Positions 1-64,000 of a stretch of DNA of 64,000 bases are shown here, one piece after another. A program made the position numbers and the translations under genes. The DNA is from Chrysemys picta bellii. Taxonomy: Eukaryota > Chordata > Testudines > Emydidae. Numbering within the stretch: position 1 is the stretch's first letter; every line of letters starts with the position of its first letter. The stretch lies in assembly GCF_011386835.1 (NCBI RefSeq), contig NC_088800.1, positions 85,190,981 through 85,254,980 on the forward strand, given 5' to 3'. Under the pieces are notes generated by a model. That model did no database searches. It worked only from the letters and a program-made list of their open reading frames with translations, and was not told the DNA's origin.

Positions 1-718
1 TACATGATTGTTTCTATACTGCATAGTTCAGACCAGGCTGCAGGACTCGCCCCTGGGGAATCTTGCCCTCTGGATAGCCTGGGGCTGGCCACTCTCAGGA
101 CATTTTCCTTTGGCACAAACAGCCTCATTCCCGAGCTACAAGCAACCCGCTGGTGCCCATACTTGACTGAGCCTGTCGCATCCTCCGAAAGCAGCCGTGC
201 CCAGAGAAGGAGCCTGGCATCCGGCTGCCCTCTGGCATAGCACAGGGTAACATGGACCCCATTGAAATGCAGCCCCTTACCTCAAGTACCTTCTCAGAAC
301 GTGGCATCCATTTCCCAGCCTTTCATCTCCTCTCCCCTCTGCTTTCAGCCCCCTTTGGAGTTGGCCTCAAAATGAGACCTGAGGGCACAAGTCAGCCCTT
401 GCCATGTTCTCCCAGCCACCCTGCACCAGCTGAGCCCCCTGTCCCCCCACCCCCTCTGCCCCAAATGTTTCCCTGGGATTTCTTCTTGTGGTGTCAGATC
501 AGAGACGTGGGCCAGGCAGGCTCCTGCCTCCTGGTTTTCTTCCTGCGGATAATCCTCATTGGGACGTTGATCAAAGGCCGGATTCGCAGCCTGACGGGGG
601 TGGTGTGGATCAGGCCCGTAGGAGCAGCTGGCTACACACACAGTGAAGGGCCAACTGCAGCAAAACCCCAAGGGAAGCTTTTTTCCCCCACAGTCTTTCT
701 ATAAGGAGCCACGAAGGG

Positions 719-755
<37 letters not shown>

Positions 756-2590
756 AATAGACCACCCCCTCGGGATTGTGTCCCCCAGTTAGGCCTAATT
801 TCTGACACAACAATTCTGATTGATTCATTTTTGGCCTCTTTGTTTGGACGAATTCAGTTTTCCTTTCTCGCTTTTTGTGCCTTTTCCCATCAACCTGTGT
901 CGTTGTCGTAGGTGATTGTGGCCTTTTATACACTTCTTACACTCCCTTTTTCCAGCTGAGCTCACAAGTGGGGTAAATCTGTCGGCCCTGGCATGACACC
1001 AGCCCTGTCGTGTTGGATTTGAGGTCTCTTCAGATCACGTCTCACCCTGCCAAAAGTATCTCCGGATGCCTGCGCGGTAGGTGGCACATGTGAAACGAAC
1101 TGGTGGGGGCTCAGTCCTGCTGTTAGCAGGCAGAATCCCACAGCAGCACCATTTCAGCTGCACTAATTGGTCCCCCCTTACCCTCTCCACATCCCCATTA
1201 TGAGCCATCTTGGCAGAGAAGCCAGGAACCGAACAGGCCCTGGAGACTGAGTTCCTGTCCCTTTAGTAAAGGGGGCCTTGCAGATCAGGTCTGGGCTGGC
1301 GACAGGGAGGGAAAAATTGCTCCCTGCTGCCGCCCTTGCTGTACCTGCTGGGTCAGCAAAAGGCTCCCGGCTCCAGGGATGTCAGTCCCGCCCCTTTCCC
1401 AGAGCTCCGCTGCGGTGCTGATGTCTCCAACAGGAGCAGGGGGGGATGAGATGAAAGAAGAAGGGAAAAGTCTGAGAACAGGCTGCCGGCAGAGCAGGCT
1501 CGAACCAGACCCCACTTGAAAGCTTTCTGCGAGGCCTTTCAACTCCAGAGATGAAGAGGTTTCCCCTGCACTTGGCATCTGGAGCCCTGAGCGGCGCACA
1601 GAGCACATGGTGTCGCTTCAGCCCACTTCAAAGGGGAGCCGGGGCTGTTCCGCCCACCACATGCAATGCAAGGGCTGCATGAGGTCTCCAGGTGCAGCAG
1701 TCGGACCAGCAGGTCGTCCTGCCTCCCCCCCGTTCCCCCCGGGGTGCAGGAGCTGCTCTGGGGAGAGAATTCAAAGCTGAGCTCCCTGGCTCAGTTCACT
1801 CCGTCCACAGCCCTGGGGTGGTTCCAAACCAGCCCCGTTGGCACTCGCCCAGCTCACCCTCCTGTGCCAGGCCAGCTAGAGAGGCAGGAGCGCTCAGATG
1901 TCTTGCGGATCTTCCCAGCAGGGGATGTGGGACTGCGAGGAGCTGCGTTCTCCTCAGACGCCGTCGTTGTTCGGCTTTACCTGCACGCTGTCAGAGTCAA
2001 ACAGCCGAGAGAGGGCCGGTGTGCGTCTCCGGCTCCTGGCTTTGCCGAGATTCTCCGCGGGCAGCTCCTCAGGGCATTAAATACCATGGAAAATCTGTTG
2101 TGCAGACACCTGCTCCCCTGGAAGTGGCTCCCTCTGAACCTGATCTGTGTCCCTGCCCCATGCTCGGTCTCCCACCGCCTGCACCTTGTTAACAGCAATT
2201 ATTCAAACAGCTAATGAAGGTGGAGTTTAAAAACCCAGGTTCCTGGTCTGTTCAGCACTTGCATCCAGGGGCTCAGCCCCATCTTCAGAACTCCTGATGC
2301 TGCACCAGCCCTCTGCTCCTTGCCCTGAGTGGCCCCTGGAGCCGGGGCTGATGGGGGTGCTGTGGATCAGTCATTCCTGTGACTAATGCACGCAGATTTC
2401 AGGTTTCTCATCCCTGGAGACTCCCGCTCCGCGTGGTACCATGAGGAAAAACAATGCACGGCAGCCAAATCCATCCCTGGGGGAACGTGGTTGAACCCAG
2501 TGGCATTCGTCCGGGGATGGAATTGGCCCAGTTGGTTTAAAAGACAAAGGACAGGGCTGCGCTGTGATAGGCTCTCAGAGCCAGGACGTG
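1..2590. other. No recognisable gene; unique intron or upstream sequence
   Basis: No splice-flanked conserved coding block was recognised on either strand. Short open frames here are GC-rich chance frames without family resemblance. The only clear structure is the TG microsatellite at 723-754. Because the window later shows only the C-terminal exons of RAB26 on the + strand, this stretch is inferred to lie in a RAB26 intron or just upstream of the gene. Confidence 0.5.
723..754. repeat. (TG)16 microsatellite
   Basis: An uninterrupted run of 16 TG dinucleotides. It is a simple sequence repeat likely to vary in length between individuals. Confidence 0.97.
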
Positions 2591-2599
2591 CGCTCTCCC

Positions 2600-2725
2600 T
2601 GCAGAGCTGGTGGAACAGTACAGCGAGCACCTGGATCATCCCCGTCCCTCCGCAGGGCGTGAACCCCGGACCTTCCACACCAAAGCACAAGCTCTGCCAT
2701 TTGAGCTTAGGAAGTAACTCCATTA
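2600..2725 (-). repeat. tRNA-derived SINE fragment
   Basis: Read on the minus strand, 2709-2691 resembles a tRNA D-arm/A box (TAAGCTCAAATGGCAGAGC), and 2665-2655 is a B box (GGTTCACGCCC), at about tRNA spacing. The flanks do not form an acceptor stem, so this is a tRNA-derived SINE head rather than a tRNA gene. Family not assigned. Confidence 0.55.
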
Positions 2726-4289
2726 GCAGGGAGCGGTAGTAGGCTGTTATCCTTTGAAGCCAGGATGCACATTTTCAGTGTTACTCTCACAGACACACGC
2801 CCAAATGGGATCAGCTCTGCTGACTAGCAAGGAGAGACAACAGGGCCACAGTTTCATTCCTTCTCTGCCCTCTTAGGGGCTGGCGCTCGCAACCCCAGAC
2901 TTGAGCAGAAGGTGGGGCTGGACAGGGGATAGGGCTAGCAGCTAGACCCTGAATGGGTGCTGGGTTGGGCACAATCTCACCCATCATAGGAGAGCTCCTC
3001 TGAAATGCACACTGCCTTTCCCCGCCTCCCTCGGTCCTGCTGGGCCCTGAGGCCCCGGCGGTGCAGCTGACGATGTGCTGGCATTTCATTATGAAGATAT
3101 TTTGGCACCATGTGGCTGTGCCGTTTATTAGTAACGTTCGATGTTTGTCAAGGGGGCTGATAATTACAGCTCTCTCCCTATTAACATAAACATATAAAAT
3201 AGTCATCTGCTGGCTTAAATATTTGTCCACTCCAGAAAAATGAAATGACTTAATAGCATCTCCGAGAGGCTCTTTTGCTGGTTGGTTGGCTGTCCTTGCC
3301 TTTCCTACCTAGTAACTTTAAATGTCACAGCCGCACTTCCCTGTCATTCTTCCACCCTGGGCTGACTGAGCCATGCTCATAGTTTTGGGTAGTGAATATA
3401 AATGGATGGTGCCCACATCCTGGGCCAACAACGCTGGGAAAGGCAGGTCTTTGCCGTTCATACCTTTTGAGTGTCCCAGTGAGTTCCTTCCTCTTGAATG
3501 CCGAGGTCTGCTCCCAAAACACGTAGCTGGGATCATTGCATCATCTGGCAGTGAAGGAGTTAAAGATAGAAGACTTCTTTTTCCTTTTTTCTTTTTAAAG
3601 AACACCGTCAAGATGAAAGTCATGCCAAAGAAAAAGTGCTTCCCCACCCTCGACCCCGCCCCCCATTCCTAGAACCACCCTTGCTTGTTAAAACGGCCAA
3701 AAGTTTAAACCTCTCCCTAGAGAGGGCTTCCCATTTTCCCCAGCTAACACAGGCCGGTTCCCCATTTATCCCCAGATTTACTGACTGGTTCCTCCTGTGC
3801 TAGCACAATGCTGCTCCGGTATGCGTCCCTAACGCTGCAGGGGAATGGTTCAATCCAAAGGTTCGCTCCATGCTTTGTTTTAAAAGAGCGGTTCACGTCT
3901 TATTCCAGAAAGCTCAGCTGTTGGGGTTTTTTGGCATAGATCCTGAATTCTAGCCCTTGGCTAATTTTGCCCCTGTTCTTTATAAACGTTTGTTTGTTTG
4001 TTTTTTATTCAGTTTGGTGGTTATGTGACAAGTTCCCCTCCCCCCCGGGGTGCCACTTGGAACTGGGGTACCAGTGAGCCTGCCCGACCCACCAGCCCGG
4101 GTTCCCTTTACACTGTATTGCTGAGGAAAGCCAGCCAAGCCCTTCCCCAGACTGCATGTCTTCAGACTGCACTTTACCAGCACACACACAGGTAGGGACA
4201 CACCTGGCTGCAGCTACACACCCAGATGCTGAGATCATCTCTGCATGGGGAGGCTCAGCTAAGGGATTGCCCAGTACTCAAGTGCACTC
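2726..4289. other. No gene recognised; AT-rich block at 3060-3240
   Basis: No exon-like block was found. The sub-block 3060-3240 is AT-rich, lacks repeat hallmarks and resembles conserved non-coding sequence in texture, but conservation cannot be judged from one sequence. Confidence 0.4.
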
Positions 4290-4329
4290 CCCCCTCAGTG
4301 GGTAAACCAAAATTGTACCATCTTGCGCT

Positions 4330-5224
4330 GTACAGGGAACGCTACAGCGTAAGGTCCTGAAATTCACCACCTCCCTCAATGTGGAGAGAGAGATACAGCT
4401 TTCTGCCCCAAGTGATGATTTCCACACACTGACAAAACAAAAGCAAGTTTATTAAGTACAAAAGGATAGATTCTAAGTGATTATAAGGGATCGCAAACAG
4501 ATCAAAGCAGATTACCCAGCAAATAAAACAAACACGCAAACTAAGCTTAATATACTAAAGAAACTGGTTATAAGTAGCAAATTCTCACCCTACATGTTGT
4601 TTTAGGTGGATTGCAAGGAGTCTTGAAGGCAGGCTTCACTTGCTTGCAGCTTAAAATTCCAGATATTCCTTTCACAGGCCTGGGCTTAGCCCTTCTCCCC
4701 TAGTCCAGTCTTTTAGTTCTCAGGTTTCCAGCAGTCCTCTTTCTTGGATGGGAAGTCAATGAAGAACCAGTCACGATGATGTCACTTCCCTGCCTTAAAT
4801 AGATTTTGCATAGGGTGGGAACCTATTATCATGGAGTCCAGTACCAGATGACTTGGTCAGATGACCCTGCAGACATAATTCAGAGGCTGTTTGTAGCGTC
4901 CCCAGGAAGACTTCCCTGAGATTAGCACCTTCAAAAACCTATTGTTTTCCCTACTGGCCCTTCCCAACCAGCCATCCAGACTGATTGCATTCTGTCTAGT
5001 GGGCGTTCTCCAGGTGTAAACACATTTGTACTAGATGCATAGACAATATTCCTAACTTCAGATACAAAAATGATACATGCAGACAAATAGGTTAATCATA
5101 TTCAGTAAATCATAACCTTTCCAATGAGATCTCACGTGACCCATCTTGCAAAAAACACATCTTAGTTATGCCATAATCCTATCGTAACCATATCTCTATG
5201 AAGAATATGGGACATAGTGTCACA
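4330..5224 (-). mobile_element. Probable solo LTR, minus orientation
   Basis: On the minus strand the block opens at 5224 with TGTGACACTATG, an LTR-like TG start, and carries an AATAAA signal near 4450 (TTTATT on the + strand), as expected for U3-R order. No gag or pol frame adjoins it, so it would be a solo LTR. The left edge (about 4290-4370) is uncertain and no target duplication was pinned down. Family unresolved (ERV or gypsy). Confidence 0.5.
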
Positions 5225-6891
5225 GTTGAGAAAAATTAACAAAAATACTTGGGGTGTCTCTCTTTCATCTTCAGTCTTATTTACCTTGTGTTCCTAAGCC
5301 TGCATACGCACATGCTGGGATCAGGGAAAACATCCCTTTCTGATGTACTGTAGCAAGGCACGGTTCAGCACGATATCGGATTATAGTGATTTTTTTCTTT
5401 ACCGTCCTCTGAAGAATCCAGCATTTTCCACTGTTAGAGACAGGGATCTAGATTAATTGGAGATTTGATGTGCTCTGATGTGGCAGGGTACCATACATGC
5501 CAGGCTGGTATTCTGCTCCAGTTCTGCAGGAGGCTGTTAACACCTCAGAGGGATCAAATGATCTGATTCTGTACAACAGGAGACTAGAGGGACCCTTGGC
5601 CTGCTCCATGGTGCCAGTTGCTTTATTCTCGCCTCTCAAGGGACAAGAGAAGGCTCTGCAGCTTTCGCAGGTTCGCTAATCCTGATTACAGGCAGCTATA
5701 CAGGAGTCTGAAGATTTATCACCTGCTGGGCTGAAGTTCGATATGTGTGTACATCAGCTCTCTGAATTCCTTGCTATAAATCAGAGCAAGAAACTCTCTT
5801 CCATTGCTGCTAAAAGGGAAGAAAAGAGGATGGGGATTAGAAAGCACCTCTAGCAAGACCATCTGGGAAGATTATGTAATTAGGCACAAGGAGAATGGTT
5901 TGCCAGAGGCTTTTCTTCCTTTCTTACAGGCTCTGACCTTCCTGCCGACTGCCTGCTGTCGCAGGTATTTCTCAGAGCGGCAGTTTCAGAACTGCTGGTT
6001 ATAACGCTCTCTTCGCTGACTGTTTACGTTTCTCAGCACCTAGAGTACAGCTGGCCATGTGGCCTTTCACCCTCTGGCCTTTAATCACAGGTTATCAGTG
6101 AGCAGCAACTAGAACATGTGAGTAGGGGACTTTCCCAAATGAGAGACCCATTGCATTCCAGGGAGTTTCTTCCACCTGGGAGTGGAAATGCAGCAGTTCC
6201 CCAATGGGAGGATGGAGCAGGGCTTACTCGGCTGCATAAGGTTACTTGTGTGAAAAGTGTTGGCAGGATCAGGCCTGTACCTGCATTTCTAGTTCTTGGT
6301 GTATCTTAGGGGTTTATCTGGAGGCCCATCATCATGAAATCAATAGAAATTGCAAAGTCCCCAGTGAACAACATGGAGTCTCTGGCACTTCCTGTGTTGG
6401 GGGCCAAATCTCTGCTTGGGGAAGGAGTTTTGGTTGAGTTTTTTAGATTTTGCTAATTTCTTCTTTGGGTGTTTTTTATTATTATTATTATTTATTTGCT
6501 GGTGGGGGCATTGGGGTTTGGAGGTGTCATTGTTGAGGTTTGGGAGTTGCAGGGGAAAAGGTGGGGGTCCATGACGTGAGCCATTCTCTTAGCAGAAAGG
6601 CTTTTTTGAAGAAGCTTTGCAGCATTTTCTGCAGAGGGTCATTACTTGTTAGTACGTCTGGGCACTCTATAATGTGCTCTTTTGTGATTCATTTTAATTC
6701 ACAGCACAGTAAAAGGGCAGACCACTGTCATTCTCAGAGAAGGAATGTTGACATATGCAGTATTGCCTGTCCCAAGCATTCAAATATCATGAGTCAGGCC
6801 TTAGAAAATCATGAGGTTGTCTTAAAATTCATGAGATTAAACAAAGTAATAATAAACTGATGGGTTATTTTCCTTCTGGTTTTTTAGCCTT

Positions 6892-6990
6892 TGGGGTACA
6901 AGCTTTTCTTTGCAACTACAAGAGCTAGAAACTTTCTTTTCTTTTTTTTAATGAAAGTTGAGATCCTCACATAATCACAGGACTCCGGGA
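6892..6990. repeat. Interspersed repeat, copy A
   Basis: It contains CTTTTCTTTGCAACTA, then a T-rich tract, then TTTAATGAAAGTTGAGATCC. The same order of blocks recurs at 7785-7860. The shared layout over about 70 bp points to two diverged copies of one interspersed repeat. Family not recognised. Confidence 0.5.
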
Positions 6991-7550
6991 GCTGGAGCAT
7001 TAAGAAAAATACCAAACGGTGTGAGACCTTTCCAGTATACTAGTGAGAGCTGGCAATGCTGGCAGACTGCTCATGTGTGTCGGTGTTTGCAGGATCAGGC
7101 TCCTAATAGGTAATTACATATTAGTGTTTGGGGGAGGAATTTGAAAGACTGAACTTCTCTTGTGCCTTGGGCATGTTTTAGTGGGCGGTGTGGGGTCCCT
7201 GCCGGTCTCCTGGAGCGTGTGCTTTTGTTTCAAAGTTGTTGCCAGAGGGAAATTTTACCTTGTAGCACCAAACTTTCATCTGGAATCCAAGGGTTTCAAA
7301 GTCACTGGGAACTCGCATGTTGTGAAGGGCTGCACTGTTGGATCCTGACCCAGGATCAGGGCCTAAAATGCCATATCTATAGCCCAGATCCTTCTCTCAG
7401 AGAGAGGTTTGCTTTGGCCTGGAAGGCACCAGAACTGTGTGGTTGTGCTGTGCAGGGAGGCAGGCCAGAGAAAGCCCAGGTAGGGTGAGTCTGTGTATCT
7501 ATGTGCTGTGAAGCTTTGCTCTGCAGGGGGGGGAGTAGGGAGGAGTTGCT

Positions 7551-7573
7551 GTGTGTGTGTGTGTGTGTGTGTG
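7551..7573. repeat. (GT)n microsatellite
   Basis: A run of eleven GT dinucleotides plus one G. Confidence 0.95.
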
Positions 7574-7784
7574 GTGGCTCCTGCTGACTCCTGCCATTAT
7601 GATAGAACACTTCCTCTCCTCCATTATCTGCTTTGAGCAAATAGTTAACTGTTGATACTCTAAAGCATTGGAGTTAGCGCCCATTGAGAGGAAATGGGCA
7701 GTTCATACCTCACAGCTATTGTTTCAGGCTCTCTGCAAACTCAGACATCCCAGTATCATTTTCACAGAGATGACATTTTTTAAG

Positions 7785-7860
7785 TTTTTCTTTGCAACCA
7801 AACTAACTAGACTTATTTTTTTTAATGAAAGCTGAGACTCTGCAGAACAATTGAGAGATC
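7785..7860. repeat. Interspersed repeat, copy B
   Basis: It contains TTTTTCTTTGCAACCA, a T-rich tract and TTTAATGAAAGCTGAGACTC, matching the order and most bases of the copy at 6892-6990 in the same orientation. Confidence 0.5.
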
Positions 7861-8830
7861 TACCTAACCCCCCACATGGCTAATATTTTGTGCCGCCTGA
7901 CGCTGGGGAAATACTGATTTGGGGCTTTAAATGTGTTTTCAATTATTAACCAAAAATATACTAGAAAACAAGGTGTTACTATAACATGAGCTCCGGTCAT
8001 TTACATATATACAGTTAATCTTGACTGTGTCTCGTTCCAAGTGTTGATATTTATGAAGATGTTAGAGGACTGACAGTTCACATTTTCTCTCGGCAGTGAG
8101 TGAAAGGGGGTGACAGGTTAACTTGAGCAGCTAATTTATGCTCTGTGTAATTACAACACGGGCTGGGAAACATGTACATGGTAATTTACCGCAGCCAGCT
8201 TTATGGGTGAGGCTGTGAACTCCGGAACATATGTCTCATTTATTGTCCACTGCCTCCAAATCATCCTGATTGGCAAGATTTGAAATGGCGAACAAAAGCT
8301 ACTGCTAACGAAGCTTGTTGCAATCTCTTAATGGCCCCACTGTGGTGTTTTTGGTGACTTGCGCTGGTATATTTCACCCATGTGGGTTTGAAGTCCAGAG
8401 AAATTCAGGCCTGTTCATGGTTGTAAAATCCCTGAGCGTGATGGAAATATAAAGCCCTTGGTGGCTCTGTGACCTGTCCCTCAGAGGCAGAAGGGGAGAG
8501 CTGCTGCCAACTTGATCCTCCGGATGGCAGGAGAGCGAGAGGGGTGAGCCGAATAAAAGAGAGCTCCCTGGGGGGAGAGGGAGGCCGCTGAGAGCCCCTA
8601 TGAGAGGAGGGATGCTTCCTGCCTTCCACGTCTGGGCGTAGTTCCCATTGCCCTGAAAATCAGTCCTCATGCTTCGAGGGGGAGGTGATAGCCAGCTGGG
8701 GTCAGGAGGGGATCCTTCTCCTTTCCCCTGGGGCCTTGTCGTCAGTGGTTGGGGGGGATGGCATGTTCTTACCTCATGGGAGACACCTCACGGTAAAATC
8801 ACAGTGACGACAAGGCACGCGAGTTCGCAA

Positions 8831-9640
8831 GGTGAGTTAAAGCGTCGAGGGCCCGCGACCAGGGCGTGAGCAGTCTGGCCTCGTGATTCGAGCAGTGGCG
8901 AGGATCAGAGCCAGAGTCAGGAACTGAGCACGGGAGCAAGACTGGGGCAGGGCAAGGAACAAGTGGGCACGGGAGCGATCGCTGCTGTGGGCGTAAGCAC
9001 TAAGCCGCCAGCGATCTGCTGCTGCTGGGCTTAACATAGCGACTGCTGGCTCCCCGAAGCCGGTCAGCGGGTCAGTCAATCGGGCAGTTCTGCTGTAGCT
9101 CCTCTGGGTTCATGAGCCTGCCTGGAGACTGAGGTAACTACTCCCAGGCTCAGCAGTAGGAATTCGTTCCCGACACAAGGCTGCGGAGTTAACTCAAGCG
9201 TTGCCTCTCCACACAGACCAGCCTTTCCCTGGAGCGTGGTGGTGCTCCTATCTCGAGTTCCTGGCTCATTGGGGTACAGGCCAAAGTGCCAGTTAGCACG
9301 ACTCGTCGTCTGCTAACACACCCAGTGGCCACAGGCTAGGTCCACTGGAGCGCTGCTAGTCCTCCAACGCCTTCCCACAATTCCCCCCAGGTACCCAGAA
9401 AGGACAGACAAGCTCTCCCACAATTCACTGGGAAAGAATTCATAGAGCGGTTCAAAGGAACAGGGGGTGTACCCCCACCTCAGTGTGGCCGCAGCAGCTC
9501 CAGGGTTATCTCGCGGAGTGACTGCTCTCACTCGAGCGAGGCTGACCTGAGAGGAGTAGCTGGAGCACCGATAATGGCAGGTAACTGCTCTGTGCAGGCT
9601 TGTCCATCGTCAACTCCACCTGCTAACTCGTGTGTAAACT
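8831..9640. other. GC-rich segment, possibly transposon-derived
   Basis: Two textures adjoin here: a purine-rich, internally repetitive block (8860-9180) with recurring CAGAGCCAGAGTCAGGAACT-like phrases, and a CpG-containing block (9181-9640). Both resemble decayed transposon sequence. No termini, target duplication or coding domain could be shown. Confidence 0.25.
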
Positions 9641-9645
9641 GCCAA

Positions 9646-10134
9646 CAGCCTTGTCTTCACTAGGGTTTTACTCTAGCTGAGAGGGCACCTTTCTCCTTAG
9701 TGTCGCATGTGCGTTAATTCAGAGTAAGGGGTCACGTCCACCCCATGATCGGGGTTTGCCCACTGCTGGAGACGGGATTCCGTGGTACAGGGACCACTCG
9801 TCTGTTCCCTGTGGCACACCCCTAGATTTTTTAGCTGCGTGTGGTTTACACTTAAAAGTTTTGCCAGCATAAATCTGTCGGTTAGCAGTGTGCAGGAATC
9901 CACCTCCCCCAAAGGAACTGTGCTGTGCTGGCAAAAGCCCTAGTGTTGATGCTGTTTCACTAGCAGAAAACGGCTTTTGCGGATTACAGCTTGTTTTGTT
10001 TGAGAGAATGGGGTACGCTGTACCGGCCAAAGCAGCCTTTCCGGTTTAAGCTGCATCTCCACTAGCAGGGTTTGCTGCTACAGCTCTACCGGTGGGACTG
10101 TACCAGCAAACACCGCCTAGTGCAGACAAGCCCC
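9646..10134. mobile_element. Non-autonomous DNA transposon with short TIRs
   Basis: The left end reads CAGCCTTGTCTTCACTAGG; the reverse complement of the right end reads GGGGCTTGTCTGCACTAGG, an imperfect terminal inverted repeat of about 15 bp. The interior has no transposase frame. The TIR style is hAT-like, but no convincing 8-bp target duplication was found. Confidence 0.5.
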
Positions 10135-11500
10135 GGTCTGTTGATTGCCAGCTGACCCTGAGATGGCTCAAACATTTGTAAAGCTAGTATGGACGCTCAC
10201 CAAACGCTTGTTCTTTGCCCTCGGCAGGCCGCAAGTGTTAAACGCCAGTGTTTGCAAGTTGGGGATTCGTAAGCAATTAACTGGAGGTAAAAAAAGTCCA
10301 GTGCAGGAAAAGCCAGTGAGGCCAGCACGTTGTTACCCAGGAAGTGCCCCTCGATTGCAAGTGCACGCTTGCGGCGCCCTGCACGTCTGTAGGGCCGTCT
10401 CAGTAATAACCGTGACATGCCTCTCGTCCCTGCAATGCCACCAGCCTGCGAGTTCCATTTGTACTTCGCGGCAGGGCAAAGAGAGAAGCCTGAGCTAATG
10501 AAAGCTTCCCCTTGAAATCCTTCCTGCCCCCGCCAAGATAAGGGGAGCGAGGATTGCACCGTGGGATTGGCCCTGGAAGCCGAGGGATGCTAACCCGGCT
10601 TATCCTGCGCCTCTGAGCAGAGCTGCTGCGAACAAAACATGTCTCACGACAGGCGGCTGGCAGGGCTCTTGGCTGGCTGCAGAGCCCGAGGCAGGGCAGC
10701 CCTCGGAGCACAAGCATGGTCCAGGGATTGGCCCAGAGCGTGTGTAGCTGCAGGAATCCCAGAGCTCTGCAGACCCGGAAGGGAGCAGGAAGCGTCCGGG
10801 AGCCAAGACTGACTGTATGGACAAGGCTTTCGCTGTATAGTGGGCCCGTTGTCTCTGCAGGGGCCCAGCAGCAACGCCTGGCATGGGTCCTATTAGGAAG
10901 CAGCGTCGCTCTGCACTCTCCAGATGTCCCCTCTCTACTCTTGTCCTGACCAGCTCAGACGTGCAACAGCTTTGTGATGCTCCCCCGGGCCAGGGAGGGG
11001 CTGTGTCACCGCCTGCCCTGTGACCCTGGATGTCTGCTGGGTGCAACTTGGGCTCAGAGTCCTGACACCAACAACCTGTGTACAGTACAGTGACGAACCC
11101 CTGGCGTCCACCAGCCGGTTACTCCTCCCGGGGTGACACCAGCTGCCCCCAGTTCTCTCCCCAGGATGTCTTTCTCCGCCATGCTCGACCCCCTCAACCC
11201 GTCTTCTGTAGCACCCGCAAACCTGACCAGGCTCGCGGCACCTGTGTCACGTGCTGCTTCCAGTGCATAGCAACTGAGTAACTTAACTGGGGTTGACGAA
11301 ACCTCCACGCCAAGCAAAGCACGTCCTTGCTTTCTGGTAGAAGTGAAACGCACGTCCAAAGAGCCAGAGGTTTAGGTGATACCAAGGATAAGGAATCGGG
11401 ATAGAAATGGTTAGAAACAAAGAGACATAAACATCCACTTCGAAGACTAAATTCAACTTAAAAAACTAGAGCCTTTTGTTTAAAGAAGTTTTTCTCCCCA
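10135..11500. other. No gene recognised
   Basis: GC-moderate unique-looking sequence with overlapping chance frames on both strands. No splice-bounded conserved block and no clear repeat were found. Confidence 0.4.
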
Positions 11501-11504
11501 CAGA

Positions 11505-11695
11505 TCATGGGGTAGTCGTGTTAGGCTGTAGCCAGAAAAACAGGAGGAGTCCGGTGGCACCTTAAAGACTAACAGATTTATTTGGGCATAAGCTTTCGTG
11601 CGTAAAAAACATCTGAAGAAGTGAGTTTTTTTTACCCACAAAAGCTTATACTCAAATAAATTCGTTAGTCTTTAAGATGCCACCGGACTCCTTGT
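11505..11695. repeat. Foldback of two opposed SINE-like copies
   Basis: Arms 11546-11596 and 11641-11691 are 51 nt each and inverted, matching at 46 of 51 positions around a 44-nt loop. The arms contain the phrase AAAGACTAACAGATTTATTT and belong to the same family as 57201-57334. The upstream piece at 11510-11530 (GTGTTAGGCTGTAGCC) matches the head of that family. A transcript crossing this site could form a strong hairpin. Confidence 0.85.
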
Positions 11696-13419
11696 TATTT
11701 CTCCCCACCGTCATTCTTCCAGCATGGCTGGTGTGTTCTTTAGCCAGGACCCAGCACACGCAGCTTAAAGCACTTGGTGTCTTTGACTCCTCAGGTGAAG
11801 GATAACTTAGGGCTTCTCTCCTCCTTTCTTTGTAGCCCAGTAAACATGGAAATGTATTCCTCGCCTGATAAAGTCCCCTGATGGGCTTAGATGCCAGGCT
11901 GGCTGGTGTAGGGTACGCCATGCAGGCCTTTCCCCTGCTTGTGATTTTACAATGCAAGCAGTCTTCCCGCAGTCAAACAAATAGCCACTGTCCTTGGCCA
12001 CACCTGGCTTAAGGTGCTGGCCCTTTTCTTTTGTCTGGAAAAACCTTTATCAGCTTCCCCTGACATGCCAGTTGAGTTGCATATTTCCAGCACATCTGGA
12101 TAATTCTTCGTAGGCTAACCATGGCGACGTCATGCAGGAATGTTAATGATCAGTGAGTTGTTAGCTCTCCGGAGAGATATTACATGCCACCGTTTGGGTC
12201 TGAAGCATGACAACAGTGTGTGAGATGCACTGAGTAGGTCAGGCCTGATGAGAGCGGCTGAGGCGTGAGCCTCAGTGTCACAAGGTTACACATCTAGAGG
12301 AGCCCTGGCAGGACTCCTGCCCAATATACTAGCAGCCACTCAGTGAGAGACCCCTGCCCCTGATGAGCGAAGGCCGCTGGGTGTCTGTAACGGCCCTAGT
12401 GAGGAAGCCACTTGGGAATCTGCCCCTCTTTGTATGTTACATTTTCATCACTACAAAACAACACTGCCTGGGTTTTCCACTGGATGCCTCAGTGAATTAA
12501 GGGCAGCTGTCAATGGGAAGGCTCCTCAGAGCCTCGGGAGACGCATCAGATCCTCGCAGCTCTGCGCTTTCTCGGAGTCTGTTGTTTGAATAACGCCAAT
12601 ATTCCTTGGATGAGCTGGTGCCACGGACACTGATGACAGGCGCAGTCCTGCAACCCCTACCCCTGGGCGGAGTGCCTGAAGTCAGTGATTCTAGTAAACG
12701 TTACTCGTGTAGGGAAGGGGCAGGATAGGTAAGAGTGGGGAAAAACCTGCTACCCTCCAGGGGTGCGATTCCCAGCAGCTCTCAGCCAATTAGTCTTGGC
12801 ACAATTCAATTCTTATTGCCTTTTACAATGGACAGTGGTCATGTTTATTTTTAGCACTTGTTCAATTTTATTGATCTGCATTTTCAGTGTTGCACTAAAT
12901 TAGGGGATTTACACATTTTTAAATGTTTTATCTAGTTACATTTTCACAATTGTGAGAAAGGATGAGGGGGTCAAGCAGTGGGGAGTGGGGAGGATCAGGC
13001 AAATAATCATTGAAGGACAGTAGCCACTGAGATTCAGAAAGTTAAAGCTTTATAACAGGTAAAACGCGAACAGTCAACATCGTATGTCAAACTTTGAGCC
13101 TGAAATCAAACGGTAATAAGGTCTCAAGCAGCCTATCTGTACATTTCCATTACTGATAAATGTTTTTGTCAGTTTGGGGGCATACGATGAAATCAACGTT
13201 TATCAGCATTTACAGAGAAAAATCCCACCGCTCCAAACCTACCAATTACCCAGATTCGAGGCAAAATCCAGGTCACCCCTGGGGACCTGACTACGTTTTA
13301 TCTGAATTTTGGGAGTTCGTTAGGCATCCAGCTCTCCCAGTGAAACTCCAGCCGGCATGGGTCAGCGGAATACCAGGGGCTGGGCAGCTCTTGGGAGCTG
13401 GCTTTGCATTTCCAGTAGG
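11696..13419. other. No gene recognised
   Basis: Unique-looking and AT-rich sequence (especially 12780-13200) with no exon-like block. A partial CAGGATCAGG-like motif (GAGGATCAGG) occurs near 12990. Confidence 0.4.
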
Positions 13420-13427
13420 CTAGTGGG

Positions 13428-13847
13428 CAGAGCCGGCTTTAGGAAGTGCGGGGCCCGATTCGAACAGTTTTGACGGGGCCCCGGCAGCGATGACTGAAAA
13501 AAAAAAAGAAAACACGTAAAAAAACATGTGGGGCTTATACTCACCGGGCGGCACTCGTAGTCTTTGGCAGTTTGTCCTTCACTCGCTCCCGGTCTTTGGT
13601 GGCACTGAAGGACCTACTGCCGAAGTGCTGCCGAAGACCCGGAGCGAGTGAAGGACCCGCCGCTGAAGTGCCGCCAAAGATCCGGAGAGCTGCCGGGTGA
13701 GTAAAAATTAAAAAGGAGCCTCTAGCCAGGGAAGGGATTCTTGGCCACTTGCCCCCACCCCGGCGGCTCTGCCACTGGGCGCGGGGCCCTCTTAGGCGCG
13801 GGGCCCGATTCGGGGGAATTGGTGGAATTGGCCTAAAGCCGGCCCTG
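13428..13847. mobile_element. hAT-type miniature element with 8-bp target duplication
   Basis: The left end is CAGAGCCGGCTTTAGG and the reverse complement of the right end is CAGGGCCGGCTTTAGG (15 of 16 match). Direct 8-bp repeats CTAGTGGG flank it at 13420-13427 and 13848-13855. The 420-bp interior is GC-rich with an internal inverted pattern around 13555-13690 and no transposase. The 8-bp duplication with CAG-type termini is characteristic of hAT elements. Confidence 0.9.
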
Positions 13848-13855
13848 CTAGTGGG

Positions 13856-16115
13856 CTAGTCTGGGAACCGTTCCTGCCTCAGCAGGGTTCAGAGTGTCAC
13901 GTCCTGCTGCAGCTGTTGTTTAACCTTGGGGTTTCATATACACCGGCCCCGCCCCCCGATGCCTGATGCATTGACCATAGTTCCTTCCCACGCTGGCCCT
14001 GGCATGTCCCTCTCACCAGTAAACGATCTGTCTGCTCAGGGCGCTGGTTGGTTTCCCGTGCTGTTGCAGGTGTTGCTTGCAGTACGGTGTTTGCTTATTC
14101 ATAGCAAACATGGCCTTGGAGCCCGGAGCAGCTGATATTTGCTTAGCAACCCCAATGAAGCACATTTATTTGTTTGATTTTCCAAACAGGCTTTTTTTTT
14201 TTTTTTTTTTCCTAGTTGTGGCTTCTAATGGAGCAGAGGAGGGTTGTGTTTTCTCTCCGATGAGCCTTCTAAGGCGGCAAGTTTTGGGTTAGTTTGTGCA
14301 GTTTGATTTCGGGGATGACTGAAGAGCAATCGGGGGTTAGCAAGGCTGGCTCTAGGCTCTGTGCCCAGGGAAGCATTCAGAGGTCGCAGACCCGTCCTTG
14401 TTTCCAGGCTGTGTTGTAATCCGGTTCAGCTGGTCCTTCGTTTTCACTGGCTCCTCGTGAGGCCTGACACCCACTGCTGGTTACAGATATGCCCTCTGCA
14501 GGTGATTGCTATGACACATGTCACAGTAACAGTCTCCTCTCCTTTCCCCTGGTCTGGGCACTGCCACCCCCTTCCCTGCATCTCTCCCTTACTGGCAGCC
14601 TCCTGTCTGGTGTCTGTGGTGGTTTTCAGGCAGGTGTGACCAGTGACGGAGCCCAGGGTACTGTCCTGGAGCACTGACCCCCATCAAAGCCGCTACCTTC
14701 CCCCCAGGTTGATTTCACCTGGCTTGGAAAGTGCCTTTGAAAGCTCTGTAGTGTGTAGTTCTTCCCATCTGGGGCTCCAAAGGGGTCACTGTTGTATTGG
14801 CTCTACACTGTTGTTAGCAGAGAAGGGAGAGGCTCATGGTTGGGGGTGGGGACTCCGGGGCGAGGAAAGTCCTGTCCAAATTACACCCGTAGCCACCCCC
14901 ACCTGAGGCTGCTCAGAACTGCCCTGCTGAGCCGGGAGAGGCAGATGGAGCCAAGATTTGGAGACCTCCAATGGAAATCCAGGGCTTTCAGGAGCCTGAT
15001 CCGGTAGGGGGTGCTTTCCCCCTCGTGGTGCTAGGGGGCACTATGCCAACCCTCCAGGATTGTACTGGAGTCTCCAGGATTTAAAGATTAATCTTTGTCA
15101 TATGAGGAAACCTCCAGGAATACATCCAACCAAAACTGGCAACCCTCCGCTGTGCTGTCTGTCAGACACTCCATGAAACTGAAGTGCCAGCTCTCTCTGG
15201 CCATGAAAGATCCGGAGCCTGTCTGTTAAGAGTCTGGCTGTTACTGTTAACTTGGGTAACTTGTTCCATCCCTCTGAACTGAATACAGCTTTCCTCCCTC
15301 CCTGACCCAGGGCTGCTGTGTGCTGCCCAAGAAGCTGCTGCCGTGCCATCTGAGGTGGCTGCATTTGGATGAGGTGTGACGCGACGGACCGCATAGAAAG
15401 GGTTTTCGGATTCAGCAGGAGGACAGGAGTTGAGATAGCAGTACAAAATCGGAGGCAATTCTTGGTGTAAACATTAGAACAGAGAGTCGCTGCTTCTCAA
15501 GTGTGAGTCAGCCCAGCAGAAATCATTCCGATTTCAACCTTCACGGCCAGATTTGACTTTTTCTTTACTGGATTAGGATAAATCCGACGTTGCGGGTGAT
15601 ATTTTTGAAGCTGAAATTGTACATTTGGTTAACCTGGGCCCCTGTGACGCCTCCAGTAACTCGAGGAACAAATCGTAATGTGTAGCTTTGTAGCACCTAA
15701 GCTTTTCCTGATTAAACTCATTAAAGTCGCTGCCTCTTTGAGAAATGCAGTTTTCGTATCTCTTGACCCCACAGTCATCCTGGCTGTCACTTTGCTACAA
15801 ACGGTAAATCGCAACATTTACAACCCGGGGTGGCAAAATAAACCCTCAAGAGCCCAGCTGGAAGGGCGACTGGCTGGAGTGTGGCAAGCCCAAAGTTTGA
15901 CCCTGGCCTAAAGCTTGTGTTTTAAAATGTTGCTCTGATGAAAGGGGAAAAGTTAAGAGCCCTTCCAGAGCAGGTGGTGGGAGTATAGAAAGCCCAGCTG
16001 TACAGAACTGCACCCACCACGGACAGCCAGAGGCATCCTGGCACGTTGGGTTCCTTCACCGGACACCCATCGTTAGTGTTTGTATTCCAGGAGCACATCC
16101 AGGTCCCACCATACA
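13856..16115. other. No gene; T-tract and one short duplicated-flank repeat
   Basis: No coding exon recognised. It includes a T19 tract at 14192-14210 and the short repeat at 15056-15139. Confidence 0.4.
15056..15139. repeat. Short interspersed repeat flanked by 9-bp direct repeats
   Basis: CAACCCTCC occurs at 15047-15055 and again at 15140-15148, bracketing an 84-bp segment rich in CTCCAGGA phrases. The direct repeats look like a target duplication of a small insertion, although part of the repeat could belong to the element itself. Family not recognised. Confidence 0.45.
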
Positions 16116-16117
16116 TA

Positions 16118-16341
16118 GGCCTGGTCTACACCTAAAACGTAGGTCAACTGATCTGCGTCACTAAAGGATGTGAAAAAGGAGATTGCCGTTAAGCTGAGCT
16201 ACGCCACTGCTAGGTCGATGGAAGAATTATTCCGTCAACCTAGCTACCGCCTCTTGCGGGCGTGGATTTACTATAGTGAGGCAGACGCAGTGCTGCAGCT
16301 GTGCTGCCATCGCACTTGTACCGTAGACGTACCCAAAGCAG
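16118..16341. mobile_element. TIR-type miniature element (probable)
   Basis: It opens with GGCCTGGTCTACACCTAAAA and closes with ACCGTAGACGTACCC, whose reverse complement GGGTACGTCTACGGT resembles the left end. The interior has CGTCAACCTAGCTACCG-like phrases common in turtle interspersed DNA. The termini are imperfect and no target duplication was confirmed. Confidence 0.45.
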
Positions 16342-16344
16342 GAG

Positions 16345-16640
16345 ACAGCCCCTGCCCCCACGAGCTCGCAGTCCAAATGAGCAAGACAAAAGAACGGTAG
16401 AAGCAGGGGTGTATTAGATCCCTGTTTCACAGACAGGATCTGGGGCACAGAGGTCTCAGCTCAGCAAAGCACTTGAGCATGTGCTTTATCACTTTAAGCA
16501 AGGGATGGACAATTCTTAATTGCTCTGCTGACTTGAGGTGAGCACAGTTAAGTGACTTGTCCAAAACCATACAGAGAGTCAGTGGCAAAGCCGGTTTCTT
16601 CCAGTGCCTTTACCACTAGTTCAGCCTTGCTTTCTAGCAT
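16345..16640 (-). repeat. MIR/L3-like ancient repeat fragments
   Basis: CTGCCCCCACGAGCTCGCAGTC and, further on, GTTAAGTGACTTGTCC followed by CAGTGGCAAAGCC match the minus-strand reading of MIR-like SINE cores (complement of the TGACCTTGGGCAAGT region). The copy is diverged and broken. MIR versus a related CORE-SINE is unresolved. Confidence 0.5.
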
Positions 16641-16725
16641 CATGCTGCCCTGGGCCAGCTCCCATTTTGTAAAGCTGGCAGGGACTTGGCACTGATGAAA
16701 TTCCTGCTCTCCTGAGAGCCTAGAG

Positions 16726-17022
16726 CAGGGGTTGGCAACCTTTCAGAAGTGGGGTGCCGAGTCTTCATTTATTCACTCTAATGTAAGGTTTCGCGTGCCA
16801 GTCATACATTGTAATGTTTTTAGAAGGTCTCTTTCTATAAGTCTATAATATAGAACTAAACTATTGTTGTATGTAAAGTAAATAAGGTTTTTAAAATGTT
16901 TAAGAAGCTTCATTTAAAATTAAATTAAAATGCAGAGTCCTCCGGACCGGGCAGTGTGAGTGCCACTGAAAATCAGCTCGTGTGCCGCCTTCGGCACGCG
17001 TGCCATAGGTTGCCTATCCCTG
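16726..17022. mobile_element. hAT-type miniature element with 8-bp target duplication
   Basis: The left end is CAGGGGTTGGCAACCT and the reverse complement of the right end is CAGGGATAGGCAACCT (14 of 16 match). GCCTAGAG is duplicated exactly at 16718-16725 and 17023-17030. The 297-bp interior is AT-rich with no transposase. Termini plus an 8-bp duplication indicate hAT. Confidence 0.93.
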
Positions 17023-17030
17023 GCCTAGAG

Positions 17031-17690
17031 TTACCCGGCCATGGGTATCGCTTTGTATCAAAGTCGCTTGGGTGGTTGTGCTAATGTCAGCACTCTGGCA
17101 TGGGAACCAGCTTCCTCACCTTCATCTCTCCACTGAGTGCATCTTCTCCTGCCCCTCAGTACAAAACTCAGTTTGGCTCAAACCAATCTCTTGCCCATGT
17201 CCTTTTAAAAACTAAAATGGAAAGCCCCTTTCCCTAGTGGGGGCCGCACTTCCCATGAGCAAACCGATGGCCAGCTCCAGTGAACCAGTTGCATGTGCCC
17301 ATGTGAAATGACCATTTGACAGTGCTCCCTGGGCCAGACCTTACTATAAACAGAGTTTCAGTCCAGAGCAAAAAAAGATTTACGCCAGACATGTGAATCC
17401 CCTTCGTAGCTTTCTACTGGAAGTGCTGAACTGCACTGGTGCAGAAAGAGGCGCTCGCATTAAAATCGCTAGAGAGGATAACAGCAGATTGTACCCGGTA
17501 GCATGTTCCTCGCTGCGGAGCGGTGCAGAATGCAGCAGTGGCATGTTAAAGCAAGAAGAGCCTTGGTTCTTTGCAGATCTCCCATCTCTCTGTCTGCCTG
17601 CCTCTCTCCACACTGGTATTTGCTAACAAAACAGTGTCTTAAGTGAGGTGTTAATGGCTAGTCTGAAGCAAGTGGCCTTAAAGGACAGAA
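17031..17690. other. No gene recognised
   Basis: Unique-looking sequence between two mobile elements. No exon, RNA gene or repeat could be supported. Confidence 0.4.
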
Positions 17691-18110
17691 GGGGCATTCG
17701 ACTTCTCTGGCCTGACCTGTATAATACAAGCCGGAGAACTTCCCCCACTGATTTCTGCATAAGTCCAATAACTTGTGCTTAAGCTAGAGTGGATCTTTCA
17801 GAAAGAGCCATCGGCCTTGATTTAACGAGGAGAGGAGATCCCACTGGGTCAATTGCTCCGAAGGGAATTTCCCTCCGTGTTGAAAAGGTGCACCCCAGTT
17901 CCAGTCTGCATTGGTCTAGCTTCAGCTTCCAGCCGTTGGGTCTCATTCTGCCTCTCGCTGCTAGATTAAAGTGCAATCTGCTATCAGAGGTCTGCGTATT
18001 ATGTAAGCACTTACAGACCACAGTCAAGTTGCCTCTTAACCGTCCCTTCGATATGCTAAATAGAGCGAACTTCTTAGGTGTGTCAGCTCTGCAAGGCACG
18101 TTTCCGGTCC
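17690..18110 (-). mobile_element. Old CR1/L3-like LINE 3' fragment
   Basis: The minus-strand frame from about 18099 to 17779 contains KGRLRGNLTVVCKCL and, later, RPNGWKLKLDQCRLELGCTF. These parallel the KRRLRGD...FKYI and R.NG.KL...RLE...F pattern of CR1-type ORF2 C-termini seen at 26.4 and 42.3 kb. It lacks the rest of ORF2 and is more diverged than the other CR1 copies. Confidence 0.6.
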
Positions 18111-21100
18111 GTGATTACTTCCTGGGTGCCGAAGAATGCAGGAAGACCAGCCTTCATTTGGCTTCAGTTCATGGCAATGGGTCCATTCCTGTGGGTTTGA
18201 GGGGCCTGGACAGAGGGCAGAGAGGTTACCACTAGTCAGGGTGGATCTTTAGCTTCGTTTACAGGCTGCTTTGGGATTTGTAGGTCACTGGTTCAATTCC
18301 CAGGAGAGGTCCCTATAATGGATGGAGCATCTCACTAATTAGAACTAAAAAAGCCCATTTTACCCACCCCTCCAAGCAATGCAGGAGTGAGTGCTCCCTG
18401 CGGTATTTTATCCAGGCCAATTTCAAACATCTCACGCAATGGTGCTTTCACTGTTGCCCTGGCAAGACCATGTCCTGGGATAACAGACCTGCAGAGCTGG
18501 CCCTGAGAAGCAGAGCCGCCCACGGAGACACACGGATACCCCCACGGTTGGTGCAGTGAGAGCCCAGGGAGAGTAGAAAACACCCTTCAATGTCAGTTGT
18601 GGGGCTCCCTCTGGTCCCATTGCAGCTAAAACCACTGCCATGCATGGCCATGACCGGGCACCTTGCTGACAGTCCCAGCAGAGAGGTCAAGGCTGAACGG
18701 GCTGTGAGACCACAAGCCTGCGGGCAGCTGCAGTGGAGTCCAGCACGAAGTGACCCCAGTCAGGAGGCCTGGCTGGGCCTGGCTCATTCACTCCACGGGG
18801 CAGTTTCCTAGACGCAGAGAGGACGCGGCGCGGTTCCCTGGTCTGGGGGAGTGCACTGGGAGCATTCGGGGCTGTTCCTTTCGCAGAGGCTGGCAGCACT
18901 CGCCGCTGGAGAGGCGAGCCGTCCCACAGCCATTTCAATAAATACAGTCAGACAGTTTTACGAGGCCCCGCTAAGCAGGAGGCATTAGTCCTGAATAAAT
19001 AGGACATAATTGCTAATGTTCCAGATGTGGAAGTACATTGTGTACGTCTCTGAGGAGACGATCGCGCTCGGCTCCTTTACTTCTGCAAAAACATTGCCTT
19101 TAATAGTCTGCGGCTGACTGAAACGCAGTTAATATTCCCGGCCCCAGTGAACTGTAACCGCCAAGGACCTGCAGAGAGCCCTTATGAGACAATCCCATTG
19201 TAAGTCAAGCTGCAGCCTCCCAGCTTCCAAGAGGGTATTTTTCAGCAGATGGCTTCTGTTTCGCCTCCTTAAGGGAGAGATTTGTGCCCAGAAGTGGCTG
19301 AGATGCAGGGGTGTAAATTAGGAGTAAGCTCAGACTCAGGTTCTGCTTTACCCGTCAGCCTCCTGTCACACCCCTCCCTCCACCCCCTTCAGGGCGTAAT
19401 TACAGTCTTCTGGGCAAGCTGCATCGCCGCACTGCTAACAGCCCACCTGCAGCTCACCCCACCCTTCCGGCTCTACCATACCCAGGTTTGTAGTCACACC
19501 GAGCTGAATTCTGAATGTTGGTTTTCTAAATGCCACTGCTGGCGTGGGATCTTATCTGAACGTTACAAAACTCGTTACAGCAAAATCCGGAGAATGAAGG
19601 CCCTGATCCAGCAGACACCGAAGTAGGTGCCTGACTGAACTCTCATGGAAGCACTACCCAAGTGTTTGCAGCATCAGGGGCTAAATTGTGTTTTTATTGA
19701 AAACTTTTCCCTTCGTGGCTCATGATCTTTGTCATTTCGAAGCAACATTGCTGCAATGTTGTTCAGAATTGCAATACACAGACGTGATGGTGAACTTTTT
19801 ATACGTGCTGGGCAACATTTTCAGAAATGGGAGGCTCAAAGTAGGCTCCTAAGCCCATATTTAGGCACCTAGTGGTGGATCTTCAAAAGCAGTGACTTGG
19901 GAGCACAGCTCCAATTGCCTTCCATTCCAGTGGCCAACCTGTTGGAGAGCCGTGCGTGCTTGGAGCATTGTGGCTGTGTGGACTTGTGGAAGTTCAGTGG
20001 ATTGGAAGGTAGTGTTGGTTGCAGATGTATCAGGGGCTATTTGCGTATCGACGAGGTGTTGGAGTTTGTGATGGTTTCACAGTGAGGGTGATGTTGAGAC
20101 CCAGGACTTGTCTTTTTCAGCATTAGATGAGCATTTTAAGTGTGAAATTTCTTACTTGAAGAAATCTCTTTGTGATCTGAAATTTCACTAGCAATTAGGA
20201 AACTAACTAACCAAATACGAAACATCTGCTTAGCAACTGAAGGCTATAAAATGTGAAGAGTAAAGTGCTAGAAACGTGGAAATAAAACATTGATCTAAGT
20301 TTTAAATCATGATTCAAATGAAATCCATTTTTTAATGTTCTTGTTTAATAAATTCTGATTGTTACCCCTCCTGAACCTCCGATCCCCTGAGTTCCAGTCC
20401 AGTGCCTTATCTGTTAAACGTCCTTCCTCCCTTTGATCAGTGTGTGGGTTAGAAGGGCTAAGTCAGGTTTCTTCTCGTTGAGCTAGGATTGATTTATCCA
20501 GAGCAGCGATCTCAACTGGCACCTGCTTAGCCGTTATCGGCTCCCAGTTTGCTTTCCAACAGGTGAGGTTGCCGTCGCGTCTGCTCCCCGCTCAGTGGTT
20601 TCATTATCCGTTCCAGCTCGAGAGTGACATTTAAAAGGACGTGAGAGAACTCTTTGCGAGGAGCTTGAGAAATAAAACCATTGTCTTTAAATGGTTTGCT
20701 GCCGCTCTGCCTAGTTGATTGAATACAACGACTCCTTGAGGGCTATTGTAAAGGGCTTTTATTGACTTGAGAAATGAACCTGAAACTCCACTCTCCACAA
20801 TTACCCATTGAACTCTTCGTTTTGCCGGCTGGGTGACTGAAGGCGAGTTTTCTAGCTGTCCTGATATGGAACAATGAGGAAGCCTCGTCCGATAACACCG
20901 CTGCCGTATCTGCTGATGGGAAGACAGCTGCTCGGGAAGACTTGGACAGCACAGGCTGTTTTGGGGCGATTTGGGGTTCCACTCCGGTCTATGATAGTCG
21001 TATGATCTATGCCAGGAGCTGGGAGACACAGTTGCTAGCCAATCTCAAAGACTGTCATTGTCTCATGAATACAGCAGTGCAATCTTGGTCATGCATCTCT

Positions 21101-24100
21101 TTACTTCTCTGTAAATAGGGGGATGCTGCCTGCACTCCTCTGTTGGCAGGTGTTTGAAATTCACATGTCACTGGGTTTCTCTTCGGCTACAACTGCATGG
21201 GGGCCAGATGGACTCTCAGATTTTTCTCTCCCCTGCATTTGCTTCATGTTCCTTCATTGCCGGCAGCCAAATGAATGTCCCTGGGAAAATCAATGGTCAG
21301 ATTAGATTCATGCACACGATTATCGTCTAATTGCTCCCATTAACCGGGGCTCACGCGGCAACATTCTAGAGGTCACCAGATGGAGCTCGTAATGAATGAG
21401 AGAGGCTTTGGCAGGAAATTAATCTGCCTGGGGATTTTTTAGCCTTCTCGTTTTCCTTGAGCTAGGGCTTAGTTTGTAACTTGCCATTTGGGTGGCAGTT
21501 TGAACGCTGTGCTGGAGACTCGCTTCCTTTTGTGTTAGCGTTTTGGTGATGGAAGAAGGGGCTGGACTGAGACCTGTGGGGTCGAACACCTTCTCTGGCC
21601 GGCCATAGTGCAAGCTTCCCGCATGCGTCACTGCAACTGTGCAGCCCCCGAGCAACCTGGCAGCAACTGCGCTAGGGCAGATAGCACCACTCGGGCCCCC
21701 CGGCTCCTTCGGCCCTGGCTTCTTTGTGACAACGGCCAACCAGGCAGAAGTGGTGTTCGTGCCAGCGGTCTTTGCGATGTGCACCCCTGACCCCCAGGAG
21801 CTGGCCTGCGACGCACCCAGCGCATGCCATGCATGTCTCCACACAGCGCTCTGGTGGTGTCCACTCACAGCTGCTGCCAAACTGGGCTGGGTTTCAACAG
21901 GTGATGTGGAACCATCACCAGTCCCTTCTGTCCACCCAGCCCCACCCCTCAGGCCTCTAGCCTTTCGGCTCACGTGACCGACCACTTCCAATATTCTGCT
22001 TTTAAGGGGGAGCAGTTGTTAAATCTTTGCGCTGGATTTGGCAGGCAAGGGGAAGCCATGGCCTGGAGGTAGCAGCTAATCAGTTGGCCTTCAAAGCCAG
22101 GATAGTGGAGTGATGTGCAAGGATCTCTGCTGAGGCTGCAGCTCCTTCAGGGTCAGGAAGGGCTGCCAGAGGTGGGAAGGGGAGGGGCTGAGCAGCAGTA
22201 GGACGGGGAGGGGAAGAGAAAGGGGCAGTGGGGAAAGAACAGGGCTTATAAGCTCCTCGAGCAATGGGAGTATGAAATGCAGACATCTTATCCTGAAAGC
22301 AGCAAGCCCAGCCCTGGGTGGATTGGGCAGCAGGGAGTGGAACTGGAAAGCCACGGAGCCCCCCACCCCCAGAGTCCCGGGATCCCACGGCAGCGCCCTC
22401 TCCTGGGTCTCTGGCTCCCCTTCATTCAAATAGAAATCAGAGGAGCCAGGGAAAGAACTACACCCCTCCTTGACACGGGCACGTGGGAGTGCCGCTCCTG
22501 ATCCGGCCGGCCGTGCTGGCCCTCGTCTGACAGGAGAGGCCTGCGACACTTTTTGGCAGCACCGACAATCCAGGATGTTAATTTGTCCGTTATACGCCCC
22601 TGCCCCTTGCGGCGTCTCCCTGTTGTATTTGCTGGCAGATGTTCCTCAGTCTTCCAGCGGCTTCCCTCTCGCCGTCTCTTCTTGGTCCTTTATTGCTCCG
22701 GCGAATTCCTGCGTCCCTCTGCTGGGACATGGCGCTGAGTTATGCCCCCTGATGGGTTAGGTTGCGGTTGGTAACGCTGGTATTTCGTCCCGTTGCTCCT
22801 CATGTGACATTCCATTTTCCAGCTGCAGTGCAAGGTGGGGGTGCTGCATCCTCCATAGCCGGGCGCCCGACTACGCCTCTCTCCCCATATCCTGCCGTGG
22901 TACCTACCAGGGGACTGGCAGAGAGGCTGGTACCAGCTCCTGGCATGTGCAGCCTGTCCCCACCCTTGCTTCCCCCAAGTCCAGCGTCACCGGAGCCCGG
23001 GCTGGGGCGGCAAAGGGAGAGTTTGGGGGCATCAGGTTTTCTACCTTGGCCCAGCTGGGCTTTAGGATGGGCTAGGAATTCATGTTTTGCCGGCACCCCG
23101 GCGCTATGAACGGTGATCTCTGCCTCTGGCACGAAGTCAGACGGCGTTTGCAATGAAGGTTCGACATCTTCTCCCTGGCCGGCTGCCCATTCAGCGGGTC
23201 TCTGCGTCCAGCCTTTCCCATCCCCCAGCTCCAGAGGGCAAGAATCACGTCCGTTCTTGCTGTGAGGCCTGGCCTTAGCGTGGCCCTCCTGAAAAGGCCC
23301 AATGGATGCAGCAGAGCAAAGAGCGTCAGGAGCTCCCAGGGCCACGTGCTTTTCAGTGGCCCCAGATGGCTCCTTGCTCCTCTGAGGAGGGAATCCAGAG
23401 AGTAGCTGGCCCGTGACAGGGGGACCCTCGTGGTTCTGTCTCAGAAGCAGGCTCTTGGCAGAGATGCAATCATCAGCTACTGGCATGTCACCTGCTGCGT
23501 GCCGCGCTCTCCAGGCCGGTGCCAGGGCCGGGTGCATTTACTTCTAATTTTCGATACTGTCACTTCCTTTGTCCCATTTCCTGAGGCGGCAGCAGCTGGA
23601 GTTATTTATGCTTCTCTAGCGTCTTTCATGCAAGCAACTCGAAACACTTCACGAACCTTCATTAAGCCTCACCTAGAAACCCCGTGGGGTAGGTGAGCGT
23701 TCGCTCCTGTCGCTAATGAAGCGCAGCCACCTCTGGGGTGGGTCGCTGCAGTTGTACGTGCAGGTTGGAGCAGGAAGAGATGAACACCCTGGCCGGTGGA
23801 AATGGCGCTGGGAGTGTAAGGAGCAGAGCTGGTGGGGAAACTTTCAGCCTTTGACAAAAAAAAGGAACCGTTTTCTTTGGTGAAAGCTTTTGGGGAAATG
23901 TCCTGTTTGCTGACGAGCTCTGAGGAGGAGGGATCTGGGTGGGACCCCTGGGTTAGCAGCCCAGCACAGAGAGGCAGGCACAGAATTGTTAATGATCTGG
24001 GCCTTGGATCTAGTTGTACAACAGCGCCGGCTCCTTAGCACTAGATCTGCAGGAGCCAGTGAGCATAGGCAGGACTCTTTCTTAAGGGAATTCCAGTGGA

Positions 24101-24794
24101 TGGGGAGGACATGTTTTCATTACCCCCGGGTCCTTGTTATCTGCACAAGAAGCAAAAATGGTGCAAAGGTCTGTGGAGACCTCCCCTCCCCCACGGAAAG
24201 CAGCCCTGCCGTTTGCACATCCCTGTTCGGAGAGGCGGCGTGATTCTGTGAAATCACAACCAGACAGCAATGCGAGAGGAGACTGGAGAATCGTTTAACT
24301 TCCCTCCTTTGCACTCCCTTTTTCTAAACAATCCGTGCCATGTAACCGCAGCGATGGGCTGGTACCGGGAAGGCGGGAGGACGGAGAAATGAGCTTACAT
24401 CCATGCGTAAGTCTTGAATGAAAGCTAACGATAAGAGAGCCCTATGGGAGCTGTTCAGTTCTTTGCGATTGGCTCAGCTCTTGGGGAAGAGGCTTGCTTC
24501 AGAGCTGAGCATAATGAAGTGTGAGAAGAGGCTTTGTAAAAGGCTCAATGTGCCCGGTTAGCATCTTGCTCTCGATGATGGGTTCTGGCTGGATTTTCCC
24601 CATTGCTCCCCAGAACGTGAGAGCCGTGTTGGGCCCCTCTCTTCTCAGGCTGCCGCTTGCTGTGGTGGTTTGGATGATTTTTGGAACCTGGCCACGATGA
24701 AATGGAGTGAGACCCGACAACTCATTCCACAGGAAGGCCACCAGCCAGGAGCAGCTTCACTTTACTGCTGAGCGGGGTTGGATTAAAACCTGTT
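18111..24794. other. No gene recognised; includes CpG-rich 21.4-24.3 kb
   Basis: No conserved exon was found. A B-box-like GGTTCAATTCC at 18290-18300 may be a SINE remnant. The segment 18950-19200 is AT/GC mixed, repeat-free and non-coding. From about 21400 to 24300 the sequence is GC- and CpG-rich with long overlapping frames on both strands (up to 245 codons at 22800-23537, minus), which look like composition effects. No promoter or gene could be proven. Confidence 0.4.
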
Positions 24795-24955
24795 ACCTAT
24801 AACAACACCTCGCTCTTCTATAGAGCTCCTTAGCAGTAGCTTTCAGAGTGCTTCACAATCTCTAACGATCACATAGATTCAGCAGGATCTGGATTCAACC
24901 CCAGGGCTTCCCAAATCCCATGCTGGCGTTCTAGCCACTGGGCCATCCTTTCTCC
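24795..24955 (-). repeat. MIR-like SINE fragment
   Basis: TTCAGAGTGCTTCACAATC followed by GGATCTGGATTCAACCCCAG and a CTAGCCACTGGGCCATCCT-like segment matches the minus-strand layout of MIR-type elements. Diverged copy. Confidence 0.5.
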
Positions 24956-26185
24956 CTAGAGGAGTAAAGTGCCAGCGTCCCCTGAGCCGTTTGATCCGGC
25001 GCTGTCCCTTGTTTAATTTTCTTTTCAGATCTACTCATTGCTCCATTTCTCTTGACAAAAGTGAGGGGAGAAAAAACAGAAAAAATTAATAAGAGAATCG
25101 ATGGTCCCTCTCGTGCCGAGACTGTGTAGAAATGAAATCGCATTCAGGCTAATGGCCCTAATTAAAGACATTATTACACAGAGGAAATAAGGAGGAACCA
25201 GCGATTAGTGGCAGTGTTTCCTACCCTCGTTAAATTGTCCATTCGCCTGGTTTGCTTGTGAATGAGGGTTTCGAAGGCCCGTTCAAAACCACCCCCATGA
25301 CTGGCCCGGGGAGACGCTGTGTAGGAAGTGGCCTGCAAGTGCGGCTGTGTCATGAGAGTGCAGTAGATTTGGGTGAGAGGTCTCCATCCAGAGAGGATGT
25401 GTGAGGGAGCACACACAGGCATTAGCATCTCCTTGGGGTGTGTGATCTAGTTCAGAGCCCCGCGTGATGGCGGGGTGGGACACGATCCCGAGGTCCTGGC
25501 CATTGGTGGTTGCACTGCCACTGTCGGGTGTACGTGCTTCTCCCCTCCTCCATTTATCGGACTGGGAGCAAGTGGGGTGGGGTCTAGGTCAGCCCCCTGA
25601 TGGAGCGGGAGATCTTCAGCTCTAATAACAGAGACACAAACCGAGGGGAATAGCCACCCCTTCACCGTCCCTGCTGCCCTGTCCTCTCCTGCTTGCCCAA
25701 AACTAAGCTCCCTGCCCTCAGTAGCAAAGACCCCAACGGCAGAGTTTGCCTCTTTGCTGTTTCCCAGGTTTTTGTTTTCTAAAATCCCCAGCTCCTCAAT
25801 ATTCATGGTTTTAAAAAAGAAACGTGGGTCGCATTCTTCCCCACAGCTTGACCCCGCCCTTAGATCTGGGAGCGCTGTCTCTTTGAACTAGCGAGGAGTG
25901 TTGTTTGTTTTGAGTGGCCCTGCACATCTCTGACACGCTTTGGCTTCTGTAATATCTGGGAGAAATATTCCAGAGACTCCCTTGATAACGCCAGCCTTGT
26001 CAGGGAGGCGGTCAGGTCTTTTTATCCTGTCAGGTCTTTATTTCCAGCTTTGAGAGCTGACAAAACCTTTTGAAAGTCAGGTTCCTTGTTTTCCTCAAGT
26101 ATTGCTGGACGAGATGCAGCTTAACCACTTCCACGCATTCAGAACTCCCTTCCCTGGAAGCAGAAGACTTTCTATTGGGAGGGGG
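24956..26185. other. No gene recognised
   Basis: Unique-looking sequence upstream of the CR1 copy. No supported feature. Confidence 0.4.
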
Positions 26186-27100
26186 GATGGCGGTGAAAAA
26201 AGCCAATGCTGTCTTGGGATGCATTAGGCGAGGTATATCTAGTAGGGATAAGGAGGTCCTGCTTCCGTTGTACAAGGCGCTGGTGAGACCTCATTTGGAG
26301 TACTGTGTGCAGTTCTGGTCTCCCATGTTTAAAAAAGATGAACTCAGACTGGAACGGGTGCAGAGAAGGGCGACTAGGATGATCAGAGGAATGGAAAACC
26401 TGACGTATGAAAGGAGACTTGAGGAGCTTGGGTTGTTTAGTCTGACAAAGCGAAGGCTGAGGGGGGATATGATTGCTATCTTTAAATATATTAGAGGGAT
26501 CAATACAAGGGAGGGAGAGGAATTATTCCAGCTTAGTACTAATGTGGACACGAGAACGAATGGATATAAACTGGCCGTGGGGAAGTTCAGGCTTGAAATT
26601 AGACGAAGGTTTCTGACCGTCAGAGGGGTGAAATATTGGAACGGCCTTCCGAGGGAAACGGTGGGGGCGACGGACCTGTCTGGCTTTAAGATTAAGTTAG
26701 ATAAGTTTATGGAGGGAATGGTTTAATGGTAAAACATATTAGCCAAGGAATACCAAGCAATGGTAGGTAAACAGTATAATGGCTAACGGGGTCGGGCTGG
26801 AGACTCTTGCCTATATGCTCAGGGTCTTGCTGATCGCCATATTTGGGGTCGGGAAGGAATTTTCCTCCAGGGTAGATTGGCTGAGCCTCTGGAGGTTTTT
26901 CGCCTTCCTCCGCAGCATGGGGCAGGGATCTCTAGCAGGAGGGTCTCTGCCGATTGAAGTCACTAAAACACAGGATTGGGGACTTCAACAGCAGAGTCCA
27001 GGGAAGGGGTAGGGACGGTTTTGTGGCCTGCAGCATGCAGGGGGTCAGACCAGATGATCATAATGGTCCCTTCTGACCTTAAAGTCTATGAGTCTATGAG
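26186..27100 (+). mobile_element. CR1 LINE, 5'-truncated, ORF2 C-terminus and 3' tail
   Basis: An open + strand frame to 26726 encodes the CR1 ORF2 C-terminal region: VKKANAVLGCIRRG, LPLYKALVRPHLEYCVQFW, KRRLRGDMIAIFKYIRG and a terminal KLDKFMEGMV. It is followed by a typical 3' region with GGTCAGACCAGATGATCATA, TGGTCCCTTCTGACCTTAAA and a terminal repeated TCTATGAG. The reverse-transcriptase catalytic part is absent, so the copy is a 5' truncation. The frame is still open for about 180 codons, suggesting moderate age. Confidence 0.93.
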
Positions 27101-30100
27101 ACTCTCGAGCCAGTCCTTTGAAGGGGGCGCCTAAGCGTAAAACAACTAGATTTGGGGAGCTCGTGCCCCTCGGCTATTCTCCCACCGATGTGCTTGAGGA
27201 GCTGATGGTGTTAGCCCAGCAGCCCGACCTGAGTCAGTGGATGCAGGCTCTGAGACTCCCTGCAGTGTAGATGTATCCTGAGTGTCTGAATGAAACACTG
27301 AACAAGCATCGTTAACGTGCCCATTAAGAAGACCAGCCCCGAGTGTCTGTGCTCATTCTTCCCAATCCTGGGCCAGCCACAACAGAGGACCCCGAAGTGC
27401 TTCCAGTGTAAATCATTCACGTTTTCTCTCCACTCCAGACTCCCCTCATCACACAGCACTTCTCCTCCGCTGGCCTGCCCCTGGCAATCACAGAGCAAGG
27501 CGCGGTTCTCCTGTGTGAAGTGGCGTGTCTTGGGCGCACATCTTGTAGTTATAATTAAAAAAAAAAGAACCCACCACCAGCCAAATGTTGTAATTGATTA
27601 AATGACTCTTCCACCCCACCCCACCCCAGGACATTTCAGGGGTCCAGGGAGAAGGAGGGCTGGCTGTCATGTGTAAAAACAGGACTGTTCCAACCAAACC
27701 GGCACGTTACGTTACATTTGACATCACTGGCGTCTCAGTAGACTTGAGAAAGGCCACACAGGAAGGCTGTGGCCAGTGTTGAACCTGGTTCTGCCATGGC
27801 CCAGGCTAGCACTCAACAACGGGACCAGGCGTCCCTTCCGCCTGCTTCTGATAAAGGTGCTTGTCCATTGACTTCAATAGAACCTGTCATGTGCTTAAAG
27901 TTACACATGTGCTTTGCTGGACAGGGGCTGTAATCTGTTTGCCCATCTCAGAGGGAGGCACTGTGCGTGTTTCCCAACCATCACACTCTGGCTAAGTGGG
28001 TTCCCTTTGAAAATCTGTAATCCCTCCACAGCCCCTGTGTTACTGGTGAAATCTTCCCCGCATCCTTTTGTCCTATAGGCATGTTAGCTGGGCTAATTAA
28101 TTTAACAAATCCAGTTAGGCCAGGAAAGCACATTAAGGATGAAAAGTACTGTGGAAACGTTGACAAATCTTCTTCTTCTTCAAGGGTTTTTACCCGTTTT
28201 CTGCTAAGCAGAGCTGGGTGAAAGGGGCAGGTTTAGCATGTTTTGTAGAAATCTCCATTGTTTCGCTCTGTCGTTTCCTGGCTCAGAACTGTCGCTTCGT
28301 GCAAAATTCCACTCTCTGATCTGAAAGGTTTGCTTGTCTGTAGAGTGAATCCATTTAATCTGAAAGGAACCAGAGAAATCCAGGCCAAGGACATCTCTGT
28401 GCCGGTGCGTTTGCTCTTCTCCAAGCGGAAGGATTCCCACCTCCAGCAAACACAGGCTAATCTTTGCTCTTCCTTCAGGTTTCCTAGAGCAGCGTGTTCA
28501 CACTCGCTGCAGCTTTGGTAAACCCATCAAGGCCCCTTCCGTTGGGACAAATTGGGCACAGCGGCTGAGCCCCTCTTCCCAGCGCTTGGGATGAAATGTT
28601 TCTCCCACCCTCCCCCGGAAAGCTCTGATTGGAAGTGACACAGCCATTAAAAGCAATCCATGTGTAGCCCCCCACGCAGGATTTTTTTTGGGCTGGTTGA
28701 GAAGGAGCATAGTGTAGCGACAACATTGTGCAGCCAGCCTGAGAGCGACGTGGAGCTGCAGGCTTGTTAGAGCCGTTCTGCAACGACTCGCCCCGGCCGC
28801 AGTTAATGTCCTGGAGACGGCGGAGCCTCTCGGTAGCCGCCTTTCTTTGGCTTGCGTCTGGAACCCTGCTGCAGTTCAGCTCCTGCGGTGTTTAGTGGCG
28901 GAATAGGGGGTTTCCTGGTAAAACGTCAGCCCAGTGAATTCCATCTCCCCTGCCTGCGTTCCCACTTCACCTAGTCTCTGTGTTCTCGCCTGCAAAATGG
29001 GGTTAACGGTACTCGCCTGCCTCCAGGGGCCCCTTGGCTTGCGCAGCCTCTTGTGACTACACGGGTGAGCTGAGTCTCATCAGCATCACAGGCTTGTCCT
29101 GGAGTTTTACAGCTTGTCCAAGTGGAGCTAGTGCTGCCCTTCTAGTGCCCGTGTGCCAAGCGCCCTCCTTTAGACCCCGCTGCTCTAGCCCTGCCTCGCT
29201 TCCTCTCTGCAGCAGCAGGGTGTCCCGGCCGCCTGGCCGCTCAGTTGTCGGGGATGTGGCTTGGACGCTCCTGGGGCGGGGACCTGGCCTTCAGACGGGT
29301 TTGGTCAAATGCCGCAGGCTCTGTCGCTGGTCATAAAGTAACAGGCCCAGAATAGTTCTGCACTGTTCATGGTTAAAGCCCCCACGTCCTGCTTAGAAAT
29401 AATGCCCTCGCCAAGCAGCGACTTCCGTTACCTTGTCTCCCTCCGCAGCAGCTTTGCTGGCGCGTCAGTGACATGGGGGGAAAGAGCTTTGCTCCCAAAC
29501 AGTTTTGCAAACATGGTAACTTCTCACCACTCGAAAGCACGCTACAGAAGGGGCAATCCAGCTGCAGTTCACTCCCTCAGCCGCTGGGCCAGAGAAACCA
29601 GTCTCGGGGCAGCATCTCTTCATTCTGCTCCTCACCCCTTAGGGGAAAGATCCTGTCTCCAGCCCAGCCCAGGGACATTTCTGCTGAGTAAGTCGGGCCT
29701 GCTTCATTGGCTTCTATTGCTCAACAGGCTACAGACTTGGCTTTAGGCTGGGTCCATTGTGGACTCATTCAGAGATTTTAATTAAGGCCAGAAGGTACCA
29801 TTAAGCCTGCATAACGTAGGCCAGAGGGGAGAGAGGATGCTGACGTGAATCTAAAGGTTGCTGGGAAGATTCCAAGATCTCAGTACCTCTCCCGTGTCTG
29901 CTACCTGGCTACAAAGACCTGGGGGACCTCACCTGTGGTCTTCATAAACTCTGCCCTGTGGTGGCTGGCCAGCCATGGAATAGACTCTGGGCTGCATGGT
30001 CGAGCCCAAAGATGGCTAAAATTTTAATTATTCTGTTCGAGTACGCCGTTAGCTCTCAGCCTAATGAACTGCAGCCAAACCCTGAGACTCTCCTCTCAGC

Positions 30101-32269
30101 TGATTGTGTTGAATACTTGAGAAAAAACCTTTTTGATGGAGGTGGCAAATTGATTGCTGGGGTGGGGGTGGGGGGGTGTAAAACCAAGCTCCGCCTGCAA
30201 AGGAGTTTGACAGGCAGGACTAAATTCCTCCTCAGAAGAATCCATTGTTTCGAACGCAGCGTAATGTTGCATCTCCCCAGCGCTGGAATTACACCGCTTC
30301 CCTCTTTCCCCAAGGTTTAGCATCCACACACGCAGCCCATTTGTAGCCTGCAGAATTGGCGCTGACTCTAAATCATAATTTTGTGCTTCAATTGTTGTGT
30401 TCCAATTAAAGACACTTGATTCAGGAGCTCCCTCGGAGAGTTAATCACTTGGCATTTCCTGTCGCCTTTTCAAAGTTCCTTGACACAAAGTGATACCTTG
30501 GCCCAGTCCCTTAAATCAGCGATTCTCAGACTTTCAGGCCTAGCGTACCTCCTCCAAAGCTCAGCAGGCCTTGGTGCCCCACCTCTGTCCCTGTGATCAC
30601 TGGATTTTGAATGAATTGCAGGCAGTGGCACAGCTTGAGAACGGCTGCCGTACGCAGTAGGGTAGCTGTGTGCGTTGTTGGGTTCGGTGCACGATGACTT
30701 TAGCAGCCTGTTGTATTTTGCGCACACAAAACTCAGTGACCATCTCTCTGAGAAAGGGGGTCAGTGTTGCATTTAATGGCACCTTGCCTTGTGCCGTCTC
30801 TCTCTGCGTCCGGGGGTCGTCGCTCGTGCTGTGAGTGTTGCAGACTTGGCAGCTGACAACCTGATGTATCTGCCCTTGCATTTGAGTCACACTCTCTAAC
30901 TGCTCCGGTCAACCAGTCTCTCCGGGTCACACCCTGACCCTGGTGATAATGAGGCTGTCGGATTCAGACAAGCGTGGCATCAGGTTCCCGTCCGTTCCTC
31001 TCCCGCCTGTCAGCACGCGGCTCGGGGAGCGCGTTGGCTGGGCGCCGTATGATTACCGGGCCTTTCCCTTCCCACCAGGGCAATTAACCGATTCATTAAA
31101 ACCGCTGCTGTACTCTAGACCTTGAATGTACAAGTAGCAGTGCCCGAGGGAGCGAATCGTAAATTTGTGCTGGTGAAAGGGGCTGCATTAGCTGCCCCCC
31201 CCTGGCCCCCACTCTCCCCCCAGGTTGAAGGGTTCAGTGTAGCTGAATGCTGAGTGTCTCCCCCACAGCTCCCTGCTAGCGTGTCTCGGCCCTGCACGGC
31301 ATCTCCGTGGCCCACTCGCTCTGTGGCCGGCCCACTGAGGGGAGAGGGATTGGCAAAGGGGGAGCCTGCTACGTCCCACTCCACGCACTCAGGAAAGGGA
31401 GTCAGTGATTGGGTGAGCTGGGACCCAGGGACTGGAGGACCAGCCGACCTACAGGAGGAAAAGAGAGCTATCAGCCCGGAGAGGCTGGCACAGATCACTT
31501 CAGCCTGGGGTTTCCAGGGTGCAACAGACAAAGAAAGGGCTTTGAGTAGAAAGGCTGGGTGCGAACGGGCACAGGGCCTGCTCTCTGCTCCCCAGACAGA
31601 CACGCCATCGGCCCCAGCTCTTGGAGTTTGGAAGCCTTTGCCTGCTAGGGCCCCATGACATGGATGGGTGACCTCTGGGGAGCCCCTAGCGCGCGTGTGG
31701 GAACTTCAGGGGCTGTGTTTCTGGGGCAGGCTTTGAGCGTAGGGAGAAGGGTGCTTGTTCGCAGGAGCTGGCGGGTAACGTGTAACTGCTGGCAATGCAC
31801 CGGCGTAGCCCTGGGAGAAAGAACGACACGCGGGCGCTGGCCGTCTGGGGAGATCAGGGTAAGGCAGAGAGCTGGCCAGAGGGGCGTGTGACGTGGGCCC
31901 CTGCCCGGAGACAGGTGATGGCAGGAGAGCTGGCTGGGGCAGACCCCGGAGTGTCGCTGACACTGGGACAGGGGCCGTGGCTGCTGGTTCGGGTTTCCCG
32001 GGGTGGCTGGCCTTGGGGCAGTGCTGTATTAAGCCCCGTATGCTGACTGACTCCAGCAGGGGAAGGGGGGTGAGTGTCCGGCAGTGCAGCTGGCTGTTGT
32101 GTGCTGGGAGCGGACTGATGCTCTTTCCCCACTCGGCTCTGTCAGGCCCGGCAGGACAGTCACAGGGTGATTCCTGCCCAGTGCGTTCTCTGCGAGGTCT
32201 TCCATGTCTCCGGCTCCATCTAGTGTCCAAAAGAGCATTGCTCATCATACGAGCCAGGGGCCCCATAAG
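27101..32269. other. No gene recognised; minor decayed repeats
   Basis: No splice-bounded coding block was found. A TTGACTTCAATAG phrase near 27870 and a decayed repeat-like block at 30505-30660 (GATTCTCAGACTTTCAGG onward) are probably old transposon remnants. The segment 30330-30450 is AT-rich and repeat-free. From about 31100 to 32200 the sequence is GC-rich, with overlapping chance frames on both strands. Confidence 0.4.
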
Positions 32270-33142
32270 CAGTGGTCTCCAACCCTTTTACGCCCAAGAT
32301 CACTGTTTGAATGTAAGGGCGACCCAGGATCTATCCTGCCCCTTCCCTGAGGCCCTGTCCCACTCACTCCATCCCCCCTTTCTCCATCGCTTGCTCTCCC
32401 CCATCCTCGTTCACTTTCACCAGGCTGGGGCAGGGAGTTGGGTTCGGGAGGGGAGTGCAGGCTCTGGGCTGGGGCAGGGGGGTTCGCAGTGTGGGAGGGG
32501 GCTCTGGGCTGAGCCTGGGGCAAGGGGTTGGGGTGCAGGAGGGGGCTCAGGATTGGGGTAGAGTGTTGGGGTGCAGGAGGGGGTACGGGGTGCTGGCTCC
32601 GGGAGGGGGCTCAAGGCCAGGGCTAGGGGTGCAGGAGGGGCTAAGGGGTGCTGGCCCTGGGAGGGGGCTTAGGGCTGGGGCTTGGGGTGCAGGAGGGGCT
32701 ATGGGGTGCTGGCTCTGGGAGGGGGCTTAGGGCCGGGGCTTGGGGTGCAGGAGGGGCTATGGGGTGCTGGCTCTGGAGGGGGCTCAAGGCCAGGGCTAGG
32801 GGTGCAGGAGGGGCTAAGGGGTGCTGGCCCTGGGAGGGGGCTTAGGGCTGGGGGTGCAGGAGGGGCTATGGGGTGCTGGCTCTGGGAGGGGGCTCAGGGC
32901 TGGGGCTTGGGGTGCAGGAGGGGCTATGGGGTGCTGGCTCTGGGAGGGGGCTCAAGGCCAGGGCTAGGGGTGCAGGAGGGGCTAAGGGGTGCTGGCCCTG
33001 GGAGGGGGCTTAGGGCTGGGGATGCAGGAGGGGCTATGGGGTGCTGGCTCTGGGAGGGGGCTCAGGGCTGGGGATGCAGGAGGGGCTATGGGGTGCTGGC
33101 TCTGGGAGGGGGCTCAGGGCTGGGGCTTGGGGTGCAGGAGTT
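32270..33142. repeat. hAT-like end followed by GC-rich minisatellite
   Basis: CAGTGGTCTCCAACCC at 32270 resembles a hAT-type terminus. From about 32430 to 33142 the sequence becomes a tandem array of roughly 50-60-bp units built from GGGGTGCAGGAGGGGCTATG, GGGTGCTGGCTCTGGGAGGG and GGCTCAGGGCTGGGGCTT, with small variants between units. Open frames across the array are artefacts of a repeat with few stops. The right terminus of the presumed element was not found. Confidence 0.85.
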
Positions 33143-36100
33143 GCTTTAGAATCTGAAAAGGAAAATAGCGACAGCACTCCAGTGGCCAGTGGCGCTCTCT
33201 GGCTAGATTTCGCATTTCACTTTCCATGCACCTCTTCTTGTCCAGGCCTGCAGCAGTGACCTCCGAGGGGTCCCTGGGCTCTGGAACATACGGGGTGGGG
33301 GATTGGCTGTGAGCCCAAGTGATCTGGCTGAGCCTGGCATCACGGAGCTTCAGAACGCTTACCGGAGCCAGTGTGCTGAGCAATGCACCTTTGTGACCTC
33401 TCCTCAGCCGTCCAGAGAACAGAAGAGGGAGTCCTGTCGTCCACTGGCAAGTCTCCCTTGGGTGGTTCTGGTTCCCTGTAGTGTTGATGAGGGGGAGAGT
33501 CACCGGAGGTGGGATCAGACTGTGTGCGGGGCCCCTCCAGTGGTAAGGTTGCAAGTGCGAGTCAGCCCCAGAGCCGGGCGCTGTATTCTTGTGCTGGTCT
33601 TTTCCTTTAAGGGCGTTCGTCTGGGTTTGTCTTCCAGATCCGACCCTAAACCATCCCTGAAAGGACAGTTAATACCGTCTGTCAGCCTGCCAACCTGGAG
33701 CTTCCCCTAGAAGACTCCCTCCAGCTAGAGGGGAAAGGAGTAAGGGGTTTGGATACCATTGCAAAGGCTGGGGTTGTTTTTCCTTTGTTTTCTGGATGGT
33801 TAAAAAGATGTTCAGGGTGGTTGTTGCGATGATAACCCTGAGCCACACGGACCGGGTTCAGGCTGTAATAGCGAGCACGGGTTTCATTAACATTGGGTCC
33901 ATAAGACACCCCCCATGTCCACCCAGCGCAAGGCCTAGCATGGCTCCTTGGAGCACTCTGCTGTTAGCCTCTTCCCTAGCTAGAATTCACCATGGATTCC
34001 TGCCCTGTGCCTGTGCTCCCGTTTCTGATCCTCAAACGCTCTTTGCCTCTTACCCGTTAATACATCATTTCTTCGCCGGCGAGTCGGGGGCGGCGGCTCC
34101 GTCAAAGGCCTTTTTGAAAGTCATTTCAAACGTGAACCCTCCACAGCTCAGCAAGGGAAGAGTTGGAGGGGTCGGGCTCTGGGACAGCTCCTGTGTGGAA
34201 GAAGTGAGAGGTCGCACCGAAGTCTCCAGAATGAAAGCCGCAGCTCTCCTTCCCTGCGGCTGCCTCCCCTGCTGGAGTCTCTCATTGGCCGCACTCAGGG
34301 CTTGCTTGGCAGTAAAGGACAGACAGAGTAGTTGAGGCTGCTGGATACAGACAGACCCTGTGGTTGACTCTGGCTCCAAGACTGATGGACACACCCTAGG
34401 ATCACCCTACAGCGTCTCCCTCGCTCTTGGCCTGGATTAAGCAGCCTTGGAACGCCCTATTGACTATTCCACACCACCTGCTGGGAAATGTGTGCTGCTG
34501 CTGGCCCAGTAACCCCAAGGAGGACAGCAGCGGTAGCATGGGGAGGCTAGACTCTCCGGTGCTTTGTGAAGGGAGCACCTCCGAACGCACCAGCACAGTG
34601 GCTCAGCTTTGCAGCCCGTGCGCGGAGCATTGAGAAGGCGCATGCGCTTGAGAAGGGCAGGGTCGCATCTGCTTCACTGCTCAAGTCAATCAGTAAATGA
34701 CGAGAGTGTTGTCTTTAGCGCATGCGGGGAAGTTGGCATGTTGTGTTCCTTGCACCAAATCCCCTGACTTGTCTGTTTAACCTAAAAAATGGAATCAGAC
34801 TTCACAGACTAATGACACAGGGAGGAGGGTCTACCGGTCTGTTTATCGTATAAATTGTTTTGGGGGCCCTGAAACAGGCATTGTTAGAGGGGACGGAGTG
34901 CATCATGCCACACAGCATTAGAAAGAGAGGCTCCCAGCCTATTACCATGGAAGATGCAAGTTGTATGGCGGATCTGGACAATTATGCCAAGCAGACAGAG
35001 AGCCGCTCCCCATCCTGTTGGACAACGTGGGCTCGCCCTCCGAGATCAGACTGAATTCTCAACAGTGCTGCGTGGTGCGGGCTGCCAGCCTCCATGCCGA
35101 TAGGAAGAATGAGAATCCCAGGTTGAATCCACCAAGACAACCACTGTCTGCTGAGGCCAGTGAAGGCAGTGCTGGGGCGTGGCGTGTCTGACCCACACGT
35201 AGCCTTCCCTGACTTATCGCTTTGAGAGAAAAATCCGATCGTTCTGGACAAACGTCCCATTTCAATATTGGTTTCTCACCATGGTCTTGACCCTGCACAC
35301 TTCACTCACCCGAGTACTCTCACTGAGCGCCTTGGCTGAGTGGGTTCCTGCTGTCCAGCCCGTTATTGATTCGTGACTGGAACGCGAGTCGGGTGTCCCT
35401 TGAATACCGGCGCGTTGGGCTAGGGACTAACGCTTACATTCTTGTTTACGTTTCTTTAACAACTCCTAGAAACGGAAGCATTTTCGGGATTTGTTTTTTC
35501 TTTTTAAATCTGAATGTCAGGCATGAAACCAGAACAACCAGCTCCCATTAATCAGTTCTGCTCTTGGTCAGCTAAGGGGGTTACAGCTCCAGCCCCCGTC
35601 AGGACAAGACCCTTGTTGTTTGTTATTTCTCCCCATATTTCCTAGTGCACCATTGGCCTTTCATGCCATCGGAGAACCATCCGGAGCTCTCCCCTCCAGA
35701 GGTTTGACTCGGACCTGGAAAGCAAGGCAAGGCAGCACTGATAAGAAGTCCAGATGATCAAAAACGCCAACTCCTCAAGGAAAACAAAAAAATCTGATTA
35801 TAGGCCCCTTCTCGGAGGGAAAATGACTCTAATGCCAGCCCAGCCTTTCAGAATGAAGTGAGATAAACCCTGGTTATCGACTGTACCCAGCGAGGGCCTC
35901 TGGGACAGGCTATTAAGAGCTTTAGGGATTTTAAACAACAGTGGAGCAAATGCATTTCCGAAACAGCTGCATCAGGCAGTGCTGGGCTAATAATAATGTG
36001 TTGATGCTCCCGCGGTCTCCAGGCCTTATTGGAGAGTGATGGGCACACGCTGGGAGGAATCACTTATTGAAGCGTGGTCTGGGAGAGAGACACTTCAAAC

Positions 36101-36684
36101 AAGATCTGAAATTAAGGTCTGCGAGAAAATTAGAGGCCTTGAGGGTTGTTGTTTTTTTTTTTTTTCTTTTTGATTTGGATGGTGACTTTTTTTCCCCTAA
36201 CAAAGCTGTATTCATGGGTGCAAGACGTTAATTTCAGCCTTTTAAAAAAAAGCACGCGAAGAACAGCAGGGTGATAAGCATCTGACTTAAATGGCCATCA
36301 AGGTAGAAATTTAGTTTTAAAAAGGGGCAATTCTTCTTAAGTGGCTAGTTGTGAGTGACTGTTGTCGGACTGCATCAGAGGCAGGCTCAGAGAAGCAGTC
36401 GTCTTGGCGTTAGGGCTGCACCCAGGGCAGGAACAACCTGCCAGAGACTGAACTCACTAATCTTTAGTAGGTTCTGTTAATACATCAGTGAAGTGCCCCA
36501 CTCCGCTGGGAATCAGCAGCCATCGGGAATCCAGCCCAGCTGCTCTGCCCTCTCCTTAACCGAGTTTGGAGCAAAGGTCATAGAGAGACTAGCCTGGTAC
36601 AGGGCTGAGCGGGACCATGACATGCAGAGAGGTATGAGTCCCGGCCTGCCAGGGCCAGCTGTCTGAAGGCACAGTTGCCCAATG
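33143..36684. other. No gene recognised
   Basis: Unique-looking sequence with short chance frames on both strands and a T-rich tract near 36150-36170. No exon with conserved content or consistent splice sites was found. Confidence 0.4.
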
Positions 36685-36775
36685 GTCAGCACAGGGGCTT
36701 GTGAGTCAGGACTCCTGGGTTCTGTTCCTGGCTGTGATGCTGCCCGTGTGTGAGATCTTGGGCAAGTCAGACAGG
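36685..36775 (+). repeat. MIR-like SINE fragment
   Basis: GTCAGGACTCCTGGGTTCTG, then GATCTTGGGCAAGTCAG, matches the tRNA-derived body and the conserved core of MIR in the + orientation. Confidence 0.6.
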
Positions 36776-36915
36776 ACAGTGATGAGGGCGACAGAAGTAC
36801 TTAGCTAGCAAGTGCCTGTACTCGGCTACTGTCGGACACATAGGTAACACTGGCACAGGTAGGCGCGGCGCTTGAGGTGCCTGGGATGGAAGGTGCCCTG
36901 TATGTGACCCACTCC

Positions 36916-37249
36916 CAGAGGTGCTGGAACAATTTTTACAGTGCGGGTGCTGAAGGCGGAAACCACGTATTTGGGCTGTTAGTACTACAGGGGAGTCGCA
37001 TCTTACGCGGGGGTTAGGTTCTAAAGTCAGCACGTAAGGCGAAAATCGCGTCTAGTCAAACGCTCCTGGAGTGGAATGGCGGGCGGAATCGCCCGCACTA
37101 CAGGTACAGTATTGAAATTGTTATTTTTCTCTTTTTTGTTTTGTTTTGCTGAGCGCGTATAGTTAAAATCACAAGTTAAATGCGCCTGTGATGCGACTCC
37201 ACTGTACTTCACACCAGGGGGTGCAGCAGCCCCCTACTTCCAGCCCCTG
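36916..37249. mobile_element. hAT-like miniature element hosting a nested insertion
   Basis: The left end is CAGAGGTGCTGGAACAA; the reverse complement of the right end is CAGGGGCTGGAAGTAGG, similar apart from one missing base. The element is interrupted at 36986-37206 by a second TIR element. No clear 8-bp duplication flanks it. Confidence 0.6.
36988..37204. mobile_element. Mariner-like miniature element, TA target site
   Basis: The left TIR CAGGGGAGTCGCATC and the reverse complement of the right end, CAGTGGAGTCGCATC, match at 14 of 15 positions. TA dinucleotides flank both ends (36986-36987 and 37205-37206), the target duplication of Tc1/mariner elements. The 217-bp interior has no transposase. 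It lies inside the hAT-like element 36916-37249, so it is the younger insertion. Confidence 0.85.
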
Positions 37250-37561
37250 CGCCCCCGGCTGCTGTGGCCTTATCCAGTCGGCATGCAGAGGAGGAGAGGC
37301 TCCTGGGGAGGAGGGTGAAGGCTGCCCTCCGTACCCCTGAGAGAGAGGAGGCAGGAGGAGGCAGCTACTCTTTGCAAGCCCTCTCCCGAGGGCCGTTACC
37401 CGTAACAGGACGCTGGCTGCATCGCAGAAGGGTTGTATGAGCTCTGCCATTTCCCTCTGCAAATCCTTTAGGGGCGACGGCATTGGAAATCCTGCTCCAA
37501 TCACTCATTTCACCTCTTAAACAAACCAACCGCAAAGCCACCTCCTCCATGGGTTATTGCT
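37250..37561. other. No gene recognised
   Basis: Short GC-rich spacer between the hAT-like element and the CR1 copy. Confidence 0.4.
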
Positions 37562-37741
37562 GGGAAATGCAACTAGATGGAGCTATTCTAACAGGTTGGA
37601 AAACTGTTCCCAGAGAGTAGTTATCAGTGGTTCACAGTCAAGCTGGAAGGGCATATCGAGTGGGGTCCCGCAGGGATCAGTTCTGGGTCTGGTTCTGTTC
37701 AATATTTTCATCAGTGATTTAGATAATGCCATGGAGAGTAC
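37562..37741 (+). mobile_element. CR1 LINE, left part, split by an LTR element
   Basis: The + strand frame contains SQRVVISGSQSSWKG and SSGVPQGSVLGLVLFNIFIS, the conserved CR1 reverse-transcriptase block before the catalytic aspartates. It stops at the AGTAC target duplication (37737-37741) of the inserted retrotransposon and resumes at 41803. The copy is 5'-truncated at about 37562. Confidence 0.92.
37737..37741. repeat. Target-site duplication AGTAC (left)
   Basis: AGTAC immediately precedes the left LTR and is repeated at 41798-41802 right after the right LTR. A 5-bp duplication fits integrase-mediated insertion of a Ty3/gypsy element. Confidence 0.95.
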
Positions 37742-38212
37742 TGTCACGGAGTATTGGGGAACTCAGGGCCCTGCACCCCCGGCTTCCTGCGATTCACCAT
37801 GACTCTCAGCCAGCCAGTAAAGCAGAAGGTTTATTTGGATGACAGGAACACAGTCCAAGACAGGTCTTGCAGGCACAGACAACAGGGCCCCCCTCAGTTA
37901 GGTCCAGCTTGGGGTCCCAGGGCATCCCAGCCCCCCCCTTTGGGGGGTCAGAGCCATCTCTGCCTCCCAGCCATCTCTCCAGCCTCCTTCCAGCCTGCTT
38001 CCAGCACTCTCCTTCAGCGACCCCTCCCACAGCCTTTGTTCAGTTTCCCGGGCCCCGGAGTCATCTGACCTCCAACCCCCTCCTGGGTTCTCATGTTACA
38101 AGCTCAGGTATGTTCCCTTGGGCCGGCTCCCATCCCCCGATGCAGACCATCCTAGTCACACTCCCCTGTCAGCATTCACAGACCACAGTGAGAACAGTCC
38201 CAGTTCGTCACA
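37742..38212 (-). repeat. 3' LTR (left copy)
   Basis: 471 bp, opening TGTCACGG on the + strand and ending GTCACA, so TG...CA on either strand. It contains AATAAA on the minus strand (complement of TTTATT at 37830-37835), a plausible poly(A) signal. It matches 41327-41797 along its length. Confidence 0.95.
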
Positions 38213-38225
38213 TCTCTCCCCCCTT
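38213..38225 (-). promoter_or_regulatory. Polypurine tract
   Basis: On the minus strand AAGGGGGGAGAGA lies directly against the 3' LTR, the expected place for the plus-strand primer of reverse transcription. Confidence 0.85.
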
Positions 38226-38278
38226 CGAGACCGAACTGAGCAGGGTCACTTTAGCCAGTGACCCGGGGAAGTTCGAAC

Positions 38279-41002
38279 CTACCCCCGTTCCCATGGATGC
38301 CCCCGCATCCCTCCAGTTCCTTGGTGAGAATTACACCAGGCCCCTTCCGTTCCACGCCCCCCCTTAGGTCGGGGGTGCTTGATGGCACTCGCAGTTCGCA
38401 TGTGGGAAGGTTTATGCGGCCTGTGCCCTTTTCCCACCCCCATACCTCTGGGGTTCCAACTGGGCTGTGGTCTTCTCCCAGCGCTCCAGTCTGGAGGTCT
38501 GTGCTTTGGGCTCTCTTGGTTTAGAGCCGCCCTTTTAACCTTGGCCACCCTCTGGAAAGGATCCTTTATGCTGGGCAAGGGTCCTAAAGCTCTTTTCCCC
38601 TTGTCCCAGGCCTTCCTCCCCCTCTGACAGGGGTCACAGGATCCGCAGTACTGTCGGACAGTAACAAAGACCCCAGGCCAGTAAAAGCTCCGTAGCAGCC
38701 TCTGCTGGGTACGCCAGGTTCCCTGGTGCCCTGAGAGGGGAATGTCATGGGCCCGGCACAGTAGCTGGCGGCGATACTTCTGGGGTACCACCAGCTGCCT
38801 CCTGATCCCCCCTGACTCCATTTTCCCTGGGGGAGCCCATTCTCGGTACAGGAACCCCTTCTCCCACAGGAACCTTTTCCGGCCACCTCGTTCCATGGTC
38901 TGTACCGCATTGAGGTCGGCCAGGTCCCTTATCTTCCGCAAGGAGGGGTCTCTCTGTAACTCGGCCTGGAACTCAGCAGCTGGGACAGGGATGGCCACCT
39001 GCTCTTTCTCGCCCGCTGGGTCCGAAGCTGCAGCCTCCCTGAGCCGCGTCCCTGGGCGTGCCCTCCCCACCAGGTTAGGGTCCTGCGCCTCAGGCAAGGC
39101 ACCCCCCCCAAGGCCAGGGCGCAGGGCCCCTCGCCGGCTCTGACTGCGGGTCACAACCAGTGCCTTTTGGGGGTTGCTTGGCCAGTTCTCCAGGTCCCCC
39201 CCCATCAATACCTCAGTGGGCAGATACGGGTGTACCCCCACATCCTTGGGGCCCTCCTTGGCCCCCCACTTCAGGTGTACCCTTGCCACGGGCACTTTGA
39301 CTGGTGTTCCGCCCACCCCCGTCAGGGTCAGGTAGGAGTTGGGCACCACCTGATCTGGGGCCACCACCTCGGGCCGGGCCAGCGTCACCTCTGCGCCCGT
39401 ATCCCAGTATCCATTGACCTTCCTCCCATCCACCTCCAGGGGAACAAGGTACTCTCTCCGGAGGGACAGCCCCGCGCCCACCGTATAAACCAAAAACCCT
39501 GAGTCTGGGGCATCCAGCCCCCTAGAGGAGCTGGCCTGGGGCCCTTCTCTCTCTTGAGCAGTTGATAAGCTGCCAGCCCCTCTTGCGTGAGAAGCCTGCC
39601 CCTCGTCCGTCTGGGCCTCTACCAAGTTAACCCTATGCGGGTTCGGTCTGCTCAGTCTGTCCTTGAGCTTGGGGCACTGGGCCCGAACGTGGCCTCTTCG
39701 GCCGCAGTAATAGCAGCTCATGTCCTGTGGGTCCCCTCGAGCCGGTCGGTTGTCCCTGACGCTGGGCATTCCCCGTGGGAGGGGATTCCCCATATTCCCT
39801 CTTTGGGAGGTCCCAGGGTGACTCTCTCTCTGCATCACGGCGGGCCTGTTCCTTTGGGGCTCCTCCCTGCCACCCCCTGACCGGCTCTTTACAAACTCAT
39901 CAGCCAGCTGCCCGGCGTGTCGCGGGTTCCCTGGCTTTCTGTCCACCAACCACAGCCTCAGGTCGGATGGGCACCGCTCATACAGTTGCTCCAGTACCAG
40001 CAGTTTAATCAGGTCCTCCTTCGTCTGGGCCCCACCAGCCCACTTGCTGGCGTATCTTTCCATGCGGACGGCTAGTTGCAGATATGAGATCTCAGGGGTT
40101 TTATCTTGACTCCGGAACCTTCCCCGGTACATCTCAGGAGTCAGCCCAAACTCACGTAGCAGGGCCTTTTTGAATAGTTCGTAGTCCCCTTTCTCTGCCT
40201 CTCCCAGTTGGCGGTACAATGCCACGGATTTGGGGTCCAGTAAGGGGGTAAGGACCCGGAGTCTGTCCGCGGGATCAACCCGGTGCAGCTCGCAGGCCAT
40301 CTCAAAGGCCTCCAGGAAGTCATCCATGTCCTCCCCCTCCTTGTATGGGGCCATGATGCACTTATCAAAGCTCCGTGCAGTCCTGGGTCCCCCCTCACTC
40401 ACCGCAGCCGGGGGTTCGCTGCCCCTCAGTCTCGCCAGTTCCAGTTCATGCTGACGCTGTCTCTCATTCTCCTGTCTCTGTCTCTCTTCATGCTGTCTTT
40501 GTCTCTCTTTCTCCTCCCGTTCATGCTGACGCTGTCTCTCTTCATGCTGTCTCTGTTGTTCACGATCCTCCAGCTCCCTCAGTTTTAGCTCTTTCTCCCA
40601 TTCCAGCCAATTCCGCTCCCCGGATGCCGAACGTTGCCGGGAGGATCCTCTGCTGGCCGGCGGGCTTCGCCGGGGGGACCCCCTGCTGGCCGGGGGGATC
40701 ACGGCGCCTTCGGTATTTGCTGGGCTCCTCCCCACCCTTCCCCTAGGCATAGGAAGGAGGGGTCTCGGGAAGCCCTCAGCAGCCGGCTGACCACTCCCAG
40801 CTGGGACAGACACTGGTGCCTGCGCTGCATTTGCCAGGCTGCTTCCCTGAGACACAGGGATCAGTTCATTCGCGCGATCTTCCGCCTCCAGCTGGGCGAT
40901 GAGCTGTTCTTTGGTGAGCCTCCCAATGCGCAGCCGCCTCTGCTTGCACAGCTCCACCAGGTCGCTCTTAAGCCGCTTGGCATACATCTTCCTGCTGGCC
41001 AC
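38279..41002 (-). CDS. Gag-protease-integrase(zinc finger) polyprotein of LTR retrotransposon, 907 codons
   Basis: A single open frame from ATG at 41002 to a stop at 38279. Visible in order: an N-terminal SAP-like helix pair (residues about 6-42); a highly charged coiled coil of RQHEE-type repeats (about 135-192); capsid, with a SCAN-like segment at about 295-376 containing TKEDLIKLLVLEQLYERCP; a CX2CX4HX4C zinc knuckle (C430, C433, H438, C443); a retropepsin-type protease with D534-T535-G536; and an integrase zinc-binding domain with H752, H759, C789, C792. After about residue 822 the protein leaves family sequence, and the tail to 907 looks like read-through of non-coding 3' sequence. No integrase catalytic core, reverse transcriptase or RNase H is present. 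The frame has no stop or frameshift, consistent with recent insertion. It may still supply Gag particles. Confidence 0.9.
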   Translation of the reverse strand: MASRKMYAKRLKSDLVELCKQRRLRIGRLTKEQLIAQLEAEDRANELIPVSQGSSLANAAQAPVSVPAGSGQPAAEGFPRPLLPMPRGRVGRSPANTEGAVIPPASRGSPRRSPPASRGSSRQRSASGERNWLEWEKELKLRELEDREQQRQHEERQRQHEREEKERQRQHEERQRQENERQRQHELELARLRGSEPPAAVSEGGPRTARSFDKCIMAPYKEGEDMDDFLEAFEMACELHRVDPADRLRVLTPLLDPKSVALYRQLGEAEKGDYELFKKALLREFGLTPEMYRGRFRSQDKTPEISYLQLAVRMERYASKWAGGAQTKEDLIKLLVLEQLYERCPSDLRLWLVDRKPGNPRHAGQLADEFVKSRSGGGREEPQRNRPAVMQRESHPGTSQRGNMGNPLPRGMPSVRDNRPARGDPQDMSCYYCGRRGHVRAQCPKLKDRLSRPNPHRVNLVEAQTDEGQASHARGAGSLSTAQEREGPQASSSRGLDAPDSGFLVYTVGAGLSLRREYLVPLEVDGRKVNGYWDTGAEVTLARPEVVAPDQVVPNSYLTLTGVGGTPVKVPVARVHLKWGAKEGPKDVGVHPYLPTEVLMGGDLENWPSNPQKALVVTRSQSRRGALRPGLGGGALPEAQDPNLVGRARPGTRLREAAASDPAGEKEQVAIPVPAAEFQAELQRDPSLRKIRDLADLNAVQTMERGGRKRFLWEKGFLYREWAPPGKMESGGIRRQLVVPQKYRRQLLCRAHDIPLSGHQGTWRTQQRLLRSFYWPGVFVTVRQYCGSCDPCQRGRKAWDKGKRALGPLPSIKDPFQRVAKVKRAALNQESPKHRPPDWSAGRRPQPSWNPRGMGVGKGHRPHKPSHMRTASAIKHPRPKGGRGTEGAWCNSHQGTGGMRGHPWERG

Positions 41003-41306
41003 TCACCGGCCTGTGTGCTCACAGCTCCCCACAGTTTGCAGGGGGCCCCCTAGTGTGCCAGCCCTTCTCGAGGTCACCACCTCTCTGCCAGGGTCGAGCT
41101 GCAGACTCCTCCGCCCCTGGGACCACTCGCTGTGATCCCACGGGGGACCCTGTTACTGCAAAAGTCCTTCTCGCTGGTCACACACTCCCAGGGGTAATAA
41201 CCGTCTCTCTCCCACTCTTCAGCAGGCCTGGTCCCCGTCAATCCCCCTTCGTTTTACTGCTCCCCAGTCACTTACTGCAGGACGCGCCGTCCACGGGGTG
41301 CAGTAC

Positions 41307-41324
41307 ATCCCACCGCTGCCACCA
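41307..41324 (-). promoter_or_regulatory. Primer-binding site for tRNA-Leu
   Basis: The + strand reads ATCCCACCGCTGCCACCA, the 3' end expected of vertebrate tRNA-Leu (AAG/UAG type) including CCA. On the element's strand it is therefore an 18-nt complement, two bases inside the 5' LTR. The tRNA match is from memory of tRNA-Leu sequences. Confidence 0.85.
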
Positions 41325-41326
41325 GT

Positions 41327-41797
41327 TGTCACGGAGTATTGGGGAACTCAGGGCCCTGCACCCCCGGCTTCCTGCGATTCACCATGACTCTCAGCCAGCC
41401 AGTAAAGCAGAAGGTTTATTTGGATGACAGGAACACAGTCCAAGACAGGTCTTGCAGGCACAGACAACAGGGCCCCCCTCAGTTAGGTCCAGCTTGGGGT
41501 CCCAGGGCATCCCAGCCCCCCCCTTTGGGGGGTCAGAGCCATCTCTGCCTCCCAGCCATCTCTCCAGCCTCCTTCCAGCCTGCTTCCAGCACTCTCCTTC
41601 AGCGACCCCTCCCACAGCCTTTGTTCAGTTTCCCGGGCCCCGGAGTCATCTGACCTCCAACCCCCTCCTGGGTTCTCATGTTACAAGCTCAGGTATGTTC
41701 CCTTGGGCCGGCTCCCATCCCCCGATGCAGACCATCCTAGTCACACTCCCCTGTCAGCATTCACAGACCACAGTGAGAACAGTCCCAGTTCGTCACA
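41327..41797 (-). repeat. 5' LTR (right copy)
   Basis: 471 bp, no difference from 37742-38212 seen on side-by-side reading. It would contain the promoter driving the minus-strand frame. Its AATAAA signal is at 41415-41420 on the complementary strand. Confidence 0.95.
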
Positions 41798-41802
41798 AGT
41801 AC
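41798..41802. repeat. Target-site duplication AGTAC (right)
   Basis: Second copy of the AGTAC at 37737-37741. Removing the element plus one copy restores an uninterrupted CR1 reading frame. Confidence 0.95.
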
Positions 41803-42676
41803 ATTTATAAAGTTTGCAGATGATACCAAGCTGGGAGGGGTTGCAAGTGCTTTGGAGGATAGGATTAAAATTCAAAATGATCTGGAGAGATGGTCTGAAG
41901 TAAACAGGATGAAATTCAGTAAGGATAAATGCAAAGTACTCCACGTAGGAAGGATCAATCAGTTGCACACACACAGAATAGGAAATGACTGCCTAGGAAG
42001 GAAAGGGATCTGGGGGACATAGTGGATCACAAGCTAAATATGAGTCAACAGTGTAACACTATTGCAAAAAAAGCAAACATCATTCTGGGATGTATTAGCA
42101 GGAGTGTTGTAAGCAATACACGAGAAGTAATTCTTCCACTCAACTCCACGCTGATATGGCCTCAACTGGAGTATTGTGTCCAGTTCTGGCGCCACATTTC
42201 AGGAAGGATGTGGACAAATTGGAGAAAGTCCAGGGAAGAGCAACAAAAATGATGAAAGGTCTAGAAAACATGACCTGTGAGGGAAGATTGAAAAAATTGG
42301 CTTTGTTTAGTCTGGAGAAGAGAAGACTGAGAGGGGACATGATACCAGTTTTCAAGTACATAAAAGGTTGTTACAAGGAGGAGGGAGAGAGATCATTTTT
42401 CTTAACCTCTGAGGATAGGACAAGAAGCAATGGGCTTAAATTGCAGCAAGGGAGGTTTAGTTTGGACATTAGGGAAAACTTCCTAACTGTCAGGTTGGTT
42501 AAGCACTGGAATAAATTGCCCAGGGAGGTTGTGGAATCTCCCTCATTGGGGATTTTTAAGAGCAGGTTGGACAAACACCTGTCAGGGATGGTCTAGATAA
42601 TACTTAGCCCTGCCATGAGTGCAGGGGACTGGACTAGATGACCTCTCGAGGTCCCTTCCAATCCTGCGTTTCTATG
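41803..42676 (+). mobile_element. CR1 LINE, right part with 3' tail
   Basis: It continues the CR1 ORF2 begun at 37562: the codons just after the insertion give FIKFADDTKLGG, containing the FADD catalytic box. Later segments include KCKVLHVG, LEYCVQFW, KRRLRGDMIPVFKYIKG and KSRLDKHLSGMV. The frame has several breaks (around 41990-42030 and 42200). The tail ends in GGTCCCTTCCAATCCTGCG and TTTCTATG, a usual CR1 3' end. Confidence 0.92.
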
Positions 42677-43372
42677 GAAATTATTCCTAGACACCCTCCC
42701 TCTCCGCCCCGCAGGGTAAGCGTGCTGAGTGTGTCCCTGCTCTCGGCAGCGCTGAGCTTTAATGGCAGGGCCCAGCAGGTCTATCTTGTTAGCGTTCCTG
42801 GTGTCTGCAGTCAAAGAGCGGCTCTCCGAGCAACGACGACGCGCCCTTGTTGATACGTGCCCTCGCAGCTAGGAATCTGCCTTTTTCCTGCAATGATTTC
42901 ATCAGTCCCCAGCTGTCCTGCCCCTTTAAATCAGAGGCTGCTCTCCAGGGGGTGCTCAGCGCCACAGGACTGTGTTACGTCACAGAGGGGGATGCTGAGA
43001 CCTACCCAATCTGCTTCCAGCGGGTTGTGTAGCCTCGTTCCTCATGGCTATAGGAAATGCATGCGCTAGAGGGGACTGAGTCAGTCTCCCTGCAGGCCCC
43101 CCGATAAGATGTTAAAGGGATGCTGTATTTGATCTTAGAGGAAAGGCCACTGTTATGTGAACAGCAAAACACATCAATCAGGTAGCAGGTGTGTAAGAAG
43201 TGAATGGATCAGACGTCTCCCACCGCTAGGGCTGGGCGTGTCCCCCAGTGGCAGGCCTGGGAAGGGGGTAGATTGTGAACTGGCCCCGCTGCGACCTGCT
43301 CCCTCTCGGAGCTCCTCTGTCCGGAATTGTCTCTACCCATGTTGTGCAGCCTCTGTTCTGTTTCCCTCCTAG
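42677..43372 (+). other. RAB26 intron, no further feature
   Basis: Non-coding sequence between the CR1 tail and the first recognised RAB26 exon. A pyrimidine-rich tract (43330-43370, ending TTTCCCTCCTAG) precedes the exon and serves as its acceptor. Confidence 0.6.
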
Positions 43373-43438
43373 GCATGGCTGACCGAGATCCATGAATACG
43401 CACAGCAAGATGTGGTCCTCATGCTACTGGGAAATAAG
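43373..43438 (+). CDS. RAB26: RAB26 coding exon (AWLTEIHEY...GNK)
   Basis: A phase-0 exon of 22 codons between TTTCCCTCCTAG and GTGAGT. It encodes AWLTEIHEYAQQDVVLMLLGNK in pieces; the final GNK begins the G4 guanine-specificity box (NKxD) completed by the next exon. Rab26 is a small GTPase that moves secretory granules and synaptic vesicles and links them to autophagy. The exon boundaries match those known for the RAB26/RAB37 pair. RAB37 is the main alternative here, but the later exons favour RAB26. Preceding exons, with the P-loop and switch regions, were not found in the window. Confidence 0.95.
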
Positions 43439-44429
43439 GTGAGTTGGGCCCGGCCACAAAGCCAGGCTAGTTTCCGGATAGTCAGCCTGTCTCATTGCCA
43501 GTCAGGTCCAGAACGCCCCCGCCTATGGGAGCTCTGCAGTAGTGGGCATTAGCCATCTGCAGACGTCGTTTCAAAGCCTAACATTGGCATGAAATGTTGG
43601 GGGCTCTCAGGAGCCCAGGAATGCCTCCATCATGAGTTGGCAGGAAATCCACTTTGTTCCCGATGCTCCCTGAAGCAGGCATCACTCAACGCTAGGGAAC
43701 CGCCCCAGGAGGCTTCCGGTGCTGCTGGGCCCTCAGCAAGGTCTCTTAGCAAATGTAATCAGGAGAATTAGGCTATAGGGGGACGCAGACTGGGCTAATT
43801 GTCTGGCAGTGCCCTGCCCTCGCTGTGCTGTGGCATTTGCTGATCCATGGGCCTGACCCTTACAAGCGATCTGGGCTCCCCTTCTGAGTATCCAAATTAC
43901 CAGCTGCAGGAGTGACCCTGGGGCAGGGCACCCGGTTACCGACGTGGAGGTGGGCGGGGGTCCCGTGTCTGGGGAGGTTTGTGTTGGCAGAGCCCTGCTC
44001 CTCTGACTCAGCCGGTTTGCGGAATTGGGGGGGGTGATACTTCTTGGGGGAAACTCTGGTTTCTTCACTTTGTTACATTGTTGCCTGATGTCAGCATGCC
44101 CGGAACCTACTGTACAGCGTTAGTGATGCGTAGGGCATCTATCACCTCTTCGCGCCAAGGCTCTTGAGGCACTTTGCAGACATTGGGCCCAATCCACTAA
44201 CAGATTTTGCTGGCTTCCACTGAGGGAGAATGTGGGCTGCAAGCCCCCCTGTACGCCACTGTAGTGCAGGCTCTTACTACAGTGACAGAGGGGGGTTTCC
44301 GTCGCTGTAGTAAATCCAGCCCCTGTGTCTACAGTGAGGTGAGGTTGACCTAATTACATGGCACAGGGTGCAAAATTCTTCACAGCCCGGAGCAATGTAG
44401 CTACTTGACCTAAGTTTAAACTCCTAGAC
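43439..44429 (+). other. RAB26 intron, proximal part
   Basis: Intron after the G4-box exon. No RNA gene or conserved exon seen. The region 43950-44040 has G-rich tracts. Confidence 0.7.
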
Positions 44430-44765
44430 CTCATAGAACCATAGTCTAACCCCCTGCCGAGATGCAGGATTTGTTGGGCCTCAACCTTCCAAGACAGACG
44501 GCTACAGCCTCCTTTGGAAAACCTCCCGTGAAGGAGCTTCCACGACCTCCTAAGGCGTCTGTTCCATTGGCCGCCTGTTCTTACAGTTAGGGAGTTTTTT
44601 CTGAGATTTAATCTCAATACTGTAGTTTGAACCCGTTGCCTCTTGTCCTGCCCTCTGTGGCAAGAGAGAACAACTTTTCCCCATCTTTTTTATGGCAGCC
44701 TTTCAAGTATCTGAAGACCACGATAGATGTCCCCCCTTAATGTCCTCTCTTCTGGGTGTAGCCCA
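44430..44765 (-). mobile_element. CR1 LINE 3' fragment in RAB26 intron, opposite strand
   Basis: On the minus strand the CR1 ORF2 C-terminal pattern is visible: NSLTVRTGGQWN, followed by a KLLHGRFSKGG-like piece and a 3' tail with GGGGGTTAGACTATGGTTCT. Frameshifts and 5' truncation make it inactive. It is antisense to RAB26. Confidence 0.8.
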
Positions 44766-46174
44766 GGTTGGGTCTGAGAGTTATTACTTGGCCAGTGTTT
44801 GATTCTTGAGTGACCATGAGAGGGGCTTTCCATCGGTAGGATCTGGAGGAACAGGGGCATGTTCGGTATGGAACACGCAGGCCTGTCTGGAGATCTGCTT
44901 TATTAAGCTGCATGGGGGCGAGTTTCTTCCCCAGTCTACAAAGCAGGTCCTTAGTGGGAAGAATGAAGAGGTGTCCGTAGAGTCTGGATATATGTTGGTC
45001 CCTGCCTGTGGGGATCTAGCAATGATCATGCTTGTCTGAGGGTTGGTTCAGCACTTGCTTTCCCTCCTGAGAAGCAGAGATCTGGACGGACAGATCCCTG
45101 CCTTCTCTTTCCTTAGTGATAAACACTGGAACACCTAAACTGTGACCACCCACCTGGCCAGGAGTCAAAGGGCCGAACCCAACTCGCTCGTGAACTAGCG
45201 TGGATCCCAACCAGTTGCATCCTCAACTTGGGCAGCTCCCAGTAAGGCCAGGTGCCCTCTGGATCCAAGCAGCCTGGCGTTTCTCTGCCTGCCCTGCTCA
45301 TGCTCCCCTGGCTTTGAGAGCGGGAGCTGCGCTAGCCAGAGCCAGGCACGCTTGTCAGATTCTTCTGATACCAGACTCCAATTTTGTTGGCCTGAGACTG
45401 TTCTCGCCTTGGTGCCGTAAGAGCTGATTTGCAAGAACATTACAGAAGCCCTCCCAGGAATAGTCACTTGGAAGCAAAGCTTTGAGAATGAACAAAATCG
45501 CTCTTGTCTTCATTCAGATCTCCTCACTTACAAATTCCGCCTTAGCCTTTCTGTTTCCTGTTACCACGGAGGGGGCTGCTGCTGGGAACGAGAGGCCAAC
45601 TCCGACGCAGTGCTGGTGGTTTCCGCTAACCTAAGCGAATTACAAACACTTCTTGTTTATTGCATCGTGCCAACTGCTGGACGAGGAGTCGGATCGGGAC
45701 CTGCATGCGTCTGCCTGGGTGTGCATGGACCAGTGGTCTATTGAAGGGCCTCTCTTGTTCGTTCCAGGGTGTCTCTAGGACCTTCTTTGAAGTGAATGTC
45801 TTGGTGAGCCCGTCTGGAACTCATTGAATTTAATTTCCACTCCAGCCTACTCTTCCACACCCTCAGGGTACATTGCTCTGCACCCCTGACCCCGCGCATG
45901 GCTCCTTCCCCTTTATCCAGAGAGCAGGGACCCGGCGGTTGACCTGGATTGATTGTATCTTTGCTGGGTAGAGAGAGAACATCAGATGTGTGCTTGTTTC
46001 CCTGTTGACTCGGTTTAGGGCAGCCCTGCCACTCCATCCATTCATTGCAGGAGACTCCTTGGACAAGTGCAGCTTCAATCTCCCTCTAGGGCTGAAGCCA
46101 AGAGTGCGTCGATTCATTGCTTAGTTCTCCAACTCGATAATTCTAGCCTTTCTGCCTTCTATTGAGCGGTCATT
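44766..46174 (+). other. RAB26 intron, middle part
   Basis: Non-coding; no supported feature. Confidence 0.6.
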
Positions 46175-46388
46175 CAAGGATCTCGAAGCATTCAACAGGC
46201 ATAAGTTAATGCTGTCTCCCATCCCCCGCGACACAGGGAAGTATCGTCTCTCCGTGTTATAGATGGGAAATAGAGGCACAGAGTAGCTAAGAGGATTTGT
46301 TCAAGGTTAAGTTAATGACAGAGCCGTGGATGGAACCCAGGAGTCCCAGTTCTCTCTCTCGCTCTGAGCATTAGACCATATGCCTCTT
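46175..46388 (-). repeat. MIR SINE in RAB26 intron
   Basis: GTTATAGATGGGAAATAGAG and TTCAAGGTTAAGTTAATGAC are the minus-strand forms of the MIR core (CTCAGTTTCC...ATCTGTAAAATGGG and the GACCTTGGGCAAGT region). GGAACCCAGGAGTCC fits the tRNA-derived body. Confidence 0.75.
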
Positions 46389-46680
46389 TCATAGAGCAAC
46401 AAATCATGGCACAGAAATTGCAGCCTTAGCCCTCCTTGTGCTTTCCCGGCTGCAGCAACTCAAGCTGGTCTCAAGCACGTGTCTGGGAGAAAAGATGCCG
46501 CCTCCTTGGGCCCAGCTCTCTTGTAGAGAAAGTGAAATGTGATTTCCTGGTGAAGTGGCGTGGGGCGGGGATGCTGAGTGACTGTACTATTCATGTCTGG
46601 GTCACCCTGCACTCCAGAGCTTCGCCTGACATTGCTCTGCTGATCCATTGCAAATTGCTCTTTGTCGTTATCGCTGCTAG

Positions 46681-46737
46681 GTGGATTCGACCCAGGACAG
46701 AGTGGTAAAAAGGGAAGATGGAGAGAAATTGGCCAAG
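46681..46737 (+). CDS. RAB26: RAB26 coding exon (VDSTQDRVVKREDGEKLAK)
   Basis: A 19-codon phase-0 exon between TCGCTGCTAG and GTACGT. It begins with V-D, which completes the G4 box NKVD across the splice junction, then gives RVVKREDGEKLAK. The KREDGEKLAK run is typical of Rab26 and differs from the RSEDGE form of Rab37. The acceptor has a weak pyrimidine tract. Confidence 0.95.
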
Positions 46738-47316
46738 GTACGTGTCTCCTCGCAGCCCAAGACTTCGCCCAGATAAATTAGCTGCTGCTTGCACTTGCTT
46801 GGGAAAGTTGCATTTACGGTTAAGCTGTGAGGCTACATCAGCTAAACAACGAGCCCCCAGTGCTGAAGGGTGGTGCAGGGGCCAGTCTGTAGTGGGAAGG
46901 AGCCTGCGCGGTGCTGCCTTGGATTGCTTGACTTTCGTTTCTTGTGTTTCTTTCCCCCTCTCTCTCCTCCTTTGCCTCTCCTTGTGCTTTCCCAGCTCCT
47001 TCTCACCCCTCACGCTGCCCTCGCTTTGCCACCTCGCTGCTGTTTTCAGTGCTTTGCAGAATAACCCTCCTCCTGGTATTTTTCCCAGCAAACCCTCCTG
47101 TCCTCCCTGAGTTTCCCCTAAACGCCACGTTCCCCTCAAGAACCCTCTGGCAGGGTCAGGTTACAAAGCCTTTGTCACTTTGCACAGCCGGAGTCAGATG
47201 GGTTTGTTAGAGACTGTGTTGGAGCTGGGCTCTCTTGTACCAGGCAGACAGCAGGAACCCGTGGCCTGTTCTGGGCCACTGATGGGTCTTGTACTGAGAC
47301 GGGTCTTGTCTTGCAG
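46738..47316 (+). other. RAB26 intron
   Basis: Non-coding; pyrimidine-rich (C/T) tract at about 46950-47040. No other feature. Confidence 0.7.
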
Positions 47317-47393
47317 GAGTACGGAGTGCCTTTCATGGAGACCAGCGCGAAAAGCGGCTTGAATGTCGACTTGGCCTTTACAGCCATTGCAAA
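47317..47393 (+). CDS. RAB26: RAB26 coding exon (EYGVPFMETSAKSG...IAK)
   Basis: A 77-nt exon between GTCTTGCAG and GTAAGT, ending after the second base of a lysine codon (AA/G). It encodes the G5 box ETSAKSG, which contacts the guanine base, and the following helix NVDLAFTAIAK. Boundary phase agrees with the next exon. Confidence 0.96.
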
Positions 47394-48067
47394 GTAAGTT
47401 AACTGTCCTACTGCAGCTCTCCTGTTGGAATGCAGTCTGCACCGCTCCCAGATCTCCGCTCCCTTCCCGCACTGCCACAAAACGAGTTCACTGAACGTTA
47501 AACAATGAAACAAAAACTACAGCCTGACATTGCCATGGCATGATCTTAGCGTGCCACGGTACGGCGTGTGTCAGCTCGCTTCACCCTGCCACCAAGACAG
47601 AATCACAGCCCCCATCTTTAAACCAGCCTCTGGGGTTTGTTTCCCTTTTGTATAAGTGTGGGGGGGGGGGGGGGGAGGGGGGAGAGTTCTCAGAAATGGC
47701 CATTTGAAAACCATTGAAGTTGACTCTGAATTCCATTAATTTTTGGTACCAGTTGTATCTAAGGAGCAAGATGAGTTGATTCTAAGGCTCTCTTACGTTG
47801 TCTTGCATCTATAACTCTGATTTAGGACAGCACTTAAACGTGTTTAACTTGATGTCTGAAACATAACTTCCGTGGGACTTTAACCATGTGGTTACGTGCT
47901 TTCCTGAACCACAGCCTACGTACCTAGCCCAGCCCAGCTTAGCCTGAGAACGAGCCAAGGCAGTGCGATGAAGATGGCATTGCTAAAGGCTTTTCCTGCC
48001 TGTGATTTGCTCCCCGGGGGTTCCTTTTACAGGCAAAGCAATAACCTCGCGTCTGTCTCTCCCGCAG
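47394..48067 (+). other. RAB26 last intron with poly-G tract
   Basis: An intron with donor GTAAGT and acceptor CTCTCCCGCAG. At 47660-47682 it holds a run of 16 G, an A, and six more G. Otherwise featureless. Confidence 0.8.
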
Positions 48068-48170
48068 GGAGCTGAAACACAGGTCCATGAAGCTGCCCAA
48101 TGAGCCCAAATTCAAGCTCCATGACTATGTGAAGAAGGAAGTCAGAGGCTCGGGATGCTGCGGATCCTAA
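48068..48170 (+). CDS. RAB26: RAB26 terminal coding exon
   Basis: It starts with the third base of the split lysine codon, encodes ELKHRSMKLPNEP, KFKLHDYVKKEV and the tail RGSGCCGS, and stops at TAA 48168-48170. The two adjacent cysteines near the end (CCxx) are the geranylgeranylation site that anchors Rab proteins to vesicle membranes. The LHDYVK.E segment and CCxx end match Rab26; Rab37 has a different tail. With the three upstream exons this gives 100 C-terminal residues of a protein of about 250. Confidence 0.96.
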
Positions 48171-48639
48171 AGCGCAGGCTCCAGCAGCCAGGGCAGCTGT
48201 ACAGAGACTCATGCCAAGTATTCATGTGCCACACTCCCTCCTCGTGGACAGTATGTGCATGTGTGTTCATTGTCTGTGTGTTCTTGTAAAGGTGAGCGGA
48301 GATGTGCAATGGAAGGAGCAGAAGAAAAGGCTCTTTCCTGGCGGCCCCGACGCTGGCTCTGGTGCAGCCCCGACATTCCAGGCACCGCGGCCCGACGCCC
48401 CATTGTAGTAGTATTCGTTAATTACACGCTGTGATCGCTTCAGGTGGGGTGTAAAACTTCAAGTTCCTCCCAGAGGGACAAAAACGTCGTCTGTCCTACA
48501 TCAGTCCCTGGGGACCTGTCCATTCCTATGAGCGAACGGTTGCTAATCCTGACATGGGTTTGACACAGACTTTCTCTAACATGTCCAGAGAGGAGTTTGG
48601 TATTGGTCCACACGCACACCTAGATATCAAGAACTCCTG

Positions 48640-48815
48640 TTAGCATGGTGGCTCTTGACACTTACTCCCTCTGTGGCCTTGGGCAAGTCATTTGACCTCC
48701 TTGTGTCTCGGTTTCCCCACCTGTAAAATGGGGATGATAATACTTACCCAGCAGCAGAGGGCACTGTGAGGATTAATGTTCGGAAGGTGCTATAGAAGTG
48801 CTAGGTATTATTACA
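48640..48815 (+). repeat. MIR SINE in RAB26 3' UTR
   Basis: GGCCTTGGGCAAGTCATTTG, CTCGGTTTCCCCACCTGTAA, AATGGGGATGATAATA and GTGAGGATTAATGTT follow the MIR consensus order in the + orientation. One of the best preserved MIR copies in the window. Confidence 0.85.
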
Positions 48816-49565
48816 TGACTGAGGGAAACTCTCCCCCCGCCCCCCATAACTCCGCTCCATTCTGTTTTTCTTTTCCCACTCAGAATTCAATTATGAAAAC
48901 ATTTTGGCCCAGGGTACATTTTGTGTGTATTATAGATCTATAAACATGCCCAAGAAAGATCTCTGTTTTCAAGGCAAACATTTTTGTAGTCTCTCCCTTG
49001 TTACATATGTCAGTTTTACCATGTTGTGTAACGTACATTCCTTGCTAGAGAGGCTTCTCCTGCTCTGCCCTGCAAAAGACAAGAGCTTAGCTGTCTGGTT
49101 TTGAGTAAGCTCCTGCAACCATACCTGTTGTACAGAGAAACCCTGACTATTTACATGTTTGATAAAGGCTTTTGCTCTCCATTATTGCTTGTTTCTAGTA
49201 TTCTGAGTAAGTAAAAAAACCCCAATGTATTGCAGCTTAGTCTAACTATCTTAACGTGGGTGATAGCGTTTTCAGACTGCAATGCTTTGATTTCTTTAAA
49301 ACTCTCTTGGGATAGATCTTTCTTTCAGCTAAAGAAAGCCAAGGAGAATGCTATAGGTTTTAACTGTACAGGTTTGTTAAAAGCCCTTTGCCAGCACTGT
49401 TCATTGGAATGTTATTTTTGTAATGCACTTCTAAATGCAGTCTTTGGGAGAGTTCAGAGACATTATTGCCAAAAGGGGATTTTTAACGGCAGATAGTTGC
49501 AAATTTCATATTTCTGACTAACAGGGTTAATTGCACTGAGTTTCCCAACACCACTTTAATTGTGA

Positions 49566-49571
49566 AATAAA
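49566..49571 (+). terminator. RAB26: Poly(A) signal AATAAA, RAB26
   Basis: AATAAA about 1.4 kb after the RAB26 stop codon, followed by a short T-rich stretch. Confidence 0.6.
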
Positions 49572-49590
49572 CAGTTCTTTTAATCAGCAA

Positions 49591-52500
49591 ATCAAACCCC
49601 CACCAGCTGCAAGCAGGTTGGGGATTACTTAGCTCATTAAAATCCACCCCCTTGTTCTGTTCAGCTGAACCGAGTTGAGTTGTGATGCTGCATTCCGTCC
49701 ACACCTATAACTTGCTCCTGCCGATGGGAGCGTGGAGTTTGAAAGGAATGCAAGATTCAGGCCCAGCCACTGAAGCAATGATCTCAGGCCTCCGAGAAAG
49801 TCACTTTGCCTCAATGAGCTGCTTTAAAGGTGAGTGCTGTACAAAGACTGGCAACTTTACAAATCTAGATACTCGGTTAAGGGCAGTCTGGTGCATGTTT
49901 AGTAGCGGCAGCAGGGCACAGAAGAGTCATAAAAACAAAAGCTACAACCCTGACCTAGTCCAAACACGGCAATTCTTTTTTTCCTGGAAACTTTTTCTTA
50001 CATTTCCCATTAATTTTTTTCAGTTTTTGTTTAAAAATTGTAAACTTTTTTCTTCAAAACAAAAAAAAAAAATTGTCAAAAAATATTGTGATGAAAATCT
50101 TTGGACAGCTGTACAGTACTGCAACCACTGCCTGCTCTAGATGCTAGTGAAATAACATGATGTGAATCTTGGCCTGAAGAGGGAAGTGCTGATAGATCCC
50201 AGCTCTCTGCTATAAATAACTGACCCCCCCAGGCATGCTATTGGGTAGGACTCAGGGTGCTGTTCTGCCAGTGTTTGCAGGCAATGAAATGCATCATGCG
50301 GACTGCACTTCCTGGCAGTTGTCTCCATGAAGCTAGTGTGCCCTGTAGCAGGGCCCAGTGAAGTGCAACTACTGCCCTGGATTCAACGAACTCATCTGAT
50401 CCCCACTCTCTCCGGCTCATAGCTGTGTCTGATTGCTCCCTGCATGTGGCTTCTGTGATCTGAGTGGACTTTAGAAAAGATGCAAGTGGACAGCATGGTT
50501 CAGCTTGCATGGGTTCAAGCAGTGCAAAGATGGTTTAAGATCTCTCCTAGGAGAAGGTGCTGCCTATTCTCTGGGAAACTATTTTGTGAGTAACTACAGC
50601 ACATACGTTGTTTCCTCACAGGAGGCTACCTTTTACATATAAGCTACTTGCTCTCTGTGTAAAGAGCCCTGTGTTTGCAATAGCCACCCTGTGAGTCACA
50701 CATTAGACCACCTATCCACCCTAAAATTGTCCAATTCATGGCTGGTTTCAGTTTTTGCAAGCTTGTAAGAAGCAGCAGGGGCAGTAGGAGTTGGAGATTG
50801 AGATAATGAGTCTGGACAATGGCATTAGTGTGCACAGGTGAGCTTTGCTGTGCTTCTGTTGCTGCTAACATCAGTAGCTCTGTCCTGCCACCCAGCTGGC
50901 AAATAGTTTTTTTCTTAGCTAGCCAGCCTCATTCCCTCTTATTAGACTGCACTTAACCTCTTTGGGTGAGAAGATTAATGGAGATAAGTGGCACTCCTCA
51001 TTATTGACCCTGCTGCTACTGAGTGTACCAATATTCTGAGTCACTACAGTATTTGCAGAACTCATAGACAGAGGGAGTTGTCTAGGGCTCGAAGAGGACC
51101 CAGCAGAAATATACATGGGGACATTAGAGCATCACTACGATTTGTTTAGGCAGTGACAGTCTGGATCTGGCCTAATGTTGCCTGTGGAGCACTTCCTCTC
51201 TTTGATAAGCAAAGGCCTTCAAGGAGCTTTCTGCTCTTCTCCTTTCCTTGGGTCTGGTGGCTCCATGGGGCACCTAAATAAAATGCTTCCCCCTGCCTAC
51301 CACTGAAAGTATCTAACTTTGTGAAATCACCTATAAACCAGAACTTGTTAATTAGATTCTGCTTTTAACAGAACTGCTTTTCAGGGGTCTAACAGCACCT
51401 GAATATTCTCAGTATTGAGAAGCATATGGGGATCCCCCACTGCAAGACACCAGCCTTATTCATTGTATGGAGAGACCAAACACTGACCACTAATTGCAAA
51501 ATCCTTCTGGAAAGCTCACCAGTATACTGAATACTAAAGTTCTCGCAGATTGCTGCCATTCTCCTAGCAGGGCATTGCTTTGAGCTTTGCTGTCTTTGGT
51601 AAACCTAAAAAAACCCCACCTCCATTCTTTACAATCTGCCAGTAGGAATAGAACTATTTAAAAATCAGATATGTAAGAGAGCAAAAAAATGTTAGTGTCA
51701 CTGCAGTGTGCTTTCCTGCCTTCCTCCCCAACTAAATCCCTCTGGTGTGTAGCAAACATTGTTTTAATAGCAGAAATTAACTAACAACCAGTATCAAATA
51801 ACTGATTTTTTTCTGGTTAAAAGCCTAGACTAAAAAATAAGACTATCCCACTGCACCTGATTCAAGCCCTCTTTCTGCTGCTTGACTTCTGCAGTCTATT
51901 TCTCAAAACTAATCTAGACTCTACTGCAGCACCTCCTGGGATTTGTATGAGTTCTTGGCATCTATTTTTACATGGGCTTTTACTGCCACCAAGCGAGGAA
52001 GAATTATTCAGTACAATCATAAACAAGCCTAAAAACCCTGTGTTGTGTGCACTAACTTGCTGTCACTTGTTTTACAGTTTTTATGTTGTTCCTCTTAATA
52101 AATTTTTTTTAAATGAGCCTCAGTCTTTACAATTGTTTTCAACATTGAGAGCACTCAGCTGAGTAGAAACAAACAAACAAAAAAAAAAAAACACGCTCAG
52201 CTGTTTAGTTACCCCAACCACAAAAAAAAAAAAACCAACCTTCTGTTGCTGTAGGAAACATCTCTTTCTGATCTCTCCCACTAGAGCACTTAAATTGACT
52301 TCACTGCTAAATTGAATTGCAGCAGGGGAGAAAGATCACACCCCTACCCGGGCAGGAAGAGCTTTGCCAAGTAAACTGCATTTCAGATCTCCCCCACTGC
52401 TCTAGGCAGAGTCCAATGTTCATTCTGGTCTTTTTCTGCTTAGAACATCTACACTGTCTACTGCTCTAGGCTAGGCCACTGTAACTTCAGCTTTATGGTA

Positions 52501-53859
52501 GGTATCAAAAAACCCCCATTGGAGTTTTCTGCACAATTCCAAGGCAAGTTAAATCTAAGGTTTAACCCTTCCACTCTTTGGACACACACCTCAACAAGAG
52601 TTAACTGTAGTGAATTTACTATTAAATCCTGCTAGTAACAGACTGATGGACAGTTCAGCTTAACCCTAGTGATGTGAATACAGACTATTCTGTAACAATC
52701 TGCTTTCTCTCCCTCTAGAACCTACATGGTCATACCTTCCAAGGAAGGCTGTGAAAAGCATTGCACCTTACACCATTACTCCCAAACTGCTAGCAGAGCT
52801 TTTATATTGGATGTCCTGTCCTATCCCATGGCTACCATGTTCAGGATACCATCAAATACACACGGACTTAGCATGAGATACTCTTAAATGCAGAATGAAA
52901 ATTTGAGTCCCATACTCAGTATTGAAAATTAAGTGAATATAGCTCAGAGGCCATTCTTAGATTCTCCTTGACTAAGAAGACAGGTTGTTTGGTATTGCCA
53001 CAGATTTGCCATTATCCAGTACAATCCCCCTGCTATTACTGAACTGTTTCCAGTTTTCTCCAGCTGTCTCTTTGCAGCCTAGTTTTTGCCAAATCTCAAG
53101 ACAGCTCTGTCCATTACTGAAGACCAGAGTAGTAAACCAAAGAATTCCTTGTTGCATCAACTATGGTAGAATTAGATTAAACATCTGGCCAAAATGTGTT
53201 CTCTAGCTTTTGTTAATAGGGGTTTTTTTGTTTGGACTAGCTACCAAAGCCCAAGGCCATCTTTGAAAACAGAAGAATTGCTAGTTTTAGCTGTTACTTC
53301 AGGGGAACAGTGTACGGAGATTCACGACAGCTTGATTCTTACTCTACCAGTGCCTAGATGTGTGCTCTAGGCACTTCACTTGTGTTATCCCCATTTAGTC
53401 TTGGAAAACTATAAGTCTCCCCCCACCTCACAAGAATAAGGTGGAGGGTTAGGGTTGTTGAACCTTGGGCCAAAGATACATGCTAGAGAGTAGCATGGAA
53501 TTAAGGATAGTCTTTTCCAGATAAAATGATTATTCTTGCTTCCACACCAATGTTTTAACAGCATATTCCTCTCCTGCTCTTGTACCTCCCCACCAGGCTC
53601 TTTTCCAATAAGCAATACAACTACCAGTGGTAGTCATATCACAAAGGCAAAACTTGAAGTTCCTGTATTATGTTCTATATACTTTATTTGTAAAGATAAA
53701 ACCAAAGAAATGGCCCCTGCCCTTGAAACAGTACTGAGTTTTATGGCAGTTTAGACTAGCACTCCAGAAAACTCCATCTGCACAAACAACCTTCACCCAG
53801 GAGTGAAGACTGACATGTTATGTGAATCAATAGACAAGTCTCATACATTAAAAGAACAG
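49591..53859. other. AT-rich, CpG-poor spacer between RAB26 and the snoRNA host gene
   Basis: No gene, RNA or clear transposon was recognised. CpG dinucleotides are rare (about ten seen from 50600 to 53860), unlike most of the window. It may include an extended RAB26 3' UTR up to about 52120. An A-rich low-complexity block lies at 52175-52235. Confidence 0.5.
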
Positions 53860-54049
53860 CAAATTGTTTCAATTGGTTTAATAACTTACATTTCACTCAT
53901 ACAATATACCTTTCATGTTTCATTCAAAATGCACAGGTCACATGTGCCTTAAAGTAAATCCAAATTAAAGCCTCTGTATTTGAATTAATGAGCTTTACAG
54001 TTGTTTTGATGCCAACAATGGAAGTGAGCTCTTCTGGTCCATTTCATTC
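53860..54049 (-). ncRNA. SNHG19: snoRNA host gene, terminal exon
   Basis: On the minus strand the acceptor CTGTCTGTCTTTGTAG leads into an exon starting at 54049 (GAATGAAATGG). ATTAAA at 53882-53877 is the likely poly(A) signal, so cleavage should fall near 53860. No meaningful coding frame is present, as expected for a snoRNA host transcript. Name by synteny and snoRNA content. Confidence 0.7.
53877..53882 (-). terminator. Poly(A) signal ATTAAA, snoRNA host gene
   Basis: ATTAAA on the minus strand, about 170 nt into the terminal exon. Confidence 0.55.
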
Positions 54050-54195
54050 CTACAAAGACAGACAGCAGCGTTAAACTCCAACCAGTAAATACAAAGTATT
54101 AGGTAGCAAACTGACTCCCCCCAGATTACAAGCTTCTCTATTCCAGTCCTTGTCAGGATTTTCACCCTTACCTAAACAAGTTTTAAAACTACTCT

Positions 54196-54281
54196 GAGCC
54201 TCAGCCAAAAAAGCATAATCAAATACTGCAGGTACAGTTTTCAGACGAGGTGTCAGAAATAAAGTAGCTCATCACTGGCTC
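54196..54281 (-). ncRNA. SNORD60: Box C/D snoRNA, SNORD60-like copy 2
   Basis: Minus strand: a GAGCC/GGCTC terminal stem encloses C box GTGATGA (54275-54269) and D box CTGA (54204-54201). Internally there is a C'-like TTGATTA and a D' CTGA (54244-54241). The guide upstream of D' is complementary to GAGGTGTCAGAAA (reads on the + strand at 54247-54259), a 13-nt match to the conserved domain V segment of 28S rRNA targeted by U60/SNORD60. It would direct 2'-O-methylation of a 28S guanosine. It lies in the host intron between exons ending at 54370 and starting at 54049. Confidence 0.9.
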
Positions 54282-54369
54282 AAGTTTAGGGTTTGGTTTG
54301 CTGGCCCTATTGAAACATGCAGAGTTCATTTTGGCCTCATTTTAACAAGAATCACTGGTGTAGACTCAC

Positions 54370-54402
54370 CTCAACTTGTGTTGACCAGAGGCATCGGGTA
54401 AC
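54370..54402 (-). ncRNA. SNHG19: snoRNA host gene, internal exon (33 nt)
   Basis: Minus strand: a T-rich tract and AAG acceptor (AG at 54404-54403) precede the exon, and GTTGAG/GTGAGT forms its donor (GT at 54369-54368). It separates the two snoRNA-bearing introns. The upstream snoRNA ends 69 nt before this acceptor, the spacing usual for intronic C/D snoRNAs. Confidence 0.75.
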
Positions 54403-54471
54403 CTTAAAAAAAAAACACCACACCACTTAATACATCTCAAAGTAGTCATGATAGTTACAAGTACAACATGC

Positions 54472-54553
54472 AGCCTCAGGCATGAAGCGTAATCAAGTAC
54501 TGCTTGGGCAATACTCATACGAGGTGTCAGAAATTGAAAGCTCATCACAGGCT
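54472..54553 (-). ncRNA. SNORD60: Box C/D snoRNA, SNORD60-like copy 1
   Basis: Minus strand: stem AGCC/GGCT, C box GTGATGA (54548-54542), D box CTGA (54479-54476), C'-like TTGATTA, and D' ATGA (54518-54515). The guide block is the same as in copy 2: the + strand reads GAGGTGTCAGAAA at 54521-54533, the expected 28S target. Outside the boxes and guide the two copies differ clearly, so duplication is not recent. The CGTATGA context matches mammalian SNORD60 as remembered, making this the closer ortholog. Confidence 0.92.
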
Positions 54554-55286
54554 ACCCTCGGCAGGACACATCCTGCAATGGTTAATGCGACAATCTCCAC
54601 AACAGCAGCTTGTCCGACCTCTAACTGGGGCAAGAGGTTCCTCAGTAACGGACCCCAAGGTTAAGTTTACGGTAGAAAAAAAACAGGTGCATTAAAACTA
54701 TGATGGCCAACAAGTTTGAAACAGAACGCAGGACGGCCTTGACGCATTAGCTGGCCCTGCAGGTTAGGACTTGGCATGGGGGGGATGAGAGTCCCAGTTT
54801 ACACAGACACACTTGCACTAAGCTGCATCTACATGAGCAGAGGATTCAAGCCCTGCCCTCAGCACCCAGTGTAGCCCCACCCCGCTGGCCCGTGAGAAAC
54901 GCCCCCCTGCCCTGCTCACACCAGGAATCAGCCTCACTCCCAAGGCAGGAGGCGTTGAACACGTGCCAGGCGGGGGAGGGGGTCTGGGTTCCGTGGCCAC
55001 GCCCAGCTAACACGGGTTACAGCCGCCCCCGGCCCGTCCACACTAGAGCTGGTGAGCGTGTTAGCGGCCTCGTGTCCAACCCCTCCCCCACAGGGAGCCC
55101 GCAGCGCGGGGGGGCTTGGCCGCGCGCAGGCACACACCGGGCCCCGGACTCCTGGGTTCCGGCCCCTCTCACCAGGGGGCGTCCCTCGGGCCCGGGGCTG
55201 CTCCCCTCCCCACCCCACCCCACCCCCCTCTCCCGGCGGCAGACTGGGCCCTCACGCGCCTCAGCGCGTCAACGAACCACCCTCAC

Positions 55287-55311
55287 CTCAGCCAGCTCGG
55301 TGCGGAGAGAG
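55287..55311 (-). ncRNA. SNHG19: snoRNA host gene, first exon with 5'TOP-like start
   Basis: Predicted start at C55311: the transcript would begin CTCTCTCCGC, a 5' terminal oligopyrimidine tract typical of snoRNA host and ribosomal protein genes, 29 nt from the first base of a TATA box. The exon ends GCTGAG before donor GTGAGG (GT at 55286-55285), giving only 25 nt. Start by sequence logic, not data. An extra exon between 54560 and 55280 cannot be excluded. Confidence 0.65.
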
Positions 55312-55332
55312 TATGCCCGCCCCCTACCGCGA

Positions 55333-55340
55333 CTTTTATA
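55333..55340 (-). promoter_or_regulatory. TATA box of snoRNA host gene
   Basis: TATAAAAG on the minus strand, about 30 bp before the pyrimidine-rich start at 55311. Confidence 0.8.
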
Positions 55341-55360
55341 GCCGCCGCCGCCGGGCCGCC

Positions 55361-55365
55361 ATTGG
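55361..55365 (-). promoter_or_regulatory. CCAAT box
   Basis: ATTGG on the + strand (CCAAT on minus) within GCCATTGGGC. First of five CCAAT-type sites between the two divergent starts; likely NF-Y binding. Confidence 0.6.
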
Positions 55366-55436
55366 GCAGGCTCCCTCCTCACGCACAGCCAGTCACAAAT
55401 CCTCTTTTCGGTAAAGCCCCGCCTCCTCCGGCTCTC

Positions 55437-55441
55437 ATTGG
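55437..55441 (-). promoter_or_regulatory. CCAAT box
   Basis: ATTGG within CTCATTGGTAG, 76 bp from the previous one. Confidence 0.6.
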
Positions 55442-55494
55442 TAGCTGCTCCCCCCACGCACCAGTCCTACGAGAGACTCGTCTTTAGCCGCGCG

Positions 55495-55499
55495 ATTGG
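55495..55499 (-). promoter_or_regulatory. CCAAT box
   Basis: ATTGG within CGCGATTGGCCAG. Confidence 0.6.
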
Positions 55500-55528
55500 C
55501 CAGCAGGTGTGAAGAACGGACCGAGTGG

Positions 55529-55533
55529 CCAAT
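55529..55533 (+). promoter_or_regulatory. CCAAT box
   Basis: CCAAT within GTGGCCAATAATG. The orientation switches to the + strand here. Confidence 0.6.
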
Positions 55534-55571
55534 AATGACATAGATTGCAGCATAGAATGAGCAGAGGAGCA

Positions 55572-55576
55572 CCAAT
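55572..55576 (+). promoter_or_regulatory. CCAAT box
   Basis: CCAAT within GCACCAATCAGGG, the fullest NF-Y-like context of the set. Confidence 0.65.
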
Positions 55577-55595
55577 CAGGGAAAGGCGGCCTAGG

Positions 55596-55614
55596 GCTGC
55601 TGGGATTTGTAGTC
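55596..55614 (-). promoter_or_regulatory. ACTACAA-type (ZNF143/THAP11-like) motif
   Basis: On the minus strand GACTACAAATCCCAGCAGC closely follows the vertebrate promoter motif ACTACAATTCCCAGC. It pairs with an inverted copy at 55674-55690. Confidence 0.75.
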
Positions 55615-55673
55615 CATACGACGCGGGGTTCTCTGTACAGCCGAATGCCAGGGGGCGGGGGGCTGGCGATGAG

Positions 55674-55690
55674 GGACTACAACTCCCAAG
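55674..55690 (+). promoter_or_regulatory. ACTACAA-type (ZNF143/THAP11-like) motif
   Basis: GGACTACAACTCCCAAG on the + strand, in inverted orientation to the motif at 55596-55614 and close to the expected start of the + strand gene. Confidence 0.7.
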
Positions 55691-55816
55691 GAGCCCTGGG
55701 ACCTGCGCTTCCGGCCTGGCTAGACAGGCCCAGCAAGCACCGGGGTAGCAGCTGGAGGGGCAGGAGATCACTATGGGCCGGTACCGGCCAGCCGCGGTCC
55801 GGCCGCCGCCGAGGAG
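55690..55816 (+). other. TRAF7: First exon of divergent gene, probably TRAF7
   Basis: CpG-island sequence ending GCCGAGGAG at 55816 with a perfect donor GTGAGT at 55817. The 5' edge is a guess from the promoter motifs. An ATG at 55773 opens a short frame (MGRYRPAAVRPPPRR) that would stay open into a following exon. TRAF7, an E3 ligase with RING, TRAF-type zinc finger and WD40 repeats, is named only because it is the divergent neighbour of SNHG19/SNORD60 next to RAB26 in other amniotes. Its known protein start lies in a later exon, which was not seen by 64000. Confidence 0.6.
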
Positions 55817-56004
55817 GTGAGTGCGGGGACGGGTGCGGGTCCCGGCCCTGTGGCTGGGGAGCCCATGGGTGAGGGCCGGGGGATGGGGGGAGGGGCAGTG
55901 GGGGCTGGATCACGAGGGGGAGGGGCATGGGGGAGGCATCTAGGGGTAAAGGATCTGTGTCGGGGGGGGGGGCTCTGTGGGGAGATCCGGGGAGGGGCTG
56001 TGGG

Positions 56005-56400
56005 GCAGGTTGCAGGTGAGGAGAATGGGGATGGGAGCTGTCGGGGGAGGGGGGAAAGTGTGGGGAGGGGGCTATGTGTGTCGGGGGGGCTCTGTGGGGA
56101 GACCCGGGGAGGGGCTGTGGGGCAGGTTGCAGGTGAGGAGAATGGGGATGGGAGCTGTCGGGGGTGGGGGGAGGCTGTGGGGAGGGGGCTATGTGTGTCA
56201 GGGGGGGCTCTGTGGGGAGACCTGGGGAGAGGCTGTGGGGCAGGTTGCAGGTGAGGAGAATGGGGATGGGAGCTGTCGGGGGAGGGGGGAAAGTGTGGGG
56301 AGGGGGCTGTGTGTGTCGGGGGGGCTGTGGGGCAGGCTGCAGGTGAGGAGAATGGGGATGGGAGCTGTGGCGGGAGGCTGTGGCTGGTTGTGTGACAGGG
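56005..56400 (+). repeat. G-rich minisatellite just inside intron 1
   Basis: The segment GCAGGTTGCAGGTGAGGAGA (one base change, GCAGGCTGC, in the last copy) starts at 56005, 56122, 56240 and 56332, giving periods of 117, 118 and 92 bp. Units contain long G-runs. A partial earlier unit starts near 55860. Open frames across it are by-products of the repeat. Confidence 0.92.
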
Positions 56401-57200
56401 GCACTGGTGTGATCTGTTCCCAGCACTGCAACGGGGGCGCAGTTTGATCTCCCCTGCACGGGGGCGGCCGGGCTTGCTGCTCGGTGCAAGGTCTGCTGCG
56501 GGAGCTCATGGAAGAAGCTCAGCACCTCAAGGGTTAAGAGGCTGTTGGCCTCTATGCACGGGGTTTACACCGTGAGGTCAATGTGGGTTGCTGCACTCCT
56601 ATTAGTTAGCCTTGCCTGGGAATGACAAGCGTGACACATTATTGCAACAGCTGTTCTATGCTGCACCTGTGTTTAGTTAACTGGTTGACAGCTGTGTGGA
56701 GGTGCTGAGAGCTGCAGTTGGCCACTAGATAAAGCTATGCACGCGGCTTTCTTGATTGTTGTTTCCTTGTCTTTTATTAAAAGTTAAATAATTTGTTAAA
56801 TCCCAATGGGGGGTTGTGACTGTCCAGCGCACAGTAGAGCCAGGTCTCCTTATGGGACATAGTCTTGGCTGCCTCTCGCTCTCCATATCTCTTATCTCAA
56901 TACCTTCTCTCTGCTAGGTGTTATTTTATGTACTTCTTTATCATACGGTGCATTTCAAATCTATATTGGCTAGTTGTGTTGCATGTCCTACCCGGGGCAT
57001 ATGCTGCTGCTTGTCCTCTATTTCTCTTGATCAACTTAATAACCACATTTCCTCCAGGTTTGTGTCCTTCGCTTTCCCATTACTTGCCTCTCAATGTGCA
57101 TTTAGTAGTAAGATTCTGCAATTGCCTCAAGGATATTTTGGTTACAGAGCTTCCTCTTTGGGGCAGAGTAGAAAATTGCTCTTTGAATCTTTCATCTCAG

Positions 57201-57334
57201 ATTTCAGAGTAGAAGCCGTGTTAGTCTGTATCCGCAAAAAGAACAGGAGTACTTGTGGCACCTTAGAGACTAACAAATTTATTAGAGCATAAGCTTTCGT
57301 GGGCTACAACCCACTTCTTCGGATGCATATAGAA
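57201..57334 (+). repeat. SINE-like interspersed repeat
   Basis: It contains GCCGTGTTAGTCTGTATCCG, GGCACCTTAGAGACTAACAA, AGCATAAGCTTTCGTGGGCT and CACTTCTTCGGATGCAT. This is a very common phrase set in turtle genomes and the same family as the foldback at 11505-11695. Confidence 0.8.
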
Positions 57335-60194
57335 TGGAACATTCTCAGATTGGCTCTTCAGTTCAGCTTGATTTTCATGCCAACCTCTAGCTGCCGCCCA
57401 TGTGACCAGAGCCACTTTTTCCTACTTGATCAGATTTCAGCCCACTGATCTTTTTTGTTCTGTGGAGCTGTGAAGCGTGGGCTCTCTTTCAATTCAGCTT
57501 GCCTTCATGCTGGGATCCCATTGTAAGCCACTAATCAGGAACCTGTCTGCTGATAGACATGAAAGGAAAGATCACTGTAGACAACAGCTTTTGATGCACA
57601 TGTAACAAATAAGGAGCAGGTTACTGTGTTCTCCCTGTGGAGATTAACTACGCTGCAAAGAACTCCTGTGTGGCATTCATGTATTTTCTGAACTTTGAAC
57701 ATGCTACCAAATCATTCCTTTCTGCTCTGGTAATTTCAGTTTTTCTCCTTAAAGTCCCTGTGCAATTTCAGTTCACCTCTGACCTAACCTGATTAGCATT
57801 GGTGGTAAGTCCCTGTCATGTTTCAGCATAGAATGGCGGCTGGGTGAGCAATCTCTGAGAAGCGCTGGAGTATCGTTTGGTTACATTTGCGACGTGCTCC
57901 GGGACGGAAGGGCTGTGTAAGTGGGTGAGGGCCAGACTGTGCCCTGGTTACCCTCGCTGTGCAGAATGGGGGCAGGCAGGTCAGCCATCTCCAGGGCAGC
58001 ATCCCTACCCGCTTCTCTGGACGAGCCTCTGTCTGAGGGAAGTGGGCAGGGGGACTGTGCATTGCCCTTCTTCCCCTCCCCACTGGCTCTGGAGAGTTTC
58101 CCACTGACACTAGCTGAGGACTGAGTTGTGTTGCCAGGTAATGGTGAGGGGGCACACAAGACCTCCATGCCCATAGACCAGTGTCCCTGCAGGGTCCTTG
58201 CTTCATTCTGCAATTTCTCCCCAGCAGAAGAATGCAGAGAGATTCTCTTGGCGTTTCCTGGCCCCCTATGGGTATTACTGCCCGGAAGCACAGCTGTGCC
58301 AAAATCTCTCTCACGCATCAGGTGAGATGAAGGAACGGAAATATGTGTGAACTACTTGCCTTTCTGTGCATGTATGCCCAAGTAGGCTAGGAATTGATTT
58401 GTATCCAAATGTATGACAATGAATATTTATATACATTTACATACATAACTGCATAGGGTTGTTCAGTTGGCATGGGGATTTTAAATAATTCTTGGGTATA
58501 GAGATCTACCTGCCATGGGGAGTGGGGGGGTTCACAGGGCAATTTTCTGAATAAGGATAAAAAATGCATATAAAAATAAAACCTGTCCATGGCCTGATTG
58601 ATGTCCATTGAAGTCAATGGAGACCCTCCTGTTTACTACAATGGGCTTTGGTTCAGACACTGGATGTGCCTGCAGTAGGCCTGCTGAAGTGTGTATGTGG
58701 GAACAGGAGTGACTATCTGGTAAATCGTCTGTAAAACCTGTCGATCTGCCATAGGCCGCACTCCTCACAGAGGAAAACCATTCTGGACCTAGCAGCTATT
58801 GCAATGTCTGAAATAGCATGAGCCACTGGCCCCCATCGAAGGGTCCATGTTGATTTCAACTGGTGCTGCGGGATCTTGACGCCTCTGAAAACGTTGCCAC
58901 TTGGTTAGTTGCCGTAATGTCGATTTCGGGCCTAACTTTCCACACCCAAGTTTGAAGATTTTGATCCCAAGCTCTCTGGGAAAAGCTGAATGGAGCTAAT
59001 CAAACATTTGTGACGTATGGCTGGAAGGGTTACCCAGGAATATAGACGGCTGGGCTGTGGGTACTTTGTTGACATGCTCCTGATGCTGCTCATAGCAGAG
59101 AGAGCTGAGAAATGATGCTGGTTCCCGGCAGGGCCTTATGGGATTCTGCAGGGAATCGAGGACGTGTGGGTTGCAAGACATTGCTTCCTGCACCAGGTCT
59201 ACCTGACATAACTTCTGCACTGGTCAGCACTTGTCACTTACAAGTTTCAGTTTAAATCCCATGCCCAGAAACCTCTTTTGCGTATGTGTTGCTCGCCCGT
59301 TTGTCCAGCCTTGGCACTCTCCCCGTCCGAGGCAGATGAACGGCTCAGGAATGTAGGGGCAGCGGAACCTAGCCAAAGCATGAAGGGCTCACTGATGTAG
59401 GTGTCAGCAACTGGGACAAGCTTGAATGTTTAAAAATAAATTCAGCTCCAAGTTCCTCCATTGTCAATATAATTGCTGTTTAAAATCCACCCTTAGCAAA
59501 TCGCAACAGAGGGTTCCTTCATCCACGCTGGGAGTTTTGTTCCCATTAGTTAGCGTTCGTGCAGCTCTTGGAACATGCCAAGGTTGCTATTCTGCGAGCT
59601 GCCAGGACTATCAGAAACCTGGATACACTTCCTTTAAATAGGAGATTGCAGCCGCATACAGTAACTTGCTAAAGAATCTCTTTCTGTTACAGGTTCCTCC
59701 CTGGGCCTTCATCTGCCTAGTTTGTCCCCAGCAGGAATTCTGTGGGGTTTTGGAGCAGACTGTGGCTCTCCGTGACAGTCAGGGGATGGGGGGGGGGCAG
59801 CAGGGGGAGGAGGAACATCTCACACCTTTGGAGTTCTGCGGAAGGGAGGCAAAAGGTTCCTTGCAGCCAAGGCTCACTGGGCCCAGTCTTAAGGACTCCA
59901 CATGGCCGGAGTCCGAGTCCAGACACTCTTAGTCCCCGCCCCAGAAAAGGAGTTTGCTCCATTGTAGCCCAGCCCTGTTCTGCTCAGTAACAATCCCTAC
60001 CGTGAAGGCAAAGATCTGGGCAGAGCGGGATTAACCCTTTCCTTACCAATCCATCCCATTACATGTGTTTAACCTATCTGTAGCTATACCGTTGCTCATC
60101 ATTGGAGAAGCACTGAGCTGAGTGCATGGTGCAGTCAGCCCTTTGGCACACATTCAGCAGTTACCACTTAAAGAAATCCGCAGTTATTATTATT

Positions 60195-60450
60195 CATGGT
60201 ATTACTGGAGTGGCTAGAGGCCTCAACTGAAAATGGGGCTCCATTGTGCTAGGTGCTGCACATGTACATAGTAAGAACCGGGCCCTGCTCCAGAGATTTT
60301 AGAACCTAAATGAACAAGGTGGGAGAAAGGGCTTGGTATTTGACAGTGAGGAACTGAGCCCAGAGAGATGACATGACTTGCCCAAGGACGCATGGGAAAT
60401 CGGTGGCAGAGGAAATAGATCACCGCTCTCCAATCCCAGTGCCTTCACTC
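60195..60450 (-). repeat. MIR/L3-like ancient repeat
   Basis: CCATTGTGCTAGGTGCTGCA, GACATGACTTGCCCAAGG and GGAAATCGGTGGCAGAGG follow the minus-strand order of MIR-type sequence with a flanking L3-like segment. Diverged. Confidence 0.6.
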
Positions 60451-63400
60451 CCATGCGGTGGGGATGGAGTTTCCTGCAGTATTTCCCAGAATCAGACTGA
60501 GGAATGACACAGTAAACTCAAATATGACCATCTGGAAAGGGCTGGATTTGCTTTTCGGAGTTCTCTGCACTGGGGCTCATCTTGCGCAGCTGCAAATAAA
60601 ATGCCCCAGCAAGGTGTGGCCAGGCAAAGGTGAAGATCAGTTTCTCTCTGGTGAAATATTCCGAAGTGGTGTTGGGCAACCAAGGCCAAACCGGGGCACA
60701 AAGGGGGCGGGGTGTAAGCGTTCAGTGAGTGAAAATAGCTTCAGAAAGGAAGCTTAAGAGATGTGGTGGTGTTCGGTAACAATAGTATCTGTATTAACTC
60801 CTCCACAGCCACGCTGGACAGCCATCAACGCTGCATTCGTACTGCAGGAGTGAGAAACCCAGAGGCAAGAGGTCTGGGAGGTTGTTCGGTTTGTTCTTGC
60901 TTGTGCAACTCCCCGTGGCTAGGCCGCGCTCTGCAGGAAGCTGTGGCATGTGACGAGCTGGAGGGGAATTACAGCTGAAAGGATTGTTTACTTGGGACTG
61001 ATTCTGAGTGGTGCTGAGCGTCCTGCAACTTCCAGTTGACTTTAGGGTGTGCTGTGGGTGCCCAGCACCCTCAGGATCAAGCCCTTTTTTGTTATGTATG
61101 ATCTCAACAGTCCCTTCTGGCTTTCAAATCTATACATCTTCCACTAGGATAATGTTAGTCTTTCAGACTGCGTATGGCCCCGGTCAAACACACACATCTC
61201 CTCCGTCTGTGTCATCCGAAGGACGCAGGGGAGAAGATCCTTCCCAGACTTACTTCTGCCCCCTTCGATTACGGAAACAAGCAGCATTTAAAAACCATGT
61301 TTGCTCTTCACCCTTTTACGCTGCTTCCCACACGCTCGGACGTCACTTTGTTCTCTTTCGGCAAGGGATCTGGGCCTGCTCGGTTTCCTGAACAGGCACA
61401 GTCCCGGCACTGCGGTGTTGGGGGTCTCAGTGGGGTATAAGTGCATTCGAAGGTTTGAGTGAGGAATTTTCAAACGTGTCCCCCCCCCCCCGGCCTAGCT
61501 CGGCTCCCACTGAAGTCAAGGGTAAAATTCCCGTTGATTTAAATGGGAGCTGTGTTAGGCCAGTGCAGGGCACATCTGAAAATCCCACCACCAGTTTAAA
61601 ACACAAAGCCAAAAACTGCGTGTTCGTCCAAATGTCACCGACAGAGTTTTGGTTCGTTTTGGATGTTGCAAACTGACCTCTTCCCCTTAACCTCCAGTGG
61701 GCTACAGCTGAGTCAACAGTGACTCTTAGGAGCTAGGATAAAACATAACTAGGGGGTTGATTTGAAAGTGATGGAGTCACCCCAGCGTTCCCTGGGCAGG
61801 GCTGCACACCGTGAGCTGCCGTTTATTAAACTGCTAAACGCTATGAGGAGTTTGAGGATTTCTGCCCTTCTTTGGCCCAGTTCTAAAATCCCCCTGGAGC
61901 GAGCACTGTATGTACTAACCTCTCCTGGGAGGTTTGTCAGGCCAGAGTAAATCCGTGTGTGGGGAGGGTTTTCCTTGCTAGTCTAAATCTCTTTGGACTC
62001 AGAGAACAACCCGGACAAAGCCGAAATGGAGAGTTGCGATTGGCTGAGCTGTGGGATTTTCCAGCTGAATTTACATATCACCCACTTCTCTGCATGCCTT
62101 TCTGTTTACATCACGTAAGAGCCAGCGATACACACAGACACGCACACAGATAGTGGAAGAGACATTTTGAAAGAGTACAAGTCTGCCTGGAGCTGGAGCA
62201 CTTTGTCCTGGGAGCTACTTGGCCAGCTTGGTTCTTGCTTCCAGCTTGACTAGCCCGAGTGAATTTCGTGCAAGGTAAAGCCCTGTGTGAGGAGTGTCCT
62301 GTGCATGTCGGCAGAGTTTCTGTTTGAAGCACAGGCGGAAGGTGGCTGTTATTTTTTAGCAATCAGTGACAAGTGAGGGAAGCGTTCTGCGTGTTCAGAA
62401 CTGTATGCAAAGCTGAGTAAGGAAGCTGAATGGAGCTAAAATTCAAGGCCCGTTTGGAAGTGGCTGTTGCCCTTCGCCTGCACCTAATTGCAATACCTTA
62501 AGATATCTGAATGTGCTGGTATATAAGGTCAGCGTGACGCGTCATTAACCCTTTCCTGTGCAGTGATCGGGGGACTCTACATTTCCAAAATGTGTCACAA
62601 ATGCTAACTAAGGAGGTTTGTATGTCAGCTTCTCTTAAAAATGCCACTCCGCTGTAAAGGGCGCTGTGTTATTAAAGGAAACGTTTGAATGGGTCATTAG
62701 TATGGGCTTTGGTACATTTTCTATCTAAAACCTGCTACTAGATTTCTGCACTTACATTTGGAAATCACCATTGTCACAAATTTATCTGAAGGAATCAAGG
62801 GTCTGTTCTCTCGGGGTTCCTAGGTCTGTTTCTGGCTATCTTTTGCGACCCGTTCCAATCCCTGCTGTCAGTAGTCTCTATTTCCTTTGCTCTGATGCTG
62901 GTTGAAAGTTTCTCTAGCAGTAGTGTTGGCTGGCTTGCATTGCATCTGAGTGTTTCTGTTTTAAGCAGCAAAGTTCAGGGAGATGTAGTAATATGAACAG
63001 ACAACTGACACACACTGAAATTTTTCTCTTCTCATGGCTTTTGTGACATTTCTAGTAGGGGGCAATGGTTGGCATATTTCAGATGAGTCCTTAAAGCAAA
63101 CCAGTTGCACCCAGAACATGCGTAAAGCAAGTCATCCGATTTCAAAGTGGTGTAAAAAAAAATGGACGCTACATATGTTTGGGTAGAGATTCTGGCTTGT
63201 GTTTCTCGGAATGCCTTTCAGCCAGAAGAATCCCCGTATGGGATTGCTGGCCCCTGCCAGAGGAATGCAGCCACCATTAGGATGGAACATAGTGGCTGTT
63301 TAACAGCGGACGATAGCAGTACACAACAGTTTAGGACAGGAGATAAAGAAGAAAAAGTCATCCAATTGCGGGGAGTTTTAGGAAGGCAGACTGTAATGTG

Positions 63401-63904
63401 CTGATTTTAGTGTCCAGGGTGCGGCAGGTTTTCTACCACTTGGCAACAGTTCCCTTGATATTGACAGGGATTTCTTTGATCATTTATTAAACTTGACCAC
63501 TGGGTATTTGGTGGTGTTTAAATCCCGTCACAATTCAAGTGAAAGACGGCTTTTAAATCCACTGCAACCAATGTGAGTCAAACACCAAAGGTTTGATTGA
63601 TTGAGGACAGATTAGTTTCTGTTCAGCTGCTGCTTTTTCACAGGCAAATTCCTCTGCCACAGAATATTTGAGGAGCCTGTGTATGAATGCGGGGAGCTGG
63701 GGAAGTGAGACGTGTAGGGGATGAGGTCAGGGTCTGTGTTTGGACAGTAGTTTCCTGGGTCTGTTATCACTACTTCTGGGTCAGACGCTAATTCCGACAT
63801 CCTGCCCAGAGTAGACAGTTGTGCTTTGTTTCAGATGTGTATTTCTTGTGCACATATACAACACCACCAGGGCTGAGGTTGGGGTGGTTTCCTCCACACC
63901 CTAG

Positions 63905-64000
63905 CTCTGCTGCTGACTTGCTGCATGATCTTGTGCTGAAAGCACTTCCCCACTCTGTGCCTCAGTTTAACCCACCCGTGAAATGGGGAGAATACTTACC
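63905..64000 (+). repeat. MIR SINE, running off the window end
   Basis: GCTCTGCTGCTGACTTGCTG, CTGTGCCTCAGTTTAACCC and GTGAAATGGGGAGAATACTT match the MIR core in the + orientation. Cut by the window end. Confidence 0.7.

What the first reader, a model, noticed from the sequence alone, without database searches (positions are those of the whole stretch)
54196..54553. Two tandem SNORD60-type snoRNAs with the same 28S guide
Two box C/D snoRNAs sit in successive introns on the minus strand. Boxes C and D, terminal stems and a shared 13-nt guide complementary to GAGGTGTCAGAAA are all intact, while the rest has diverged. Selection has kept both guides on one 28S site. In mammals a single SNORD60 is the usual picture as I recall it. 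The D' boxes differ (ATGA in copy 1, CTGA in copy 2), which may tune efficiency or the second guide region.
Basis: partly seen in the sequence, partly recalled or inferred. Interest (0 to 1): 0.78.

Follow-up and report, generated by a model that had tools for sequence, protein, structure and literature searches.

The report
Twin SNORD60 snoRNAs in one host
This animal carries two copies of a well-known ribosome-modification guide RNA in neighbouring predicted introns of one non-coding gene, where humans have one; it is a real but ordinary kind of gene duplication.

Summary
Confirmed, and mostly ordinary. Both copies match Rfam SNORD60 full length: 73.2 bits (54280-54196, copy B) and 69.8 bits (54553-54471, copy A), cut-off 42. 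They are the only SNORD60 hits reported in the 2.37 Gb assembly. They lie in two predicted introns of a short gene between RAB26 and TRAF7, the place of human SNHG19, which has two exons and one SNORD60 (passages). Chicken was catalogued with one copy. The 13-nt D' guide is identical in both and pairs perfectly with eukaryotic LSU rRNA. Boxes, guide and stems are 45 of 47 identical, the rest of the body 20 of 37, and the flanks 9 of 37, so the duplication looks old with working parts kept. The stretch before box D shows no convincing rRNA match. The D' difference is real; its effect is untested. Duplication of C/D snoRNAs within one host gene is a documented, common mode (passages). Expression and the species range of the second copy could not be tested.

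The parts
54471..54553 (-). SNORD60 copy A (upstream in transcription), in predicted intron 1; D' box ATGA, box D CTGA ending at 54476
   Evidence: Rfam RF00271, 69.8 bits, full length; boxes and coordinates by script
54196..54280 (-). SNORD60 copy B (downstream), in predicted intron 2; D' box CTGA, box D CTGA ending at 54201
   Evidence: Rfam RF00271, 73.2 bits, full length; boxes and coordinates by script
54521..54533 (-). 13-nt guide TTTCTGACACCTC of copy A
   Evidence: exact match starting at 54533; 13 Watson-Crick pairs with eukaryotic LSU rRNA
54247..54259 (-). 13-nt guide TTTCTGACACCTC of copy B
   Evidence: exact match starting at 54259; 13 Watson-Crick pairs with eukaryotic LSU rRNA
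55334..55340 (-). TATAAAA, a possible TATA box of the host gene, about 29 nt before a pyrimidine-rich start
   Evidence: sequence; function inferred
55287..55312 (-). predicted host exon 1, starting with a TOP-like pyrimidine tract (ACTCTCTCC) and ending GAG|gtgagg
   Evidence: second-best 5' splice site of the scanned stretch, 10.2; start inferred
54370..54402 (-). predicted 33-nt host exon 2 separating the two snoRNA introns
   Evidence: best 5' site (54369, 11.3) and second-best 3' site (54402, 4.5) of the scanned stretch
53860..54049 (-). predicted host exon 3; ATTAAA possible poly(A) signal at 53882; 3' end not determined, 53860 is only the end of the stretch that I printed
   Evidence: best 3' splice site of the scanned stretch, 5.1; signal position

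Best explanation
Its single SNORD60 intron unit was duplicated in cis, giving three exons and two introns with one SNORD60 each. Shown by sequence: two intact box C/D RNAs, identical guides, host position, predicted splice sites. Inferred: the host is transcribed from its TATA/TOP-type promoter, the introns are spliced out and debranched, and exonucleases trim each to an 83-85 nt snoRNP core. Both RNPs then 2'-O-methylate the same G of 28S rRNA, the third base of GAGGUGUC, paired five nucleotides before D' (the D'+5 rule is recalled). The extra copy most likely adds dose or redundancy rather than a new target. Copy A has the family-consensus D' (AUGA) and lies 73 nt from its 3' splice site; copy B has the canonical D' CUGA but lies 151 nt away. 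The confidence given covers identity, host and duplication; that both copies are active is less sure.
For: Full-length Rfam hits for both, the only two reported in the assembly. Guide with 13 Watson-Crick pairs to LSU rRNA. Motif 45 of 47 identical versus 20 of 37 elsewhere and 9 of 37 in flanks. The two best 3' and two best 5' splice sites of 53800-55330 bound the two introns. A RAB26 exon lies on the + strand on the host's 3' side and TRAF7 exons lie on the + strand beyond the window on its 5' side, the neighbours named for human SHG60/SNHG19 (passages). Ten alignment columns, two of them insertions, are shared by A and B against the Rfam consensus, versus 7 unique to B and 9 unique to A, fitting a duplication inside the lineage.
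Against: No RNA data, so neither copy is shown to be expressed. A third 5' splice site inside intron 2 (54171, score 9.9) is close behind the chosen 10.2 and 11.3, so the exon layout is a prediction. Copy B's distance from its 3' splice site is longer than the roughly 65-85 nt that I recall as favourable for C/D processing. The 28S of this species was not obtained (14 busy answers), so the target was tested on rDNA of other eukaryotes, fetched by the target motif itself. The 16-nt run alone is not beyond chance given overall similarity. One human study finds only a minimal effect of SNORD60 on 28S maturation and a minor one on translation (passages of PMC13369958), so dose may matter little.
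Confidence: 0.85

Rival explanations
1. Only one copy is the working SNORD60; the other is a silent or barely expressed paralogue that has not yet decayed. (Same identity and duplication; differs in the activity step.)
For: Most vertebrates studied, chicken excepted, have fewer predicted expressed than non-expressed snoRNAs, and over 87% of 211 non-expressed human snoRNAs with a canonical rRNA target have another copy (passages of PMC10234308). Copy B lies 151 nt from its 3' splice site.
Against: Both copies keep box C, box D, the stem and the guide, while non-motif positions have fallen to 20 of 37 and flanks to 9 of 37 identity; a long-silent copy should have lost motif bases too.
Confidence: 0.2
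2. The two copies have split or gained targets: one has a second guide before box D or a non-rRNA target.
For: The C'-D stretches differ (CGCTTCATGC versus TGCTTTTTTGG). A 2026 paper reports an mRNA target for human SNORD60 (passages of PMC13369958). Copy B's stretch had a 9-nt Watson-Crick match in one locus, L006, reached by 12 of 60 shuffles.
Against: In the other five guide-locus tests 39 to 59 of 60 shuffles reached the observed Watson-Crick run; the D' guides are identical. Only rDNA of other eukaryotes was tested, no snRNA or mRNA.
Confidence: 0.07
3. Two copies are the ancestral vertebrate or amniote state, and mammals and chicken lost one. (Differs from the best explanation only in timing.)
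For: The copies are well diverged and the flanks no longer align, so the duplication looks old; the chicken listing depends on one program and an early assembly ('early' is recalled).
Against: A and B share 10 states against the Rfam consensus, but the make-up of that consensus was not seen, so this is weak.
Confidence: 0.25

Closest known systems
Human SNORD60 in SNHG19 (SHG60)
   Same: Same Rfam snoRNA family, predicted target G4340 of 28S (passages), host between TRAF7 and RAB26 (PMC3499365 passages); non-coding host
   Different: Human host has two exons and one intron (170 nt) with one SNORD60 (passages); here three predicted exons, two introns (884 and 320 nt) and two copies
Chicken GGgCD63 (U60 homologue)
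   Same: D'-side guide to the corresponding 28S G (28S-G3825, 14 nt, 5' guide; Table 1 passage of PMC2653536)
   Different: Listed with one isoform; recorded there as running opposite to its predicted host
C/D snoRNA families duplicated within one host gene, such as SNORD58 in RPL17 or SNORD50A/B
   Same: Paralogues of one C/D family in one host; [quoted passage not shown]
   Different: Different families. A SNORD60 pair was not seen in the listings nor in the passages read; most listed papers were not opened, and searches list only part of their hits

Membership tests
SNORD60 (RF00271) | Covariance-model score over the gathering cut-off, full length | tested here: met
   73.2 and 69.8 bits against 42, positions 1-83 of 83
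SNORD60 (RF00271) | Box C RUGAUGA and box D CUGA with a closing terminal stem | tested here: met
   GTGATGA, CTGA, AGCC/GGCT in both. The minimum-energy fold closes this stem in copy A; in copy B the 85-nt fold pairs AGCC elsewhere and only the extended 97-nt fold closes it
SNORD60 (RF00271) | D' guide complementary to LSU rRNA GAGGUGUCAGAAA | tested here: met
   13 Watson-Crick pairs in LSU rRNA of other eukaryotes; the loci were fetched by that motif, so their agreement is by construction; own 28S not obtained
SNORD60 (RF00271) | Directs 2'-O-methylation of the 28S G | not testable with these tools
   needs RiboMeth-seq
SNHG19-type host gene | Lies between RAB26 and TRAF7, on the opposite strand to both | tested here: met
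   RAB26 exon, + strand, 47308-47394; TRAF7 exons, + strand, from 7.6 kb beyond the window (with a recalled human protein as query)
SNHG19-type host gene | Transcribed, spliced and non-coding | tested here: inconclusive
   splice sites predicted and the joined prediction has no long open frame; no RNA data
SNHG19-type host gene | Two exons and one SNORD60 intron, as in human | tested here: not met
   three predicted exons, two SNORD60 introns; human layout from passages

The most novel reading that the evidence does not exclude
A lineage-specific SNORD60 pair in which the copies are tuned differently (AUGA D' with near-ideal intron spacing against CUGA D' with long spacing), so that methylation of one G in a conserved 28S segment is set by two separately regulated RNAs.
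Probability: 0.1. Interest if true: 0.4.

Novelty: new member of a known kind. Interest (0 to 1): 0.17.

Why it matters
It documents a second SNORD60 and an extra predicted exon in the SNHG19 orthologue of a vertebrate other than human, useful for annotation and for dating snoRNA copy changes. It is a clean natural pair for asking whether D' sequence or intron spacing sets snoRNA output. It does not change any general view.

Tried and rejected
Second guide before box D: not supported on three rDNA loci (60 shuffles for each of two guides and three loci; best case 12 of 60 shuffles reach the observed run). Long identical run as proof of selection: rejected as a stand-alone argument. Further SNORD60 copies: none reported in the assembly (59 of 237,731 first-look candidates were scored, so a degenerate copy could be missed). 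More snoRNAs in the host: none over a cut-off in the window or in 50000-60000. TRAF7 in the window: only matches with E of 4.9 or worse, found beyond its end. Paper searches for a known SNORD60 pair: searches gave listings without one (25 of 45, 20 of 81 and 15 of 4,167 papers listed; none of the 15 holds the word SNORD60), and searches gave no paper. Most listed papers were not opened. The avian ncRNA paper, which included turtle and alligator, does not name SNORD60 in its main text; supplements were not read for any paper. Fold energies are unremarkable (z -0.9 to -2.0), as is usual for C/D RNAs (recalled).

Full report
Observation. Rfam's SNORD60 model finds both copies full length, at 73.2 bits (54280-54196, here copy B) and 69.8 bits (54553-54471, copy A), against a gathering score of 42. 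These are the only two matches in the window at gathering scores. A looser scan of 50000-60000 listed 8 matches, of which only these two passed their cut-off. In the whole assembly (2.37 Gb in 9,732 contigs) these two are the only matches reported, with 59 of 237,731 first-look candidates scored.

Anatomy. Both copies carry GTGATGA, CTGA, AGCC/GGCT stem letters and the guide TTTCTGACACCTC. D' is ATGA in A and CTGA in B. The Rfam consensus has AUGA there, so B is the odd one, and its D' equals the canonical box D. Overall 65 of 84 alignment columns are identical: 45 of 47 in the motif set that I chose (by subtraction), 20 of 37 elsewhere in the body, and 9 of 37 in the flanks. Fisher p is 8e-6 for motif against the rest and 0.017 for the rest against flanks. 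The 16-nt identical block alone is matched by about one in five column shuffles, so selection on the working parts is inferred from the contrast, not from the run. Copy A equals the Rfam consensus at 62 of 83 positions and copy B at 64 of 83. In an 85-column alignment with the consensus, 55 columns agree in all three, 10 (two of them insertions) are shared by A and B against the consensus, 7 are unique to B, 9 unique to A, and 4 differ in all three. This leans towards a duplication within this lineage, but the species behind the consensus were not seen. The minimum-energy fold closes the terminal stem in copy A, and in copy B only when flanking bases are included.

Host gene. On the minus strand TATAAAA at 55340 lies about 29 nt before a pyrimidine-rich start. 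With recalled splice-site frequencies, the two best 5' sites (54369, 11.3; 55286, 10.2) and the two best 3' sites (54049, 5.1; 54402, 4.5) define three exons and introns of 884 and 320 nt, each with one snoRNA. The next 5' site (54171, 9.9) is close behind; the next 3' site scores 2.0. Box D ends 73 nt (A) and 151 nt (B) before the 3' splice site. The neighbours are a RAB26 exon at 47308-47394 on the + strand (Rab-26 was the one PDB match at E <= 0.001) and TRAF7 exons on the + strand from 7.6 kb beyond the window. Passages of PMC3499365 and PMC11788927 describe human SHG60/SNHG19 with two exons and one intron that yields SNORD60; the first places it between TRAF7 and RAB26. Passages of PMC2653536 list the chicken U60 homologue with one isoform, guiding 28S-G3825 by a 14-nt D'-side element.

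Target. The own 28S could not be fetched: the genome search was busy for 14 identical requests. A pattern scan of genome contigs gave four records, and in each the motif lies inside a stretch that Rfam calls eukaryotic LSU rRNA. The guide pairs with GAGGTGTCAGAAA through 13 Watson-Crick pairs in the four, 14 in one of them. The records were chosen by that motif, so the agreement is by construction; what is shown is that the motif lies in eukaryotic LSU rRNA. The fifth nucleotide before D' pairs with the third base, a G, in line with a predicted G target (G4340 of human 28S, passages of PMC13369958); the numbering itself was not checked. The same passages report a minimal effect of human SNORD60 on 28S maturation. 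The stretches before box D match three rDNA loci no better than most shuffled versions: 39 to 59 of 60 shuffles reach the observed Watson-Crick run in five of six tests, and 12 of 60 in the sixth. No second guide is supported.

Interpretation. This is most likely an old cis-duplication of one C/D snoRNA intron unit in the SNHG19 orthologue, giving dose or redundancy. Expression, methylation and the spread of the second copy among vertebrates remain open: no collection of vertebrate genomes was at hand.

Noticed in passing
window 55966-56326: G-rich tandem array, unit 117 nt, 3.1 copies, 94% matches, just inside what may be TRAF7 intron 1.
   Followed up: no
window 32566-33140: G-rich minisatellite, unit 58 nt, 10.2 copies.
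   Followed up: no
window 38279-41002 minus: 907-codon stop-to-stop frame that by eye resembles a retroelement with a zinc knuckle (not searched).
   Followed up: no
window 55780-55820 plus: A possible TRAF7 first exon ends GAGGAG|gtgagt about 0.5 kb from the host gene's inferred start on the other strand, a head-to-head arrangement (exon not confirmed).
   Followed up: partly
L005-L008: Four bacterial-labelled metagenome-assembled records in the genome collection carry eukaryotic rDNA, so they look misbinned.
   Followed up: partly
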